From NCBI GenBank assembly GCA_017856435.1, contig JAFMFB010000005.1, forward strand, positions 1 through 64,000: a stretch of DNA of 64,000 nt, in the 5' to 3' direction. This document shows positions 1 through 64,000 of this stretch, piece after piece. Under the pieces are notes generated by a model that searched no databases, had not been told where the DNA came from, and worked only from the letters and a program-made list of their open reading frames with translations. Each line of letters begins with the position of its first letter. Position 1 is the stretch's first letter. Source of the stretch: Burkholderiaceae bacterium. GTDB lineage: Bacteria; Pseudomonadota; Gammaproteobacteria; Burkholderiales; Burkholderiaceae_C. A program made the position numbers and the translations under genes.

Positions 1-54
1 AGCTGGAAAGACAACAAGGGCGACAGCCGCACCGACGAAGCCACCGTGTCTTGA
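1..54 (+). CDS. C-terminal fragment of a gene upstream of soxB
   Basis: Only the last 17 codons and a TGA stop are in the window (tail ...TDEATVS). The frame is open from base 1. Its position directly upstream of soxB, on the same strand, suggests the end of another sox gene such as soxA or soxX, which usually precede soxB in Burkholderiales. The tail is too short for identification, so the name is inference only. Confidence 0.45.
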   Translation, partial: SWKDNKGDSRTDEATVS

Positions 55-83
55 TCAGCAACCGGCTGAAGGAACATCCATTT

Positions 84-116
84 GGGGAAGAGTGTCTGCT
101 CTTCTCCATTTTTTTT
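84..116 (+). terminator. Hairpin plus T-run between the upstream gene and soxB
   Basis: A 9-bp stem (84-92 with 99-107, one G-U pair) and a 6-base loop are followed after one base by a run of eight T. This is the form of a rho-independent terminator. It lies only 36 bases before the soxB start, so it may be an intra-operon attenuator rather than a full stop. Confidence 0.6.
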
Positions 117-151
117 AACGCTGAAGCGTTCCAATTCAGGAACCTATCATC

Positions 152-1885
152 ATGAACCTCTCAAAACGCGAATTCATGCAGGTGCTGGGCGCAGGCACCA
201 TGGCGGGCATGGGTCTGGGCACCTACGCAGAAGCTGATGCCGCAACGGCTGCCGCAGGCCTGTATGACATTCCAAAGTTTGGCAATGTCTCATTCCTGCA
301 TATGACCGATTGCCATGCGCAGCTCAAGCCCATCTATTTCCGCGAACCCAATGTCAACCTGGGCATTGGCAGCATGAAGGGAAATTTGCCGCACCTGGTG
401 GGCGAGCATTTGCTTAAGTTTGCCGGGATACGCCCCGGCTCATCGCTGGCGCATGCACTGACCTATCTGGACTTTGAGAAAGCCGCCCAACGCTACGGCA
501 AAGTGGGTGGCTTTGCCCATCTGGCTACGCTGGTCAAGCAACTCAAGGCCAGCCGGCCCGGCGCATTGTTGCTCGACGGCGGCGACACCTGGCAAGGTTC
601 GGCAGTCTCGTTATGGACCAATGCGCAGGACATGGTGGAGGCCTGCAAGGCACTGACTGTGGATGTGATGACCGGGCACTGGGAATTTACCTACGGCATG
701 GATCGGGTCAAGGAGATTGTTGAAAAAGACTTTGCTGGCAAGATCGATTTTGTGGCACAGAACGTGAAGACCACAGATTTTGGTGATCCGGTCTTCAAGC
801 CTTATGTGATCCGGGAAATCAATGGGGTGCCTTGCGCCATCATTGGCCAGGCCTTCCCCTACACACCAATTGCCAACCCGCGCTATATGGTGGCTGACTG
901 GTCCTTCGGAATCCAGGACGACAACATGCAGAAGATGGTGGATGAAGCACGCGCCAACGGGGCGCAGGTGGTGGTGGTGCTGTCGCACAACGGCATGGAT
1001 GTGGACCTGAAGATGGCCAGCCGGGTCAGCGGCATTGACGCGATCATGGGCGGCCATACCCATGACGGCATGCCAGTGGCAACGCTGGTCAACAACAGGA
1101 GCGGCAAGACCATCGTCACCAATGCGGGCTCCAACGGCAAGTTTTTGGGGGTGCTTGATTTGGTGGTCAAGGACAAGAAGGCCACCGAGTTTCAATACCG
1201 CTTGCTGCCGGTTTTCGCCAACATGCTGCCTGCGGATAAGGAGATGGATGCGCTGATCAATCGTTTCCGCGCGCCTTATGAAAGCAAGCTCAATGAAGTG
1301 CTTGCCGTGACCGAGGGCACCCTTTACCGGCGTGGCAACTTCAACGGCACGGGCGACCAGTTGCTGCTGGACGCCATGATTGATGTTCAGGGCGCCGACC
1401 TGGCCTTCTCGCCAGGTTTCCGCTGGGGAACCTCGCTGCTGCCGGGCCAAGCGATTACCCGCGAGTGGTTGATGGACATGACAGCCACCACCTACTCCTA
1501 CGCTACCGTGAGTGAAATGAGTGGCGCCATGATCAAGACGGTTCTGGAAGATGTCTGCGACAACCTGTTCAACCCGGACCCGTATTACCAGCAGGGCGGG
1601 GACATGGTTCGCGTGGGTGGCATGAGCTACACCTGCAACCCCACAGCCGCCATGGGGCAACGCATTGACAACATGCGACTCAAAGGTCAGTTGATCCAGG
1701 CTGACAAAATGTACAAGGTGGCTGGCTGGGCACCTGTGGCCGAAGAGGCCAAGCGCGCAGGCAACAAGCCAATCTGGGATGTGGTGGAAACCTGGCTCAA
1801 GGCGCGTGGCGGCAAAGTGTCTGCGCGCAAATTGAACATGCCCAAGGTGGAAGGGGTGCTGCCCAACCCGGGCTATGTTGCCTGA
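152..1885 (+). CDS. soxB: SoxB, thiosulfohydrolase of the Sox system
   Basis: SoxB is the periplasmic dimanganese hydrolase that releases sulfate from the sulfonated SoxYZ carrier during thiosulfate oxidation. The 577 residues match the family length. The N-terminus has a Tat-like signal with KR in place of the twin arginine (residues 5-6) and a hydrophobic stretch to about residue 30. Metallophosphoesterase-type metal motifs follow: H50-x-x-D53-x-H55, GGDTW at 143-147, GHWEF at 175-179, SHNGMD at 278-283 and GGHTHDG at 300-306. The ATG has an AGGAA ribosome site ten bases upstream. A strong terminator follows. The next gene encodes a DsrE-like protein, also linked to sulfur chemistry, on the opposite strand. 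Confidence 0.95.
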   Translation: MNLSKREFMQVLGAGTMAGMGLGTYAEADAATAAAGLYDIPKFGNVSFLHMTDCHAQLKPIYFREPNVNLGIGSMKGNLPHLVGEHLLKFAGIRPGSSLAHALTYLDFEKAAQRYGKVGGFAHLATLVKQLKASRPGALLLDGGDTWQGSAVSLWTNAQDMVEACKALTVDVMTGHWEFTYGMDRVKEIVEKDFAGKIDFVAQNVKTTDFGDPVFKPYVIREINGVPCAIIGQAFPYTPIANPRYMVADWSFGIQDDNMQKMVDEARANGAQVVVVLSHNGMDVDLKMASRVSGIDAIMGGHTHDGMPVATLVNNRSGKTIVTNAGSNGKFLGVLDLVVKDKKATEFQYRLLPVFANMLPADKEMDALINRFRAPYESKLNEVLAVTEGTLYRRGNFNGTGDQLLLDAMIDVQGADLAFSPGFRWGTSLLPGQAITREWLMDMTATTYSYATVSEMSGAMIKTVLEDVCDNLFNPDPYYQQGGDMVRVGGMSYTCNPTAAMGQRIDNMRLKGQLIQADKMYKVAGWAPVAEEAKRAGNKPIWDVVETWLKARGGKVSARKLNMPKVEGVLPNPGYVA

Positions 1886-1913
1886 ATGGTCTTAGGGTCT
1901 TAAAAACAAAAAG

Positions 1914-1941
1914 GCCGCCTTTCAACAGGCGGCTTTTTTTT
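1914..1941 (+). terminator. Rho-independent terminator after soxB
   Basis: A perfect 7-bp GC-rich stem (1914-1920 with 1927-1933) and a 6-base loop are followed by eight T. It closes the sox operon and faces the convergent DsrE-like gene. Confidence 0.85.
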
Positions 1942-2012
1942 CAGGGTCTGTTCTTTTGACTCTTTTGCAGCTGGTGTCTAGAAGATCTTGACGCTGGTAG
2001 TCTTGCACTGCG

Positions 2013-2549
2013 CTAGCGAATATCCTCGATCGAGAATTTTTTGTCATTCACGATGGCCGGTACCAGCGCGTAGCCCTGATTCTGCCAATGCACCAGCTCT
2101 GTCAGGGCCGACGGGGTGACCTCGACAAAGTCCTGCAGGTCGTTGGCGGTGTAGCCATAGTCTTGAATGGCCAACCCGCAGACCTTGAACTTCACTCCCA
2201 TGTCGGCGTAATAACGCATCCGTTGCACCACCTCCTGATAGCGGGTCTGGTTTTTTCTGGCCAAGGTGACAATTTCAGTGCCATGCATGAGAACGATGAT
2301 CGGAATGTCATCAGGCGCCAGGCTGTAGGGCGCCGCCGTTAGGGGGTTCATCACGCCGCGCACCCAATTGAGTGCAGCACCCAGCTTGCGCGGGTCATCC
2401 AGATAAATGTCGATCAGGGCTTTGGGATTTTTGTAGGGTGTCTGCACATATGTTGCCTGGGCATGAGCCGGGGCAATCCACGCGCCCACATTCAGCAACA
2501 GCGACACGACAAAGAACCCCATCAGCTTGGGTAGTGCAATACGCGGCAT
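2013..2549 (-). CDS. Periplasmic DsrE/DsrF-like family protein
   Basis: A 178-residue protein with a signal peptide (hydrophobic residues about 10-25, AHAQA cleavage region), then a DsrE/F-type fold. Visible signatures are the IIVLMHGTE strand-turn and the MRYYADMGVKFKVCGLAI segment with one cysteine, as in DsrE-like sulfur-relay proteins. The first in-frame ATG is at 2579, but the ATG at 2549 has a CAGGAGAG ribosome site at ideal spacing and begins the signal peptide, so it is chosen. Exported DsrE-like proteins often sit beside sox genes. The substrate is unknown. A role in handling sulfur intermediates is inferred from context. Confidence 0.75.
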   Translation of the reverse strand: MPRIALPKLMGFFVVSLLLNVGAWIAPAHAQATYVQTPYKNPKALIDIYLDDPRKLGAALNWVRGVMNPLTAAPYSLAPDDIPIIVLMHGTEIVTLARKNQTRYQEVVQRMRYYADMGVKFKVCGLAIQDYGYTANDLQDFVEVTPSALTELVHWQNQGYALVPAIVNDKKFSIEDIR

Positions 2550-2664
2550 GTAACTCTCCTGGATGGCTCGATTTTCCACGAGGGGCAGACCTGAATTTTG
2601 CTACCTGAGGCAATCTTCAGTAAACTTGCTCGAGGTCAATCCCGCACCTGGGGCACAGTCTACG

Positions 2665-3246
2665 ATGAGACGCATGTTCAAACCGGTCCGCCTGCTTCCC
2701 TTGCTCTTGTTGCTGTCAGCCTGCGCATCCATGCTGCCCAAGTCGCGCACCGAGACCACGACGTTTGAAAGTTTCGACCAGGCACGCGCCGCCATCGAAT
2801 CCCTGGTGCCGATGAAAAGCAGGCGTGAGGACCTTGACAGCAACGGCTTCAAGCCTGGCAAACAAGCCAATGTGATCCAGCTGACCCATGCGGATGTCGT
2901 GCGTCGATTTGTCCCCTCCGCGCTGCTCAGGCGGGGCGATCTCAACCCCGGGGTAATGGCTTGTCTGGAGGCGCGCGATGCCTGCCAGGGCCTGGAGATG
3001 AACGTTGTCAGGATCAAAAAGGAGCGCCTGGGTAATTTCTGGGCTGATTTTTTCAACTTCAACCGGCACAGCGAAACCACCGGCTTTCGATTCAATGCGG
3101 TGGTATTGCTGGTCAATGACACCGTGGTGTTTCGCAGCTGGGGCGGTCAGGCCGCGGTGCATGAGGTGGAAGTGTCTCGCAATCCCCTGGGACCCTTTCA
3201 GGACATTGGGCCACCGGTGGCCAACAGCACCGCCACCGGTAAGTGA
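2665..3246 (+). CDS. Putative lipoprotein of unknown function
   Basis: A 193-residue protein with a lipoprotein signal: basic start, leucine-rich core, then the lipobox LSAC with the cysteine at about residue 20. The mature part shows no family I recognise. It contains conserved-looking DLDSNGFKPG and VVLLVNDTVVFRSWGG stretches suggestive of a small beta-rich domain. The frame is open from 2563, but residues before 2665 do not look like signal peptide. The ATG at 2674 (MFKPVR) is an equally possible start. It is transcribed divergently from the DsrE-like gene and ends six bases before a tRNA gene on the other strand. Confidence 0.7.
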   Translation: MRRMFKPVRLLPLLLLLSACASMLPKSRTETTTFESFDQARAAIESLVPMKSRREDLDSNGFKPGKQANVIQLTHADVVRRFVPSALLRRGDLNPGVMACLEARDACQGLEMNVVRIKKERLGNFWADFFNFNRHSETTGFRFNAVVLLVNDTVVFRSWGGQAAVHEVEVSRNPLGPFQDIGPPVANSTATGK

Positions 3247-3251
3247 ACCCT

Positions 3252-3326
3252 TGGCGCCCCCGACAGGAATCGAACCTGTATCTAGCGCTTAGGAGGCGCT
3301 CGTTCTATCCATTGAACTACGGCGGC
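3252..3326 (-). tRNA. tRNA-Arg (anticodon CCT)
   Basis: On the minus strand a 75-base cloverleaf reads from 3326 to 3252. It has a 7-bp acceptor stem with one mismatch, an anticodon stem AGCGC/GCGCT enclosing loop CTCCTAA (anticodon CCT), a T-arm containing GGTTCGATTCC, and an encoded 3' CCA at 3254-3252. It decodes AGG. Confidence 0.95.
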
Positions 3327-3386
3327 ACTCGGGAATTGTAATTGTCAGGGCATTGCGCAGACCAAACCATCTCTAAATTCCGAACC

Positions 3387-4841
3387 ATGTACCGGCTCCT
3401 GATCTTCGCCCTGTTTTACCTGCTGTTGTTGCTTGTTCCGCTCGCCCTGAGTTTTTTGGGGCCGGATTCGCAGGTCATGCCGCCAAGGCCACTGCCTGAT
3501 GAGTTCGCGGCGGGCCTGGCCATGGTGGGGTTCACAGCGGTCCTGCTTGAGTTTTTCTTGCTCGGCCGTTTCCGACCCCTGTCACGAACGCTGGGCAGTG
3601 ACCTGGCCATGCAGGCCCATCAGTTGCTGGCCCGCAGTGCGCTGGTTTTTTTATGTCTGCACCCGTTTCTCTACAGCCTGTGGGGTCAGCAGCACCGGCC
3701 CTGGGATGAGAGCTATGCGCAAGCCCTGCGTATTGGTGGGGGATCCTGGGGGCTTTTCACCGGACTGCTGGCGCTGGGCGCCTTGCTGGCCATGGTGGTC
3801 CTGGCCCTGGGCCCCGCCAGGCGCAACAACTACGACCGCTGGCGCCTGGGGCATGGGGTGCTGGCTCTCGGGGTGTTGATCCTGGGCCTGCACCATACCC
3901 TGGCTTCAGGCCGTTACGCGCAATTGCCCGCACTGCAGGTGTTCTGGAGCATCCTGGCGCTGCTGGCAGCGGCGTCCTGGTTCGGGGTGTACCTGTTACG
4001 CCCCTTGCTGCAGAAGGGGCAGTCCTACCGCCTGAGTCTTGTTAAGCCGCTGGCCGAACGGATCTGGGAAATTGAAATTACCCCAACCTGTGGCAGCCCG
4101 ATGCGATTTTCGCCCGGTCAATTTGCCTGGCTCAAGCTGGGCGGACTGGCCCCTCACAAGGACCACCCCTTTTCCATCAGCTCAGCGCCACTTGCCAACG
4201 GATCGTTGAAGTTCATCGTCAAGGAGGCGGGTGACTTTACTCAGGCGCTGCCGGGCCAGGCGATCGGCACGGTGGCTTATGTGGACGGCCCCTATGGCAA
4301 TTTCAGCATCCCTGAAAAGGCCCAGGCCATCATCATGCTGGCCGGAGGCATTGGCATTGCGTCATTCACGGGGCTGCTGGCCGATTGCGCCCAGCGCGGT
4401 GAGCGCAGACCCATTCGACTGATCTATGCCGAGCATAACCCTGAGCAGATGGTGGCGCTTGCAGACTTGTGCCACTGTCAGAACCTGATCGACTTTCAAT
4501 TGCTGCCCATGGTGGAGAAGCCAGGCGCAGACTGGAATGGTCTGGTGGGACGACTCGACGCCCAGGGTCTGGCCAAGGCTCTGGCCCATCCCGCGGTAGC
4601 CTCAATAGCAGGCCAGGCTCACTACATGGTGTGTGGACCCGCGGCCATGATGGATGGGGTGGAAAGTCACCTGATAGCTAACGGTGTTCCGATGGAACGT
4701 GTGCAGTCGGAACATTTTCAGTATGACTTTCACGGATGCTCACCCCGCGCCTTGGTTTTGCGGCGAGGCTGGCTGGTCCTGTCGCTGATGGCAGGCTTTT
4801 TGAGTGCTCTGGTGCTTTCGCTCAGGGGCGCTACGGGCTGA
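3387..4841 (+). CDS. Ferric-reductase-like transmembrane flavohaem oxidoreductase
   Basis: A 484-residue membrane protein. The N-terminal half has about six hydrophobic helices with paired histidines in HQLLARSALVFLCLHP and GVLILGLHH, the haem-binding pattern of ferric-reductase-like domains. The C-terminal half is a ferredoxin-NADP reductase module: HPFSISSAP for FAD, GGIGIASFTG for NAD(P) and YMVCGPAAMMDGVE near the end. An extra hydrophobic helix closes the protein. It probably moves electrons from NAD(P)H across the membrane to an unidentified acceptor (iron, copper or a quinone). A TTG at 3342 in the same frame was rejected because the ATG at 3387 begins the first membrane helix. It converges with the CoxE-like gene. 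Confidence 0.8.
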   Translation: MYRLLIFALFYLLLLLVPLALSFLGPDSQVMPPRPLPDEFAAGLAMVGFTAVLLEFFLLGRFRPLSRTLGSDLAMQAHQLLARSALVFLCLHPFLYSLWGQQHRPWDESYAQALRIGGGSWGLFTGLLALGALLAMVVLALGPARRNNYDRWRLGHGVLALGVLILGLHHTLASGRYAQLPALQVFWSILALLAAASWFGVYLLRPLLQKGQSYRLSLVKPLAERIWEIEITPTCGSPMRFSPGQFAWLKLGGLAPHKDHPFSISSAPLANGSLKFIVKEAGDFTQALPGQAIGTVAYVDGPYGNFSIPEKAQAIIMLAGGIGIASFTGLLADCAQRGERRPIRLIYAEHNPEQMVALADLCHCQNLIDFQLLPMVEKPGADWNGLVGRLDAQGLAKALAHPAVASIAGQAHYMVCGPAAMMDGVESHLIANGVPMERVQSEHFQYDFHGCSPRALVLRRGWLVLSLMAGFLSALVLSLRGATG

Positions 4842-4887
4842 CCTGCCAGGGCTCGGCCTCTGGCCAAGATTTCGAAAACAGTGAGCC

Positions 4888-6075
4888 CTATTTGGTCAAC
4901 AATCGCATGGCCTCTTCAATCCCTTTCAGGGTCAGGGGGTACATGCGCTGGCTCATCAACTGCTGAATGATCGATATGCTTTGCCGGTACTGCCAGACCC
5001 CCTGCGGCTCGGGGTTGATCCAGACAAACCTGGGAAAGGCATGGGTTAGGCGCTGCAGCCATTCGGCACCGGCCTCTTCGTTGTTGTATTCCACGCTGCC
5101 ACCGGGCTGCAGGATTTCATACGGGCTCATGGTGGCGTCGCCGACAAAGATCAGCTTGTAGTCCTTGTTGTACTTGCGGATGATGTCCCAGGTGGGAAAT
5201 TTTTCCGCAAAGCGACGCCGATTGTTTTTCCACATGAAGTCATAGACACAGTTGTGGAAGTAATAAAACTCCAGGTGCTTGAACTCGGTCTTCGTGGCTG
5301 AGAACAACTCTTCCACCCGGGCGATGTGCTCATCCATGGTGCCGCCCACATCCATCAGCAGCAGCACTTTCACATTGTTGTGGCGCTCGGGCACCATCTT
5401 GATGTCCAGGTACCCAGCATTGGCGGCAGTGGCGCGGATGGTGTCTGGCAGGTCGAGCTCCAGCTCATGACCTTCGCGGGCAAAACGGCGCAGTCGACGC
5501 AGCGCGACCTTGAGATTGCGGGTGCCCAACTCCTGGGTGTCGTCATAGTCCTGATAGGCCCTTTGGTCCCAGACCTTGACAGCGCTTCTGTTGCCGCCCT
5601 TACCACCAATGCGGATACCCTGCGGGTTGTAGCCACCATGGCCAAAGGGGCTGGTGCCACCGGTGCCGATCCATTTGCTGCCCCCGGCGTGGCGCCCCTT
5701 TTGCTCCTCCAGCCGTTTCTTCAGGGTTTCCATCAATTCGTCCCAATCCAGGCGCGGGGCGTTGGCCTTTTTCTCATCGGACAAGAGCCGTTGCATTTCC
5801 TGGCGCAGCCAGTCAGCCGGGATCTCCTTGCTGAAATCGGCCAGTATCTCGACACCCTTGAAGTAAGCAGAAAAGGCCCGGTCAAACTTGTCGTAGTGCT
5901 TTTCGTCCTTGACCAAGGTGGCGCGGCTCAGATGGTAGAAATCTTCCAGGTTGCAGGCCTGGGGATTGCGCGGCCCGACCACATCAGCCTTCATGGCCTC
6001 GAGCAAGGTCAGGTACTCCTTGACCGAGACCGGCAGCTTGGCAGCGCGCAGGGTGTAGAAAAAATCGATCAGCAT
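4888..6075 (-). CDS. vWA-domain protein, CoxE-like family
   Basis: A 395-residue soluble protein of the VWA/CoxE-like type, which usually works with a MoxR ATPase in metal-centre maturation or complex assembly. A charged helical N-terminal half precedes the vWA domain at about residues 235-395. The MIDAS-like motif is D242-V-G-G-T246 instead of the usual DxSxS, and a second element GDATM lies at 312-316. The start at 6075 is chosen because AGAGGAAG stands just upstream. The open frame to 6144 only overlaps the preceding gene. It is the last gene of the MoxR / GNAT / vWA unit and overlaps the GNAT gene by 7 bases, so the three are translationally linked. Confidence 0.82.
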   Translation of the reverse strand: MLIDFFYTLRAAKLPVSVKEYLTLLEAMKADVVGPRNPQACNLEDFYHLSRATLVKDEKHYDKFDRAFSAYFKGVEILADFSKEIPADWLRQEMQRLLSDEKKANAPRLDWDELMETLKKRLEEQKGRHAGGSKWIGTGGTSPFGHGGYNPQGIRIGGKGGNRSAVKVWDQRAYQDYDDTQELGTRNLKVALRRLRRFAREGHELELDLPDTIRATAANAGYLDIKMVPERHNNVKVLLLMDVGGTMDEHIARVEELFSATKTEFKHLEFYYFHNCVYDFMWKNNRRRFAEKFPTWDIIRKYNKDYKLIFVGDATMSPYEILQPGGSVEYNNEEAGAEWLQRLTHAFPRFVWINPEPQGVWQYRQSISIIQQLMSQRMYPLTLKGIEEAMRLLTK

Positions 6076-6719
6076 GAACCGGCTTCCTCTGCAGGGCAAG
6101 GCTGGCGCAACTGGTGGTCCAGGTGCGTTCGGACCATGGGCCACTCAGCGGCCGTGATGCTGTAGACACAGGTGTCACGCAGGCTGCCCCCGGCATCCGG
6201 GTGCCGATTGATCTGATGACTGCGCAGCACCCCATCAAGCCGGGCACCCAGTCGTTCGATGGCGCGCCGACTTTGATGGTTCATGAAGTGGGTGCGAAAT
6301 TCGACCGCGATGCAATCCAGCACCTCAAAGGCGTGCGACAGCAGCAGACGCTTGGCTTGCGTATTCAGGGCGGTGCGTTGCACTGCGCGCCGGTACCAGG
6401 TCGAGCCAATTTCCAGCCGCCGGTTGGCGGCATCGATGTTCATATAGGTACTCATGCCGACGGCCTGGCCCGACAGGGGGCCGGGCATGGTTGAAATCAC
6501 CGCAAAGGGCAGCATGCTGCCTGCAGTTCGCAAGGCCAGGCGGCGCTCGATCTCGGCAGCCATTCCTTGGGGCGACGGCACGCTGGTGTACCAGAGCCGC
6601 CAGAGTTCCCCATCCTGGGTGGCCTGGGTCAACTCATCCAGATGGGTCAGGCTCAGTGGCTCCAGCCGGACATGGTCACCTTGGAGAGTGACGGTTTCAG
6701 GCCAGAGACGATCGGTCAC
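6069..6719 (-). CDS. GNAT-family N-acetyltransferase (RimJ/RimL-like)
   Basis: A 216-residue protein with the RimJ/RimL-type GNAT layout: an N-terminal VRLEPLSLTHLDEL element, a central GMSTYMNIDAANRRLEIGSTWY strand pair, and the acetyl-CoA region around NTQAKRLLLSHAFE and NHQSRRAIERLGA. The GTG start at 6719 lies one base from the MoxR stop codon, and the stop overlaps the vWA gene. The acceptor is unknown. Tight coupling between a MoxR ATPase and its vWA partner suggests it may act on the same target, but that is inference. Confidence 0.8.
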   Translation of the reverse strand: MTDRLWPETVTLQGDHVRLEPLSLTHLDELTQATQDGELWRLWYTSVPSPQGMAAEIERRLALRTAGSMLPFAVISTMPGPLSGQAVGMSTYMNIDAANRRLEIGSTWYRRAVQRTALNTQAKRLLLSHAFEVLDCIAVEFRTHFMNHQSRRAIERLGARLDGVLRSHQINRHPDAGGSLRDTCVYSITAAEWPMVRTHLDHQLRQPCPAEEAGSC

Positions 6720-6720
6720 C

Positions 6721-7569
6721 TTAGCGGTTCCTCTGGTTCATGAAGACCAGCTTTTCAAACATGGTGATGTCCTGCTCGTTTTTGAGCAGGGCGCCCACCA
6801 GCGGAGGTACGCTGACCTTGTCGTCCTGACTTTGCAGGGCTGACAGCGGGATGTCCTCGGCCATCAGGAGCTTGAGCCAATCCAGCAATTCACTGGTGGA
6901 GGGCTTTTTCTTGAGGCCGGGCAAGTTGCGAATATCGAAAAAGGCCTTCATGGCCGCGCTCAGCAACTCGTCCTTGAGGTCAGGGAAATGCACATCCACA
7001 ATCTGTTTCATGGTGGCAGTGTCCGGAAACCTGATGTAGTGGAAGAAGCAGCGGCGCAAGAAGGCGTCGGGCAATTCTTTTTCGTTGTTGGAGGTGATGA
7101 ACACCAGCGGCCGGTGCTTGGCACGCACCAGTTCGCGGGTTTCATAACAGTAGAACTCCATGCGGTCGAGTTCACGCAGCAGGTCGTTGGGAAACTCGAT
7201 GTCGGCCTTGTCAATTTCATCGATCAGCAGGGCTACCGGCTCATCGGCGGTAAAGGCCTGCCACAGCACGCCCTTGACGATGTAATTGTGAATATCCTTG
7301 ACCCGGTCATCCCCCAGTTGGCTGTCACGCAGCCGACTGACGGCATCGTATTCGTACAGCCCCTGCTGGGCTTTGGTGGTGGACTTGATATGCCACTGCA
7401 ACAGCGGCATCTTCAGGGCCATGGCCACCTCTTCGGCCAGCATGGTCTTGCCGGTGCCGGGTTCGCCCTTGACCAGCAGGGGGCGCTTGAGGGCGATGGC
7501 GGCATTGACGGACAGTTTGAGGTCCTGGGTGGCAACGTACTGTTCGGAACCTTGAAATTTCATACTCAT
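6721..7569 (-). CDS. MoxR-family AAA+ ATPase
   Basis: A 282-residue AAA+ protein. Walker A is GEPGTGKT at residues 35-42 and Walker B is LLIDEIDKAD near residue 117. A sensor-1 region FITSNNEKELPDAFLRRC follows, characteristic of MoxR ATPases paired with vWA proteins. MoxR/vWA pairs act as chaperone-like machines in cofactor insertion (as in CO dehydrogenase CoxD/CoxE), but the client here is not evident. A second in-frame ATG lies two codons downstream. It leads the minus-strand unit and is divergent from the cytochrome c4 gene, with 83 bases between starts. Confidence 0.9.
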   Translation of the reverse strand: MSMKFQGSEQYVATQDLKLSVNAAIALKRPLLVKGEPGTGKTMLAEEVAMALKMPLLQWHIKSTTKAQQGLYEYDAVSRLRDSQLGDDRVKDIHNYIVKGVLWQAFTADEPVALLIDEIDKADIEFPNDLLRELDRMEFYCYETRELVRAKHRPLVFITSNNEKELPDAFLRRCFFHYIRFPDTATMKQIVDVHFPDLKDELLSAAMKAFFDIRNLPGLKKKPSTSELLDWLKLLMAEDIPLSALQSQDDKVSVPPLVGALLKNEQDITMFEKLVFMNQRNR

Positions 7570-7602
7570 GGGCTTAGGGCTAAATCGTTATTTTGCACTC
7601 GA

Positions 7603-7608
7603 TATAAT
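7603..7608 (+). promoter_or_regulatory. Possible -10 box of the cytochrome c4 gene
   Basis: A perfect TATAAT lies 44 bases before the cytochrome start, in the divergent gap with moxR. No convincing -35 hexamer is found at 16-18 bases upstream, so this is a half-supported promoter call. Confidence 0.35.
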
Positions 7609-7652
7609 TCGCGGCTGATCTTTTTAAATCATGGGCTAATTGTCCTCGCAAT

Positions 7653-8309
7653 ATGAACAAATTCCTGCTGACGATTTTTTCTGCACTCGCTGCTGCTGGC
7701 ACGGCTGTTGCCGTTCAGGCTCAGGATATCAAGGGTGATGCCAAGGCTGGCGAGAAGAAAAATGCCATGTGCATTGGCTGCCACGGCATTCCTGGTTATC
7801 AGGCCAGCTTCCCCGAGGTTTACAAGGTGCCCATGATTTCCGGTCAGAACGCCAAGTACATTGTTTCTTCGCTCCAGGCCTATGCCAAGGGCGAGCGCAA
7901 GCACCCCAGCATGCGTGCCATTTCCGGCTCCCTGACCGATCAGGATATGGCCGACCTAGCCGCTTTCTACGAGACTCATGGTAAGGGCCAAGCTGGCATG
8001 GGTTCTGGAGCTGCCTCGGTCAAAGGTCTTGAACTGGTCAAGAAAGGGGCTTGCGCCTCCTGCCATGGCGAAAATTTCAACAAGCCGATTGACCCCAGCT
8101 ACCCGAAGATTGCCGGTCAGCATGCTGACTTCCTGTTTGTCGCCCTGAAATCCTACAAAGCCGAAAACCATGCCACCTGGGGCCGAAATAACGCCATCAT
8201 GGGCGGCATGGTCAAGCAGTTCACCAACGCCGAGCTCAAGGAAATCGCGGGCTACCTGAGTGCCTTGCCCGCTGAGGTCAATACCACTCCGCAAAGTCGT
8301 TTCCGCTGA
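7653..8309 (+). CDS. Dihaem cytochrome c4-type protein
   Basis: A 218-residue exported cytochrome with a signal peptide ending near VQAQD (residue 25). Two class I c-type haem sites are present, C40-I-G-C-H44 and C134-A-S-C-H138, in two homologous halves, with candidate methionine ligands in the PMISGQNAKY and NAIMGGMV regions. This is the cytochrome c4 plan: a periplasmic two-haem carrier feeding terminal oxidases. The aa3 oxidase operon at 18104 is a plausible partner, though not adjacent. A terminator follows directly. Confidence 0.92.
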   Translation: MNKFLLTIFSALAAAGTAVAVQAQDIKGDAKAGEKKNAMCIGCHGIPGYQASFPEVYKVPMISGQNAKYIVSSLQAYAKGERKHPSMRAISGSLTDQDMADLAAFYETHGKGQAGMGSGAASVKGLELVKKGACASCHGENFNKPIDPSYPKIAGQHADFLFVALKSYKAENHATWGRNNAIMGGMVKQFTNAELKEIAGYLSALPAEVNTTPQSRFR

Positions 8310-8326
8310 GCTTCATTCCAGCAACT

Positions 8327-8353
8327 AAGCCGCTCTTTACAGCGGCTTTTTTT
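8327..8353 (+). terminator. Terminator after cytochrome c4
   Basis: A 7-bp stem (8328-8334 with 8341-8347) and a 6-base loop are followed by T residues to 8353. It separates the cytochrome from the convergent DUF1841 gene, whose stop codon it touches. Confidence 0.8.
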
Positions 8354-8786
8354 ATGCCTGTGTGGCCTTGCGTTGAACACAGTCGATATAGGCCATCCCG
8401 TCAGGTGATCGCCCGGACCGCTGACTTTCCCACAACATGCGACCCAGGCACTCCATGGCTGCATGGTGCGCCAAGTGCAGCGAGTCATGCCGCGAGGCCA
8501 GCAGTTCGACGGCCTGCCGAATCCCCCGGGGCTGGTCAATGCTGCACTGTTCACTAATGGACAGATGCAGAGAGAGGTGCAGAAAAGGGTTCTCGCGCTG
8601 TTCGCTGGCACTGGACATACTGTTGAGTGCGCCCTCCAGGTCAGCCAGGTCGGCATGGTATTCAGGATGCTCTGCAATCCAGCCGCTGGCCAGGGTTTCG
8701 ATGGCCTGCATGGGTTGCTTGGCCTGGGCTTTGGCATAGACAGCGCAAAAAAAGCGCCTGACATCGGCTTGCGAGGGTTCAAACAT
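8352..8786 (-). CDS. DUF1841 family protein
   Basis: A 144-residue protein starting MFEPSQADVRRFFCAVY, with HPEYHADLADLEGAL in the middle and NPFLHLSLHLSISEQ, the conserved core of DUF1841. The family is common in Betaproteobacteria and has no established function. The frame extends to 8870, but the family N-terminus begins at the ATG at 8786. An alternative-frame ORF on the same strand (8252-8809) is a shadow. Confidence 0.85.
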   Translation of the reverse strand: MFEPSQADVRRFFCAVYAKAQAKQPMQAIETLASGWIAEHPEYHADLADLEGALNSMSSASEQRENPFLHLSLHLSISEQCSIDQPRGIRQAVELLASRHDSLHLAHHAAMECLGRMLWESQRSGRSPDGMAYIDCVQRKATQA

Positions 8787-8913
8787 GACCCCAAGCATAC
8801 GCCAGTCAACCTTGCGCAGGCAGCTTTGAGGGTGTTTAAAGAAGGAAAGAGCAGCCAATGACGGCAGCAAAATCGCCTACACTTTGCGGCTTGCTTTCCC
8901 TGTAGCGAATGCC

Positions 8914-9615
8914 ATGATCAACAAAATTGCCAATTCGGTCGCCCAAGCGCTGGACGGAATCAAGGATGGCGCCACCATCATGATTGGCGGCTTCGGAACG
9001 GCCGGTATTCCCAACGAGCTGATCGACGGTCTGATCGCTCACGGTGCCAAAGACCTGACCATTGTCAACAACAACGCGGGCAACGGCGAGCAGGGGCTGG
9101 CTGGCCTGCTCAAGACCGGGCGCGTCCGCAAAATCATCTGCAGCTTTCCTCGCCAGACTGACAGCTATGTGTTTGACGAGCTTTATCGCAGCGGCAAGCT
9201 GGAGCTGGAACTGGTGCCACAGGGCAACCTGTCCGAGCGCATCCGCGCTGCTGGCGCTGGAATCGGTGCTTTCTTCACGCCCACCGGCTATGGCACCGAA
9301 CTGGCCAAGGGCAAGGAGACCCGGCTGATCGATGGCAAGTACTATGTGCTGGAGTACCCAATCCAGGGTGATGTCGCCCTGATCAAGGCCGAGTCTGGCG
9401 ATCGCTGGGGCAACCTGACCTATCGCATGACCGCCCGCAATTTTGGCCCGAGCATGGCCATGGCCTGCAAGCGCACGGTGGCCAGCGTTCACGAAATTGT
9501 CGAGCTCGGGGCGCTGGATCCTGAGACCATCGTCACGCCGGCGATCTTTGTCAGTCAGATCGTGAAAATTCCTCGTCAGGCCACCCAGGCAGGCGGGTTC
9601 AAGAAAACTGCATGA
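8914..9615 (+). CDS. pcaI: 3-oxoadipate CoA-transferase subunit A
   Basis: A 233-residue alpha subunit of a class I CoA-transferase, which moves CoA from succinyl-CoA to 3-oxoadipate at the end of the beta-ketoadipate pathway. The glycine-rich MIGGFGTAGIPNEL motif and NNNAGNGEQGL follow the N-terminus. The ATG at 8914 is preferred to the upstream TTG at 8884. The stop overlaps the start of the beta subunit (ATGA), and a PcaF-type thiolase follows, which favours pcaI over the related acetoacetate transferase scoA. Sequence alone cannot fully separate the two. Confidence 0.88.
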   Translation: MINKIANSVAQALDGIKDGATIMIGGFGTAGIPNELIDGLIAHGAKDLTIVNNNAGNGEQGLAGLLKTGRVRKIICSFPRQTDSYVFDELYRSGKLELELVPQGNLSERIRAAGAGIGAFFTPTGYGTELAKGKETRLIDGKYYVLEYPIQGDVALIKAESGDRWGNLTYRMTARNFGPSMAMACKRTVASVHEIVELGALDPETIVTPAIFVSQIVKIPRQATQAGGFKKTA

Positions 9616-10259
9616 GCATGAGTTACACAAAACGCAACAAGGACCAGCTCGCCGCCCGTATCGCGCAGGACATTCCGGAGGGCGCCGTGGTCAATCTGGG
9701 CATTGGTCAGCCAACTCTGGTGGCCAACCATATTCCCGCCAACCGCGAGGTGCTGCTGCACAGCGAAAACGGCATGCTGGGCATGGGCCCGGCACCCGCA
9801 CCCGGTCAGGAGGATTACGACCTGATCAACGCGGGCAAGCAGCCGGTCACTCTGTTGCCAGGGGGGTCTTTTTTTCACCACACCGATAGTTTTGCCATGA
9901 TGCGCGGCGGCCATCTGGATATCTGCGTCCTGGGCGCGTTTCAGGTATCGCCTCAGGGAGACCTGGCCAACTGGCACACCGGTGAGGCAGATGCCATCCC
10001 TGCCGTTGGGGGCGCGATGGATCTGGCCGTGGGTGCCAGGCAGACCTGGGTGATGATGGACCTGTTGACCAAAAAAGGGGAGAGCAAAATTGTTGCCCAG
10101 TGCAGCTACCCTCTGACGGGCATTGCCTGCGTGAGGCGGGTCTATACCGATCTGGCCACTTTCGAATGTTCCCCGCAGGGGTTGCGCCTGATCGACAAGG
10201 TGGACGGCCTAAGCCATGAGGAACTCGAAAAACTGGTTGGTTTGCCGATTGCGGCATAG
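9612..10259 (+). CDS. pcaJ: 3-oxoadipate CoA-transferase subunit B
   Basis: A 215-residue beta subunit. The catalytic glutamate that forms the CoA thioester is E52 in the SENGMLG motif. GGGSFF-like (PGGSFFHHTDSFAM) and GGHLDICVLGAFQV segments are typical of the family. It starts within the stop codon of pcaI (ATGA), so the heterodimer is translationally coupled. A second ATG lies at 9618. The 101-base gap to pcaF holds an imperfect inverted repeat (about 10275-10296) without a T-run, so read-through into pcaF is likely. Confidence 0.9.
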   Translation: MSMSYTKRNKDQLAARIAQDIPEGAVVNLGIGQPTLVANHIPANREVLLHSENGMLGMGPAPAPGQEDYDLINAGKQPVTLLPGGSFFHHTDSFAMMRGGHLDICVLGAFQVSPQGDLANWHTGEADAIPAVGGAMDLAVGARQTWVMMDLLTKKGESKIVAQCSYPLTGIACVRRVYTDLATFECSPQGLRLIDKVDGLSHEELEKLVGLPIAA

Positions 10260-10360
10260 CCTGAGTTCAAGCGGCCAACGGCTTCTGCCGGTTGCGTGAT
10301 ACCTATACCCCTGGGTGGTGACCGGTGTCCTCGGCATTTAATTTTCTGGAGTAAACAAGC

Positions 10361-11563
10361 ATGAACCAAGCCTTTATCTGTGATGCCCTACGCACCCCAT
10401 TTGGTCGCTACGGCGGCGTGCTGTCCTCGGTGCGGACCGACGATCTTGGGGCCATCCCGATCGCTGCCCTGATGGCACGCAATCCCAAGGTGGACTGGAC
10501 TGCACTGAGCGATGTGATTTATGGCTGCGTCAATCAGGCCGGTGAAGACAACCGCAATGTGGGTCGCATGGCCAGTCTGCTGGCGGGTCTGCCGCAGGAG
10601 GTGTCTGCGTCCACCGTCAACCGTCTATGTGGCTCGGGTCTCGATGCCCTGGGCAGCGCCGCGCGTGCGATCAAGTCGGGCGAGGCCAACCTGATGATTG
10701 CTGGCGGTGTGGAGAGCATGAGCCGTGCGCCATTTGTGATGGGCAAGGCCGAGACCGCTTTCAGTCGGAGTGCCGAGATTTTTGATACCACCATCGGTTG
10801 GCGCTTTGTCAATAAGTTGATGAAGCAAAAGTATGGCACCCACTCCATGCCCGAGACGGCAGAAAATGTGGCGGATGATTACAAGGTCAACCGCCAGGAT
10901 CAGGATGCGATGGCGCTGGCCTCCCAGCTCAAGGCGGTAGCCGCCCAGAAGGCCGGATTCTTCGATGCAGAGATCACTCCAGTCACGATCGCCCAACGCA
11001 AGGGCGATCCCTTGGTGGTCAGCAAGGATGAGCACCCCCGCGAAACCTCGCTCGAGGCCCTGGCCAAGCTCAAACCCATTGTGCGCGAAGGCGGCACCAT
11101 TACGGCGGGCAATGCCTCAGGGGTCAATGACGGCGCCTGTGCCCTACTGTTGGCCAGTGAAGAGGCTGCCAAGAAACATGGCCTGACGCCTCGTGCCCGC
11201 ATTGTGGGCATGGCGACCGCTGGGGTGGCGCCCCGCATCATGGGCATTGGCCCGGCGCCCGCCACCCAGAAGGTGCTGGCGCTGACCGGGCTGAAGATCG
11301 AGCAAATGGATGTGATCGAGCTGAACGAAGCCTTTGCCGCGCAGGGCTTGGCCGTGCTGCGTCTGCTGGGGGTTGCAGATGATGATCCCCGGGTCAATCC
11401 CAACGGGGGTGCCATTGCCCTGGGCCATCCCTTGGGCGCCTCAGGCGCACGTCTGGCCACAACGGCTGTTAACCAGCTGCACCGCACCGGCGGGCGTTAC
11501 GCCTTGTGCACCATGTGCATTGGCGTGGGTCAGGGCATTGCGGTAGTGCTTGAGCGGGTTTGA
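10361..11563 (+). CDS. pcaF: 3-oxoadipyl-CoA thiolase
   Basis: A 400-residue thiolase that cleaves 3-oxoadipyl-CoA into acetyl-CoA and succinyl-CoA. The acyl-accepting cysteine is C90 (NRLCGSG), H356 lies in GHPLGASGAR, and the second active cysteine is C386 in CTMCIGVGQG. All three catalytic residues of the family are present. It follows pcaIJ in the same direction and completes the last two steps of aromatic degradation. No upstream pca genes or PcaR-type regulator are in the window. Confidence 0.92.
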   Translation: MNQAFICDALRTPFGRYGGVLSSVRTDDLGAIPIAALMARNPKVDWTALSDVIYGCVNQAGEDNRNVGRMASLLAGLPQEVSASTVNRLCGSGLDALGSAARAIKSGEANLMIAGGVESMSRAPFVMGKAETAFSRSAEIFDTTIGWRFVNKLMKQKYGTHSMPETAENVADDYKVNRQDQDAMALASQLKAVAAQKAGFFDAEITPVTIAQRKGDPLVVSKDEHPRETSLEALAKLKPIVREGGTITAGNASGVNDGACALLLASEEAAKKHGLTPRARIVGMATAGVAPRIMGIGPAPATQKVLALTGLKIEQMDVIELNEAFAAQGLAVLRLLGVADDDPRVNPNGGAIALGHPLGASGARLATTAVNQLHRTGGRYALCTMCIGVGQGIAVVLERV

Positions 11564-11583
11564 ACGGACGGACTTGTCAACCA

Positions 11584-12225
11584 ATGAGTGATTCAAAACA
11601 GGCTTCAACCGGGTTTGCCGATGCGGCGGCCACCTGGAACCAGCGCTTCGCCACCGACGACTATATTTTCGGGACTGAGCCGAACGCCTGGTTGCGCGAG
11701 CATGCCGGTGTCTGGCAGCCCGGGCAACGGGTCTTGTGTGTGGCCGATGGCGAGGGCCGCAACAGTGTCTGGCTGGCCCGCCAGGGCCTGCAAGTTGATG
11801 CCTTTGACGTCGCAGAACTCGGTCTGGCCAAGGCACGGCGTCTGGCTGAAGCTCAGGGTGTGCAAGTCAACTACAGCCTGGCCGATTGCGATAGCTTTGA
11901 TTATGGTCAGCAGCGCTATGACGGAGTCGTTGCCATATTTGTGCAATTTGCCGATCCGGCGATGCGTGAACGTCAGTTTGCGAACATCCGCAACTGTCTG
12001 AAGCCTGGCGGTTATTTGGTGTTGCAGGGCTACACCCCCAAGCAACTGGAGTACAACACCGGGGGGCCTGGCATTGCCTCACACCTCTACACCGAAGCAA
12101 TGTTGCGATCCTCTTTTGCAGACTTTGACATCGTGACATTGCGCGATTACGAGGCTGAGCTCAACGAAGGTGGGCGCCACAAGGGGATGTCGGCTCTGAT
12201 GGGTCTGGTGGCTCGCAAGCCCTGA
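11584..12225 (+). CDS. Class I SAM-dependent methyltransferase (TehB-like)
   Basis: A 213-residue methyltransferase. SAM motif I is VLCVADGEGRNSVWLA near residue 49, followed by the acidic post-I strand VDAFDVAELGL and the motif II/III region YDGVVAIFVQF. The DGEGRN form is typical of small TehB-like enzymes that methylate thiols or oxyanions. The substrate is not evident. The ATG at 11584 begins 20 bases after pcaF ends, so it may be co-transcribed. A possible start at 11560 overlaps pcaF and lacks family sequence. Confidence 0.82.
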   Translation: MSDSKQASTGFADAAATWNQRFATDDYIFGTEPNAWLREHAGVWQPGQRVLCVADGEGRNSVWLARQGLQVDAFDVAELGLAKARRLAEAQGVQVNYSLADCDSFDYGQQRYDGVVAIFVQFADPAMRERQFANIRNCLKPGGYLVLQGYTPKQLEYNTGGPGIASHLYTEAMLRSSFADFDIVTLRDYEAELNEGGRHKGMSALMGLVARKP

Positions 12226-12349
12226 ACGCCAGGCTTGGGGGCTGGCCACTAAAAATTCACCCGGTTTGCAGTGACTGAACGGACACGGTTCAGCAGTATG
12301 ATGCAGCGACAACGGGCCGCCCTGACTTCTTCATAACAACCTGGCCCGC

Positions 12350-13123
12350 GTGGACGTTCTCTTGGACCTGCCCTTCAATACCGATCCCTTTTTCTATTTG
12401 GTTGCCATACCGGCCGTCTTGTTGGTCGGTATCAGTAAAAGTGGTTTTGGTATGGGTTTTGGCGCGCTGGCCACCCCACTGATGGCCATGTCGGTCTCGG
12501 TGCCGCAAGCTGCCGCCATCCTGATGCCGCTGTTATCAGCCATCGACCTGCTGGGCATCAGGGCCTTGCGCAAGGATCTGGACAAAAAGTTGCTGCATTT
12601 CCTGTTGCCCTGGGCCTTGCTTGGCACCGTCATTGGGGCGGTGTTGTTTGGTTTGCTGGATGCCAAACTGGTTGCGGGCATTGTGGGTGTCCTGACCTTG
12701 CTGGCGCTGGCACAACGCTTTTTTTTCCCTCCCCGACCCGACAGTCCGCCTCCACCGCGTTGGGCCGGCGCCATCCTGACAACGGCCACCGGCTTCACCA
12801 GCTTTGTGGCGCATGCCGGTTCCCCACCCATCAGTGCCTATGTGCTGCCGCTGCGCATGCCGCCCCTGGTTTACGCCGCCACGATGAACTATCTGTTTTT
12901 CTATATCAACCTAGCCAAGTGGGGCCCTTATGCGTTGTTGGGGCTTTTCAGTGTCAGCAACCTGCTGTCTTCACTGGTGCTGTTGCCGCTGGTTCCCCTG
13001 GGCGTCTGGATCGGGGTGCGGATGGCCAGGCGGATCAGCCCCACGCTCTTTTACCGGCTGGTCTATACCGGCCTGTTCCTGACTGGAAGCAAGCTGGTCT
13101 GGGACGGTTTTTTCAAGGCCTGA
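12350..13123 (+). CDS. TauE/SafE family membrane permease
   Basis: A 257-residue integral membrane protein with about eight hydrophobic helices and the two TauE/SafE (DUF81) repeats. Visible signatures are GISKSGFGMGFGALATPLMA near residue 26 and TGFTSFVAHAGSPPISAYVLP near residue 145. Family members export or import sulfur oxyanions and other organic anions. The substrate is unknown here. The start is GTG. The preceding 124 bases show no clear promoter. Confidence 0.87.
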   Translation: MDVLLDLPFNTDPFFYLVAIPAVLLVGISKSGFGMGFGALATPLMAMSVSVPQAAAILMPLLSAIDLLGIRALRKDLDKKLLHFLLPWALLGTVIGAVLFGLLDAKLVAGIVGVLTLLALAQRFFFPPRPDSPPPPRWAGAILTTATGFTSFVAHAGSPPISAYVLPLRMPPLVYAATMNYLFFYINLAKWGPYALLGLFSVSNLLSSLVLLPLVPLGVWIGVRMARRISPTLFYRLVYTGLFLTGSKLVWDGFFKA

Positions 13124-13177
13124 GGCCTGCCTGACCCTGAGACCTTGAATCTGCAGCAGCAGACCCAGGGCAAAACA

Positions 13178-13206
13178 AAACGGCCAGCTTCCAAGGCTGG
13201 CCGTTT
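13178..13206 (-). terminator. Terminator between the TauE permease and the FAH-family gene
   Basis: A perfect 11-bp stem (13178-13188 with 13196-13206) and a 7-base loop. On the minus strand it is followed by a T-rich tail, so it mainly ends the FAH-family unit. It may also stop the convergent permease transcript. Confidence 0.75.
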
Positions 13207-13230
13207 ACTGAACAAAGAGGTGCGAGGGCG

Positions 13231-14106
13231 TCAGACCGTCTCGTCGGCAATGGTGTTGGACAACACCCCGATGCCTTCGATGTCAATTTCACAAATATCG
13301 CCAGGGGCCATCCACACTGGTGGCGTGCGGGCATAGCCCACACCGGCTGGAGTTCCGGTGATGATGACATCACCCGGCTCAAGCGTCAGGCACTCGGTGA
13401 TGATGACCAGCGATTCGACCACATTCCAGAGGAAGTCGGTGGTATTGGCATCCTGCATGACCTTGCCGTTCAGTCGTGACTGAATCCGCAACCCGGCTGC
13501 ACCTGGGGGCAATTCATCGGGAGTGACCAGCCACGGGCCCAGCGGACCCGTCTGATCGAAATTCTTGCCGATCGTCCACTGGTTGGTCTTGCGCTGATAG
13601 TCGCGAATGCTGCCATCATTACAGCAGGTATAGCCGGCTATGCAGTCCAGCGCGTTGTCCTTATCCAGGTGGCGCGCCCGTTTGCCGATCACCACCGCCA
13701 ATTCGGCCTCGTAATCGAGCTTGCTGGAAGCCTTGGGGCGAATGATGGGTTGCTGATGGGCTGTCAGGGAGCTTGCGCCGCGCAGGAAGAAGCTCGGGTA
13801 TTCCGGCCTGGCGTGGCCACCTTCCTTGGCGTGATCAGCGTAGTTCAATCCCAGGCAAACTACTTTGCCGGGTCGCGGTACCACGGGCAGAAAACGCACC
13901 CCCGCCAGTGGCTTGGTGGCCTGGGCGCCCGCCTGAGTTGCAGCTTTTTGGGCCGCCTCCAGTCCACCGGCTAAGGCCAGCAGCTGGCCCATATCGCCTG
14001 GCAGTTGGGGCGCGGCCAATGACAGATCGACAAATTCGCTGGCATCCTTGCCCTTGAGTACACCGATTTTGCCGCGGCCCTGCTCTTCAAAACTAATCAA
14101 ACGCAT
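13231..14106 (-). CDS. Fumarylacetoacetate hydrolase (FAH) family protein
   Basis: A 291-residue enzyme of the FAH family, metal-dependent hydrolases or decarboxylases of 2-oxo acids and acylpyruvates. The core motifs are GLNYADHAKEGG, the metal-ligand DYEAELAVVIGK, and the C-terminal IITGTPAGVGYARTPPVWM. The start at 14106 has GGAAAT upstream. The longer frame to 14187 overlaps the preceding gene. It lies 38 bases after a Bug/TctC receptor gene and was probably acquired with it as a uptake-plus-catabolism pair. The substrate cannot be named. Confidence 0.88.
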   Translation of the reverse strand: MRLISFEEQGRGKIGVLKGKDASEFVDLSLAAPQLPGDMGQLLALAGGLEAAQKAATQAGAQATKPLAGVRFLPVVPRPGKVVCLGLNYADHAKEGGHARPEYPSFFLRGASSLTAHQQPIIRPKASSKLDYEAELAVVIGKRARHLDKDNALDCIAGYTCCNDGSIRDYQRKTNQWTIGKNFDQTGPLGPWLVTPDELPPGAAGLRIQSRLNGKVMQDANTTDFLWNVVESLVIITECLTLEPGDVIITGTPAGVGYARTPPVWMAPGDICEIDIEGIGVLSNTIADETV

Positions 14107-14144
14107 GTGATTTCCAATTGGGAATAAAAAAGAAGTTCGGGATG

Positions 14145-15128
14145 TTATTCGACTTTGGCGCCGGTGCTCTTGACCACAGCGGCCCATTTGGTCACTTCGT
14201 CGCTGAGAAAAGCGCCAAATTGGGCAGACGTGTTCTGGGCTGATTCCATGCCCAGGCTGACAAATTTTTCTTTGGAGGCTGGCAGGGCCATGGCCTTGTT
14301 GATCTCGGCATTGATGCGCTCGACCAAAGCCGGCGGGGTGCCCGCAGGTAGGAAGAACCCAACCCAGGTGTAGTCATCAAAGTCCTTGTAGCCAAACTCG
14401 GTGATCGACGGCACATCCGGCAACAAGGGGTTGCGCTTGGCGCTGGTCACGGCGATCGCCCTGAGCTTGCCGGCCTTGATCTGAGGCACTGCCGGGGGCA
14501 TCGAGGTCGATGACATGGAGGTGTGACCCGCCACTACAGCCCCCACGGCCTGAGCGGGTTGATAGGGCACATGGGTGATATCCACCTTGGCAGCGGCTTT
14601 GAGTCGTTCCATGGAAAGGTGGGTGGTGGTACCGATGCCCGAGGAGGCATAGGTGAGTTTTTGCTTGCGCGCCAACTCGACCAGTTCATTGAGGTCTTTG
14701 GCCGGGGTGCTGGGGTTGACCGCCAGAATGTTGGGGGTGCGAGGCCCCAGGGCGAGTGGGACAAAATCTTTCAGCGGGTCATAACCTGCATTGGGGTAGA
14801 GCGAGGGGTTGACCGAGTAGGCCACGCTGTGTACCAAGATGGTGTAGCCGTCAGGGGTGGCGCGCTTGACCTGACCGGTGGCGATATTGCCGCCGGCACC
14901 CGGTTTGTTTTCCACAATGAAATTACCGCCTGTGGTTTCACCCAGCTTTTGCGCCACGACCCGAGCAATCACATCGGTGAAGGCGCCCGGTCCAAACCCG
15001 ACAACGATGTTCACCGGCTTGGCCTTGGGCCAGTCCGCGGGCGACTGTGCGCTGGCTTGGCCAGCAAACAACAAGCCGCCAAGGGTCAGCAGCGAGACAA
15101 GCAAGGATGTCCGGGGTAGGCTAGTCAT
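14145..15128 (-). CDS. Bug/TctC-family periplasmic solute-binding protein
   Basis: A 327-residue exported receptor with a signal peptide ending near GQASAQS (residue 28). Family signatures are the KPVNIVVGFGPGAFTDVIAR opening, VENKPGAGGNI, and PDGYTILVHS. Bug proteins bind small organic acids and serve tripartite tricarboxylate transporters or signalling. GGAGA stands before the ATG. It heads an operon with the FAH-family enzyme downstream. It shares a 32-base identical segment with the Bug gene at 27318. Confidence 0.93.
   Translation of the reverse strand: MTSLPRTSLLVSLLTLGGLLFAGQASAQSPADWPKAKPVNIVVGFGPGAFTDVIARVVAQKLGETTGGNFIVENKPGAGGNIATGQVKRATPDGYTILVHSVAYSVNPSLYPNAGYDPLKDFVPLALGPRTPNILAVNPSTPAKDLNELVELARKQKLTYASSGIGTTTHLSMERLKAAAKVDITHVPYQPAQAVGAVVAGHTSMSSTSMPPAVPQIKAGKLRAIAVTSAKRNPLLPDVPSITEFGYKDFDDYTWVGFFLPAGTPPALVERINAEINKAMALPASKEKFVSLGMESAQNTSAQFGAFLSDEVTKWAAVVKSTGAKVE
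14884..14915. repeat. 32-base segment identical to one in a second Bug gene
   Basis: This segment inside the Bug gene at 14145 is identical to 28066-28097 in the Bug gene at 27318, and differs at three positions from 59315-59346 in the Bug gene at 58570. It encodes the conserved VENKPGAGGNI motif. The identity at synonymous sites suggests recent common origin or gene conversion. Confidence 0.85.
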
Positions 15129-15182
15129 GACGGGTCTCCAGAAGGGTTATGCAAAATAGGCAGGCGAGATGTTAATCCCAAA

Positions 15183-15215
15183 ACCTGCTCGTTCAGGTGC
15201 AAGGTTTGACAAACC
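15183..15215. promoter_or_regulatory. Two short inverted repeats in the divergent Bug/MaoC gap
   Basis: The 225-base gap between the Bug gene and the MaoC-like gene holds ACCTG-N6-CAGGT (15183-15198) and GGTTT-GAC-AAACC (15203-15215). Their position in a divergent promoter region fits regulator binding sites. No regulator gene is adjacent and no clear promoter hexamers were found. Confidence 0.3.
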
Positions 15216-15353
15216 AGGAAACCCGCTGCTGTCTTGCGATCGAAGACAATCGGCCAGATACCCAACTATGGCCCAAACAAAACTCAAGCGAGACTCAACC
15301 GGTACTTAGTCAAGATTCAACTGATACACACTAAGAAATTACAAAATACCCTT

Positions 15354-15809
15354 ATGCGAACCTTTCAAACCTTGCGCGAATTGCACGATCTCGTGGGTCA
15401 GGAAGTGGCTGTCAGCGACTGGACAACCATTACCCAGGAGCAGATCAACCGTTTTGCTGATGCCACCGGGGATCATCAGTGGATTCATGTGGATGTTGAG
15501 CGCGCCAAAGCCGGTCCGTTTGGTGCGCCAATCGCGCATGGATTTCTGACGCTGTCCTTGTTGCCGAAGTTTTTTGAGTCATCCGTGCGGTTCGAACAGA
15601 CCCGCATGGCAGTCAACTACGGTCTGAACCGGGTACGCTTCATGGCCCCGGTGCCCGTGGGCAGTCGACTGCGCGCCCGACTCAACCTCTTGCAATGCCA
15701 GGACATTGATAACCAGGGCATCCAGATCACCTGGCTGGTGACGGTGGAGCGCGAAGGTCAGGACAAGCCGGTCTGTATTGCCGAATCGATCACCCGCCGG
15801 TATCCCTGA
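15354..15809 (+). CDS. MaoC-like (R)-hydratase
   Basis: A 151-residue hot-dog-fold protein of the MaoC/NodN type, which hydrates enoyl-CoA thioesters. The catalytic hydratase motif is visible as FADATGDHQWIHVD followed by FGAPIAHGFLTLSLLP, with aspartate and histidine in the expected places. The open frame starts at 15234, but the family N-terminus begins at the ATG at 15354. It is alone on the plus strand between a divergent Bug gene and convergent trmL. Confidence 0.85.
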   Translation: MRTFQTLRELHDLVGQEVAVSDWTTITQEQINRFADATGDHQWIHVDVERAKAGPFGAPIAHGFLTLSLLPKFFESSVRFEQTRMAVNYGLNRVRFMAPVPVGSRLRARLNLLQCQDIDNQGIQITWLVTVEREGQDKPVCIAESITRRYP

Positions 15810-15842
15810 TTCAACCGAGCCAATGCACAGCGGCTTGACGAA

Positions 15843-16307
15843 TCAGATCGCAAAGCCGTTTTGTCGCCAGGCTTCATAGACCGTGATCGCCACGGCATTG
15901 GAGAGGTTCAGGCTGCGTTGACCAGACCGCATCGGCAGCCTGAGTTGTTGCGAGGGCGCAAAGTCGGCGCGCACGGCCTCGGACAGGCCGCGGGTTTCGG
16001 CGCCAAAGACCAGGTAGTCGCCTGGTTGGAATTGAATGTCGTGGACCTTGCGAGTGCCGCGGGTCGTCAGGGCAAACATTCTTTCTGGACGGACTTGCTG
16101 GGCCGAGAGAAAGGCATGCCAATCGGCATGACGCAGCACTTGGGCGTATTCATGGTAGTCCAGGCCGGCGCGGCGTAGGTACCGGTCTTCCATGGCAAAT
16201 CCCAGCGGTTCGACCAGATGCAGGGTACAACCGGTATTGGCCGCCAGACGAATGACATTGCCGGTATTGGGTGGGATTTCGGGCTCCACCAGAACGATAT
16301 GAAACAT
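15843..16307 (-). CDS. trmL: tRNA (cytidine(34)-2'-O)-methyltransferase
   Basis: A 154-residue SPOUT methyltransferase that 2'-O-methylates the wobble base of tRNA-Leu. The family signatures are all present: IPPNTGNVIRLAANTGC at the N-terminus, LVFGAETRGLSE, and the knot segment LPMRSGQRSLNLSNAVAITVYEAWRQ at the C-terminus. Length is typical. It is followed at low spacing from comF upstream on the same strand (47-base gap). Confidence 0.94.
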   Translation of the reverse strand: MFHIVLVEPEIPPNTGNVIRLAANTGCTLHLVEPLGFAMEDRYLRRAGLDYHEYAQVLRHADWHAFLSAQQVRPERMFALTTRGTRKVHDIQFQPGDYLVFGAETRGLSEAVRADFAPSQQLRLPMRSGQRSLNLSNAVAITVYEAWRQNGFAI

Positions 16308-16354
16308 CCACGAATTGTCGCCCAGTCCTGTGGCCCAGCAGGGCAGCAGCCCCT

Positions 16355-17050
16355 CTATTCGGTGCGCGCCAGCACCAGGCCTGTGATATGGGCTGCGCCT
16401 GCTGCGCGCACTTCTGCAGCCGCTGCAAACAGCGAGGCGCCGCTGGTCATCACATCATCGATCAGCACAACGCGGCGGCCCACCAACTGATCACTCCGCA
16501 AGGGATCGACGGCATAGGCCCCGGCGACATTGCGCCTTCTTTCTGAGCGTGCCAGCGTGCTTTGCGCAGGAGTGTGGCGAACCCGCAGCAAGCACTGAGG
16601 TTCGATTTTTGTGGGCGACAGATGCCGGGCCAGTTCAAGGGCCTGGTTGAAGCCACGCTCACGCAGCCGCTCCTCAGACAGGGGCATGGGTAGGAGCCAG
16701 TCGCCCTGATCCAGCGCTTCCTCCACCCCGTCAGCACTGCGAAACAACAGGGCCAACGGCCGTGCCAGAGCTGGGTTGGCGCCAAACTTGAAGCGGGTGA
16801 TCACTTCGGCCCAGGGATAGGTGTAAGGTACAGCGCAGAGGCAGGCGTCCAGGGGCGGGGGCTCGCGCAGACACTGACCGCACTGAGTGACGCCTCCATG
16901 GATTGGCATGGCGCAGGTGCGGCAGCGCAGAGCAGGCTGGTTGAACTGCGCCACGCAGCTCTCGCACAGGGGCTGGCTGGGCCAAGCCCGGCAGATCGCA
17001 CAGCAACTGGGAAGTCGGTCCGCAAGACCTTGCAGCAGGGCAGGCAGCAT
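16355..17050 (-). CDS. ComF-family phosphoribosyltransferase-like protein
   Basis: A 231-residue ComF/GntX-type protein. The N-terminal zinc-binding region carries CAICRAW, CESCVAQF, CRTCAMP and CGQCL. The C-terminal PRTase domain has the PRPP-binding motif VVLIDDVMTSGASL near residue 195. The family is linked to DNA uptake in competent bacteria and to adhesion or DNA metabolism elsewhere. It is divergent from the BioC-like gene, with 33 bases between starts. comF next to biotin genes is a common proteobacterial arrangement. Confidence 0.88.
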   Translation of the reverse strand: MLPALLQGLADRLPSCCAICRAWPSQPLCESCVAQFNQPALRCRTCAMPIHGGVTQCGQCLREPPPLDACLCAVPYTYPWAEVITRFKFGANPALARPLALLFRSADGVEEALDQGDWLLPMPLSEERLRERGFNQALELARHLSPTKIEPQCLLRVRHTPAQSTLARSERRRNVAGAYAVDPLRSDQLVGRRVVLIDDVMTSGASLFAAAAEVRAAGAAHITGLVLARTE

Positions 17051-17083
17051 GGGCTCACTATACTCGCCAGGCTTCTTTCAGCC

Positions 17084-17989
17084 ATGAATACTCAGACTCA
17101 ACGACCACCCACGATTGACCCCAAGGCTGCGGCCCGCTGGTTGCGGCGTGACCGTAAGGTGTCCCCGTGGTTGCACGAAGAAATCGCACGCCGCATGCAG
17201 GAGCGGCTGGGGTGGATACGCCAGCAGCCCCAAAGCTGGCTTGATTGGGAGACGCGCCTGGGCGGATTGGCGTCGCACAAGGCGCTGCAGAACTGTTATC
17301 CCAAAGCCAAGGGCCATCTTGGGGGTCATGATGTTGCGAAAGACCTAGAAGCCCTGGACCCACGCCGAGCCTGGTGGCAGCCGACCTCATGGCCTTTATC
17401 CAAAAAGCCTTCCCCCCAGCCCGAACAGGGGGTGGACTTGGTGTGGGCCAATATGGTGCTGCACATGAATGCTGATCCGCAAGATCTGATCGAGCAATGG
17501 CAAAAAGCATTGGCGGTTGACGGCATGCTGATGTTTTCCTGCCTTGGACCGGACACGCTGCGTGAAATTCGCGACCTCTATGCCCGCCTGGCCTGGCCAG
17601 CGCCAGCTCATGAATTCACTGACATGCATGACTGGGGCGATATGTTGGTTCAGGCCGGCTTCACGGATCCTGTGTTGGATGTCGAGCGCATCGAACTCAC
17701 GTTTCCCACCGCAGAACGCTTGTTACTGGAACTGCGGGGGTTGGGACGTAATTTGCATTTGCAGCGCTTTGGCGGGCTGCGCGGACGGGCCTGGCATGAC
17801 AGACTCTGCAAGGAGTTGCTCGCATTGCCGCGGTCCGAAGTTGATGGGTCAATCCGACTTACGTTTGAAGTGATTTACGGACACGCCATCAAGGCGGCAC
17901 CTCGCATCCAGATGCAGCCTCAGACCACCTTGTCGCTGGAGGCTATGCGTCAGGCCTTGCGGCGGGACCGCTCTGGCCAAGCTGACTGA
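17084..17989 (+). CDS. Divergent BioC-like methyltransferase
   Basis: A 301-residue protein whose C-terminal two thirds matches BioC/NDUFAF5-type methyltransferases: VDLVWANMVLHMNADPQDL, a LFSCLGPDTLREIR-like segment, and HDWGDMLVQAGFTDPVLD. BioC O-methylates malonyl-ACP to start biotin synthesis. The N-terminal region should carry a glycine-rich SAM motif I (DxGxGxG) but shows SWLDWETRLGGLASHKAL and no such signature. It may be a degenerate SAM site or a non-canonical family branch. The ATG at 17084 is chosen because the upstream part of the frame overlaps comF and its promoter. Confidence 0.7.
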   Translation: MNTQTQRPPTIDPKAAARWLRRDRKVSPWLHEEIARRMQERLGWIRQQPQSWLDWETRLGGLASHKALQNCYPKAKGHLGGHDVAKDLEALDPRRAWWQPTSWPLSKKPSPQPEQGVDLVWANMVLHMNADPQDLIEQWQKALAVDGMLMFSCLGPDTLREIRDLYARLAWPAPAHEFTDMHDWGDMLVQAGFTDPVLDVERIELTFPTAERLLLELRGLGRNLHLQRFGGLRGRAWHDRLCKELLALPRSEVDGSIRLTFEVIYGHAIKAAPRIQMQPQTTLSLEAMRQALRRDRSGQAD

Positions 17990-18010
17990 TCAATCAGCCT
18001 GAGATGATGA

Positions 18011-18037
18011 TTACGCCCTGGGGTACTAGGCTACAAT
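18011..18037 (+). promoter_or_regulatory. Possible promoter of the cytochrome oxidase operon
   Basis: TACAAT at 18032-18037 resembles a -10 box, with TTACGC at 18011-18016 as a weak -35. The 15-base spacer is short, so the call is tentative. It lies 66 bases before ctaC, in the only gap upstream of the operon. Confidence 0.3.
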
Positions 18038-18103
18038 CTGCGGCTGATCAAATCCCGAAGCTTGATTACATCCTGGACAAATTGAGGCATTGAAGAAGTG
18101 AAC

Positions 18104-19282
18104 ATGATGAAAAACATCTCCAATAAAGTGTTTTCGCTGTTGCTGGCAACTGGTGCATGGGCTGGCACGGCATTATTCACAGCAGCTCAGGCGGTCAACG
18201 ACCTGCCGGGCGGGCCGGCAGTCAACCAGCTCAACCTGCACCCACCCGTGACCAAGATTGCTGAAGATCAGCACTGGCTCAATATCTTCATGCTGGTGCT
18301 CTGCACGGTGATATTTGTCCTGGTGTTCGGGGTCATGTTCTATTCCATCCTGAAACACCGCAAGTCACTGGGCCACAAGCCCGCCACTTTCCATGAGTCA
18401 GTGGCGGTTGAGATTGCCTGGACGGTGGTGCCCTTCATCATTGTGATTCTGATGGTCCTGCCCGCCACCAAGACGGTTGTGGCCATGAAAGATACCAGCA
18501 ATGCTGACCTGACCATCAAGGCCACCGGTTACCAGTGGAAGTGGGGCTACGACTATCTCAAGGGTGAGGGCGAAGGCATCGGCTTCCTCTCGACCCTGGA
18601 CTCCGAGCACCGCGCCATGTCCTCCTCTGGCAACCCGCCTCCCACGGACAACTACCTGCTCAAGGTGGACAACCCGCTGGTGGTGCCGGTGGATAAGAAG
18701 GTGCGCATCATTACCACCGCCAACGACGTGATCCATGCTTTCATGGTGCCTTCGTTCGGTATCAAGCAGGATGCCATCCCCGGTTTTGTGCGTGACACCT
18801 GGTTCCGCGCCGAAAAGACCGGAGATTTTTATGGTCAGTGCGCCGAGCTGTGTGGCAAGGAGCATGCCTACATGCCGATTCATGTGAAGGTGCTCTCCGC
18901 TGAAGACTATTCCAAATGGGTGGCCGGCAAGCAAAAGGAAATGGCTGCCAAGGCAGACGACCCCAGCAAGGTATGGACCTTGGATGAACTGGCTAAGCGC
19001 GGCGAGAAGGTCTACGCTGCCAACTGTGCTGCCTGTCACCAGGCCAATGGCAAGGGCGCTGGCCCGATCAAAGCCCTGGACGGCTCGGCCATTGTGATGG
19101 ACGCCGACAAGTCCAAGCAGATCGCAATCATGCTCGCTGGTGCTGGTAATGGCGCCATGCCATCCTGGAAGGCGCTCAGCGATACGGAGATCGCCGCCGT
19201 GGTGACCTATACCAAGAACAACTGGTCCAATAAAACTGGACAGATCGTGCAGCCTGCCGATATCAAGACTGCTCGCAAATAA
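18104..19282 (+). CDS. ctaC: Cytochrome c oxidase subunit II with fused cytochrome c domain
   Basis: The 392-residue subunit II of an aa3-type oxidase. A signal/first helix is followed by two membrane helices (about 57-80 and 102-120) and the CuA cupredoxin domain with ligands H211, C246, E248, C250, H254 and M257 (CAELCGKEHAYM). A C-terminal class I cytochrome c domain has C308-A-A-C-H312, so this is a caa3-like subunit II. Start choice among GTG 18098, ATG 18104 and ATG 18107 is uncertain. It is the first gene of the oxidase operon. Confidence 0.95.
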   Translation: MMKNISNKVFSLLLATGAWAGTALFTAAQAVNDLPGGPAVNQLNLHPPVTKIAEDQHWLNIFMLVLCTVIFVLVFGVMFYSILKHRKSLGHKPATFHESVAVEIAWTVVPFIIVILMVLPATKTVVAMKDTSNADLTIKATGYQWKWGYDYLKGEGEGIGFLSTLDSEHRAMSSSGNPPPTDNYLLKVDNPLVVPVDKKVRIITTANDVIHAFMVPSFGIKQDAIPGFVRDTWFRAEKTGDFYGQCAELCGKEHAYMPIHVKVLSAEDYSKWVAGKQKEMAAKADDPSKVWTLDELAKRGEKVYAANCAACHQANGKGAGPIKALDGSAIVMDADKSKQIAIMLAGAGNGAMPSWKALSDTEIAAVVTYTKNNWSNKTGQIVQPADIKTARK

Positions 19283-19318
19283 TTCAGTGGTTTAAAGAAT
19301 TTTTTAAAGGAAATCAGG

Positions 19319-20938
19319 ATGAGCGCCGTACTAGACCATCATCACGATCACGCCCATGACGACCACCACCACGCCCCGACGGGCTGGCGGCGCTGGGTCT
19401 ATGCCACCAACCACAAAGACATCGGTACCCTGTACCTGTTGTTTGCTTTTGCCATGCTGATGCTGGGCGGTGTGCTTGCGCTTGGAATCCGTGCGGAACT
19501 GTTCCGCCCCGGGCTGCAAATTGTGAATCCTGAGCTGTTCAACCAGTTGACCACCATGCACGGGATCATCATGGTGTTTGGCGCCATCATGCCGGCCTTT
19601 GTGGGCTTTGCCAACTGGATGATTCCGATCCAGATCGGGGCGCCTGACATGGCCTTTGCCCGCATGAACAATTTGAGTTTCTGGCTGTTGATCCCCGCGG
19701 GTCTGCTGATTGTGATGTCGTTTTTCATGCCGGGTGGTGCGCCTGCTGCCGGCTGGACCCTGTATGCCCCGCTGACGCTGCAGATGGGCCCGTCCATGGA
19801 CGCTGCCATCTTTGCCCTGCACATCCTGGGGGCTTCCTCCATCATGGGCTCGATCAACATCATCGTCACCATCCTCAACATGCGCGCCCCTGGCATGACC
19901 CTGATGAAGATGCCGATGTTCAGCTGGACCTGGCTGATCACTGCCTACTTGCTGATTGCCGTCATGCCGGTGCTGGCGGGCGCCATCACCATGACGCTGA
20001 CTGACCGTCACTTTGGCACGTCCTTCTTCAATCCGGCGGCCGGTGGTGACCCCGTCATGTTCCAGCATATCTTCTGGTTCTTCGGTCACCCCGAGGTCTA
20101 TATCATGATCTTGCCGGCCTTCGGCATCATCAGCCAGGTGGTTCCGGCCTTCTCACGCAAGAAGCTGTTTGGCTACGCCTCCATGGTGTACGCCACTGCG
20201 TCCATTGCCATCCTGTCCTTTATTGTGTGGGCGCACCATATGTTCACAACCGGCATGCCTGTCATTGGGCAGCTGTATTTCATGTACGCCACCATGCTGA
20301 TTGCGGTGCCCACGGCCGTGAAAATCTTCAATTGGATTGCCACCATGTGGCGCGGCTCCATGACCTTTGAGACCCCGATGCTGTGGGCCATTGGCTTCAT
20401 CTTTGTGTTCACCATGGGTGGCTTTACCGGCCTGATCCCTGCTGTGGCGCCCATCGATATCCAGATCCAGGACACCTACTTCATCGTGGCGCACTTTCAC
20501 TATGTGCTGGTGGCCGGTTCGCTGTTTGCTATGTTCAGCGGTTTTTACTACTGGGCGCCCAAATGGACCGGTGTGATGTACAACGAAACCCGCGGCAAAA
20601 TCCATTTCTGGTGGTCGCTGATTTCCTTCAATATCACCTTTTTCCCGATGCACTTCCTCGGGCTGGCAGGCATGCCGCGTCGCTATGCTGACTACCCGAT
20701 GCAGTTCGCCGACTTCAACGCCATCGCTTCGGTGGGTGCCTTCCTGTTCGGGTTTGCCCAGCTTTACTTCTTCCTCTTTGTGGTTCTGCCCGTGATGCGC
20801 GGCCAGGGAGCAAAAGCCGAGCAAAAACCCTGGGAAGGTTCTGAAGGCTTGGAGTGGGAACTGCCGTCACCTGCGCCCTACCACTCGTTCAGCACCCCGC
20901 CCAAGCTTGATGCGACTGCTTCGCGGGTGATTGGCTAA
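19319..20938 (+). CDS. ctaD: Cytochrome c oxidase subunit I
   Basis: A 539-residue, 12-helix haem-copper oxidase core. Haem a ligands are H81 and H394, haem a3 ligand is H392, and CuB ligands are H257, H306 and H307. The Y261 cross-link tyrosine and E259 in GHPEVY mark a type A1 oxidase. The first 18 residues are strikingly rich in histidine and aspartate (HHHDHAHDDHHH), a possible copper-binding tail. A clear AAAGGA ribosome site precedes the ATG. Confidence 0.97.
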   Translation: MSAVLDHHHDHAHDDHHHAPTGWRRWVYATNHKDIGTLYLLFAFAMLMLGGVLALGIRAELFRPGLQIVNPELFNQLTTMHGIIMVFGAIMPAFVGFANWMIPIQIGAPDMAFARMNNLSFWLLIPAGLLIVMSFFMPGGAPAAGWTLYAPLTLQMGPSMDAAIFALHILGASSIMGSINIIVTILNMRAPGMTLMKMPMFSWTWLITAYLLIAVMPVLAGAITMTLTDRHFGTSFFNPAAGGDPVMFQHIFWFFGHPEVYIMILPAFGIISQVVPAFSRKKLFGYASMVYATASIAILSFIVWAHHMFTTGMPVIGQLYFMYATMLIAVPTAVKIFNWIATMWRGSMTFETPMLWAIGFIFVFTMGGFTGLIPAVAPIDIQIQDTYFIVAHFHYVLVAGSLFAMFSGFYYWAPKWTGVMYNETRGKIHFWWSLISFNITFFPMHFLGLAGMPRRYADYPMQFADFNAIASVGAFLFGFAQLYFFLFVVLPVMRGQGAKAEQKPWEGSEGLEWELPSPAPYHSFSTPPKLDATASRVIG

Positions 20939-20959
20939 GTTGCCTGGCGGACTGAAGCT

Positions 20960-21070
20960 GTGAATCTGGAAGACAAGAAAAAGGCCAACCTGCGGCTGGC
21001 GCTCATCCTGCTCTCGGTGGTGCTGGTCTTTTTTGTTGGCTTTCTTTTCAGGATGACTTGGTTCTCCTGA
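20960..21070 (+). CDS. Cytochrome oxidase small assembly protein (36 residues)
   Basis: A 36-codon ORF starting with GTG lies in the 139-base gap between ctaD and ctaG. It is a charged N-terminus (NLEDKKKANLR) followed by one 20-residue membrane helix and a short tail. It resembles the tiny oxidase assembly proteins annotated at this position in other Burkholderiales. The stop lies 7 bases before ctaG. No strong ribosome site is visible, and function is inferred from family and position only. Confidence 0.7.
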   Translation: MNLEDKKKANLRLALILLSVVLVFFVGFLFRMTWFS

Positions 21071-21077
21071 CCCTGCC

Positions 21078-21683
21078 ATGGAATTGCGCATTGAAAACCT
21101 GAGGATGGTGGGCAAGCTGGCAGTCGTCGTGGCTGTCATGTTTGCCTTTGGCTATGCCCTGGTGCCGCTGTATAAGGCCATCTGTGAATTCACGGGCATC
21201 AATGTGTTGTCGCAGGGTGAGCGCAATGTGCTGGGTCTTTCTCGGGTTGCGCCAGAAAACACCCAGGTTGACTTCAGCCGAACCATTACGGTCGAATTTG
21301 ATGCCAATGCGCGCGGGCCCTGGAGTTTTCGCCCCATGCAGAATTATGTGAAGGTGCATCCAGGCCAGATGGTTACCGTGATGTACGAGTTTCAGAACAC
21401 CCAGGAGCGTCGTATGTCCGCGCAAGCCATTCCCAGCTATGCGCCGCGACAGGCAGCGGCCCATTTCAACAAATTGGAGTGTTTCTGCTTCAATGAGTAC
21501 ACCCTCAACCCGGGCGAGAAAAAACAATGGCCTGTGGTTTTTGTGATTGATCCCAAGCTGTCCAGGGATGTGGGAACAATCACGCTGTCTTATACATTTT
21601 TTGAGGTGGGTAGCAAAACACCAGCAGCACCGTCTGGCCTGCTCGGTACCCGCTTGGTGTCCGTCAAGGATCAGGGCGCATGA
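21078..21683 (+). CDS. ctaG: Cytochrome c oxidase assembly protein Cox11/CtaG
   Basis: A 201-residue copper chaperone that delivers CuB to subunit I. It has one N-terminal membrane anchor (about 12-30) and a periplasmic immunoglobulin-like domain. The copper-binding CFCF motif is at 135-138 (LECFCFNEYTLNPGE). Length is normal for the family. Its stop overlaps the start of the next gene (ATGA), indicating translational coupling. Confidence 0.95.
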   Translation: MELRIENLRMVGKLAVVVAVMFAFGYALVPLYKAICEFTGINVLSQGERNVLGLSRVAPENTQVDFSRTITVEFDANARGPWSFRPMQNYVKVHPGQMVTVMYEFQNTQERRMSAQAIPSYAPRQAAAHFNKLECFCFNEYTLNPGEKKQWPVVFVIDPKLSRDVGTITLSYTFFEVGSKTPAAPSGLLGTRLVSVKDQGA

Positions 21684-21901
21684 AGCTTGAGAACCCTTCT
21701 CCCCCGAAGCAAAATTCTGCGACCTTCCTGCAAACCGTGAAGGCCGTTGCTTGGTCGTTTCTGGGCGTCCGAAAAAAGAGCGAAATGGATGCGGACGTGG
21801 TGCGGCTCAACATCCTGCATATTCTCGCTGTCGGTGCGATTGGGGCCGTCCTCTTTGTCCTGACGCTGATTGGGTTGGTGCACCTGGTGGTTGCCGCTTG
21901 A
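21680..21901 (+). CDS. DUF2970 small membrane protein
   Basis: A 73-residue protein with a DUF2970 core (VKAVAWSFLGVRKKSEMDAD) followed by one C-terminal membrane helix (LHILAVGAIGAVLFVLTLIGLVHLVVAA). The family has no known function and often sits between ctaG and ctaE in Burkholderiales. It starts inside the stop codon of ctaG. A role in oxidase assembly is likely but only from context. Confidence 0.85.
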   Translation: MKLENPSPPKQNSATFLQTVKAVAWSFLGVRKKSEMDADVVRLNILHILAVGAIGAVLFVLTLIGLVHLVVAA

Positions 21902-21960
21902 GCCCCGGGTTGATTTGATTTGAATTTGAAAGTAGCAGAACTGGTAAGAATGGAGCAAAC

Positions 21961-22842
21961 ATGAGTTCGACATCACACGGTCAAACCCCGTACTACTTTG
22001 TGCCTGAGCCGTCCCGTCACCCTGTGATGGCCGCCACGGGCTTGTTTTTCGTTCTGTTTGGTGCCGCCCAGTGGATCAATGGTGCCGCCTGGGGCAAGTA
22101 CAGTCTTTTGGCTGGCATGGCCCTTTGGCTGTTTGTGTTGTACCAGTGGTTTCGAGATGCCATCGGCGAGAGCGAAGGTGGCATGTACGGGCGCAAGATT
22201 GATGTCTCCTTTCGCTGGAGCATGACCTGGTTCATCTTTTCCGAGGTCATGTTCTTTGGAGGATTCTTCAGCGCACTGTGGTGGGTTCGGGTGCATTCGC
22301 TGCCGGAACTGGGCAGCCTGGACAACGCACTCTTGTGGCCTGACTTCAAGGCGGTCTGGCCTACCCAGGCTGCTGGCATGACCGCTTCACCCGGGGGCGT
22401 GATCGAGCCGTTCCAGACCATGGGCCCTTGGCCGCTGCCTACCATCAACACTGCCCTGCTGCTGACCTCCGGGGTAACCCTCACGATTGCCCACCATGCA
22501 CTGCGCGATGGTAATCGCAGCAAAACCATTGCCTTTATGTGGCTGACTGTCTTACTGGGTCTGATCTTCCTGTTTGTCCAAGGCTATGAGTACATGCATG
22601 CCTACAGCGATCTCAACCTGAAGTTGACCTCGGGTGTTTACGGCTCGACCTTCTTCATGCTCACAGGCTTTCACGGCTTCCATGTGTTTGTCGGCATGTT
22701 GATGCTGTTTTTCATCACCCTGCGTTTGCAAAAGGGTCACTTCACCGCAGAGCGCCATTTTGGATTTGAGGGGGCTGCCTGGTACTGGCACTTTGTGGAC
22801 GTGGTTTGGCTGGGTCTTTATATTCTGGTCTACTGGATGTAA
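21961..22842 (+). CDS. ctaE: Cytochrome c oxidase subunit III
   Basis: A 293-residue, seven-helix subunit III. Family signatures include SEVMFFGGFFSALWW near residue 95 and FHGFHVFVGMLMLFF, with AAWYWHFVDVVWLGLYI at the C-terminus. GGAG precedes the ATG. It closes the first transcription block of the oxidase cluster, ending at a strong hairpin. Confidence 0.96.
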   Translation: MSSTSHGQTPYYFVPEPSRHPVMAATGLFFVLFGAAQWINGAAWGKYSLLAGMALWLFVLYQWFRDAIGESEGGMYGRKIDVSFRWSMTWFIFSEVMFFGGFFSALWWVRVHSLPELGSLDNALLWPDFKAVWPTQAAGMTASPGGVIEPFQTMGPWPLPTINTALLLTSGVTLTIAHHALRDGNRSKTIAFMWLTVLLGLIFLFVQGYEYMHAYSDLNLKLTSGVYGSTFFMLTGFHGFHVFVGMLMLFFITLRLQKGHFTAERHFGFEGAAWYWHFVDVVWLGLYILVYWM

Positions 22843-22899
22843 ACCCCAAGCTGACCATGGCTTGAGGCGGGCGCCCTTTGGTGGCTAGCCCAGGTCTGG

Positions 22900-22934
22900 C
22901 AAAACAAGAGCCGCGTCATGCGGCTTTTGTTTTG
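22900..22934. terminator. Long bidirectional terminator after ctaE
   Basis: A 15-bp stem with one wobble pair (22900-22914 with 22920-22934) encloses a 5-base loop. It lies between convergent ctaE and the DUF2909 gene. The arms have T-rich 3' sides on both strands, so it can stop transcription from either side. Confidence 0.85.
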
Positions 22935-22949
22935 ATGTGAGGCGCAGGC

Positions 22950-23171
22950 TTATTGTCCGGCAGAAATTCCTGTCGGTCGGATGTAGCCCAGCTTCCATGC
23001 AATCAGGATGCAGACAAAGACGAGAATCGAAAATCCGACCCGCAGCGCCAAGGCGCGGGCCATATTGCTGGACTTGGGCTTGCCGTCCCGGCCATCGTTG
23101 AGCATGAAGAACAGGGCAGACCCCAGGCTGGCCAGAATTGCGAGAAAGGCAAGAATGACAAGATATTTCAT
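22950..23171 (-). CDS. DUF2909 twin-transmembrane protein
   Basis: A 73-residue protein made of two membrane helices (about 4-23 and 47-66) joined by a charged loop LNDGRDGKPKSSNMARAL, as in DUF2909 twin-TM proteins. It is transcribed against the oxidase genes. Its ATG at 23171 is only 15 bases from the SURF1 start on the other strand, so promoters for the two genes must overlap each other's coding region. The longer frame to 23285 lies inside SURF1 and was rejected. Function is unknown. Confidence 0.82.
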   Translation of the reverse strand: MKYLVILAFLAILASLGSALFFMLNDGRDGKPKSSNMARALALRVGFSILVFVCILIAWKLGYIRPTGISAGQ

Positions 23172-23186
23172 GAACGGAATTATCGC

Positions 23187-23903
23187 GTGAATGCTGGTTC
23201 TCGTTTTTGCTTGATCACTGCAGCGGCAGTGCTGGCCTGCCTGCTTACAGCGTCGCTTGGCTTCTGGCAACTCAACCGCGCCCATTCAAAAGAGGATTTA
23301 CAGTCGCGTCTTGATGAGCGCATGCGCCAGGCCGAACTGGATGTGCAAGGCCTGAAGGTCTCAGATATTTCAGACTTGCAATACCGTAGGGTGAATGCCA
23401 GTGGTCAATGGCTGGCTGAACGCAGTATTTTTCTGGAGAACCGGCCCATGCAGGGGCAGGTGGGTTTTTATGTGGTCACCCCGTTGCGTTTGCAGGATAG
23501 CGAGGAGGTTGTGCTGGTGTTGCGTGGTTGGGTTGCCCGTGATTTCCAGGATCGCACACGGATTCCGCGCCTTGAGTCCTCGCCCGGACTGGTCCAGGTG
23601 AAAGGCCGGCTGATCCCTGCCTTGCCCAAACTGTATGAGCTGGGAGAATCTTCCGCAGGACAAATACGGCAAAATCTTGATATCACGACTTACAGCAGAG
23701 AGAGTGGCTTGCCCCTGGCCCCCTTCATAGTCCAGCAAACTGAGGAACTGGCTGATGGGCTCTTGCGCAATTGGCCCCCGGTAGGCACGGGAGTCGAAAA
23801 ACACTATGGTTATGCGTTTCAATGGTTCGGGCTGTGCGCCCTGATTGCGATTCTTTATGTCTGGTTCCAAGTACTCCGAAACCCCCGCCGCCGCTCGACC
23901 TGA
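23187..23903 (+). CDS. SURF1-family oxidase assembly protein
   Basis: A 238-residue SURF1 protein, which helps haem a insertion into subunit I. It has an N-terminal membrane helix with SLGFWQLNRAHSKEDL, the central periplasmic domain containing NRPMQGQVGFYVVTPLRL and LVLRGWVARD, and a C-terminal YAFQWFGLCALIAILYVWF helix. Both helices and the FQWF signature are family hallmarks. The GTG at 23187 fits the family N-terminus. The upstream frame runs antisense through the DUF2909 gene. Confidence 0.9.
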   Translation: MNAGSRFCLITAAAVLACLLTASLGFWQLNRAHSKEDLQSRLDERMRQAELDVQGLKVSDISDLQYRRVNASGQWLAERSIFLENRPMQGQVGFYVVTPLRLQDSEEVVLVLRGWVARDFQDRTRIPRLESSPGLVQVKGRLIPALPKLYELGESSAGQIRQNLDITTYSRESGLPLAPFIVQQTEELADGLLRNWPPVGTGVEKHYGYAFQWFGLCALIAILYVWFQVLRNPRRRST

Positions 23904-24579
23904 AACCGAAGGGGATCATCTGCTGGGGCTGACCATCTACGACCTGCCTGAGCCGACTCAGGTCATGGCCGAAGAGGCTCGCCGGACCCGCGCGGGTCGC
24001 TGGAAGATGATCGGCCTGATGCTGCTCTGCGCCGCGCCCGTTCTGGCCTCCTACTTCACCTTTTATGTGATCCGACCTGAGGCACGCCGTAATTTTGGTG
24101 AGCTGATCGAGCCGCAACGTGCCCTTCCGGCAATCAACGCGCTGGACTTGCAGGGTAATGCCTACAAGTTGCAAGATCTAAGGGGCCAATGGCTTTTGAT
24201 CAGTATCGGTAGCGCAGAGTGCAATGCCCAGTGCGTGCAACAGCTCTATTTTCAGCGCCAGCTGCGCGAAAGTCTTGGCAAGGACAAGGTACGTCTGGAT
24301 CGGGTCTGGCTGATCCGCGATGACAAAAACGTGTCCCCCGAGTTGCTGGCCGGCCTCAAGGAGGCAACGGTATTGCGTGTGCCACTGTCGGAATTGCAAG
24401 CCTGGCTGACACCGGCTGCCGGTCAATCGCTGGACCAGCACCTTTTTGTGGTTGACCCGAACGGCAACTGGATGATGCGCTTTCCCGCCAATATGGACAT
24501 TGCAAGTGCGGCCAAGGCCAAGCGCGACCTTGAGCGACTGATGCGCGCTTCCGCTTCCTGGGACCAGCCCGGGCGATAA
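23857..24579 (+). CDS. Sco-like single-pass membrane protein with CxxxC
   Basis: A 240-residue protein: a 50-residue cytoplasmic segment, one membrane helix (about 51-72), and a periplasmic thioredoxin-like domain beginning LDLQGNAYKLQDLRGQWLLIS. C122-N-A-Q-C126 has the CxxxC spacing of Sco copper chaperones but lacks the proline that follows in Sco, and no clear Sco-type histidine is seen. It overlaps SURF1 by 47 bases and precedes ctaA by two bases. A redox or copper-handling role in oxidase assembly is likely from fold and context. I know of no assigned function. Confidence 0.75.
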   Translation: MSGSKYSETPAAARPETEGDHLLGLTIYDLPEPTQVMAEEARRTRAGRWKMIGLMLLCAAPVLASYFTFYVIRPEARRNFGELIEPQRALPAINALDLQGNAYKLQDLRGQWLLISIGSAECNAQCVQQLYFQRQLRESLGKDKVRLDRVWLIRDDKNVSPELLAGLKEATVLRVPLSELQAWLTPAAGQSLDQHLFVVDPNGNWMMRFPANMDIASAAKAKRDLERLMRASASWDQPGR

Positions 24580-24581
24580 GC

Positions 24582-25739
24582 ATGGACAGTGTGGCCCTCT
24601 ACAACCTTGCCCCCGCCTTGCAGCTCATGCTGCTGGGCGTGTTGCTTGCCTGCGGGCCCTTGGCCTGGATCTGGCTGCGCAAGGGCCGGCAAAGTACGCC
24701 GCGCCGCTTGCACGCGCTGACCTTGCTGACGCTGTTTCTGACGTTTGATCTGGTGCTGTTTGGATCATTTACCCGGCTCACCGATTCGGGTTTGGGTTGC
24801 CCGGACTGGCCCGGCTGCTACGGCAGCGCCAGCCCGGTGGGCGCCCATGCTCAGATCAGTACGGCCCAGCAAGCCATGCCCACTGGACCGGTGACCCACG
24901 GCAAGGCCTGGGTCGAAATGATCCACCGCTACCTGGCCACTGCAGTCGGTGTGCTGATCCTCACGCTGACCATTGCCAGCTGGCGAGCCTACCGGTCTGG
25001 GCAGGACAGCTTGCCAGTTTCGCCCTGGTGGGCCACCGTCACGCTTGTCTGGGTGTGTCTCCAAGGTGCTTTTGGTGCGTTGACCGTGACCATGAAGTTG
25101 TTTCCAGCCATTGTCACCCTGCATCTGCTGGGTGGGGTGGCGCTGTTGCTCCTCTTGTGTGTGCAATCATTGCGCTTTGCCCAGGCCCAGCAACCTACAC
25201 TGCAGCATCAGATTTCGCCTTCCTTGCGGCATCTGCTCTGGTTTGGCTTGCTGCTCTTGCTGCTGCAACTGGCCCTGGGTGGCTGGGTGAGTACCAACTA
25301 CGCTGTCCTGGCCTGTACCGACTTTCCGCGCTGCCAGGGCCAATGGTGGCCGGACATGAATTTCCAGCAGGGGTTTGAGATTTGGCGGGAACTTGGCCTG
25401 AGCCGTGATGGCCAGCACATTACTTTTGCGGCCCTGACGGCAATTCACTACAGCCACCGCTTGCTCGCCTATCTGGTCATCGGGGTCCTGGCCGGGCTGG
25501 CCTGGCGGCTGCATCGTCAGTCGCCTTTGCAGGTACAGGCACGCTGGCTGGCAGGGTTGCTGCTGTTGCAAATTCTGACCGGCCTGAGCAACGTTGTGCT
25601 CGACTGGCCCTTGATCGCTGCTGTATTGCATACCGGGGGTGCAGCTGCCCTGGCGCTGGTACTGACCTGGAGCTTGGCTGGTTCCCGCAGTCAGGCAGTT
25701 GAGCGGGTTTCTGATTTTTCTGTTTCAAGGCTGGCCTGA
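24582..25739 (+). CDS. ctaA: Haem A synthase (CtaA/COX15)
   Basis: A 385-residue, eight-helix enzyme that oxidises haem O to haem A. Signatures include [20 protein letters not shown] near residue 62, EMIHRYLAT, a [11 protein letters not shown] histidine in the middle, [20 protein letters not shown] and [12 protein letters not shown] towards the end. The paired haem-ligand histidines are present. The stop codon shares one base with the ctaB start (TGATG). Confidence 0.95.
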
Positions 25740-26635
25740 TGAGTACCCCTGATATCGAACTTGGCAAGCCATCCCTGTTCAAGCAGTTTTATGCGCTGAC
25801 CAAGCCCCGCGTGGTGCAGCTGATTGTGTTCTGCGCCCTGATCGGTATGGTGCTGGCTGTTCCAACCTGGCCCAACGGTGCTGAACTTGGTCTGATGATT
25901 TGGGCCAGCCTGGGCATCTGGTTGGTGGCCGGCGCTGCTGCGGCTTTCAACTGCATTGTTGAGAAGGGCATTGACGCCAAGATGAAGCGAACTGCCTGGC
26001 GGCCTACGGCCAAGGGCGAGTTGAGTGATTTCCAGACCCTGTTATTTTCGGCCCTGCTCTGCGTTGCCGGCTCGGTCTTGCTGTACGTCTGGGTCAACCC
26101 CTTGACCATGTGGCTGACCTTTGCCACCTTTGTAGGCTATGCCGTGGTCTACACCGTTATTCTCAAACCCCTGACTCCGCAGAACATTGTGATTGGCGGA
26201 GCTTCAGGCGCCATGCCCCCGGTGCTGGGCTGGGCCGCCATGACCGGCGATGTGGCACCGCAGGCCCTGATCCTGTTTCTGATCATCTTTCTATGGACCC
26301 CACCGCATTTCTGGGCTCTGGCCTTGTACCGCGTTGAAGACTATCGACAGTCGGGTTTGCCAATGCTGCCGGTCACGCATGGCAACGAGTTCACCCGCCT
26401 TCAAATCCTGCTCTATACCCTGATCCTGTTCGCTGCCTGCCTGATGCCTTTCATCTACCGGATGAGCGGCTGGCTGTACCTGGTGGCGGCCGTGTTGTTG
26501 AACATTGGTTTTTGCCTGTATGCCTGGCGCCTGTGGCGCGGCTACTCGGATGAACTGGCCCGCAAGACCTTCCGCTTTTCACTGATACACCTCAGCCTGC
26601 TGTTTGCGGCGCTTCTGGTGGACCATTACCTATGA
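25739..26635 (+). CDS. ctaB: Protohaem IX farnesyltransferase (haem O synthase)
   Basis: A 298-residue UbiA-family prenyltransferase that attaches farnesyl to haem B. The substrate-binding region is visible as [20 protein letters not shown] (NxxxDxxxxR type) and the second as [26 protein letters not shown]. About eight or nine membrane helices. The ATG overlaps the ctaA stop, and the stop overlaps the sco start, so ctaA-ctaB-sco are coupled. Confidence 0.96.
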
Positions 26636-27264
26636 GTAGTTTGACCAAGAATCTGCTGGTGCCGGGCCCGCTTTGGCGATGGCTTAGGTGGGCCGTGCTG
26701 GCCTTCACGATTGCAGGCCTGACTGCCTGTGGCCAGAACAAGGCCCAATTCAGCGCGATTGATGTCACCGGTGCAGACTATGCCAAGGACTTCGAACTGC
26801 TCGATCACAATGGCCAGGTCCGACATCTGGCGGACTTTCGCGGCAAGGTGGTGGTCATGTTCTTTGGCTACACCCAATGCCCGGATGTATGCCCTACGTC
26901 GATGAGCGAACTGGTCGAGGTTAAAAAATTGCTGGGCCCCCAAGCTGACAAGTTGCAGGGCTTGTTCGTCACGGTAGATCCGGCGCGGGATACGCCCGAA
27001 GTGCTGAAGACCTACATGAGCAATTTTGATCCCACCTTCATCGCGCTGTTCGCCCGCTCGCCGCAGGACCTGTTGGCTGTTGCCAAAGACTACAAGGTCT
27101 ATTACAAGAAGGTCGAAGGCAAGACAGCGACCAGCTACACCATGGACCATTCGGCGGGCAGCTATATCTATGACCCCGAAGGGCGATTAAGGCTTTACAC
27201 CCGCTATGGCTCTGGGGCAGCCGCAATGGCTGCCGACGTCAAACTGTTGCTGCAAGGCAGGTAA
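26632..27264 (+). CDS. SCO1/SenC-family copper chaperone
   Basis: A 210-residue Sco protein, which matures the CuA site of subunit II. A hydrophobic segment (about 19-32) ends in a lipobox-like LTAC. The copper ligands C83 and C87 (CPDVCP) and H173 (MDHSAG) are all present. The start lies in the ctaB stop codon (ATGA). It is the last gene of the oxidase assembly block. The 53-base gap to the convergent Bug gene shows no clear terminator. Confidence 0.95.
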
Positions 27265-27317
27265 ACCAGTGCGCTTTGTGCCGTCTGAGTCGCTGGCTGC
27301 CGACAACAGAGCCGGTC

Positions 27318-28298
27318 TTACTCGACCTTGATGGCGCGATCGCGAATGATCTGACCCAGCGTCCTGGTGTCAGCCTTGATGCGCAGGGCAAGCGCCTGCG
27401 AAGAACCACCCACCACCTGCCAGCCCTGCTGGTAAAGCCTGCTGCGAACTTCCGGGGAGCGCACAATCTGGCTGAGTAAGTCCGACAGCCGGGCCACCAC
27501 CGGCTTGGGCAGGGACGCCGGGCCGGCCACCGCGTTCCAGATTTCAAGTTGAAAGTCCTTCACGCCGGCTTCACTCAGGCTGGGCACCTCGGGTGCCAGC
27601 GCACTACGTCCAGGCGAGGTGACGCCAAGCAACCTGACCTTGCCCGCACGAGCCTGGGCCATGGCCAAACCCGGAGGCAACATCGACAACTGAACCTGCT
27701 CTCCCAGCATGGCAGTCACCACCTGCGGGTAGCCCGGGTAAGGCACGTGGACAGGCTCAATGCCAGTGCGAGCCTTGAGCAGTTCCATGCCGATATGCCC
27801 TACCGTGCCCACGCCCGGAGAGCCGTAACTCCAGGCGTTGCCCTTGGCGCGGGCAGTTGACAGGAAATCAGCGGCACTGCTGGCTGGAAAAGTGGCCGGG
27901 GCCGCCAGCAACAGGGGAGCGGTCCCGATCAGGCTGATCGGGCTGAGATCGGTCAGGGGGTCAAAGGGGGTTTTTGAATTCAGCAACCTGGCAATTGTGA
28001 GATTGCCGTTGATCATCACACCCAGGGTGTGACCATCCGTGGCTTTGGCGACCGCATCTGCCGCAATATTGCCGCCGGCACCCGGTTTGTTTTCCACCAC
28101 CACCGGCTGACCCAGCGCCTTGGCCAGGGGTTCGGCCAGGGTTCGTGCAACCAGATCGGGCGAAGTGCCGGCAGGAAAGCCCACCAGGATGCGGACCGGC
28201 TTGCTCGGCCAGTTTGAGGCTGGCTGCGCCTGCGTTGCAAGGGTCAGGCAGCCCAGGGTGAGGGCCAGCAGGAGGCGGCGGCAGGTAACAGCAGTCAT
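27318..28298 (-). CDS. Bug/TctC-family periplasmic solute-binding protein
   Basis: A 326-residue receptor with a signal peptide ending near ATQAQPA (residue 25). Opening PSKPVRILVGFPAGTSPDLVAR, then VVENKPGAGGNIAAD, as in other Bug proteins. GGAG stands before the ATG. It lies alone downstream of rpoH on the same strand, separated from it by a strong terminator. The ligand is unknown. The segment 28066-28097 is identical to one in the Bug gene at 14145. Confidence 0.92.
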   Translation of the reverse strand: MTAVTCRRLLLALTLGCLTLATQAQPASNWPSKPVRILVGFPAGTSPDLVARTLAEPLAKALGQPVVVENKPGAGGNIAADAVAKATDGHTLGVMINGNLTIARLLNSKTPFDPLTDLSPISLIGTAPLLLAAPATFPASSAADFLSTARAKGNAWSYGSPGVGTVGHIGMELLKARTGIEPVHVPYPGYPQVVTAMLGEQVQLSMLPPGLAMAQARAGKVRLLGVTSPGRSALAPEVPSLSEAGVKDFQLEIWNAVAGPASLPKPVVARLSDLLSQIVRSPEVRSRLYQQGWQVVGGSSQALALRIKADTRTLGQIIRDRAIKVE

Positions 28299-28314
28299 GG
28301 TCAGGATCTCCAGA

Positions 28315-28348
28315 TAAAAAAGCCCCTGGCATGTCGGTGCCAGGGGCT
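28315..28348 (-). terminator. Terminator after rpoH
   Basis: On the minus strand a perfect 10-bp stem (28339-28348 with 28321-28330) with an 8-base loop is followed by six T. It separates rpoH from the downstream Bug gene. Confidence 0.88.
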
Positions 28349-28366
28349 GTGTCCAAGGTCGAATGC

Positions 28367-29302
28367 TCAGGCGTATTCTGCCAGCGCCAACTTCATTTTC
28401 TTGAGGGCGGCTACCTCGATCTGACGAATCCGCTCAGCACTCACGCCGTACTCGGCCGCCAGTTCATGCAGGGTCATGCCGCCGGTGTTGTCGTCATTCA
28501 CCTTGAGCCAGCGCTCCTGCACGATACGGCGACTGCGTGGATCGAGTACCTCCAGGGCAGCGCTCAGGCCATCGCTGGCCAGGCGATCGCGCTGGCGGTG
28601 CTCAAGCATGACGGTGGGTTCGTGACTGGCATCCGCCAGGTAGGCAATCGGCCCAAAATGCTCCTCACCATCGTCACCGGGGGCTGGCTCCAGGGCCACG
28701 TCACCACCCGATAGGCGAGTCTCCATCTCGATCACGTCTTCCCGTTTGACATTGAGTTCACGGGCCATGACCTCGATTTCCTGCTCGCTGAGGGTTTCGC
28801 GGTGGGTGCCGCCATCAGCAGATTCGGCCTTGAAACCCTGCTTCATGGAGCGCAGGTTGAAAAAAAGTTTGCGCTGTGCCTTGGTGGTGGCAACTTTCAC
28901 CATGCGCCAGTTTTTCAGGATGTATTCATGGATTTCAGCCTTGATCCAGTGCAGGGCATAGCTGACCAGTCGCACACCCTGTTCAGGGTCAAAGCGTTTG
29001 ACAGCCTTCATCAGGCCAACATTGCCTTCCTGGATCAGGTCACCTTGGGGCAAGCCATAACCCAGGTACTGGCGAGACACCGAAACCACCAGTCGAAGGT
29101 GCGAGAGGATCAACTGGCTGGCAGCTTCAAGGTCGCCGTTCTCGCGCAATTGACGGGCGCAGTCGCGCTCCTGCTCGGCAGTCAGCAGGGGCATACGGTT
29201 CACGGCCGTGATGTAGGCATCCAGGTTGCCCAGTGGGGGCACCAGGGACCAGGGGTTGGCAACGGCAAGGGCAGCGCCGGAAGTTCCAGTTAGAGTGGTC
29301 AT
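28367..29302 (-). CDS. rpoH: Heat-shock sigma factor RpoH (sigma-32)
   Basis: A 311-residue sigma-70-family factor. Region 2 contains LILSHLRLVVSVSRQYLGYG and QEGNVGLMKAVKRFDPEQG. The RpoH box QRKLFFNLR, diagnostic for sigma-32, follows. Region 4 ends with the helix-turn-helix LHELAAEYGVSAERIRQIEVAALKKM. The ATG at 29302 has a strong AAAGGAGAT site. The frame extends nine codons further, but that extension overlaps the promoter. A CIRCE operator lies over its predicted promoter, so HrcA repression of rpoH is expected. Confidence 0.96.
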   Translation of the reverse strand: MTTLTGTSGAALAVANPWSLVPPLGNLDAYITAVNRMPLLTAEQERDCARQLRENGDLEAASQLILSHLRLVVSVSRQYLGYGLPQGDLIQEGNVGLMKAVKRFDPEQGVRLVSYALHWIKAEIHEYILKNWRMVKVATTKAQRKLFFNLRSMKQGFKAESADGGTHRETLSEQEIEVMARELNVKREDVIEMETRLSGGDVALEPAPGDDGEEHFGPIAYLADASHEPTVMLEHRQRDRLASDGLSAALEVLDPRSRRIVQERWLKVNDDNTGGMTLHELAAEYGVSAERIRQIEVAALKKMKLALAEYA

Positions 29303-29329
29303 ACCAGATCTCCTTTCGTCATAGTGCAT

Positions 29330-29359
29330 ATGTTAGCACTCTATTGGAGAGAGTGCCAA
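29330..29359 (-). promoter_or_regulatory. Predicted rpoH promoter overlapping CIRCE
   Basis: On the minus strand TTGGCA (29359-29354) is followed after 18 bases by TAACAT (29335-29330), a plausible housekeeping promoter. A start point near 29323 would leave a leader of about 20 bases carrying the ribosome site. The two CIRCE arms cover the -35 and the edge of the -10. Confidence 0.5.
29333..29359. promoter_or_regulatory. CIRCE operator (HrcA-binding site) upstream of rpoH
   Basis: TTAGCACTC (29333-29341), a 9-base spacer, then GAGTGCCAA (29351-29359). The consensus is TTAGCACTC-N9-GAGTGCTAA, so 17 of 18 arm bases match and the spacer is exact. HrcA, the repressor that reads CIRCE, is encoded at the right end of this window. 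Confidence 0.9.
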
Positions 29360-29423
29360 ACAAATAGTTCAATGCCGGGATCCATGTTTGGCCCTGGACC
29401 CTGAAAAAACCTGAAAAAGGCTA

Positions 29424-29447
29424 TTTTTTGGCTGGTTAGCCAAAAAA
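29424..29447. repeat. AT-rich inverted repeat between phoX-like gene and rpoH
   Basis: A 10-bp inverted repeat (29424-29433 with 29438-29447) with a 4-base loop sits between the PhoX-family stop and the rpoH promoter. T bases form the 5' arm on both strands, so it is not a standard terminator. Nearby, CCTGAAAAA-like units repeat at about 29399-29418. Role unknown. Confidence 0.45.
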
Positions 29448-29476
29448 ACTGGCAAATTCAGGCGTTTTTTGGCATT

Positions 29477-31366
29477 TCATGTACCAACCAGTCCGCCGTC
29501 AATTTTGCGGATGGCCACCGTGGCCGAGCGCGGACGGCCCCCCATTGGCCATTTTGAATACCGGCTTGGCTTGGCCGGATCATTCAAGCCACCCGGATTT
29601 TCCCCAGGGTGCTGAATATTGACAAAAAGGGTTTTGCCATCGGGCGCCATGGTCGCCCCGGTAATTTCGCAATTGATCGGACCGGTCAGAAAACGCCGGA
29701 TCTCGCCTGTAAGCGGGTCACAGGCCAGCATCTGGTTGTTGCCGATGTTTTTGAAGATGCCCGCGTTCATCTCGGTGGCTGAGGCATCGGTCTGTATCCA
29801 TAGAACGCCGCGGGCATCGAGCATCAGTCCATCGGGGCAGGCAAAGATATCGCCTTTGATATTGCCGCGATCCTCAGACCGAGGATTGGCCGGGTCGCCT
29901 GCCAGCACCAGGTGATCCCATCGCATTTGCAGGCTGTCAAAGTCGCCGCCCTCGCGCCAACGGATGATATGCCCCATCTTGTTGTTGGCGCGGGGGTTGG
30001 CAGCATCCACGCCGGGTCGCCCGCTGGCGCCACGCGCGCTGTTGTTGGTCAAGGTGCAATAGACTTCGCGTTTGTCCTGATCGATGGCCAGCCACTCCGG
30101 CCGGTCCATTTTGGTGGCCCCCAGCGCATCACTAGCCTGGCGCGCCTTGATCAGCACCTCACCCTGGTTGGCAAAACCATTGGTTGCGGTCAACGGACCT
30201 TGGCCGTGGACCAAGGCCATCCAGTGACCGCTGCCATCGGCGTCAAAGCGTGCCACATACAAGGTGCCGTGATCCAGCAATTCGCGGTTGGCCTTGGCGC
30301 CTCCGGGGGCAATTCGATCCCGGCTGACAAACTTGTAGATGTACTCAAACCGGGCGTCTTCGCCCGAATACACCACGGCGCGCCCGTCCCGGGTCACTGC
30401 GACCCAGGCGCCCTCATGGGCAGCGCGCCCTAGGGCGGTGCGCTTGACCGGAACGGACTGCGGGTCAGTGGGGTCCACTTCAACCACCCAGCCAAAACGG
30501 TTGGGCTCATTGGGGTTGATCCTGGCGTCAAAGCGCGGGTCATGTTCAGCCCAGCGAAAGCGGGACTTGGCCGACAGGCCCCAACGCTTCTGGTGGGCAT
30601 CGGGTTTGTCGCTGGTGACAAAGTAATTGTGAAAATTTTCCTCGCCCGACAAGTAGGTGCCCCAAGGTGTTTTGCCACTGGCGCAATTGTTGAACGTGCC
30701 CAATACCCGTTGCCCCGTGGGATCCGCTGCAGTTTTCATCAGCGCGTGTCCGGCAGCCGGACCGCCCAGATTGAAGGGTGTGTTGGCGGTGATGCGGCGG
30801 GCATATTTGGACGGTCGAACCATTTGCCAGCGACCGCCCTGGTTTTCAACTTCGATCACCGAGATCCCATGGGCAGCCTGAGCTTTTTTCACCTTTTCAG
30901 CAGTCCACGGCGTCATCCCGTCTTTGTGAAGCAGGCCATCATCGGTGTATTCATGGTTCATCACCAGCAAGCCGCGTTGTGCACCATCGATGGGGTAATA
31001 GTGAACCCCATCATGATGCATTCCCATCTGCAGGGCTTGTTCGGCGGCAGTGCTCGATGCATCCTCCTTCATCGTGGGCATGGCCGCACCGGCCACCCCA
31101 ATCGGTTCACCCCAGGGGGCCAGCACCTGCGCCACATAGCCCTCGGGCACCACCAGGGAGTCGGCAGCAGAAGCTGCAATTGGTTTGAAGCCCAACTTCG
31201 GTCCGCCTCCAAGACTGGCGCAACCCGCCAGCGGCGCGAACAACCCGGCTGCCGCCAGGCCCAGACCGCCCGCAATGACCTGCCTGCGTGCCGGATCGGA
31301 CACCTGATGAATGCTCGGGTTGCCGCAGCGGTTGCTGTCTTCCATCTGATCAAAGTCTTTGGCCAC
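29477..31366 (-). CDS. PhoX-family (DUF839) exported phosphatase-like protein
   Basis: A 629-residue protein with a Tat signal: RR at 27-28 (ARRQVIAGG) and a hydrophobic core ending in a lipobox-like LAGC. Mature sequence matches PhoX/DUF839: VMNHEYTDDGLLHKDG, NNCASGKTPWGTYLSGEENFHNYF, GRAAHEGAWVAVTRDGRAVVYSGEDARFEYIYKFVS and RPEWLAIDQDKREVYCTLTNN. PhoX enzymes are calcium/iron-dependent alkaline phosphatases. The GTG at 31366 is chosen because GGAG lies eight bases upstream. No Pho box was recognised. Confidence 0.85.
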   Translation of the reverse strand: MAKDFDQMEDSNRCGNPSIHQVSDPARRQVIAGGLGLAAAGLFAPLAGCASLGGGPKLGFKPIAASAADSLVVPEGYVAQVLAPWGEPIGVAGAAMPTMKEDASSTAAEQALQMGMHHDGVHYYPIDGAQRGLLVMNHEYTDDGLLHKDGMTPWTAEKVKKAQAAHGISVIEVENQGGRWQMVRPSKYARRITANTPFNLGGPAAGHALMKTAADPTGQRVLGTFNNCASGKTPWGTYLSGEENFHNYFVTSDKPDAHQKRWGLSAKSRFRWAEHDPRFDARINPNEPNRFGWVVEVDPTDPQSVPVKRTALGRAAHEGAWVAVTRDGRAVVYSGEDARFEYIYKFVSRDRIAPGGAKANRELLDHGTLYVARFDADGSGHWMALVHGQGPLTATNGFANQGEVLIKARQASDALGATKMDRPEWLAIDQDKREVYCTLTNNSARGASGRPGVDAANPRANNKMGHIIRWREGGDFDSLQMRWDHLVLAGDPANPRSEDRGNIKGDIFACPDGLMLDARGVLWIQTDASATEMNAGIFKNIGNNQMLACDPLTGEIRRFLTGPINCEITGATMAPDGKTLFVNIQHPGENPGGLNDPAKPSRYSKWPMGGRPRSATVAIRKIDGGLVGT

Positions 31367-31463
31367 AATGAAATCTCCAAAAAAATTTTCTTCTGCAATT
31401 ATGCAAAGATATTTGGTCGGCAAGGCAAAATCCGGCCTCGGTCTGCATCACCAGAAAGCCTCT

Positions 31464-32471
31464 ATGAAAGCCATCTACTACGATAAAAAAGGTCCTGCCC
31501 GCGAAGTGCTTCTGTGGGGTGACCTGCCCCTGCCAGAGCCCCAGCCAGGGGAGGTGCGGGTGCGTTTGCAGGTTTCGGCAGTCAACCCTTCAGACACCAA
31601 GGCCAGGGGAGGCTTTCGCAACCAGTGGGCCATGCCTTTTCCCCGCATCGTGCCGCATCAGGATGGTGCCGGTGTGGTCGATGCCGTTGGGCCCGGCGTT
31701 TCAAAAGATCGGATTGGTCAGCGCGTCTGGGTTTATGAGGCCACCCTCGGGCGGGCTTTCGGCACCTGCGCCCAATACACCACAGTGCCCGAGCACAAGG
31801 CCGTCGTGCTGCCGGAGCAGGCTGATTTTGTGGCCGGTGCCTGCATGGGCATACCTGCCATGACGGCGCACCGCTGCGTGTTGCAGGACGGGCCGGTTCG
31901 CGGTCAGACCCTGCTGGTTCAAGGCGGCGCGGGTGCGGTAGGCTTTTATGCGGTTCAGATCGCCAAGCTGGAGGGCGCACAAGTCATTGCAACGGTCAGC
32001 CGTGCGGAGCAAGCGCGTCAGGCCCTACTGGCTGGTGCCGACCATGTGATCAATTACAAGACCGAGGATGTTGCAGCGCGGGTGCGCGAGATAACGAAAT
32101 CCGATGCCGGCATTGACCGGGTGATCGAAGTGGCCCTGGCGCCCAATATTGAGCTAGATGCTGCGCTGCTCAAGCCCAATGGGGTCATTGCCACCTATGC
32201 GTCGGATGCCAATCAGGCCCCAGCTGTCCCTTTCCCGGCCCTGCTGGCCAAGCACCTGACCTTGCGTTTTGTACTGGTCTATGCCATGCCCCGCCAAGCC
32301 CACGATGAGGCAGCCCACTACATCAGTGAGGCCCTGAAGCACGGGCGCTTCAAGCATCAGGTCTTTCAACGTTACGGCTTTTCTCTGGAGCAGGTCATCG
32401 CCGCCCAGGAAGCCACTGAAAGCATGGCCCATGTGGGCAAGGTGCTGATTGAAATTGACCAGTCTGTCTAG
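31464..32471 (+). CDS. NADPH:quinone reductase-like zinc-free MDR protein
   Basis: A 335-residue medium-chain dehydrogenase/reductase. It opens MKAIYYDKKGPAREVLLWGDLPLPEP, has the zeta-crystallin-type VNPSDTKARGG and, at the nucleotide site, LLVQGGAGAVGFYAVQIAKLEGAQVIATVS. No structural-zinc cysteines are seen, in line with quinone oxidoreductases. The ATG at 31464 begins the family N-terminus. The longer frame overlaps the divergent PhoX-family gene. It is followed five bases later by the TatD-family gene. Confidence 0.9.
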   Translation: MKAIYYDKKGPAREVLLWGDLPLPEPQPGEVRVRLQVSAVNPSDTKARGGFRNQWAMPFPRIVPHQDGAGVVDAVGPGVSKDRIGQRVWVYEATLGRAFGTCAQYTTVPEHKAVVLPEQADFVAGACMGIPAMTAHRCVLQDGPVRGQTLLVQGGAGAVGFYAVQIAKLEGAQVIATVSRAEQARQALLAGADHVINYKTEDVAARVREITKSDAGIDRVIEVALAPNIELDAALLKPNGVIATYASDANQAPAVPFPALLAKHLTLRFVLVYAMPRQAHDEAAHYISEALKHGRFKHQVFQRYGFSLEQVIAAQEATESMAHVGKVLIEIDQSV

Positions 32472-32476
32472 CTGTT

Positions 32477-33334
32477 GTGTGGATTGATACCCATTGCCAC
32501 CTGGATGCGCCGGAGTTTGCAAACGATCTGGCGGCCGTGCGGCAGCGGGCCCGCACGGCGGGTGTGGTCCACTGCGTATTGCCGGCAGTTCGGGCGCAGG
32601 ACTTTGAGCGCACGCGTCAGCTGGCACATCAATTGGGTGACAGTTATGCCCTGGGGATTCATCCGCTGTATGTAGCCCAGGCTGAGCAGGAAGACTTGCA
32701 CCTGCTGGCACAAGCTCTGCAGCGCCACCGTGATGACCCGCGTCTGGTGGCGGTGGGTGAAATTGGCCTGGACTATTTCGTGCCCGCCCTGTGTGAGGAG
32801 CCCTTGCGGTCAAGGCAGGAATACTTCTACCAGGCGCAGTTGAAGCTGGCGCGTGAGTATCGACTGCCTGTCATCCTGCATGTCAGGCGCTCGGCCGATC
32901 ACCTCCTCAAGGGCTTGCGATTGATCGGCCAGGGCGATCCATGGCTGGGTATCGCCCACGCCTTCAATGGCAGCATCCAGCAGGCCCAGGGTTTGATCGC
33001 CCAGGGCCTCAAGCTGGGCTTTGGGGGTGCCCTGACGTACGAGCGGGCCAGCAATCTGCGGCGTCTGGCCAGCGAGTTGCCACTGGCGTCGATCGTGCTG
33101 GAAACCGATGCACCCGATATGCCGCCCCACTGGCTCTACACCTCGGCACAACAACGCGCCCAAGGCCATCAACAAGGGCGCAATGAACCGGTCGAGCTGC
33201 CGCGCATTGCACAGCAGCTGGCAAGTTTGCGCGGCCTCAGCCTGTCAATGCTGGCCAAGGCTAGTACCCGTAATGCCTGTCTGGCATTGCCTGGGCTGTC
33301 AGATTTGCTTGAAAGTCCAAGCCCAGCCCGTTAA
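32477..33334 (+). CDS. TatD-family metal-dependent DNase
   Basis: A 285-residue TIM-barrel hydrolase. Metal-binding signatures are DTHCHLD at residues 4-10, VAVGEIGLDYF near residue 94, PVILHVRRSADHLL, IAHAFNGS and VLETDAPDMPPHW. These match the TatD 3'-5' exonuclease family used in DNA repair and turnover. The GTG start at 32477 is five bases after the upstream stop and puts MWIDTHCHLD at the very N-terminus, as usual for the family. Confidence 0.92.
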   Translation: MWIDTHCHLDAPEFANDLAAVRQRARTAGVVHCVLPAVRAQDFERTRQLAHQLGDSYALGIHPLYVAQAEQEDLHLLAQALQRHRDDPRLVAVGEIGLDYFVPALCEEPLRSRQEYFYQAQLKLAREYRLPVILHVRRSADHLLKGLRLIGQGDPWLGIAHAFNGSIQQAQGLIAQGLKLGFGGALTYERASNLRRLASELPLASIVLETDAPDMPPHWLYTSAQQRAQGHQQGRNEPVELPRIAQQLASLRGLSLSMLAKASTRNACLALPGLSDLLESPSPAR

Positions 33335-33365
33335 CTGGCAACACCCGCCGATAATCTGACTTACC

Positions 33366-34121
33366 TTGGCCCAAACTAAAAACGCCCTGCCTGAAGTTCA
33401 TTTTTCCGATGAGGGCACTATCCGCCATCTGCATCTGGAAACCATCTGGATTCAGGGATCGATTGACACGCGTGACCCTCTGCGACTGGTGCATGAGTAC
33501 ATCCAGCGCATGCAGGCTTGGTTGCTGTTTGTTGAGCCCGATACCGTGTCGCAACGGCGTTCCTTGCAACTGGGCCTGGGCGCAGGTTCGCTCACCCGAC
33601 ACTGCAGCAAGGTCTTGCAACTCAAGCACACGGCAGCGATCGAACTCAATCCGCAGGTGCTGGCAGCCTGCCGTGCCTGGTTCAAGCTGCCGGCTGACTC
33701 GGCGCGCATGCAGGTGATCCTGGGGGATGCAGCCCTGGCCATCCAGGACCCGCAGTGGTGGGGCGTGATCGATGCGCTGCATGTGGACCTTTACGACGCC
33801 GATGCAGCCGCGCCGGTCTTGGACAGCCCGCAGTTTTACGCCCTCTGCAGGCGCTTGCTGACCGAGGAGGGCTGCATGATGGTCAACCTGTTTGGCCGCA
33901 GCGCCAGTTTTGCCAGAAGCCTGCAACATATCAGTGCTGCCTTTGGCGCAGACGCGGTTTGGGCTTTCAAGGCCACTCGGGAGGGCAATACAGTCGTGCT
34001 GGCGCAGCGCACCCCCACTCGACCGAAAAAGTCACAGTTGCAGTTGAGGGCGGCTGCCATTGAGGCGCGCTGGCAATTGCCTGCCCTGAAGTGGGTCCGG
34101 GGGCTGACCCCGGTTGGTTGA
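33366..34121 (+). CDS. Spermidine-synthase-like methyltransferase-fold protein
   Basis: A 251-residue protein with a Rossmann methyltransferase fold: LQLGLGAGSLTRHCSKVL near residue 67, AIELNPQVLAACRAWF and LGDAALAIQDPQWWGVIDALHVDLYDADAAAP, the pattern of spermidine-synthase-like proteins that lack the aminopropyltransferase residues. The product is unknown. The only upstream start is TTG at 33366, with no good ribosome site, so the N-terminus is uncertain. It follows the TatD gene on the same strand. Confidence 0.78.
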   Translation: MAQTKNALPEVHFSDEGTIRHLHLETIWIQGSIDTRDPLRLVHEYIQRMQAWLLFVEPDTVSQRRSLQLGLGAGSLTRHCSKVLQLKHTAAIELNPQVLAACRAWFKLPADSARMQVILGDAALAIQDPQWWGVIDALHVDLYDADAAAPVLDSPQFYALCRRLLTEEGCMMVNLFGRSASFARSLQHISAAFGADAVWAFKATREGNTVVLAQRTPTRPKKSQLQLRAAAIEARWQLPALKWVRGLTPVG

Positions 34122-34147
34122 TGTTGGCGTGAGACCTACCTTTCGTT

Positions 34148-34199
34148 CACTAGGGTAAACACCTAGTGCCAAATCAGCCTATGTAGGTGAAACCCACAT
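34148..34199. promoter_or_regulatory. Two inverted repeats upstream of tctB
   Basis: CACTAGG-N7-CCTAGTG (34148-34168) is a perfect repeat. ATGTAGG-N5-CCCACAT (34181-34199) has one mismatch. The cores are alike (TAGG, then AAAC, then CC) and their centres are about 32 bases apart, three helical turns. This suggests two operator copies for one regulator of tctBA. Confidence 0.5.
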
Positions 34200-34262
34200 G
34201 CCCGGGGTGGTGTTTTAAAGGCAGAATCCGCCGGTTTGGTCAGTTTTTTCTAGGAGAGTTTT

Positions 34263-34751
34263 GTGAAAGTCAAAAGTCAGAAGGATTTCTTTTCTGGACT
34301 GATGTTCCTATTGATTGGTCTAGGGTTTGCTTGGGGGGCCACCAACTACAACATCGGTGTGGGTGCCCGCATGGGTCCGGGTTATTTTCCCCTGATGCTT
34401 GGGGTGATCCTGATGGTCCTGGGCGGCTTGATCGCCTTCAAGGCCATGGTCATTGAGTCCGAAACCGGCGACAAAATCGGCAAGTGGGCTTGGAGGCCGC
34501 TGGGTTTCATCATCGGCTCCAATATTTTGTTTGGTATCTTGCTGGGCGGACTGCCCAGTATTGGACTACCCAGCATGGGGCTGATTGTTGCCATTTATGC
34601 TCTGACCATCGTATCGGCAAAAGCCGGTGATGTTTTCAAATTGAAAGAGGTTCTTGTGGTTGCAACGGTGCTGGCCATCATTAGCTATGGCGCTTTCATC
34701 AAGTTGCTGAACCTGCAATTTCCACTATGGCCTGCCTTTATTTCGGGCTGA
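34263..34751 (+). CDS. tctB: Tripartite tricarboxylate transporter small membrane subunit TctB
   Basis: A 162-residue, four-helix protein of the TctB (DUF1468) type: FSGLMFLLIGLGFAWGATNYNIGVGARMGPGYFPLMLGVILMVLGG at the N-terminus is the family core. GTG start with AGGAGA upstream. It is followed 13 bases later by tctA. Together with a periplasmic TctC/Bug receptor these form a sodium-driven carboxylate importer. Confidence 0.92.
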   Translation: MKVKSQKDFFSGLMFLLIGLGFAWGATNYNIGVGARMGPGYFPLMLGVILMVLGGLIAFKAMVIESETGDKIGKWAWRPLGFIIGSNILFGILLGGLPSIGLPSMGLIVAIYALTIVSAKAGDVFKLKEVLVVATVLAIISYGAFIKLLNLQFPLWPAFISG

Positions 34752-34764
34752 GGAGCACAAGAAC

Positions 34765-36276
34765 ATGGATCTGATTACTAACCTTTCCCTGGGTTTTGGC
34801 GTCGCCTTCACGGCCCAAAACCTGCTCTACGCTTTCATCGGCTGCATGCTCGGCACCCTGATCGGTGTGCTGCCGGGCGTCGGCCCGGTGGCCACCATCG
34901 CCATGCTGCTGCCCGCAACCTATGCGCTGCCCCCGGTGGCGGCCTTGATTATGTTGGCCGGCATTTATTACGGGGCCCAATATGGTGGCTCCACCACCGC
35001 GATTCTGGTGAATCTGCCGGGCGAGTCGTCTTCGGTGGTGACTATTTTGGACGGCTACCAGATGGCCCGCAAAGGCCGGGCTGGGCCGGCCCTGGCTGCA
35101 GCCGGGCTGGGTTCGTTTTTTGCCGGCTGCGTGGGCACCCTGATTTTGGCCGCGTTTGCGGCGCCCCTGACCGAGGTCGCCTTCAAGTTCGGCCCTGCCG
35201 AATATTTTTCCCTGATGGTGCTGGGTCTGATTGGCGCGGTGGTGCTGGCTTCGGGCTCTCTGCTCAAGGCTGTGGCCATGATCATTCTTGGTCTGTTGCT
35301 CGGCCTGGTGGGCACCGATGTGAATTCCGGCGTGGCCCGCTACTCCTTTGATATTCCGGAACTGACCGATGGCATCGGCTTTATTGTGGTAGCCATGGGG
35401 GTGTTTGGGTATGGCGAGATCATTGCTAACCTGTCGGTGCCAGAAGCCCAGCGTGAGGTGTTTACCGGCAAGGTGAAACATCTATATCCAACGAAGGAAG
35501 ACTTCAAGCGCATGATCCCAGCGGTCTTGCGTGGCACGGCCCTCGGCTCTGCACTGGGTATCCTGCCGGGCGGTGGTGCTTTGTTGTCTGCCTTTGCCGC
35601 TTACACCATTGAGAAGAAAACCAAGCTCAAACCCGGCGAGGTTCCCTTTGGCCAGGGCAATATCCGTGGCGTGGCGGCGCCAGAGTCAGCCAACAACGCT
35701 GGTTCCCAGACGTCCTTCATTCCCCTGCTGACCCTGGGCATCCCACCCAACGCGGTGATGGCCTTGATGGTGGGCGCCATGACCATTCATAACATTCAGC
35801 CTGGTCCCCAGGTGATGACCAGTAACCCTGAACTGTTCTGGGGTCTGATTGCCTCCATGTGGATTGGCAACTTGATGCTGGTCGTGCTGAACCTGCCGAT
35901 GATTGGCATCTGGATCAAGTTGTTGACCGTACCCTACCGCTGGCTCTTTCCTTCGATTGTCTTGTTTTGTGCGATTGGTGTTTACTCCACCAACAACAAC
36001 ACGTTTGATATCTGGATGGTGGCCATCTTCGGTGTGATCGGCTACATCTTCATCAAGCTGGGGGCAGAACCTGCGCCCCTGCTGTTGGGATTTATTCTGG
36101 GTCCGATGATGGAGGAAAACCTGCGGCGTGCCTTGCTGCTCTCGCGAGGCGCCTGGAGCGTGTTTGTCACCCGACCCCTGTCTGCCACCTTGCTGGGTAT
36201 GGCTGTTCTCCTGCTGGTGATCGTCTTGCTTCCATCAGTCAAGAAGCAACGTGAAGAGGCCTTTGTGGAGGATTGA
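34765..36276 (+). CDS. tctA: Tripartite tricarboxylate transporter large membrane subunit TctA
   Basis: A 503-residue, roughly twelve-helix permease. Family motifs are GTLIGVLPGVGPVATIAMLLP near residue 32, GAQYGGSTTAILVNLPGESSSVVT near residue 75, and a second glycine-rich copy ALGILPGGGALLSAFAAY. GAGGAG precedes the ATG. No receptor gene lies in the same transcript. The nearest Bug gene is at 37755, on the other strand. Confidence 0.95.
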   Translation: MDLITNLSLGFGVAFTAQNLLYAFIGCMLGTLIGVLPGVGPVATIAMLLPATYALPPVAALIMLAGIYYGAQYGGSTTAILVNLPGESSSVVTILDGYQMARKGRAGPALAAAGLGSFFAGCVGTLILAAFAAPLTEVAFKFGPAEYFSLMVLGLIGAVVLASGSLLKAVAMIILGLLLGLVGTDVNSGVARYSFDIPELTDGIGFIVVAMGVFGYGEIIANLSVPEAQREVFTGKVKHLYPTKEDFKRMIPAVLRGTALGSALGILPGGGALLSAFAAYTIEKKTKLKPGEVPFGQGNIRGVAAPESANNAGSQTSFIPLLTLGIPPNAVMALMVGAMTIHNIQPGPQVMTSNPELFWGLIASMWIGNLMLVVLNLPMIGIWIKLLTVPYRWLFPSIVLFCAIGVYSTNNNTFDIWMVAIFGVIGYIFIKLGAEPAPLLLGFILGPMMEENLRRALLLSRGAWSVFVTRPLSATLLGMAVLLLVIVLLPSVKKQREEAFVED

Positions 36277-36302
36277 TGCCCCACAAGGGCTGACTCCCAA
36301 CG

Positions 36303-36334
36303 ACAACGGCACCCAAGGGTGCCGTTGTTATTTG
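36303..36334 (+). terminator. Terminator after tctA
   Basis: A perfect 12-bp stem (36303-36314 with 36317-36328) with a minimal loop, followed by a T-rich tail. It separates tctA from the convergent MmgE/PrpD gene. Confidence 0.8.
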
Positions 36335-36363
36335 TGCCGCTGTTAACTGTGTAACAGTTGCGT

Positions 36364-37734
36364 TTATCCTCGTGACAGGGCGGTCAAGGCGCGCACATCA
36401 GCCAGGTCGCCAAGTTTCCAGCAGGCTGCAATCAGTTCGGCCGAGCGTCCTGAGCCCAGCACCGGGTCGGCCAGGTCGTGAAATTTGGTTTCAAGGTTGG
36501 CATCGGTCATCGGATTTTGCAGCGAGCCGATGGCGTGCTTGATAAACACATGCACCTGGCGCCCGTCCTTTAGGAAGGCAGTCACATCGGCACTGGCTTC
36601 GTCGATGCTGTCATCCACCACGGCTACGACCTTGCGCCGCAAGGCCACCATGTCGGGGCGGTTAACGATGTTGTCAGCGTATTGGTCTTCACCGGCCTTG
36701 CCAAAAATCAGCCCACAGGCACAGCCGTGGTAAACGCTGAACTTGCCCTGTAGGCCATCAGCGGGTTCCTTCTTGCCCGTGAGCTCCAGCACCAGTGAAT
36801 GCACCTTGAGCTCGATTCGCTCAACCTGCTCGGCACTGACGCCCTGGGCGCGCAATTGGGCGCAGGCATCGATGCTGGGGTGAATCACAATGCCGCAAGC
36901 AAACGGCTTGTAGGTATTGAAGGAGATTTCGAAACGCTGGCCCAGTTCGTCGGTGATCTCGCTCCAGGCGTATTTGGTGGAGACGGTCTGGATCATGCCG
37001 CGCGGGGCTTCCAGCGCCCTGGGGCTGGCAGTAAAGCCCTGGCTGGCCAGCAGGGCAGACATCAGGCCCGCGCGCGCGGCACCGCCCGGATGGAAGGGCT
37101 TGGTCATGGTGCCGAATTGCTCGCGCATCCCGATAGGCTGGGAGGCGGCAATGCCCAGGGCCATGGCGGTTTGCTGCACATCCAGACCCAGCAGCCTGGC
37201 GCAGCCGGCTGCCGCACCGAGCATGCCGGTGGAGCCGGTGATATGCCAGCCCCGGTCGTAATGTTCAGGGTACATGGTGTTGCCCACCCGGCATGACACA
37301 TCGATGCCCAGAACCAGAGCATCGATCACGGCCCGACCCGACAAACCTTTGTGTTCAGCCAAGGCCAGCACCGCACTGGCAACCGGGCCGGCCGGGTGGA
37401 TGATGGTCTTGAGGTGGGTGTCATCAAAGTCAAAGGTGTGCGAGGTGATGCCGTTGATCAGGGCCGCGCTGGCCATATCGACCCGTTCGGAACGACCCGG
37501 CAGACTGGCCTGCGGGGTGGTCTGCAGCAGCTGGGCCGCACGCAGCGCGGCATTGGCCGCATCATGGTGTGCGGCGCCCACAGCGCAACCCAGCCAGTTG
37601 AGAAAGGTGCGATGGGCTTCGTGATCGACCGCATCGCTCCAGCCTCGGCTGGGATGGTTGGCGACATACTCAGCCAGGATCTGTGTAACGGGGGGTGCGT
37701 TGTGGTCAGCGGTGACCTGTGTGTTGCGAGCCAT
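36364..37734 (-). CDS. MmgE/PrpD-family protein
   Basis: A 456-residue protein of the MmgE/PrpD family (2-methylcitrate dehydratase and relatives such as aconitate decarboxylase). Signatures include FLNWLGCAVGAAHHDAANAA, ALINGITSHTFDFDDTHLKTIIHPAGPVASAVLALAE, TGMLGAAAGCARLLGLD and FKPFACGIVIHPSIDA (as YKPFACGIVIHP). The substrate is not clear. It starts 20 bases after a Bug receptor, so uptake and metabolism of one organic acid are probably coupled. Confidence 0.9.
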   Translation of the reverse strand: MARNTQVTADHNAPPVTQILAEYVANHPSRGWSDAVDHEAHRTFLNWLGCAVGAAHHDAANAALRAAQLLQTTPQASLPGRSERVDMASAALINGITSHTFDFDDTHLKTIIHPAGPVASAVLALAEHKGLSGRAVIDALVLGIDVSCRVGNTMYPEHYDRGWHITGSTGMLGAAAGCARLLGLDVQQTAMALGIAASQPIGMREQFGTMTKPFHPGGAARAGLMSALLASQGFTASPRALEAPRGMIQTVSTKYAWSEITDELGQRFEISFNTYKPFACGIVIHPSIDACAQLRAQGVSAEQVERIELKVHSLVLELTGKKEPADGLQGKFSVYHGCACGLIFGKAGEDQYADNIVNRPDMVALRRKVVAVVDDSIDEASADVTAFLKDGRQVHVFIKHAIGSLQNPMTDANLETKFHDLADPVLGSGRSAELIAACWKLGDLADVRALTALSRG

Positions 37735-37754
37735 GAAAAGTTTCTAATCCAGGT

Positions 37755-38723
37755 TCAATTGTCTAGGTTGATGTTGCGGGCACGGGCCAATTTGGTCCAG
37801 CGATCGATGTCCGAACGAATGAATTTTCCAAATGTCTCGGAAGACATGGGCATAGGCTCGACAGCTTCCACCGACAATTTGTCACGCAGGTCGGGGGAAT
37901 TGAGCACGGTATTGAGCGAGTCGTTAAGTTGCTTGACGATGGTCTCGGGCATGTTGGCCGGACCAACCACGCCGTACCATTGCAAGGCGTCCAGCCCCTT
38001 GAAACCCAATTCCTCCAGAGTAGGCAGATCCTTGAACAGCAGGTGTCGCTGTTTGCCGGTCACCGCCAGGGGCCGGACCCGACCCGAGCGGATATGTGGC
38101 GTGGCTGCAGCCAGGCCAGGGAACATGGCTTGGGTCTGACCTCCGATCAGGTCGGTGAAGGCCGGGGCAACGCCGCGGTACGGAATATGAACCATGAAGG
38201 AATTGATCTGTTGCTTGAACAGTTCCATGGTGAGGTGAGTCAATGAGCCCTGGCCGGCTGACCCGTAACTCAGACGACCCGGGTTCTTGCGGATGTATTC
38301 GATGAACTCCTGAACCGTTTTGACAGGAAGACTGGGATTGACCACCAGCACATTGGGCGTGCCGCCAATCATGCCAATCGGGGTGAAGTCGCGGACCGCG
38401 TCGTAGGGTAGCTTGCGGGTAGCCGGACTGGTGCCGTGGGTGGCCACGTAACCTTGCATCAGGGTGTAGCCATCGGGGGCGGCCTTGGCGGTGTTCTGGC
38501 TGGCAATGACGCCACCCCCGCCCCCCTGGTTGTCAACCACAATGGTCTGGTTGAGAACCTTGGCCCAGCGCTCGGTCACAGTCCGCCCGATCATGTCCGA
38601 GCCACCGCCGGCGGCCACCGGGACGATGTAGCGAATGGGTTTTGAGGGATAGGCCTGGGCCCAGGAAAGGGCAGGCAGGCCAAGCAGGGCAGGCGCGGCC
38701 TGTAGCAGGGTGCGTCGTTTCAT
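37755..38723 (-). CDS. Bug/TctC-family periplasmic solute-binding protein
   Basis: A 322-residue receptor. The signal MKRRTLLQAAPALLGLPALSWAQA has a KRR start and is Tat-like. The mature protein has PIRYIVPVAAGGGSDMIGRTV and the motif VVDNQGGGGGVIASQN in place of the usual ENKPGAGGNI. The ATG at 38723 has AAGGAAA upstream. The longer frame is rejected. It lies upstream of MmgE/PrpD and 40 bases downstream of the DUF962 gene. Confidence 0.92.
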   Translation of the reverse strand: MKRRTLLQAAPALLGLPALSWAQAYPSKPIRYIVPVAAGGGSDMIGRTVTERWAKVLNQTIVVDNQGGGGGVIASQNTAKAAPDGYTLMQGYVATHGTSPATRKLPYDAVRDFTPIGMIGGTPNVLVVNPSLPVKTVQEFIEYIRKNPGRLSYGSAGQGSLTHLTMELFKQQINSFMVHIPYRGVAPAFTDLIGGQTQAMFPGLAAATPHIRSGRVRPLAVTGKQRHLLFKDLPTLEELGFKGLDALQWYGVVGPANMPETIVKQLNDSLNTVLNSPDLRDKLSVEAVEPMPMSSETFGKFIRSDIDRWTKLARARNINLDN

Positions 38724-38763
38724 CTGGTAATTTCCTTTCAGTACTGAGCAGTTTGGCGACGAT

Positions 38764-39222
38764 TTACCACTTAAGTCCAAATTTGCCGAGTACGGGGCTT
38801 AGGACGAACAGGGGGCCGATCCACAGATAGCGCAGGTCCTCAAAGAACGAGGGCTTCTTGCCTTCAAAGGCATGGCCGATGAACTGGTAGACCCAGGCCA
38901 CCAGAAAGATGCCCAGGCTGAGTTCCAGCCTGAGGGGGCCCATCGCCTGCACCAGCGCCAGCATGATCGCAGAGACAGCCAGCATGACAATGAAGCAGTT
39001 ACGCGACAGGCGGAAGTAATACACCAGGCTTGCCCCTATGAGGAGGTAGGCGGCCACCGGGTGGGCGGCATAGATCAGACCGATCAGGCTGAACATGATC
39101 AGCGGTACTGCGAAGTTGTGAATCGCCTTGTTAAGGTGATGGCCATGGGTCTGGCCGTAGTGGGTCAGCAGGTGGTCGATGCGGCGTTCTCCAGCCTTGG
39201 CATCATGGGTTGTGATACTCAT
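38764..39222 (-). CDS. DUF962 (Mpo1-like) membrane protein
   Basis: A 152-residue protein with histidine-rich motifs LLTHYGQTHGHHLNKAIHNF and FIGHAFEGKKPSFFEDL flanking four membrane helices. These match DUF962/Mpo1-like proteins; the yeast member is an iron-dependent 2-hydroxy fatty acid dioxygenase. Bacterial function is unproven. It follows nadC by 34 bases on the same strand. Confidence 0.87.
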   Translation of the reverse strand: MSITTHDAKAGERRIDHLLTHYGQTHGHHLNKAIHNFAVPLIMFSLIGLIYAAHPVAAYLLIGASLVYYFRLSRNCFIVMLAVSAIMLALVQAMGPLRLELSLGIFLVAWVYQFIGHAFEGKKPSFFEDLRYLWIGPLFVLSPVLGKFGLKW

Positions 39223-39256
39223 CGGGTTTGTGTTGGTTTAAAGAGCGTGCCGCAGA

Positions 39257-40114
39257 TTATTCCACCGGTTTGTCCTGGAACCGCATGGAAAAATCGATCG
39301 CCTTGATGTCTTTGGTTAAGGCCCCGACCGAGATTCGGTCGACCCCGGTTTGTGCCAGATCCCTGACGCTGTCCAGGTTCACCCCGCCCGAGATTTCCAG
39401 AACGGCGCGTCCCTGATTGCGCTGGACCGCTTCACGCAGCATGGGCAAGGGCATGTTATCCAGCAGGATCATGCTGGCGCCAGCGCGCAGGGCCTCATCG
39501 AGCTGACTGAGTGTTTCGACTTCCACCTCGATAAAAGTAGCCTGTGCGGCCAGGGTCTTGGCGGCCTGCACGGCCTGGGTCAGGCTGCCAGCGGCTGCGA
39601 TATGGTTTTCCTTGATCAGCACCGCATCAAACAGACCCATCCGATGGTTCTTTCCGCCGCCGCAGCGAACCGCGTACTTCTGAGCCACACGAAGGCCCGG
39701 CAGGGTCTTGCGCGTATCCACGATGGCCGCCTGCGTGCCTTGGGCGGCATCGACATATCGGGCGGTCTGGGTGGCCACAGCACTTAAGGTCTGAAGAAAA
39801 TTCAGGCAGGTACGCTCGGCCGTCAGGATCTCGCGGGCACAGCCCTGCAAGCTCAGGATCACTTGTCCGGGGCTGCAGCGTTGTCCGTCCTCGACCTGCC
39901 AACGAACGTGTGCCTCAGGGGCCAGCTGATGGAGTACTTCCATGACCCAGGGTTGGCCGCAAATGATGGCGGCCTCCCGGCAAATGATGGTGGCTGATGC
40001 CTGACGCGTCCGCTCAATCAGCCCGGCCGTCAGGTCACCGCTGCCCACATCTTCAAGAAGTGCGCGGCGTACATCGTCCTTTACCTGGGTTACAAAATCA
40101 GTGGCTTGGTTCAT
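39257..40114 (-). CDS. nadC: Nicotinate-nucleotide diphosphorylase (carboxylating)
   Basis: A 285-residue quinolinate phosphoribosyltransferase of NAD synthesis. Motifs are EDVGSGDLTAGLI at the N-terminus, ERTCLNFLQTLSAVAT, DTRKTLPGLRVAQKYAVRCGGGKNHRMGLFDAVLIKENH, IEVEVETLSQLDEAL and ILLDNMPLPMLREAV. All active-site elements are present. It leads a minus-strand series with DUF962, Bug and MmgE/PrpD, and is divergent from senB with 57 bases between starts. Confidence 0.96.
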   Translation of the reverse strand: MNQATDFVTQVKDDVRRALLEDVGSGDLTAGLIERTRQASATIICREAAIICGQPWVMEVLHQLAPEAHVRWQVEDGQRCSPGQVILSLQGCAREILTAERTCLNFLQTLSAVATQTARYVDAAQGTQAAIVDTRKTLPGLRVAQKYAVRCGGGKNHRMGLFDAVLIKENHIAAAGSLTQAVQAAKTLAAQATFIEVEVETLSQLDEALRAGASMILLDNMPLPMLREAVQRNQGRAVLEISGGVNLDSVRDLAQTGVDRISVGALTKDIKAIDFSMRFQDKPVE

Positions 40115-40171
40115 GGTGATTCAAATGAGATCAAGCCGCAGATTATCGGCGGTCATGATCTGGAACAATCC

Positions 40172-41155
40172 ATGACCATGGACAAACCCCTGGTCGTACT
40201 GGTCAGCCCGGCGTTGGCCGAATCGAACAACGGCAACTGGCAGACCGCCAAGCGCTGGCAGCACTTGGTGCGCGCTCATTACCGGCTAGAAATTGTCAAA
40301 CAGTGGCAAGCGGGAGATTCGCGGCCGGCCGCCATGCTGGCGCTGCACGCCAGGCGATCGGCCGAATCAATTGCAGCCTGGTCAGCCAGCTTTCCCGGTC
40401 GTGGGCTGGGGGTGGTGCTGACCGGCACTGATCTGTACCGCGATATCGAGTTCGACCCATGTGCCCAGCGCTCGCTGGCCCTGGCGCAACAGTTGGTGGT
40501 CCTGCAGGACTTGGGTCTTGGCAAGGTGCCCATGGCCTACCGCGACAAGTCTCGGGTGATCTACCAGTCCTCCCAAACCCGCGCTGCCCTGAAGAAAACG
40601 CGGCGACATCTGCGGGCGCTGATGGTCGGACATTTGCGAGAGGAAAAGTTGCCGCAGACGCTGTTTGAGGCAGCGCAAAGGCTGGATCCTGCGCAGGGCA
40701 TTCTGATCGATCATATTGGCGCGGGTCTGGATTCGGCCCTGGCCGATCAAGCCCGCCACACCATGGCCAATTGCCCGCATTACCGATGGCTGGGGGCGCT
40801 TGCGCATGACAAGGTGCTCGCACGCATCCAGCGCTCGCATCTGCTGGTGCATTGCAGCCGCATGGAAGGCGGCGCCCATGTGGTGATGGAGGCGGTGTGC
40901 AGCGGCACGCCGGTGCTGGCCTCCGATGCGCCAGGCAATGTGGGCATGTTGGGTCTGGACTATGCGGGCTACTTTCCTACTGGCGATGCAGCCGCGCTGG
41001 TTGACTTGTTGTGCCGCTGCCGCCAGGACATGGTTGCGGCCAACAGCACTCTGGCCCGCTTGCAGGCACAATGCGCGCTGCGCGCCCCGCTGTTTTCACC
41101 CCTGGCAGAGCAAACTGCATTGCTGGCTCTGCTGGATCAACTCCTATCAACATGA
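40172..41155 (+). CDS. senB: SenB-type selenosugar synthase (TIGR04348 glycosyltransferase)
   Basis: A 327-residue GT-B glycosyltransferase of the TIGR04348 family. Diagnostic stretches are NNGNWQTAKRWQHL, ALHARRSAESIAAW, VVLTGTDLYRDIEFD and EGGAHVVMEAVCSGTPVLASD. In the selenoneine pathway of Variovorax, SenB couples selenophosphate to a UDP-sugar to give a selenosugar. The ATG at 40172 is chosen, with 40178 an alternative. The open frame from 40106 overlaps nadC. Its stop overlaps the start of selD (ATGA), which encodes the enzyme making its selenium donor. No SenA-like gene is in the window. Confidence 0.85.
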   Translation: MTMDKPLVVLVSPALAESNNGNWQTAKRWQHLVRAHYRLEIVKQWQAGDSRPAAMLALHARRSAESIAAWSASFPGRGLGVVLTGTDLYRDIEFDPCAQRSLALAQQLVVLQDLGLGKVPMAYRDKSRVIYQSSQTRAALKKTRRHLRALMVGHLREEKLPQTLFEAAQRLDPAQGILIDHIGAGLDSALADQARHTMANCPHYRWLGALAHDKVLARIQRSHLLVHCSRMEGGAHVVMEAVCSGTPVLASDAPGNVGMLGLDYAGYFPTGDAAALVDLLCRCRQDMVAANSTLARLQAQCALRAPLFSPLAEQTALLALLDQLLST

Positions 41156-42216
41156 ACGCCCCTGACCTTTTACCGACCGAACCCCGCCTGACCTCACTGT
41201 CCCACGGAGGCGGCTGTGGCTGCAAGATTGCGCCCGGGGTGTTGTCTGAAATTCTTAAAAGTGGTTCGGGCCTGCCAGTGCCTGCCGAGCTGCTGGTGGG
41301 GATTGAAACCGCCGATGATGCGGCGGTGTATCAGCTCAATGAGGAGCAGGCGCTGATTGCCACCACCGACTTCTTCATGCCGATTGTGGACAACCCGTTT
41401 GACTTTGGACGGATCGCCGCCACCAATGCGATTTCGGATGTGTATGCGATGGGAGGGCGCCCCATCATGGCCCTGGCCCTGGTCGGTATGCCGATCAGCG
41501 TGCTGTCCACCGACACAATTGGCCAGATTCTGGCCGGTGGGCAGGCCGTATGCAAAGCCGCCGGCATTCCGATTGCCGGGGGACACACCATCGATTCGGT
41601 CGAGCCGATCTATGGGCTGGTGGCGCTGGGCCTGGTCCATCCCAAGCGCGTCAAGCGCAATGCCGATGCCCAGGTAGGTGACCGGCTGATTTTGGGCAAG
41701 GCGCTGGGCGTGGGTGTGCTGTCGGCGGTGCTGAAGAAGGAACTACTCGATGCCGCGGGCTACCACCGAATGATTGCCAGCACCACCCAGCTCAACACTC
41801 CGGGGCCAGAGCTGGCTGCGATCGATGGTGTGCATGCTTTGACCGATGTGACCGGTTTTGGCCTGGCGGGGCACGCGCTGGAACTGGCCCGTGGCGCCAA
41901 TTGCACAGTACAGATTGATTGGAGTCGGGTGCCTTTGCTCGATGGTGTCCGAGACTTTGCCGCGCAAGGTTTGATCACCGGCGCTTCTGGACGTAACTGG
42001 CAAGCCTATGGCAAGGATGTGCAGCTACCGGCAGGGTTTGCTTCGGCAGACCAGGCCTTGCTGACCGACCCACAGACCAGTGGTGGCCTGTTGGTGAGCT
42101 GTGCGGCGCACTGCGTGCAAGAGGTGCGGGCGGTCTTTCAACGCCATGGGTTTGAGGCGGTCGCAGAAATTGGTGAAATCACCCATACAGGTGGTGGCCA
42201 ACTGGTGGTGCGTTAG
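41152..42216 (+). CDS. selD: Selenide, water dikinase (selenophosphate synthetase)
   Basis: A 354-residue SelD that makes selenophosphate from selenide and ATP. The catalytic cysteine and lysine are in GGCGCKIAP (C22 and K25), so this is the cysteine form rather than a selenoprotein. Further motifs are DDAAVYQLNEEQALIATTDFF, ATNAISDVYAMGGRP, GGHTIDSVEPIYGL and DVTGFGLAGHALELA. It is translationally coupled to senB. It ends 6 bases before the convergent ftsY stop. It may also supply selenouridine or selenocysteine synthesis elsewhere in the genome. Confidence 0.96.
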   Translation: MNAPDLLPTEPRLTSLSHGGGCGCKIAPGVLSEILKSGSGLPVPAELLVGIETADDAAVYQLNEEQALIATTDFFMPIVDNPFDFGRIAATNAISDVYAMGGRPIMALALVGMPISVLSTDTIGQILAGGQAVCKAAGIPIAGGHTIDSVEPIYGLVALGLVHPKRVKRNADAQVGDRLILGKALGVGVLSAVLKKELLDAAGYHRMIASTTQLNTPGPELAAIDGVHALTDVTGFGLAGHALELARGANCTVQIDWSRVPLLDGVRDFAAQGLITGASGRNWQAYGKDVQLPAGFASADQALLTDPQTSGGLLVSCAAHCVQEVRAVFQRHGFEAVAEIGEITHTGGGQLVVR

Positions 42217-42222
42217 TTCAGC

Positions 42223-43221
42223 TCAGGCTAGCAGGGCCTGGGCAAATTCGCGGGCGCTGAAGGTCTGCAGATCGTCCAGCTGCTCGCCCACCCCGATAAA
42301 GTACACCGGCACAGGTCGTTCACGGGCAATGGCAGCCAGTACGCCACCCTTGGCCGTGCCATCCAGCTTGGTGACGATCAGCCCGGTCAGCCCGAGGGCT
42401 TCATCAAAGGCACGAACCTGGGCCAGGGCGTTCTGCCCGGTGTTGCCATCGATCACCAGCAGGACTTCATGCGGGGCCGTGGCATCGGCCTTCTGAACCA
42501 CGCGCCTGATTTTTTTTAGCTCTTCCATCAGGTGCAATTGGGTAGGAAGACGACCGGCCGTATCCACCAGCACCACATCCTTGGCGCGGGCCTTGCCAGC
42601 GCTTATGGCATCAAAGCACACCGCGGCAGGATCAGCACCCTCCTGGCTGATGATTTCCACCTGGTTGCGACCTGCCCAGACACTGAGCTGTTCGCGCGCA
42701 GCCGCACGGAAGGTGTCGGCGGCGGCCAACAGCACACTGGCACCGGCGTCAGCCAGATGACGGGTCAGCTTGCCGATCGAAGTTGTCTTGCCAGCGCCGT
42801 TCACGCCGGCCACCATGATGACTGTGGGCGTGTGATGCCCGATCGACAGCGGTTTTTCAAGTGGGCTCAGCAATTCGGTCAGGGCGTCCATCAACAGACC
42901 CTTGACCGCTGCTGGCTCGCTCGTCTTGCTATCCTTGACCCGTCGCCTGAGGTCTTTCAGCAGATACTCGGTGGCCTGAACCCCGGCATCCGCCATCAAG
43001 AGCGCTTCCTCAAGTTCCTCGTACAGGCCCTCATCAAGCCGGGTACCGGTAAATACGGTGGCAATACTCGAGCCAGTTTTTCGCAAACCCGCGCTGAGTT
43101 TGTCCAGCCATGACTTGCGGGAAACGGTGGGGGGTCCAGCAGGGTGGGTTGCCGGCTTGACCGGTTCGGCCGCAGTGCCTTGATGGGGTGAAGGGGATTT
43201 TTTCTTAAAAAAACTGAACAT
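42223..43221 (-). CDS. ftsY: Signal recognition particle receptor FtsY
   Basis: A 332-residue SRP-type GTPase that receives ribosome-SRP complexes at the membrane. It has a short basic, proline-rich N-terminal region, the N domain, and the G domain with VNGAGKTTSIGKL (G1), LVDTAGRLPTQ (G3) and TKLDGTAKGG (G4). The ATG at 43221 gives the typical MFSFFKKK opening. The longer frame runs through the divergent peptidase gene and is rejected. Confidence 0.96.
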   Translation of the reverse strand: MFSFFKKKSPSPHQGTAAEPVKPATHPAGPPTVSRKSWLDKLSAGLRKTGSSIATVFTGTRLDEGLYEELEEALLMADAGVQATEYLLKDLRRRVKDSKTSEPAAVKGLLMDALTELLSPLEKPLSIGHHTPTVIMVAGVNGAGKTTSIGKLTRHLADAGASVLLAAADTFRAAAREQLSVWAGRNQVEIISQEGADPAAVCFDAISAGKARAKDVVLVDTAGRLPTQLHLMEELKKIRRVVQKADATAPHEVLLVIDGNTGQNALAQVRAFDEALGLTGLIVTKLDGTAKGGVLAAIARERPVPVYFIGVGEQLDDLQTFSAREFAQALLA

Positions 43222-43249
43222 GACGTGCGTTCTTAGAATGCTGCATTCT

Positions 43250-44653
43250 ATGAAACGCCTTTTTCTTTCAATTTTTACCCTGCTGCTCGCAATGCCCCTG
43301 CTGGCTGTGAGCCAGCCCCAGCTCGGGGGAGGGGCCGGGGTTGAGCAGTTCACCCTGGCCAATGGCATGACGCTCATTGTCAAGCCAGACCGGCGAGCGC
43401 CCACCGCAATTCACATGCTGTGGGTGCGGGTCGGTGCGATGGATGAAGTAGACGGCACCAGCGGCGTGGCCCATGTGCTGGAGCACATGCTCTTCAAGGG
43501 CACACCCAGTGTGCCCGCTGGCGAGTTTTCTCGCCGGGTGGCAGCACTGGGCGGGCGCGAGAACGCTTTTACCGGCCAGGACTACACCGGCTATTTCCAG
43601 CAAATCCCGGCCGATCGCCTGCAAGAGGTGATGCGACTGGAGGCGGACCGTTTTGCCAACAACCAGTGGCCCGATCAGGAGTTCACCAAGGAACTCGAGG
43701 TGGTCAAGGAAGAGCGCCGCCTTCGCACCGAGGACAACCCGCGCGCCTTGTTGTATGAGGCGCTCAACGCTGCAGCTTTTCAAGCTTCACCTTACCGGCG
43801 ACCGGTGGTGGGCTGGATGAGCGATCTGGAGGCCATGACCCCGCAGGACGCCCGAGATTTTTTCCACCGTTGGTATGTCCCGGCCAATGCGGCTGTGGTC
43901 GTGGTGGGCGATGTGGATGTGGATCGGGTGCGTCAGTTGGCCGAACAGATCTACGGGCGTTTGCCAGCCCGTGCCTTGCCCGCACGCAAGCCAAGGCAGG
44001 AGCCCCAGCAACTCGGAATTCGACGGCTGGTGGTCAAGGCACCGGCCGAGCAGGCCTATGTGTCGCTGGCCTTCAAGGTGCCCGGGCTACGATCGCTGGA
44101 CCAGCCCTCGGCACAGGATGAAGATGCCCTGGCCCTGACGGTTTTGGCGGCCGTGCTGGATGGTTACAACGGGGCCCGCCTGGACCGCGCCCTGACGCAG
44201 GGATCTGACCGCCTAGCCGACAGTGCCGGCGCTTTCAACGGTTTGCTGGGGCGCGGCCCCCAGCTTTTCATGCTCGATGGCGTTCCGGCCAAAGGCAAAT
44301 CTGCCCAACAGGTCGAGACGGCCTTGCGCGAACAGGTGGCCACGGTGGCCCGTGAAGGGGTTTCCGAGGCTGAGCTGCAACGGGTGAAAACCCAGTGGAT
44401 CGCCAGCCAGGTGTACAAAAAGGATTCGCTCATGGCGCAGGCGCGAGAACTGGGCAGCAACTGGGTGCAAGGCTTGCCGCTGGATGCTGCCGACAGCTTG
44501 TTGTATCGCCTGCGCAAGGTCACCGCCGATCAGGTACGCTCGGTGGCCGCGCGTTATTTTGGAGATGATCAGCTCACAGTGGCTCATCTGCAGCCGCAAG
44601 CGATCGACCCCAACAAGCCACGCCCCAAGCCTGCCTCTGGCGGGCGCCATTGA
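43250..44653 (+). CDS. M16-family zinc peptidase (catalytic member)
   Basis: A 467-residue insulinase-family peptidase with a signal peptide (to about VSQPQ, residue 23). The inverted zinc motif HVLEH lies in GVAHVLEHMLFKGT, followed by the downstream glutamate in ELEVVKEERRLRTEDNP. The ATG at 43250 begins the signal peptide and lies 28 bases from the divergent ftsY start. A second M16 gene without the zinc motif follows, so the two probably form a periplasmic heterodimer like mitochondrial processing peptidase. Confidence 0.93.
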   Translation: MKRLFLSIFTLLLAMPLLAVSQPQLGGGAGVEQFTLANGMTLIVKPDRRAPTAIHMLWVRVGAMDEVDGTSGVAHVLEHMLFKGTPSVPAGEFSRRVAALGGRENAFTGQDYTGYFQQIPADRLQEVMRLEADRFANNQWPDQEFTKELEVVKEERRLRTEDNPRALLYEALNAAAFQASPYRRPVVGWMSDLEAMTPQDARDFFHRWYVPANAAVVVVGDVDVDRVRQLAEQIYGRLPARALPARKPRQEPQQLGIRRLVVKAPAEQAYVSLAFKVPGLRSLDQPSAQDEDALALTVLAAVLDGYNGARLDRALTQGSDRLADSAGAFNGLLGRGPQLFMLDGVPAKGKSAQQVETALREQVATVAREGVSEAELQRVKTQWIASQVYKKDSLMAQARELGSNWVQGLPLDAADSLLYRLRKVTADQVRSVAARYFGDDQLTVAHLQPQAIDPNKPRPKPASGGRH

Positions 44654-44671
44654 TACGACGGGGCAAATGAC

Positions 44672-46042
44672 ATGAACAGAATAAGTTTCAGAGGGGTGTC
44701 AGGTTGGCTGATGGCACTTGGCAGTGTGGCACTTGGCAGCCTCAGTAATGCGCTGGCGGCCATTCCTATTCAGCACTGGGTTCAGCCCTCGGGGGCGGCC
44801 ATTTACCTGGTGCAAAGCCCGGCGCTGCCCATGGTCGATGTGCAAATTGACTTTGATGCCGGCGCACGCCGTGATCCGCCGGGACAGGCGGGGCTGGCCA
44901 GTGCGATGGCTGGCATGATCTCCAAAGGGTTGCGCGCAGCAGGCTCCTCGGGCGGGTCGGGTCGCTACGACGCAGCCCTGGACGAAAACATGCTGGGCGA
45001 GGCCTGGGCTGATCTGGGGGCAAGTTTTGGCGCCAGTGCTGGCAGTGACCGCATGAGCTTTTCCCTACGTTCGCTCAACTATCCTGATTTGCTTGAGCGG
45101 GCTCTTCAACTGGCCGGGCGACAAATGGCAGACCCGGCCTTTCCCCCTCAGGTTTGGCAAAGAGAACGCGAGCGTCTGGCAGCTGCCATCCGGGAGGCCA
45201 ACACCCGTCCCGCCACAGTGGCTGCTCGCAACTTCGAGGCTGCAGTGTATGGCAGCCACCCGTATGGCTATGACACGACAGAAGCCAGTCTGAAACGAAT
45301 TGAGGTGTCAGACATGAAGGATCTGCACCGGCGCTCGCTGCTGCCCTGCCGTGCCAAATTGAGCGTGGTGGGGGCCGTCAGCCGGGAGCAGGCAGATAGT
45401 CTGGCGACCCAGTTGCTAGCGCGATTGCCCTCCGGTCCGTGTGCTGAGTTGCCCAAAGTGCCCGAGGTCAGCCCCTTGGCGGCGGCCAGCGAGAAAAACA
45501 TTCCCTTCGATTCGGCTCAGGCCCATGTGCTGATCGGCCAGCCAGGCTTTGCCCGGGTTGACCCGGATTTCTTCGCGTTGCTCGTCGGCAATTACACCTT
45601 GGGCGGCGGAGGGTTTGTCTCACGGCTGACCACCGAAGTCAGGGAAAAGCGTGGCCTGAGTTACAGCGTCTACAGTTACTTTGCACCCGGCCTGCACGCC
45701 GGGGCCTGGACCTTGGGCTTGCAGACCCGGCCCGACCAGGCCGCCCAGGCAGTGCAAGTGGCGCGAGAAACGGTTCGTCGTTTTGTGGCCGAGGGCCCCA
45801 GCGATGCCGAATTGAAGGCGGCCAAGGACAACCTGATTGGAGGGTTTGCCTTGCGCATTGACAGCAACCGCAAACTGCTGGACAACGTGGCCAACATTGC
45901 CTGGAACAACCTGCCGCTCAATTATCTGGACACCTGGTCGCAACAGATTGCCAGCATCACCGTGGCCGATATTCGTGCCGCGTTTGCGCGCAAGTTACAA
46001 CCCGAACGGATGGTGACCGTGGTGGTTGGAGCCAAACCTTGA
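44672..46042 (+). CDS. M16-family peptidase-like protein (non-catalytic partner)
   Basis: A 456-residue M16 homologue with a signal peptide. At the position of the zinc motif it reads GQAGLASAMAGMISKG, lacking HxxEH. The C-terminal half keeps the R/Y substrate-binding pair region LTTEVREKRGLSYSVYSYF. It is probably the non-catalytic subunit that binds substrate beside the upstream protein. The gap to that gene is 18 bases. Its last codon overlaps the rsmD start. Confidence 0.92.
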   Translation: MNRISFRGVSGWLMALGSVALGSLSNALAAIPIQHWVQPSGAAIYLVQSPALPMVDVQIDFDAGARRDPPGQAGLASAMAGMISKGLRAAGSSGGSGRYDAALDENMLGEAWADLGASFGASAGSDRMSFSLRSLNYPDLLERALQLAGRQMADPAFPPQVWQRERERLAAAIREANTRPATVAARNFEAAVYGSHPYGYDTTEASLKRIEVSDMKDLHRRSLLPCRAKLSVVGAVSREQADSLATQLLARLPSGPCAELPKVPEVSPLAAASEKNIPFDSAQAHVLIGQPGFARVDPDFFALLVGNYTLGGGGFVSRLTTEVREKRGLSYSVYSYFAPGLHAGAWTLGLQTRPDQAAQAVQVARETVRRFVAEGPSDAELKAAKDNLIGGFALRIDSNRKLLDNVANIAWNNLPLNYLDTWSQQIASITVADIRAAFARKLQPERMVTVVVGAKP

Positions 46043-46635
46043 ACCTTTCGCCTGTTGCCCGAAAGAAAGCCAGCCGCTCTGCTGCCGGCGAGGTCAGGAT
46101 CATCGGCGGAGTCTGGCGTCGCCACAAGCTGCCAGTGCCAGACAAGCCTGGCTTGCGGCCCACGCCTGATCGGGTGCGCGAGACTCTCTTCAACTGGCTT
46201 GGCCAGGACCTTGCCGGCTGGCGTTGCCTGGATGCCTTTGCCGGAACCGGCGTGCTTGGACTGGAGGCGGCATCACGGGGCGCCAAAGAGGTTCGTCTTA
46301 TTGAGCAGGACGTGCAGTTGGTTCAGCAGCTCAAGTTGGCCCAGACCAAACTGCAGGCCCACGCTGTGGTGGTATCTCGCGGCGATGGCCTGGCTGTCAT
46401 GCAGCAATTAACCCCTGGCAGCTTGGATCTTATTTTTCTGGATCCTCCATTCGATGCCGATCTGTTCGATCAGGCCTTGCTGCGAGCCGCCCCGCTGCTG
46501 TCTAGCGGCGGATTCATCTACCTGGAATCGCCCAGGCCTTGGGACGAGGCGCAACTTGAACCGTTTGGCCTGACGCTTTATCGCTACCTCAAGGCCGGTG
46601 CTGTTCATGCTCACTTGTTGCAAAGGAAAACCTGA
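46039..46635 (+). CDS. rsmD: 16S rRNA (guanine(966)-N2)-methyltransferase
   Basis: A 198-residue RNA methyltransferase. IIGGVWRRHKLPVPD and LRPTPDRVRETLFNWL are the RsmD N-terminal signature, CLDAFAGTGVLGLEAASRGA is SAM motif I, and FLDPPFDADLF is the catalytic (D/N)PPF. The start is TTG at 46039, with its TTGA overlapping the M16 stop. No ATG starts the family sequence. It overlaps the DinB-like gene by one base. Confidence 0.95.
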   Translation: MNLSPVARKKASRSAAGEVRIIGGVWRRHKLPVPDKPGLRPTPDRVRETLFNWLGQDLAGWRCLDAFAGTGVLGLEAASRGAKEVRLIEQDVQLVQQLKLAQTKLQAHAVVVSRGDGLAVMQQLTPGSLDLIFLDPPFDADLFDQALLRAAPLLSSGGFIYLESPRPWDEAQLEPFGLTLYRYLKAGAVHAHLLQRKT

Positions 46636-47144
46636 TGTCTGCCCTGTCACACCTGCGTATGCTCACCCGCTACAGCACCTGGGCCAACACATTGATGTTT
46701 GACGTGCTGGCGACCTTGCCGTCTGAGCAGGTCAACGCGGTGCGAGTCACCCTGTTTGGCTCCATGGTCAACACCCTCAATCATTCCTTGGTCATAGACA
46801 AGATCTGGCAGGCGCATCTGCAGGGCCGCGCGCATGGTTTTACCAAGCGGATCACCGACTCGGTGCCTGCCCTGGCAGACCTGCGCAGCGCACAGGCTGA
46901 GCTCGATGCCTGGTTTGTGCAGTATGCCGATGGGCTCGACCCTGTGACCGAGGCGCAGGTGGTCAACTTCGAATTTGTTGACGGCGGTAACGGTGCCATG
47001 ACCCGGGGCGATATTCTTCTGCATATCGTCAACCACAAGACCTACCACCGTGGCGTGGTGGCCGACATGCTGTACCAGGCCGGTTCCAAACCGCCGGTGA
47101 TGGATCTGCCCGTATTTCTGCGGGATACGTCGCCTGCCGGGTAA
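46635..47144 (+). CDS. DinB-family protein
   Basis: A 169-residue four-helix-bundle protein of the DinB/YfiT fold. Candidate metal-binding histidines are in NHSLVIDKIWQAHL and in LHIVNHKTYHRGVVADML, the family's H...HxxxH arrangement. DinB-like proteins are often thiol transferases or damage-responsive enzymes of unknown substrate. Start and rsmD stop share one base (TGATG). Confidence 0.88.
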   Translation: MSALSHLRMLTRYSTWANTLMFDVLATLPSEQVNAVRVTLFGSMVNTLNHSLVIDKIWQAHLQGRAHGFTKRITDSVPALADLRSAQAELDAWFVQYADGLDPVTEAQVVNFEFVDGGNGAMTRGDILLHIVNHKTYHRGVVADMLYQAGSKPPVMDLPVFLRDTSPAG

Positions 47145-47696
<552 letters not shown>

Positions 47697-47730
47697 AGGG
47701 CGCCGCCGCTGGCGGCAGGAAGGCCTTTTG

Positions 47731-48330
47731 ATGAATGACAGAATCCGTGACCTGCTGGCACAGATCGCTTCGCTTGAGGATGAGCTACGCAACAGTCTGC
47801 ACGAACAGGAGCAACGTGTTGCCTACACCTTGCATGGTAAGCGCATCGAGTTTGAGAAATCGGTTCAACAAGCGCATCAGCGCCTGCGACGAAGCCTCTT
47901 CTACTGGGTACTCAAGGATCGGCCGCTCAACCTGCTGACGGGGCCGGTCATCTACAGCATGATCGTGCCGCTGGTATTGCTCGACGTGTGCATCTCGCTC
48001 TACCAGCTGGTCTGCTTTCCCGTCTATGGCGTTGCCAGGGTCAAGCGGGCCGAATACTTTGTCTTTGACCGGCATCACCTGGGGTATCTGAACTTCATCG
48101 AAAAGTTCCACTGCGATTACTGCAGCTATGCCACTGGCCTGATGGCTTATGCCACAGAAATCGTGGCGCGTACCGAGCAGTATTTTTGCCCCATCAAGCA
48201 CGCCCGCAAGGTGCTGGGCTCGCACGTGCGCACCCATCATTTTCTGGCCTACGGTCATGCGCAGGATTACCATGAACGGCTGGAGCAGTACCGGCGGGCC
48301 ATGAAAGAGGATGCTGAAAGTCGCTCATGA
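47731..48330 (+). CDS. Uncharacterised membrane protein with CxxC and CxxxH
   Basis: A 199-residue protein that I do not recognise. A helical, charged N-terminus (about 1-55) looks coiled-coil. A single strongly hydrophobic region at 71-100 is one long or two short membrane helices. The C-terminal domain holds C128-D-Y-C131, C153-P-I-K-H157 and further histidines (H165, H169, H170), a possible metal site. AGGAAGG precedes the ATG. It overlaps the phosphatase gene by four bases (ATGA) and lies between coaD and the phosphatase. Confidence 0.7.
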   Translation: MNDRIRDLLAQIASLEDELRNSLHEQEQRVAYTLHGKRIEFEKSVQQAHQRLRRSLFYWVLKDRPLNLLTGPVIYSMIVPLVLLDVCISLYQLVCFPVYGVARVKRAEYFVFDRHHLGYLNFIEKFHCDYCSYATGLMAYATEIVARTEQYFCPIKHARKVLGSHVRTHHFLAYGHAQDYHERLEQYRRAMKEDAESRS

Positions 48331-49010
48331 CCGAGCTCATTCTCATTCGACACGGTGAAACTGACTGGAACCGCGAGTTGCGTTTCCAGGGCCAGATGGA
48401 TGTGCCCCTCAACGCGATGGGTCAGCAGCAGGCACAACGGCTTGCCCGCCGCCTGGCCAGCGAACAACTGCACCACCTGGTCAGCAGTGATTTGATCAGG
48501 GCGCGACAGACGGCTGAGCCGCTTGGCCAGGGCGCGGGACGTCCGCCAGGTTTGCAAACCCAATTTCTATCCACTTTGCGCGAACAGCACTTCGGGATGG
48601 TCGAGGGCATGCGGGTGCCAGACATCAAGCGCCAGCACCCGCTTGCCTGGGAACAATGGGTGAGGTTTGATGCTGATTTTGCTTTTGCAGGGGGTGAGAG
48701 CACACGTCAGTTTCATGCGCGGGTGATGTTTGCCGTCTACGAACTCGCTCAATGTCATCCGGGTCAGGTCATTGCCCTGGTCACGCACGGTGGTGTGCTG
48801 GACATGATCTACCGCACCGCCCTGGGCTTGCCTCTGTCAGGTCCTCGGCAAAGTCTGATACCCAATGCCGGACTGAGCCGGGTGCGGGTGCGTGAGCAGG
48901 CCCTGGAAGTCATTCAGTGGGCCGATACGGCGCATCTGGCCGACCTGCCGCCCCAGCCCGTCTATGACCAGCAGAAGCTTAGGGTCAAAGCGGGTGCGGT
49001 TGATGCATGA
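48327..49010 (+). CDS. Histidine-phosphatase-family (phosphoglycerate-mutase-like) protein
   Basis: A 227-residue member. The catalytic RHG motif is LILIRHGETDWNRELRFQG, followed by the second histidine in VIALVTHGGVLDMIYR. An intervening FGMVEGM contains the acidic residue. These are the residues of GpmB- and CobC-like phosphatases. The substrate is unknown. It starts inside the stop of the preceding membrane-protein gene. Confidence 0.92.
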   Translation: MTELILIRHGETDWNRELRFQGQMDVPLNAMGQQQAQRLARRLASEQLHHLVSSDLIRARQTAEPLGQGAGRPPGLQTQFLSTLREQHFGMVEGMRVPDIKRQHPLAWEQWVRFDADFAFAGGESTRQFHARVMFAVYELAQCHPGQVIALVTHGGVLDMIYRTALGLPLSGPRQSLIPNAGLSRVRVREQALEVIQWADTAHLADLPPQPVYDQQKLRVKAGAVDA

Positions 49011-49030
49011 AGGTCTTGCAATTGGGATAA

Positions 49031-49351
<321 letters not shown>

Positions 49352-49384
49352 GTGGCTCGGAGCACGGCCACAAGGCGCTTCAGG

Positions 49385-49828
49385 CTAGGGCTTGCTGACG
49401 GTGCTGTTGGCGGGATCGGCGGCAGATTTGCCTGGTGGGTGGGCTGGCGGCGTGCGGGCTGTGAAATGCGGGGGTTTGTGCCGGGCCCTGGCGCCTGGCT
49501 CCTGAGGGCTCTTGCTGACAGGGGTCGGGTTGGGTGGCAAGCTCACCTTTTTCCCGGTGGATCCTGACAAAAATGCCTCTTGCTTGAGCCGGTTTTTTTC
49601 CATTTCCTCGGCCAAACGCATTTGTTTGCGGGTATCGGCGTCCTGGGCGCGTCGTGCCTCTTCCTGCTCGCGTGTGGCCGGCGCACTCTGGGTTACTGTG
49701 CTACCGCCCTCGCAAGGAGTCTGGCTGTAACTGTTGCCACATCGGTAAACAGTCTGAGCCACTGCAGGCTGCGCCAAACCAGCGGCCAGGGCAGCGATGG
49801 TCAGTATCAGGTGGCATTTTCCCCGCAT
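49385..49828 (-). CDS. DUF4124-like exported protein
   Basis: A 147-residue protein with a signal peptide (to about PAVAQ, residue 25), a DUF4124-like [17 protein letters not shown] motif with two cysteines that likely pair, a charged helix, and a proline-rich C-terminus. DUF4124 proteins are common secreted proteins of unknown function. Its start lies 22 bases inside the 3' end of pth on the same strand. Confidence 0.75.
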
Positions 49829-50463
49829 GGTTCAGACCCTTCCCCAGGTTTTGAGGTCACACTTTGAGGCCGCGGCGGTTTGGGCCGTGGCGGCTTGGTA
49901 GTGTGAACCAGGGCCGTGGCCTTGTCCATCTCGCCAGAGATCAAATATGGCAGGGCCTTGACTGAACGCAAGATGCTTTCTTCCATGCCGGTGCGCTGCT
50001 CGGGCGTCGGTTTTTTGAGAACCCAGTTGGCAACTTCAGCCTTGTTGCCTGGGTGTCCGATGCCAATGCGCAGGCGCCAGTAGTCATCGCTGCCGAGTTG
50101 GGCGTGAATATCGCGCAGTCCATTGTGCCCCGCATGACCACCACCTCGTTTGAGTTTGACCTGACCCGCAGGCAGGTCCAGTTCATCGTGGGCCACCAGG
50201 ATTTCATGAGGGGCAATTTTGTAGAAACGGGCCAATGCAGCCACTGCCTTGCCCGAAAGGTTCATGAACGTCTGGGGTGCCAGCAACCACAGAGTGTGAC
50301 CCTCAGACACTGTGCGGGCGACCAGGCCGTGGTAACTTTTTTCCAAGGTGAGTCGGGTCTTGAGGGCGGCGGCCACAGCCTCCAGCCACCAGAAGCCGGC
50401 GTTGTGTCGGGTGGCCTCGTACTCGACGCCTGGGTTACCCAGGCCAACTAGCAGTTTGATCAT
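49807..50463 (-). CDS. pth: Peptidyl-tRNA hydrolase
   Basis: A 218-residue Pth, which recycles peptidyl-tRNA. Signatures are [17 protein letters not shown] with the catalytic histidine (H20), [12 protein letters not shown], and [30 protein letters not shown]. The C-terminus has a basic proline-lysine tail beyond the usual core. It is downstream of rplY and its terminator. Confidence 0.95.
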
Positions 50464-50489
50464 GCTGCATTATCGCGGCAGCTCCTGAC

Positions 50490-50516
50490 AAAAAAACAGC
50501 CCGCCAGGGCGGGCTG
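50490..50516 (-). terminator. Terminator after rplY
   Basis: On the minus strand a 9-bp GC-rich stem (50508-50516 with 50497-50505) with a minimal loop is followed by seven T. It lies between rplY and pth. Confidence 0.85.
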
Positions 50517-50541
50517 AGTATGACTGGCGCAGGGCCCCAGC

Positions 50542-51177
50542 TTATTTTTTGGCAGGGGCAGGGGCAGCGGCATCGGCCGCTGGTGCTGCGCCGGCTTCGG
50601 GCGCGGCTTCCGCCTCGGCTTTTGGAACCACCACGGAAACGAGCACCGGATTGTCCTTGCCATGGGTGAGGGCGCTCACGCCTGAGGGCAACTTGATATC
50701 GTTCAGGTGCAAGGTATCGCCCTTCTTCAACCCGCTGAGGTCCACGCTGATGAACTCTGGCAAATCCTTGGGCAGGCAGGACACCTCAAGCTCATTGATC
50801 ACATGGGTGACCAGGCACAGGTCCAGTTTGACAGCCGGGGAATTCTCTTCACCGCTGTAGTGCAAGGGTACCTTCATGTGCAGTTTGGTGCTGGCATCGA
50901 CACGCTGGAAGTCAATATGCAGGACCATCTGCTTGAAGGGGTGCATCTGCACATCACGCAGCAGAACCTGGTTTTGCTTGCCATTGAGTTCCATGTCCAA
51001 AATGGATGAATGGAAGGCTTCCTTTTTCAGGGCGTGCCAAAGCGCGTTGTGATCAAGTTCGATCAGTTCGGGCTGGCCTTGGCCACCATAGACGATACCG
51101 GGCGTGCGACCGGTGTTGCGCAGACGGCGGCTCGCACCCGTTCCCTGCTTGGCACGCTCAAAAGCGACAAATTTCAT
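50542..51177 (-). CDS. rplY: 50S ribosomal protein L25, long (Ctc) form
   Basis: A 211-residue L25/general stress protein Ctc, which binds 5S rRNA. The N-terminal L25 domain contains [16 protein letters not shown] and [26 protein letters not shown]. The TL5 beta domain follows, ending in an alanine-proline-rich tail. GGAG precedes the ATG. It sits between prs and pth, the standard order. Confidence 0.95.
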
Positions 51178-51273
51178 AACTTACTCCATAGAGAGCCCAC
51201 CGCGACCAGTGTGGCTCTGTTGCAAAAAAGGGCGTGATTCTGAGGGAATCTGGCGCCCGCTTGATTGTTCGGA

Positions 51274-52251
51274 TCAGAACAGATTGTCCTGATCAGCGAA
51301 CAAACTCATGACCGATTCGCCTTTGGCGATTCGCTGAATGGTTTCCCCGATCAGAGGCGCCACACTCAGCTGGCGAATCTTGGGGCAGGCTGCTGCTGCT
51401 GCGCCCAGGGGAATGGTGTTGGTGACCACGATCTCATCCAGGGCGTTGCCCTGGGAGATTCGCTCAATGGCCGGACCGGAAAAAATTGGATGCGTACAGT
51501 AGGCGTAGACCTTTTTGGCTCCACGCTGCTTGAGTACCTCGGCCGCCTTCACCAGGGTGCCGGCGGTATCAATCATGTCATCCATGATGACGCAGTTGCG
51601 CCCTTCAATTTCGCCGATGACATGCATCACCTCGCTCACGTTGGCTTTGGGTCTACGCTTGTCAATAATCGCCAGGTCACAACCCAGTTGCTTGGCTAGG
51701 GCGCGAGCCCGAACCACGCCGCCGACATCGGGCGAGACCACAATCAGGTCGTCGTAGTTCTTCTGGCGCAAGTCACCCAGTAGCAGCGGCGAGGCGTAGA
51801 TGTTGTCCACCGGGATATCGAAGAATCCCTGGATCTGATCGGCGTGCAGATCCATGGTGAGCACACGCGCCACCCCCACCGCCTGAAGCATGTTGGCTAC
51901 CACCTTGGCCGTGATAGGCACTCGGGAGGAGCGCGGGCGCCGGTCCTGACGTGCGTAGCCGAAATAGGGGATGACGGCACTGACCCGTTCAGCCGACGCC
52001 CGCTTGAGGGCGTCCACCATGATCAGCAGTTCCATCAGGTTGTCATTGGTTGGCGCACAAGTGGACTGCACCACGAAGACATCACGGGCGCGAACATTCT
52101 GGTTAATTTCAACGGTGACTTCACCGTCCGAGAAACGGCCCACTTGAGCGGCGCCCAGCGAGATTCCCAGGAATTGAGCAATCTCCACCGCTAGGGTGGG
52201 ATTGGCATTGCCGGTAAAAACGACAAAATCGGATAGGAGGGGGCTCTGCAT
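51274..52251 (-). CDS. prs: Ribose-phosphate pyrophosphokinase
   Basis: A 325-residue PRPP synthase. Motifs are [24 protein letters not shown] near residue 40, [28 protein letters not shown] (catalytic histidine and flexible loop), [17 protein letters not shown] and the PRPP-binding [13 protein letters not shown]. The ATG at 52251 begins the family N-terminus. The open frame to 52326 runs through the tRNA-Gln gene. It lies 32 bases downstream of the tRNA. Confidence 0.96.
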
Positions 52252-52283
52252 CAAGTTTCCCGGCAACAAAATCCAGATGTATT

Positions 52284-52360
52284 TGGCAGGGGAGGAAGGA
52301 CTCGAACCCTCGCATGCCGGAATCAAAATCCGGTGCCTTGACCAACTTGGCGACTCCCCT
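52284..52360 (-). tRNA. tRNA-Gln (anticodon TTG)
   Basis: On the minus strand a 77-base cloverleaf reads from 52360 to 52284. The acceptor stem AGGGGAG/CTCCCCT is perfect. The anticodon stem CCGGA/TCCGG holds loop TTTTGAT (anticodon TTG). The T-loop GGTTCGAGTCC and an encoded CCA end are present. It lies between ispE and prs, as in many Burkholderiales. Confidence 0.96.
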
Positions 52361-52403
52361 ACGCAGGCCGCTTACTCCAGGGAATACACGGCCGTAAACC
52401 TTC

Positions 52404-53240
52404 TCAGGATGCCCAGCCCCTCAGGGGATGCGCTTCCAGGCTGCAGCACAACCGGACAGTCAGCGATTCCGGAGCAACCGGGACCTGCATCGGGTGCGGT
52501 AACCAGGCAAAAACAGCACTGCCTGAGCCTGTCATGCGACCTTGCAGGCCCAGCGACGATAGCCACATCAGGGCTTGTGTCACGGCGGGGCAAAGGCTTT
52601 GAGCGACAGGCTGCAGGTCGTTGCGGCCAAAGCCGTATGGGTCTGCAGCAAAGCCTGAAATTGTAACAGGAATTGTGTTTCTCTCGAGTGCTGGGGATGC
52701 AAACAGGGCGCCGGTCTGGATTCCGATTTCAGGCTTGGCGACCAGCAGTCGACCTGCGGGTACCTGCAGAGGGTGGATCAACTCGCCAATCCCCTCCACC
52801 CAGGCGTTTTGGCCAAACAGAAAAAAGGGCACATCAGCGCCGAGCGTAAGTGCAATTTGAGTCAACTGCTGGCGGCTCAGGCCAAGCTGCCACAGCCGGT
52901 TGAGTGCCATCAGGGTACTTGCCGCATCCGAAGAGCCGCCGCCCATGCCGGCCTGTACAGGAATCTGCTTGTCAAGGGTGATGTGGACGCCCAGCTTGCA
53001 TCCGGTGGCGACTTGAAGGGCCCGGGCGGCACGCACGCACAAATCGTCGGGCGGCAGACTGAGGCCAGAATCGCTTCGGCTGATGACGCCATCCTGACGT
53101 CGCTCGAAATGCAGAAGGTCACACCAGTCAATCAGCATGAAGGCCGATTGCAACAGATGGTAGCCGTCAGGCCGACGGCCGATGATGTGCAGAAAAAGGT
53201 TGAGCTTGGCGGGTGCCGGTACGTCGTAGAGCGAATGCAT
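52404..53240 (-). CDS. ispE: 4-diphosphocytidyl-2-C-methyl-D-erythritol kinase
   Basis: A 278-residue GHMP kinase of the MEP isoprenoid pathway. The N-terminal YDVPAPAKLNLFLHIIGRRPDGYHLLQSAF and the ATP-binding glycine loop PVQAGMGGGSSDAASTL are diagnostic. A second conserved segment GRMTGSGSAVFAWL lies near the C-terminus. It starts 7 bases after the lolB stop, so lolB-ispE-tRNA-prs probably share a transcript. Confidence 0.96.
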   Translation of the reverse strand: MHSLYDVPAPAKLNLFLHIIGRRPDGYHLLQSAFMLIDWCDLLHFERRQDGVISRSDSGLSLPPDDLCVRAARALQVATGCKLGVHITLDKQIPVQAGMGGGSSDAASTLMALNRLWQLGLSRQQLTQIALTLGADVPFFLFGQNAWVEGIGELIHPLQVPAGRLLVAKPEIGIQTGALFASPALERNTIPVTISGFAADPYGFGRNDLQPVAQSLCPAVTQALMWLSSLGLQGRMTGSGSAVFAWLPHPMQVPVAPESLTVRLCCSLEAHPLRGWAS

Positions 53241-53247
53241 GTGCCGA

Positions 53248-53757
53248 TTATCTTGAGGCCGGATCGAGCAGCATGCGCAGTTCGACGCCAGGCTCAGGCT
53301 GGAGCCGGCGAGCTACCAGACGGCCTTCGCTCAGCCGGGATAGATCGGCCTGCCAGCCGGCAGCCAGTGCCTCTTTGCCGCTCAGCCAGTCAAACAGCGC
53401 AAGCACCGGCAGGGAGGTTCGGGTGGTCTGTGACACCAGGGCTTCCAGTGAGTCGAAACGTCGCTCGCTGTGCGGTTCGCGCAGGATGGCCTGGCCGGGT
53501 TGCCAGTCCATGCGTGCCACGGTCTGGCCCAGAGGGCCGGTGAGGATCAGCGCCCCCTGCCTGGCGTTGCCTAGTAACTCGAAGTTGGCCGACATGGATT
53601 GGGGCGGTTGACTGGCAATGCTAAGGGCCAGCCGTCCCTGCCAGTAGGATGCCCCGGGCGAGGGCTGCAAGACGGGTTGGGCGCATCCGCCAAGAAGGGC
53701 TATCCAGGCCAACCCCAGGCAGGTACGGCGCAGTTGGAACAAGGCGCTAAAGCTCAA
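53248..53757 (-). CDS. lolB: Outer-membrane lipoprotein LolB
   Basis: A 169-residue lipoprotein receptor that inserts lipoproteins into the outer membrane. The lipobox is LLGGC with the cysteine at residue 25. The mature domain contains WQGRLALSIASQPPQSMSANFELLGNARQGALILTGPLG, typical of LolB. The start is TTG at 53757, sharing bases with the stop of the TPR gene (TTGA). No ATG starts this frame. Confidence 0.9.
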   Translation of the reverse strand: MSFSALFQLRRTCLGLAWIALLGGCAQPVLQPSPGASYWQGRLALSIASQPPQSMSANFELLGNARQGALILTGPLGQTVARMDWQPGQAILREPHSERRFDSLEALVSQTTRTSLPVLALFDWLSGKEALAAGWQADLSRLSEGRLVARRLQPEPGVELRMLLDPASR

Positions 53758-55490
53758 AGCTTGATATCCAGGCGTTTGAGCGTCTCTAGCAGGGTTTCGT
53801 TGGCTGCATTCAGCGCTGAGCCTTCGCGCCAGATGGCCAGCGCCTTTTCACGTTCTCCCATACTCCAGAGCACTTCCCCCAGATGGGCGGCAATTTCCGC
53901 ATCCGGGCGCTTCTTGAAGGCCTCTTCCAGGATGCGCCGTGCCTGGGCCTTGTTGCCTGACCTGAATTCCAGCCAGCCCAGACTGTCGGCAATATAGGGG
54001 TCGCCCGGCATCAGGGCCATAGCTTTGGCGATCAATTCTCTGGCTTCATCCAGCCGCAGAGCGCGGTCCGCCAGCGAGTAACCCAGCGCATTGTAGGAAT
54101 GCGCGTAGTCAGGCTTGAGAGCCATGACGTTGCGCAAAATCCTCTCCATCTCCTCAGGCCGCCCAAGCTTTTCGGCCAGGGTGGCCAGGTCATACAGTAG
54201 CTCATGGTCATCCGGCAGATTCCGGGTGGCCTGGACCAGCATGTCATAGGCTGGCTGATACTGCTTGTATTCGCGCAGCAGCTGAATTTCAGCATTGATC
54301 TTGGCGCGCGCCTGTTCAGGGGTTCGCTCGGGTAGGGCTTGCAAAAGTTTGCGCCCCTCCTCAAGGCGGCCCTGGCTGGCCAGCAAATTGGCGCGGCGGC
54401 TTTGCACCCGGACGGCATCTTGGGGGTTGGTAATGCGTGACAGCCACTCATTGGCTGCGCGCATATCCGATCGCTTTTCAGCAATCAGCGACAGCGAGAG
54501 GTAGGCCTGCACCAGGCCCCGGTTCTGTTCACCATCGCGACTTGAAGGGCTGGGGGACATCAGGTCCACATAGCGCTTGAGGGATTGTTCGGCCGGTTCA
54601 AGCGCATTGTTCTCCAGCTCGAGGATGCCCCGTATCAGCCAGGCTTCAGCAAACCCGGGGTCCTGATCATTGATCATTCGGGTCTGTTCAAAGGCCTCCT
54701 TGGTGCGCTGGCCCTCGAGCAGGCGGCGCGCGTACTCCAGGCGAAGTTCAGGTCGAACCTGCCCCGACTCAAGGTACTTGCGCGCCAGGGCCTCAGCTTG
54801 CGGCCGGGCGGGGTCGATCAACAACAGGGCCAGCAGCACCGGACCCTCTGCGCGAGGCTGTGCCAAATGGCCTTTTCGGGCCGCCTCCAGCGCCCCCTTG
54901 CTGTCCTTGGCATCCAGACGCAGACGGCCCACACTGGTCCAGGCGGCGGCGGCGACCGCTGCACTGCCTGCTTGCAACTGATCGGCCAGGGCTTGCTCCA
55001 GCAGGCTGGCAGCCTGCTTCTTGTTACTGGCGCGGGCGAAATAGCGCGGCAAGGAATTGATGACATCCTCGCGCTCATCGGCCGGGGTCAGCTTGATCTC
55101 ACGCTTGATCGGATCCACCACCTCAGGCAGGCGGTTCAAGGCAATGACGATTTGCAGAATGTAGCGGTTGGCTTCTCGCGAGTTGGGTTCTGCCTGTCGC
55201 CAGGCACGCGCGGCCTGCAAGGCCGATTCGCCGGCCCGCGACTGCAATGCGATTTCAATGGCGCGCTTGAAGAGTCGGGTGTCTGAGGTTTTGCGGGCGG
55301 CATCCAGCAGTAGCGAAAATGCAGCCCCTGGATCGTTGCCCTGCAAATTCAATTCACCCAGCAGCAGCTGATAGAAAAGCGCGCTGTCCATGGACGAGGT
55401 TGGCGCAGATTCCTCTGGCTGCCTGGGTTGTGCCTGGGCCGCCAGAAATGCAAAGAGAAGCAGGGCGGCAAATCGTTGTTTTGAAATCAT
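53754..55490 (-). CDS. Exported tetratricopeptide-repeat protein
   Basis: A 578-residue protein with a signal peptide (to about AAQAQPR, residue 20) and a long array of TPR-like helical repeats, visible in LLQGNDPGAAFSLLLDAARKT-type units and in NALGYSLADRALRLDEARELIAKAMAL and DSLGWLEFRSGNKAQARRILEEAF near the C-terminus. Such proteins scaffold cell-envelope complexes. It overlaps lolB and is divergent from mutM with 37 bases between starts. The ATG at 55490 begins the signal peptide. The frame further upstream overlaps mutM. Confidence 0.88.
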   Translation of the reverse strand: MISKQRFAALLLFAFLAAQAQPRQPEESAPTSSMDSALFYQLLLGELNLQGNDPGAAFSLLLDAARKTSDTRLFKRAIEIALQSRAGESALQAARAWRQAEPNSREANRYILQIVIALNRLPEVVDPIKREIKLTPADEREDVINSLPRYFARASNKKQAASLLEQALADQLQAGSAAVAAAAWTSVGRLRLDAKDSKGALEAARKGHLAQPRAEGPVLLALLLIDPARPQAEALARKYLESGQVRPELRLEYARRLLEGQRTKEAFEQTRMINDQDPGFAEAWLIRGILELENNALEPAEQSLKRYVDLMSPSPSSRDGEQNRGLVQAYLSLSLIAEKRSDMRAANEWLSRITNPQDAVRVQSRRANLLASQGRLEEGRKLLQALPERTPEQARAKINAEIQLLREYKQYQPAYDMLVQATRNLPDDHELLYDLATLAEKLGRPEEMERILRNVMALKPDYAHSYNALGYSLADRALRLDEARELIAKAMALMPGDPYIADSLGWLEFRSGNKAQARRILEEAFKKRPDAEIAAHLGEVLWSMGEREKALAIWREGSALNAANETLLETLKRLDIKL

Positions 55491-55527
55491 CGGGTCATAA
55501 TAATCCAAGCCCAAACCCCTGTCCTTC

Positions 55528-56340
55528 ATGCCAGAACTACCCGAAGTTGAAGTCACCCGCCTGAGTTTTGCCGACCGAATCGCTGGGGCTCGCATTCTTT
55601 CCGTGAATCTGGGCAAGCCCTTGCGTTGGCCCCTGGGCATACCGCCGGCACTGCTCCAGGGGCGCACCATCTGGCAGGTACGTCGCCGTGGCAAGTACCT
55701 GTTGCTTGATCTCAGTGATGGCCTGTTGCTGCTCCATCTGGGCATGTCGGGCAGTCTGAGTTTTGACAATTCACCGCCGCCAGCGGGCAAGCACGACCAT
55801 TTCAATCTGAAGACCAGCCACGGCACGTTGCGACTGAATGACCCGCGCCGCTTTGGCGCCGTGGTCTATGTGCAAAGCGAGGCCGATCCGGTTGCCCGCA
55901 AGTTGTTGGGCTCACTGGGGGTGGAGCCCCTGTCAGATGAATTCGACCTGAGCTGCTTTCATGCCGGACTGAAAAAAAGGAAGGCCGCCATCAAACAGGT
56001 GTTACTCGCTGGTGACCTGGTTGTTGGTGTCGGCAACATCTACGCTTCTGAAGCGCTGTTTCTTGCCGGTATTCGTCCCACGCTCAGTGCTTGCAGGATC
56101 AGCCGACCGCGGGCCGCCAAGCTGCAGGCAGCCATTCGTGAGGTGTTGGGTCGGGCGGTTGCCCTGGGTGGCAGCACGCTGCGGGATTTTTCCAATGCCA
56201 AGGGAGAAAACGGCTACTTTCAGCTCGAGGCCATGGTTTACGGCCGCGCCGGCTTGCCCTGCAAGGTCTGTGGCAGCAGCATTCGCCAAATTCGCCAGGG
56301 TCAGCGCTCGACCTTCTACTGTCCCTCATGCCAGAAATGA
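55528..56340 (+). CDS. mutM: Formamidopyrimidine-DNA glycosylase
   Basis: A 270-residue Fpg/MutM that removes 8-oxoguanine. The N-terminus PELPEVEV carries the catalytic proline (after Met removal) and glutamate. A catalytic lysine lies in [11 protein letters not shown]. The H2TH segment is [18 protein letters not shown]. The C-terminal zinc finger has C-x2-C (CKVC) and C-x2-C (CPSC). Its end overlaps the mutY start by 13 bases. Confidence 0.97.
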
Positions 56341-57383
56341 AGTCCCCGCCGCCGTCCAGCCTGGTGGTGCGTTGGCAGCGTCAGCACGGCCGCAATGAGC
56401 TGCCCTGGCAAGGTACCCAGGACCCCTACCGGGTCTGGTTGTCTGAAATCATGCTGCAACAAACCCAGGTGGTTACGGTGCGCGACTATTACGCCCGCTT
56501 TCTGGCGCGCTTTGCTAATGTCCAGTTGCTGGCCGCTGCACATCTCGACGACGTCCTAGCCTTATGGAGTGGGTTGGGTTACTACAGCCGTGCCCGCAAC
56601 CTGCACGCCTGCGCGCAACGGGTCATGTCCGATCATGGGGGCACGTTTCCTCGGAGCGCGCTGGAACTGCAGACCTTGCCGGGCATCGGCCGCTCCACCG
56701 CGGCGGCCATTGCCTCGTTGTGCTTTGGCGAACGTGTGGCCATTCTGGATGGCAACGTCAAGCGGGTACTCACCCGGCTGCTTGGGTTTCAGGGTGATCT
56801 GGCCAGCAGCGCCAACGAACGCCAGCTCTGGCAATTCGCCAACGATCTGCTGCCCAGGCGCGACTTGGCGCGTGCCATGCCACGCTACACCCAGGGAATG
56901 ATGGATCTGGGGGCTACGGTCTGCCTGGCAAAAGCGCCCCACTGTAATCGCTGTCCGCTCGCTGCGCACTGCGTGGCCAGGCGTGAAGGTAAGCCCGAAC
57001 GCTATCCGGTCAAGACGCGCAAGCTCAGGCGCAGCAGCCAATCTCTATGGATGTTATGGGCACAGGACAGCAAAGGCTCGGTCTGGCTCAGTCAGCGCCC
57101 CACGCCCGGTGTCTGGGCTGGCTTGCATTGTTTGCCCCTGTTTGAAAGCCTGGCAGATCTTCAGGCCAGCATTCCTGCGCGTCAGCGTGGCGCGGTGCAG
57201 GAACTGCCTGTGTTGCGGCATGCGCTCACACACAAGGACCTGTATCTGCACGCGGTGCGGGTAAAGCTGCCAGCGACCTCAACCCTGGCATTGGCTGGTG
57301 CTTGGGTCAGCGCCTCCCAATGGGCTCAGCTGGGCCTGCCGGCGCCGGTGCGCAAGATGCTTCAGACGGGAGGGGGCGCTTAG
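56328..57383 (+). CDS. mutY: A/G-specific adenine glycosylase
   Basis: A 351-residue MutY that excises adenine opposite 8-oxoguanine. Catalytic E lies in [12 protein letters not shown], the helix-hairpin-helix is [14 protein letters not shown], and the catalytic D in [13 protein letters not shown]. The 4Fe-4S site is C-x6-C-x2-C-x5-C ([17 protein letters not shown]). A C-terminal NUDT1-like domain follows. It overlaps mutM, so both enzymes of the GO system are made from one transcript. An ATG at 56337 in ATGA configuration is an equally possible start. Confidence 0.96.
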
Positions 57384-57414
57384 CCAGTCGGTCCTTGTTG
57401 CGTGCCTTCACGGT

Positions 57415-57457
57415 CCGATCATTTCAGGATCATCGGCCGATCATTTGCCGATCATTT
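57415..57457. repeat. Three direct copies of CCGATCATTT
   Basis: CCGATCATTT occurs at 57415-57424, 57437-57446 and 57448-57457, between the mutY stop and the 3' end of the serine hydrolase gene. The last two copies run into that gene's final codons. An inverted half copy (GATCATCGG) lies between the first two. Origin unknown. It could be slippage or an insertion scar. Confidence 0.7.
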
Positions 57458-58502
57458 TCATGACCTGCGCCACACATTCATTGGTCCTGGCGGCATCGAT
57501 CCAGCGCAATACGCAGACCAGCTTCAAACTGGCGTCAACCCAGGTGATCGAGGAGCCCGCACCAATGGCAAACCAGGAGCTGCGCGGTGCAGCTTCGAAC
57601 AGGTGCCCGCCCTGGTTGAGCCAGACCAGATAGCCATAGTAGGGGGCGACATCGCAGGGCTTGGTCATGCGCGCCATCCAGTCGTCTGAAAGAATGCGTT
57701 GCCCGTTGAACACGCCACCTTGCATCAGCATCTGACCGATCAGGGCCTGATCCCACGCGGAAATTGAGACCCCGCCGCCCCAATGGCTGCCCCCAGGCAC
57801 CGACATCATGCGCTGGCCATTGACCTGGGTCCAGCCTTGTTCATATCCCACCCACTGGAACGGGTCCTGGCAACCCAGCGGCTTGAGGATGCGCTCGGTG
57901 AAAACCTCGGGCAGAGGGCGCTGCCAAAGATGCAGCAGCGCCAAGGACAGTTGGTTGATCCGCACATCGTTGTACTCGTAGCGCGAGCCGGGCTCACCCA
58001 GGGGACGAGGGTCGCCTTTGCGGCCCTCAGCCTGCCCGGGTTGGTAGGCCAGCCAGCGGTAGCGGTCCACCTGCTCCGGGATGCCCAGGCAGGTGCCTTC
58101 CCATTCGCTGGTCTGCTGCAGCAAATGGTGCCAACTGATGCGCGACAGGCGCTCCCCCTCAAAACCAATCCCGGGGCAACGCCGCGCGACCGGCTCGTGT
58201 ACATCGGGCAACAGGCCGTCATCATGGGCCAGTCCAGCCAGCAGGGCCAGGTAGGTTTTTGCAACGCTGAACGTCAGGTCAGCGCGGTGCACCTCGCCCC
58301 AATGGGCCAGGCACTTGCCATCGTGATGGACCACCCCCGCCACGCCACCGCGCGCGTGCACCGGGCCGTAGAGCCGGTTGTAGGGGGGCGGGTCCTGATC
58401 ATGGATACCCCAGGGCGCAGAGCAGTCGCGCGACCAGGGACTTTCACAATGGGTGATGAACGCGATGGCGTCTTCAAAATTATTCATCGGTAAGGGGGTC
58501 AT
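57441..58502 (-). CDS. Serine hydrolase (beta-lactamase/class C-like)
   Basis: A 353-residue serine hydrolase of the beta-lactamase-related type. The SxxK nucleophile motif is FSVAKTYLAL. A YxN-like element appears as RYEYND. The third motif, normally KTG or HxG, is near HWGGGVSIS. No signal peptide is seen, so it is probably cytoplasmic. An ATG at 58487 is an alternative start. It follows a Bug receptor on the same strand by 67 bases. The substrate is not known. Confidence 0.82.
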   Translation of the reverse strand: MTPLPMNNFEDAIAFITHCESPWSRDCSAPWGIHDQDPPPYNRLYGPVHARGGVAGVVHHDGKCLAHWGEVHRADLTFSVAKTYLALLAGLAHDDGLLPDVHEPVARRCPGIGFEGERLSRISWHHLLQQTSEWEGTCLGIPEQVDRYRWLAYQPGQAEGRKGDPRPLGEPGSRYEYNDVRINQLSLALLHLWQRPLPEVFTERILKPLGCQDPFQWVGYEQGWTQVNGQRMMSVPGGSHWGGGVSISAWDQALIGQMLMQGGVFNGQRILSDDWMARMTKPCDVAPYYGYLVWLNQGGHLFEAAPRSSWFAIGAGSSITWVDASLKLVCVLRWIDAARTNECVAQVMKMIGK

Positions 58503-58569
58503 TCATGTTTGGTAACGGTGTCAATCAACCAGACACACAGGGTTAGGGTGCTGAAGAGCAGGCAACGGC

Positions 58570-59544
58570 TCAATCGGCCTTGGCCCCAGAGGCCTTGATG
58601 ATGGGCGCCCAACGTGCCAGATCATCTTTGTTCATCGCGGCCATTTGCTCAGGTGAACTACCAAGGATCTGGTAACCCATGCCGGTCATGCGCTTGACAT
58701 AGTCCGGGGCCTTGATGCCCTTCAACATTTCAGCGTTGAGCTTGTCAACGATGGGTTTGGGTGTTCCGGCGGGTACCGCGATACCAAACCACACGCCGGA
58801 TTCATAGCCGGGCACACCAGCTTCGGCCACGGTGGGCAGATCAGGCAGCAAGGGGTCTCGCTTCGATCCGGTGGTGGCCAATGCCCTGAGCTTGCCCGAT
58901 TTGATGTGTTGCAGCGACGATGGAATGTTGTCAAACATCATCATTACCTGCCCACCCAACAGGTCGTTGAGGGCCAGGGCACTGCCCTTGTAGGGAATAT
59001 GGTCCATCTTGACCTTGGCTAGGTGTTTGAACATCTCTCCGGACATATGGATGCTGGTGCCGCTGCCACTGGAGGCGTAGTTGACCTGGCTGTTCTTGGT
59101 CAGGGCGATCACTTCTGAAACCGAGTTCGCCTTGACCGACGGGTGCAGCACCAGCACGTTGTTGAGAGAAACCAGGGCTGAGACGGGTGCCAGGTCCTTG
59201 TTCGGATCGAACGGCATTTTCGAGTAAAGGGTGGGGTTGATCGACTGGATGCCGCTGGTCGTCATGAACAGGGTGTAGCCGTCGGGTGCTGAGCGGGAAG
59301 CTTCCAGCCCACCAATATTGCCGCCGGCACCTGGCTTGTTGTCCACAACGACTGGCTGGCCAATGGTCTTGCTCAGCTCCTGTGCAATGGCCCGTGAGGC
59401 AATGTCCACTGCGCCACCGGGAGGAAATGGGCAGATCAGGCGTATCGGCTTGCTGGGATAGGTCTGGGCTAGTGCGTTCACTGACAGAACACTGGTTGTC
59501 ATCAGCATGGCAAGCGCCAGCCGTCGTGCTACTTTGATCATCAT
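58570..59544 (-). CDS. Bug/TctC-family periplasmic solute-binding protein
   Basis: A 324-residue receptor with a signal peptide ending near NALAQTYP (residue 27). Opening PSKPIRLICPFPPGGAVDIASR, then VVVDNKPGAGGNIGG and PDGYTLFMTTSG are Bug signatures. AGGAAA stands before the ATG. It lies between rapZ and the serine hydrolase on the same strand. The segment 59315-59346 resembles those in the two other Bug genes, with three differences over 32 bases. Confidence 0.92.
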   Translation of the reverse strand: MMIKVARRLALAMLMTTSVLSVNALAQTYPSKPIRLICPFPPGGAVDIASRAIAQELSKTIGQPVVVDNKPGAGGNIGGLEASRSAPDGYTLFMTTSGIQSINPTLYSKMPFDPNKDLAPVSALVSLNNVLVLHPSVKANSVSEVIALTKNSQVNYASSGSGTSIHMSGEMFKHLAKVKMDHIPYKGSALALNDLLGGQVMMMFDNIPSSLQHIKSGKLRALATTGSKRDPLLPDLPTVAEAGVPGYESGVWFGIAVPAGTPKPIVDKLNAEMLKGIKAPDYVKRMTGMGYQILGSSPEQMAAMNKDDLARWAPIIKASGAKAD

Positions 59545-59581
59545 GAAATTTCCTGGTTAAGGGGAGAGAAGTTGATGGTGA

Positions 59582-60460
59582 TTATCTGGGTTCGTCCAGA
59601 TCGCGGTGCCGCCGCACAGTGTTCCACTGCGAGGAAAAATTACTGGCCAGTTGCTCGACCAAATAGACTGAGCGGTGCTGTCCACCGGTGCAGCCGATCC
59701 CGACCGTAACATAGCTGCGGTGGTTGCGCGCCATGGCATCGAGCCAGTGGCGCAAAAAACTTTCGATATCGTTCTGGATACGCTGCACGTCGGGCTGGGC
59801 CCGCAGAAATTTGGCAACCGGTGCGTCCTTGCCGGTCAGGGCGCGCAGCTCGGGTTCGTAATGTGGGTTGGGTAGCATGCGCACATCAAACACATAGTCA
59901 GCATCAACCGGGATTCCGCGTTTGTAAGCAAAGGATTCAAACACCAGGGTCAGTTGAGCTGCCGGCGCCGAAATGACTTCCTTCACATGGCTTTGCAGTT
60001 GGGAAGGTCGGATCAGGCTGGTGTCAATGACATGGGCCTGCTCGCGCAAATCTGACAGCAGTTCCCGCTCCATTTGAATCGCCTCGATCAAGGCATGGTT
60101 GAAGTCACCCGTCCAACCCTGGGGCAGGTTATTTGACAGCGGATGTTTGCGTCGTGTTTCGGAGTAGCGGTGTACCAGCGTGTCGTTGGAGGCATCAAAG
60201 AACAGCGGCTTGATTTCAACCCCCTGCGCTCGAAGGGTTTTGAGAAGCTCAGGTACCTTGGGCAGCGAACTGGCGCTGCGCACATCCATGGCAATTGCCA
60301 CGTGCAGCGTATGGCCGCTACGCTGCAGAGCCACAAACTCAAGCAGCAGCTCCGGGGGCAGGTTGTCCACGCAGTAATAGCCGGCATCCTCCAGCGCATG
60401 CAGCGCCACAGACTTTCCAGAGCCCGACATGCCAGTAATCAGAACGATCTGCATGTTCAT
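59582..60460 (-). CDS. rapZ: RNase adapter protein RapZ
   Basis: A 292-residue P-loop protein. Walker A is GMSGSGKS at 9-16, then [40 protein letters not shown], and the C-terminal [19 protein letters not shown] are all RapZ hallmarks. In enterobacteria RapZ directs RNase E to the GlmZ sRNA. It starts within the recN stop (ATGA), a different context from the usual rpoN-ptsN neighbourhood. An ATG two codons downstream is also possible. Confidence 0.95.
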
Positions 60461-62106
60461 TGCCTGGCCTGCAACATTTCCTGGGCATGCGCCAGAGTGG
60501 TTTGCGACAATTTTTCACCCCCCAGCATGCGGGCGATCTCGGCCACCCGAACTTCGCCCTGGACTTTTTGCACGCTGCTGGTGGTCTGGTCGCGCACGGT
60601 TTGTTTGGTCACCAGCAGGTGCTGATCGGCGCAGGCAGCCACTTGCGGCAGGTGGGTGACTGCCATCACCTGGCGGTCCCGGCCAAGCTGCTTCATCAGC
60701 CGGCCCACCGTCTCAGCCACCGCACCTCCCACCCCGGCATCCACCTCATCAAAGATCAGGGTTGGCGCTGAACCCAGTTCGCTGGTGGTCACCGCAATGG
60801 CCAGTGCAATGCGCGAAAGTTCCCCGCCCGAGGCCACTTTGGCGACCGGTCTGGGGGTGCTGCCCGCATGCCCAGCCACCAGGAACTGCACATCTTCCAG
60901 CCCCCCTTGTTGCGGCTCGGCCAGTTTTTCCAGCGCCACCTCAAATTTGCCGCCCTTCATGCCCAGGCCCTGCATGACGGCGGTCACGGCCTTGGCCAAT
61001 TGAGGGGCGGTCTTGGCGCGTGCCTGCGAGATGGCGCGGGCTTCTTTCAGGTAGGCCTCACGGGCGCCCGATTCGGCTGCCTGCAGCGCGCCCAGATCGG
61101 CGGCGGCCTCCAGGCGAGCCAGCTCATCTTTCCAGGTTTGGTGCAGGTTGGCCAGATCTTGGGGCAGTCGCTTGTAACGACGCGCCAGCGCCAGCCACTG
61201 GCTCACCCGGGTATCCAGTTCTGCCAGACGCTGGGGGTCCGGCTCGGTGCGGCGCAGGTAGGCGCGCAAGCTATGCACACTGTCCTGAACCTGCGCCAGG
61301 CTGGAGCCCAGTACCTCAGCGAGTGCGGCAAATTCTGGCTCGACCTGACTTTGAGTCTGCAACAAGTCCTGGGCTTTTCCCAGGCGGTCTGCAGCACTGT
61401 CCTCGGCCTCGTCCAGCAGACCCACCGCAGCTTGTGCAGCGTCCAGCAAGGCCTGGGCGTTGGACAGGCGGCTGTGCGCGGTGTTAAGTTCGTCCCATTC
61501 GTCCTGGCGTGGTCCCAGCTTGTCCAATTCGCCAATCTGCCAGCTCAGCCGCTCACGCTCCAGCGCGAGCGTGTCCTGAGCGGACTTGGCCTGGGCCAGC
61601 GCGGCCTGGGCTTGTCGCCAGGTCTGCCAGCACTGAACCAGCAGGCCGGTATTGAGCTTGGCGTAGGCGTCGAGCAAGCTTCGAACAGCTTCGTTGCGGT
61701 TGAGACTTTGCCAGGCATGCTGACCATGGATGTCAAACAACTGCTCTCCAAGGGCGCGCAGTTGGGTGGCGGTTGCCACCGAGCCATTGATCCAGGCGCG
61801 GCTGCGGCCCTGGGTATCCACGGTTCGTCTGAGCAAAAGCAGATCTTCCAGGCCGAATCCCGTGTCGTTCAGCCAACTATCTAGCGAGCGGCAATTGTCA
61901 AACTCGGCACAGACCTCCAACCGCTGCGCCCCCTCACGGATCAGCGCCGTATTAGCGCGCTCGCCAGTGACCAGTTGCAAAGCATCGATCAGGATTGATT
62001 TACCGGCACCCGTTTCGCCGGTGAGCACGCTGAAGCCATCAGCCAGCTCCAGGTCGAGTTCGCTGACGATCACAAAGTCGCGCAGGACAATTCTTCTCAG
62101 GCCCAT
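60457..62106 (-). CDS. recN: DNA repair protein RecN
   Basis: A 549-residue SMC-like ATPase for double-strand-break repair. Walker A is [14 protein letters not shown] near residue 31. Coiled-coil arms occupy the middle. The signature region is [14 protein letters not shown], and Walker B is [12 protein letters not shown]. These elements define RecN. A long antisense frame at 60868-61884 is a shadow. Confidence 0.96.
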
Positions 62107-62167
62107 GGTGGGGGTGCCGAACTCAAGGTGAGGCTAAGACTTTGTGCAACAGATAGCTGGTGCGATC

Positions 62168-63073
62168 TCATGAAACCTCTTCGTTCCAGTGAAGTTTTCG
62201 ACGCAGGGTGTCAAAGTAGCTCCAGCCGCGGGGGTGCAGAAAGCGCACCTTGTGCTCGGAGCGGGTCACGACAACCCGGTCGCCATGATGCAGTGAGGCC
62301 AGGGACTGCATGTCAAAGTTAGCGCTTGCCTCGCGGGCAGCAACCAGTTCGAGCACCACCTCGGACTGATCCGGGACCACCACCGGGCGGTTGGACAAGG
62401 TATGCGGGGCAATCGGAACCAGCACCCAGCCGTCGATGGCCGGGTAGAGAATCGGCCCGCCACTGGCCAGGGAATAGGCCGTCGAGCCAGTTGGCGACGC
62501 CACAATCATGCCGTCAGCCCGGTGATTGGCAACAAAATGACCATCCACTTCTACCCGAAGTTCCAGCATGCCGGAAGTACCGCCCCGGTGCACCACCACA
62601 TCATTCATTGCCAGGGCTTCAAACACGCTATGGCCGTCACGCAGCACGCGCGCATGCATCAGGCTGCGGGCTTCCTCAACAAATTCGCCAGCCAGCATCG
62701 GCACCAGGATAGGCTCGAAGCTACCAAAGGGGATGTCGTTCATAAAGCCTAGCCGACCGTGGTTGATGCCAATCAAGGGCACGCCGTGGCGCGCAATCTG
62801 CCGGCCTATCCCCAGCATGGTTCCGTCACCCCCCACCACCAGGCCCAGGTCGCAACTTCGGCCAATTTCATCGACGCTCAGGACCTGTACATCCGGATCA
62901 ACCCGGATGCCTGAATTGGTAACCGTCTGCTGCTCCAGGGCAACCTGGCAGCCCTGGGCCCGCAGGAACCGCACGACTTCCTCCAGGGCACTGCGTGACA
63001 CCCCGGTCGATCCCGGCGAGGAGGGACTCTGGTATTTGCCGATCAGGGCAACCCGTTGGAATTTGCGCTGCAT
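62168..63073 (-). CDS. nadK: NAD kinase
   Basis: A 301-residue NAD+ kinase. GGDGTML near residue 72, the substrate segment NDVVVHRG, and [17 protein letters not shown] with a C-terminal [11 protein letters not shown] are family signatures. The ATG at 63073 is used. A TTG at 63079 is an alternative. It is divergent from hrcA, with 28 bases between starts, a widely conserved nadK-hrcA arrangement. Confidence 0.96.
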
Positions 63074-63101
63074 CCTCAAATTACATCATTAAAATGGCCT
63101 C

Positions 63102-64000
63102 ATGCTCGATGACCGTGCCAAGTTGCTGCTCAAGACGCTGGTAGAACGCTACATCGCCGAAGGCCAGCCGGTCGGCTCGCGCACCCTGTCGCGCGCGCCT
63201 GGGCTGGAGCTGTCGCCGGCCACCATCCGCAATGTGATGTCTGACCTGGAAGAGCTTGGGCTCATCGCCAGCCCGCACACCTCGGCCGGGCGTGTGCCCA
63301 CGGCGCGGGGATACCGGCTGTTTGTTGACACCATGATGACCGTGCAGCGTGGCCAGATTGCCACCCCCAGCCTGGCGCCTGACCAGCCGCAAAAAGTGAT
63401 TGCCAATGCTGCTAGTCTGCTGTCCAGCCTGTCCCAGTTTGTTGGGGTGGTGGTGGCGCCGCGCCGGGCTTCGGTCTTTCGACTGATCGAATTTCTGAGG
63501 CTTTCTGAGCGCCGCATCCTGGTCATCATCGTGTCGCCCGATGGGGATGTCCAGAACCGGGTGATCAACACGGAACATGACTACACCCAGTCTCAGCTGG
63601 TCGAAGCGGCCAACTACCTCAACAGCCACTACATGGGACTGACCCTGGAGCAGGTTCGTGAAAAACTCCAGACCGAAGTCGAAACACTGCGCTCGGAAAT
63701 TGCATCACTGATGCAGGCGGCTGTAGCGGTGGAAAGCGAAGCCATTTCGCAATCCCAGGATGAGGTGGTGATCTCTGGCGAGCGCAACCTGCTATCGGTC
63801 AGCGATTTCTCTACCGACATGGCGCATCTGCGACGAGCCTTTGAGCTGTTTGAGCAGAAGGCGCAGCTGATGCGTCTGCTTGATGTGACAGGACGGGCCG
63901 AGGGCGTGCGTATCTTTATCGGTGGCGAAAGCCAGGTGGTTCCCTACGAAGAGCTGTCAGTGGTCAGCGCTCCTTATGAGGTCGATGGTCAGGTGGTGGG
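63102..64000 (+). CDS. hrcA: Heat-inducible transcription repressor HrcA (5' part)
   Basis: The first 299 codons of hrcA are present, and the gene runs out of the window. The N-terminal winged helix-turn-helix is seen as [21 protein letters not shown], then [39 protein letters not shown], the HrcA hallmark. HrcA binds CIRCE operators and is released on heat shock. A CIRCE site lies upstream of rpoH in this window. No CIRCE is visible in the 28 bases before hrcA itself. Confidence 0.96.

Follow-up and report, generated by a model that had tools for sequence, protein, structure and literature searches.

A senB–selD pair without senA or egtD in Burkholderiaceae, probably a selenosugar-making unit retained after the loss of selenoneine synthesis

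Selenoneine is made in Variovorax paradoxus by a sen cluster that comprises SenA, SenB and SenC (SelD). SelD produces selenophosphate, with which SenB, using a UDP-sugar, forms a 1-selenosugar (PMC9814287; accessible text of PMC10891094), the donor being UDP-GlcNAc or UDP-Glc in the enzymes studied. The accessible text of PMC10891094 assigns sugar-donor roles to N20, T23 and E231 of V. paradoxus SenB and cleavage of the Se–P bond to K158, and describes RsSenB as an active enzyme; that of PMC10702425 proposes N20, H58, R61, T83, T85 and R155 as selenophosphate contacts and E239 as a ribose contact. According to the same part of PMC10891094, the genes for V. paradoxus SenB, RsSenB and CbSenB sit in selenoneine clusters, unlike the senB described here.

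A selenium gene without known partner systems has been described before, and was taken as a sign of a selenium use not yet described: the selD orphans of Enterococcus faecalis and Haloarcula marismortui, orphan selD being a marker of selenium-dependent molybdenum hydroxylases (accessible text of PMC2276186). There the orphan is selD itself, whereas here it is the selenosugar synthase, next to a selD that also serves SelU. The ovoselenol pathway, which yields a second bacterial selenometabolite (accessible text of PMC13188914), can be likened to the present case by its description only, not by its genes. A literature search, with the Kayrouz 2022 and 2024 originals outside its scope, found no paper on SenB without SenA, and found SenB described solely as a step toward selenoneine.

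The window, i.e., the whole stretch of 64,000 nucleotides that was analysed, lies within contig C66 of a genome (G000) of 2.57 Mb in 97 contigs that is 98.87% complete. It carries the following features.

39257..40114, minus strand: nadC, divergent from senB and filling the place that egtD has in congeners (TIGR00078; same order in the sister genome G015, locus L035)
40172..41155, plus strand: senB (ATG start at 40172, stop at 41155), predicted selenosugar synthase (Se-glycosyltransferase) of 327 aa (TIGR04348, PDB SenB structures)
40235..40246, plus strand: SenB residues N22 to T25 (N20 to T23 in V. paradoxus), which contact the sugar donor (alignments; accessible text of PMC10891094)
40646..40648, plus strand: SenB residue K159, equivalent to V. 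paradoxus K158, Se–P bond cleavage (alignments; accessible text of PMC10891094)
40865..40891, plus strand: SenB residues E232 through E240, with GGAHV after E232; the two glutamates correspond to E231 and E239, which contact sugar and ribose (alignments; accessible text of PMC10891094 and PMC10702425)
41152..41155, plus strand: ATGA shared by the stop of senB and the start of selD (sequence)
41152..42216, plus strand: selD (senC in the selenoneine pathway; ATG start at 41152, stop at 42216), selenophosphate synthetase of 354 aa (NF002098, TIGR00476)
42223..43404, minus strand: ftsY, a convergent flank outside the system (TIGR00064)

The first-pass annotation had named a SenB-type glycosyltransferase and a selD that overlap by four bases, with nadC and ftsY as neighbours on the other strand, and each of these calls is borne out. 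SenB scores 425.8 bits against TIGR04348 (cut-off 300) over model positions 1–309 of 310, and a phmmer search with it matches the solved structures 8k5u, 8fbx, 8jjq and 8jjn with E of 2e-113 or better, the matches to the solved chains being full-length at 382–389 bits. SelD, with GGGCGCK near its N-terminus, reaches 533.4 bits against NF002098 (cut-off 299) and 419.5 bits, above the curated cut-off, against TIGR00476. The gene nadC, whose start lies 57 bases upstream of senB on the opposite strand, matches TIGR00078 with 325 bits (cut-off 198.4), and ftsY matches TIGR00064 with 333 bits (cut-off 260.7). As in the V. paradoxus cluster, selD directly follows senB. All 15 loci tested in the genus have its ATG at –4, a count that leaves out G010, G012, G019 and G025; in G010 and G025 the SelD adjoining senB is of a distant type, 33–34% identical. 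Judging from the overlap, senB and selD are probably coupled in translation.

The pair also resembles the V. paradoxus cluster in its SenB and SelD membership and in key residues. The EGGAHV motif and the K158 equivalent of V. paradoxus SenB (8fbx, 8jjq), RsSenB (8k5u) and CbSenB are present in the G000 protein as well, and the alignment finds equivalents of N20, T23, H58, R61, T83, T85, R155, K158, E231 and E239 all in place. V. paradoxus R22 is replaced by Q, as it is in RsSenB. Loss of donor or acceptor residues, for which the first-pass annotation had suggested a check, is not seen in the alignment; the enzyme call stands, and by comparison with its homologues SenB looks like a working enzyme.

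The difference from V. paradoxus lies in the remaining steps. The same annotation had remarked that no senA adjoins senB–selD; the observation is correct, but such an arrangement is normal in the genus and does not carry the argument. Among 15 congeners with both genes, senA adjoins senB only in G005, where it is placed between senB and egtD; in the other 14 it is on a separate contig or 0.39 Mb (G007) or 1.8 Mb (G013) apart. We thus reject a missing adjacent senA as sufficient evidence, and it is the genome-wide absence that counts, since a non-adjacent senA is usual even where the pathway is whole. In G000, window included, there is no match to the SenA signature TIGR04373 and no match to the SenA model NF041186 at E ≤ 1e-30, nor is there an EgtD match to PF10017 at E ≤ 1e-3 or at E ≤ 1e-30. 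The suggestion that senA lies elsewhere in the genome therefore falls, and the known route cannot end in selenoneine. The sister genome G015 is likewise without SenA and EgtD. Of the further selenium genes that had been proposed for a search, SelA has no TIGR00474 match in G000 or G015, and SelU/MnmH is matched in G000 (G000:C70:31257-32168; 354.3 bits, cut-off 219.75) as in each of the 23 genus genomes searched, G000 among them. With SelU and SenB both present, selenophosphate has two visible clients in G000, and selD alone proves nothing, because genomes with SelU need it anyway.

SenB occurs in 19 of the 26 genomes of the genus. The SenA signature was searched in 23 of them (G006, G009 and G017, all without SenB, were left out) and is matched in 15 of the 19 SenB genomes and in four of four SenB-negative ones. 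Five of the proteins were scanned with NF041186 (cut-off 420): those of G011 and G018 score 508 and 451 bits, and those of G005, G002 and G003 fall just under the cut-off at 406–411 bits. The hercynine synthase gene egtD stands beside senB in 17 of the 19 SenB genomes; the exceptions are G000 and G015, both of which have nadC in its place, and a tblastn search of the window and of L035 in G015 turned up no remnant of egtD.

The senA locus of the genus lies between a regulator gene (HTH and PBP-like domains) and dctQ and dctM of a TRAP-type transporter; next to it is an ABC operon whose binding protein is TupA-like (239.5 bits, short of the curated 400-bit cut-off). An 8.7-kb query of this block, with senA at query positions 3476–4744, matches G000:C64 from 71513 to 78739, in order, with senA missing. 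The stretch that separates dctQ from the last matched codon of the regulator measures about 165 bases in G000, as against 260 in G015; the congeners have a senA of 1.27 kb where G000 has those ~165 bp, and tblastn finds no senA remnant at the syntenic place of either genome. An assembly gap in G000 or G015 is rejected, as the block, lacking senA, runs on unbroken within one contig. Two other genomes, G020 and G022 (83–85% complete), have no SenA signature but do have EgtD, and are not counted as orphans; their senA block ends at a contig end (G020:C138:1 and G022:C45:51), and the absence of SenA there is likely due to an assembly gap or incompleteness. With two losses in separate places, both common to the two sisters, loss of the selenoneine pathway is a better reading than a single chance deletion.

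We note that the arrangement of TupA-like ABC operon, regulator and TRAP-type transporter around senA (L116–L123) is kept even without senB, in G018. This genome (L054, L120, L205) is a mirror image, with SenA at the usual locus, 77% identical to that of G011, and with neither SenB nor EgtD. SenA-like proteins without SenB or EgtD are also found in G002 to G004 (L055–L057).

We consider it probable that senB–selD is a working selenosugar-making unit, retained after selenoneine was lost, whose selenosugar is used itself or fed onward. SelD would turn selenide and ATP into selenophosphate, and SenB, whose translation from a shared message is probably coupled, would put the selenium on C1 of a UDP-sugar, with K159 cutting the Se–P bond to release the 1-selenosugar; close homologues are the guide to this reaction in the G000 organism. 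The lineage would formerly have made selenoneine and would have cleanly lost, in two places, egtD (for hercynine) and senA (for the step between hercynine and the selenosugar), and the first half would have been retained with a selenosugar that is useful in itself or feeds a further step. The selenosugar would then be the product that matters, and it may mark the end of the pathway, serve as a store or redox-active selenol, be released, or act as donor for a further enzyme. The earlier reading of the pair as an incomplete or alternative pathway is supported by the absence of SenA and EgtD and the clean losses, and by the recurrence and purifying selection described below.

In a family sample of 399 genomes, SenB is found in 143, a SenA-profile match (E ≤ 1e-30) in 295 and an EgtD match (E ≤ 1e-30) in 264, and at least 111 of the 143 SenB genomes have a SenA match over the 420-bit cut-off. 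We call orphan a SenB genome that has neither a SenA-like protein nor EgtD. Among the 123 SenB genomes at least 90% complete (completeness is the sole criterion; contamination ≤5% gives 118, with all 12 orphans retained), 108 have both of the others, two only a SenA-like protein, one only EgtD, and 12 neither, a figure that is conservative on the SenA side, as EgtB-like proteins count as SenA at E ≤ 1e-30, and for which short EgtD fragments could be missed at the EgtD cut-off of E ≤ 1e-30. The 12 orphans belong to eight genera: G000 (g1), G045 and G255 (g21), G060 and G183 (g36), G161 (g137), G212, G286 and G405 (g87), G226 (g106), G247 (g140) and G360 (g103). The g87 genomes are 100% complete in 3 to 10 contigs. 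SelA, absent from G000 and G015, is present in G060, G183 and G247 among the other 12 of the 14 orphans that make up the tree set below.

The SenB tree and the residue counts are based on 65 proteins: 14 orphans (the 12, G015, and G214 from a genome 73% complete), 17 other members of the genus and 34 others with loci. Not every one of the 51 non-orphan rows represents the full pathway: no SenA match is seen for G020, G022 and G081, and in G194, G219 and G402 a SenA-like match comes without an EgtD match. On the maximum-likelihood tree the orphan label requires nine changes, eight of them forced by starred branches, against a mean of 12.9 for shuffled labels (0 of 500 shuffles as low as nine); some of these changes may be regains rather than losses. 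The clade (100/99) that holds the group of G000 and G015 (87/90) also includes 14 of the 17 other genus members. The ten catalytic and contact residues listed above for G000 are kept in 14 of 14 orphan SenBs, and the uracil contact N17 is altered in three of 14 orphans versus one of 51 other SenBs. Outside the genus, the full-pathway G130 and the orphan G226 share a locus: in G130, whose egtD is confirmed, senA and egtD lie between senB and a phosphonate-type ABC transporter, and both are missing in G226. Some genomes have two SenB genes (G218, G269; L106, L112).

With one genus holding G000 and G015 (SenB–SelD, no SenA or EgtD) as well as G018 (SenA, no SenB or EgtD), the two halves of the pathway could be joined by exchange, orphan cells releasing the selenosugar or its oxidised dimer and SenA-keeping neighbours finishing selenoneine. 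In the family sample, seven of 24 genomes with SenA over the cut-off and no SenB are also without EgtD, among the matches listed. However, no exporter is conserved beside the pair, and the SenA of SenB-less genomes could serve another reaction, and we regard exchange as unlikely.

SenB is kept under purifying selection in the orphans. By the Nei–Gojobori method, which is imprecise at dS near or above 1, the dN/dS of orphan SenB pairs is 0.18 in g36, 0.15–0.16 for three g87 pairs, 0.24 for G226–G214, 0.34 for G000–G015 (bootstrap 5–95% 0.25–0.42) and 0.58 for G045–G255 of g21, two genomes that are not sisters on the tree; six of the seven pairs are thus at 0.15–0.34. Ten non-orphan pairs give 0.147–0.316, a range that G000–G015 slightly exceeds while staying far below 1, and six comparisons of orphans with non-orphans of the same genus give 0.26–0.50, highest in g21 and for G360. 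If the loss preceded the split of a pair, its value describes evolution after senA and egtD were gone, and shared arrangements suggest this order for G000–G015, g36 and g87.

Some relaxation is possible in view of the raised values (0.34, 0.58 and 0.26–0.50), and these also speak for a relic, i.e., a recent loss of selenoneine with senB decaying and held only by its coupling to a selD needed for SelU. SelU is indeed in every searched genome of the genus, and, through the overlap, translation of selD might keep senB in frame. Coupling requires an open frame, however, not kept active-site residues, and it requires no dN/dS of 0.15–0.18 at dS 0.2–1.3 (g36, g87). When senB is simulated under neutrality with 0.47 changes per site, just 0.3% of 2000 runs stay stop-free, and senB is intact although apart from selD in G247 (359 bp) and in G045 (1.4 kb, with another ORF between). 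A decaying senB is, like exchange, an unlikely explanation.

Around the orphan pairs, senB is followed directly by selD in 12 of 14 loci; selD is broken in the assembly of G183 and is not on the contig piece of G360. The ORF between senB and selD in G045 (L180:8911-10305, minus strand) encodes 464 aa with a hydrophobic segment near the start, and the rhodanese-domain protein after selD in this genome is taken as SelU. A YedE-type transporter (PF04143), which like the SelU-like protein of G045 is a neighbour linked to selenium, stands beside the pair in G212 and G286, and in all three g87 genomes (G212, G286, G405) SelD is fused to an N-terminal pyridine nucleotide-disulphide oxidoreductase (L184:8905-11286, L188:5610-7991, L190:5007-7967), the order in L184 and L188 being YedE-type transporter, senB and selD fusion. 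An M3 peptidase is near the pair in G060 and G183. The phosphonate-type ABC transporter, possibly a selenium importer, is found in the orphans G226 and G214 and in the non-orphans G130 and G164; it is near senB in several genera (L185, L191, L196, L197; L180, L182, L190) whether senA and egtD are present or not, and was identified from a PF12974 binding protein and an ATPase in L185 and by ORF clustering in the other loci. The cluster c37 ORFs (L182, L187) lie antisense to selD, judging from their coordinates, and gave no Pfam hit.

Clustering of the ORFs of 22 loci, with Pfam scans of 10 chosen ORFs, revealed no enzyme common to all orphan-pair neighbourhoods, and neither a consumer of the selenosugar nor a product was found. 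The lack of a common candidate gene beside the orphan pairs weighs against a substitute for SenA, an unrelated enzyme that would make selenoneine from imported hercynine, or a compound such as ovoselenol, from the selenosugar. Ovoselenol does provide the precedent of a second bacterial selenometabolite (accessible text of PMC13188914), and the existence of some SenA genomes without EgtD makes hercynine import thinkable, but the only FGE-sulfatase-domain protein of G000 (L002:1420-2118, G000:C2) has 232 aa, a signal-like N-terminus and no DinB domain, and we hold a substitute to be quite improbable. SenA resembles EgtB, whose N-terminal domain is DinB-like. A small DinB-family protein is encoded directly after rsmD at 46635-47144 of the window, and also in G015, and was not found beside rsmD in the examined stretches of G013 and G007. 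No support was found for a split SenA made up of this protein and the FGE-domain protein. Use of another acceptor by SenB, e.g., thiophosphate to give a thiosugar or another glycoside, is very improbable, even though V. paradoxus SenB discriminates merely 10-20-fold against thiophosphate (accessible text of PMC10702425), given the position of selD directly downstream in all but two of the orphan loci and the conservation of every proposed selenophosphate contact.

We rank use of the selenosugar itself, or by an undescribed partner, above exchange, decay and a hidden substitute for SenA. More tentatively, several Burkholderiales lineages may make a free 1-selenosugar, either as a finished metabolite (a small selenol with redox activity, or a store of selenium) or to supply an undescribed enzyme with its donor. 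The repeated loss of the steps after SenB, with SenB itself under selection, suggests a role of their own for selenosugars in bacteria. If so, this would be a further selenium small-molecule trait beside selenoneine and ovoselenol, marked by senB–selD without senA and egtD. The orphan genomes, of which three are assembled in 3 to 10 contigs, are a short list in which to look directly for a new selenometabolite or selenium-transfer enzyme.
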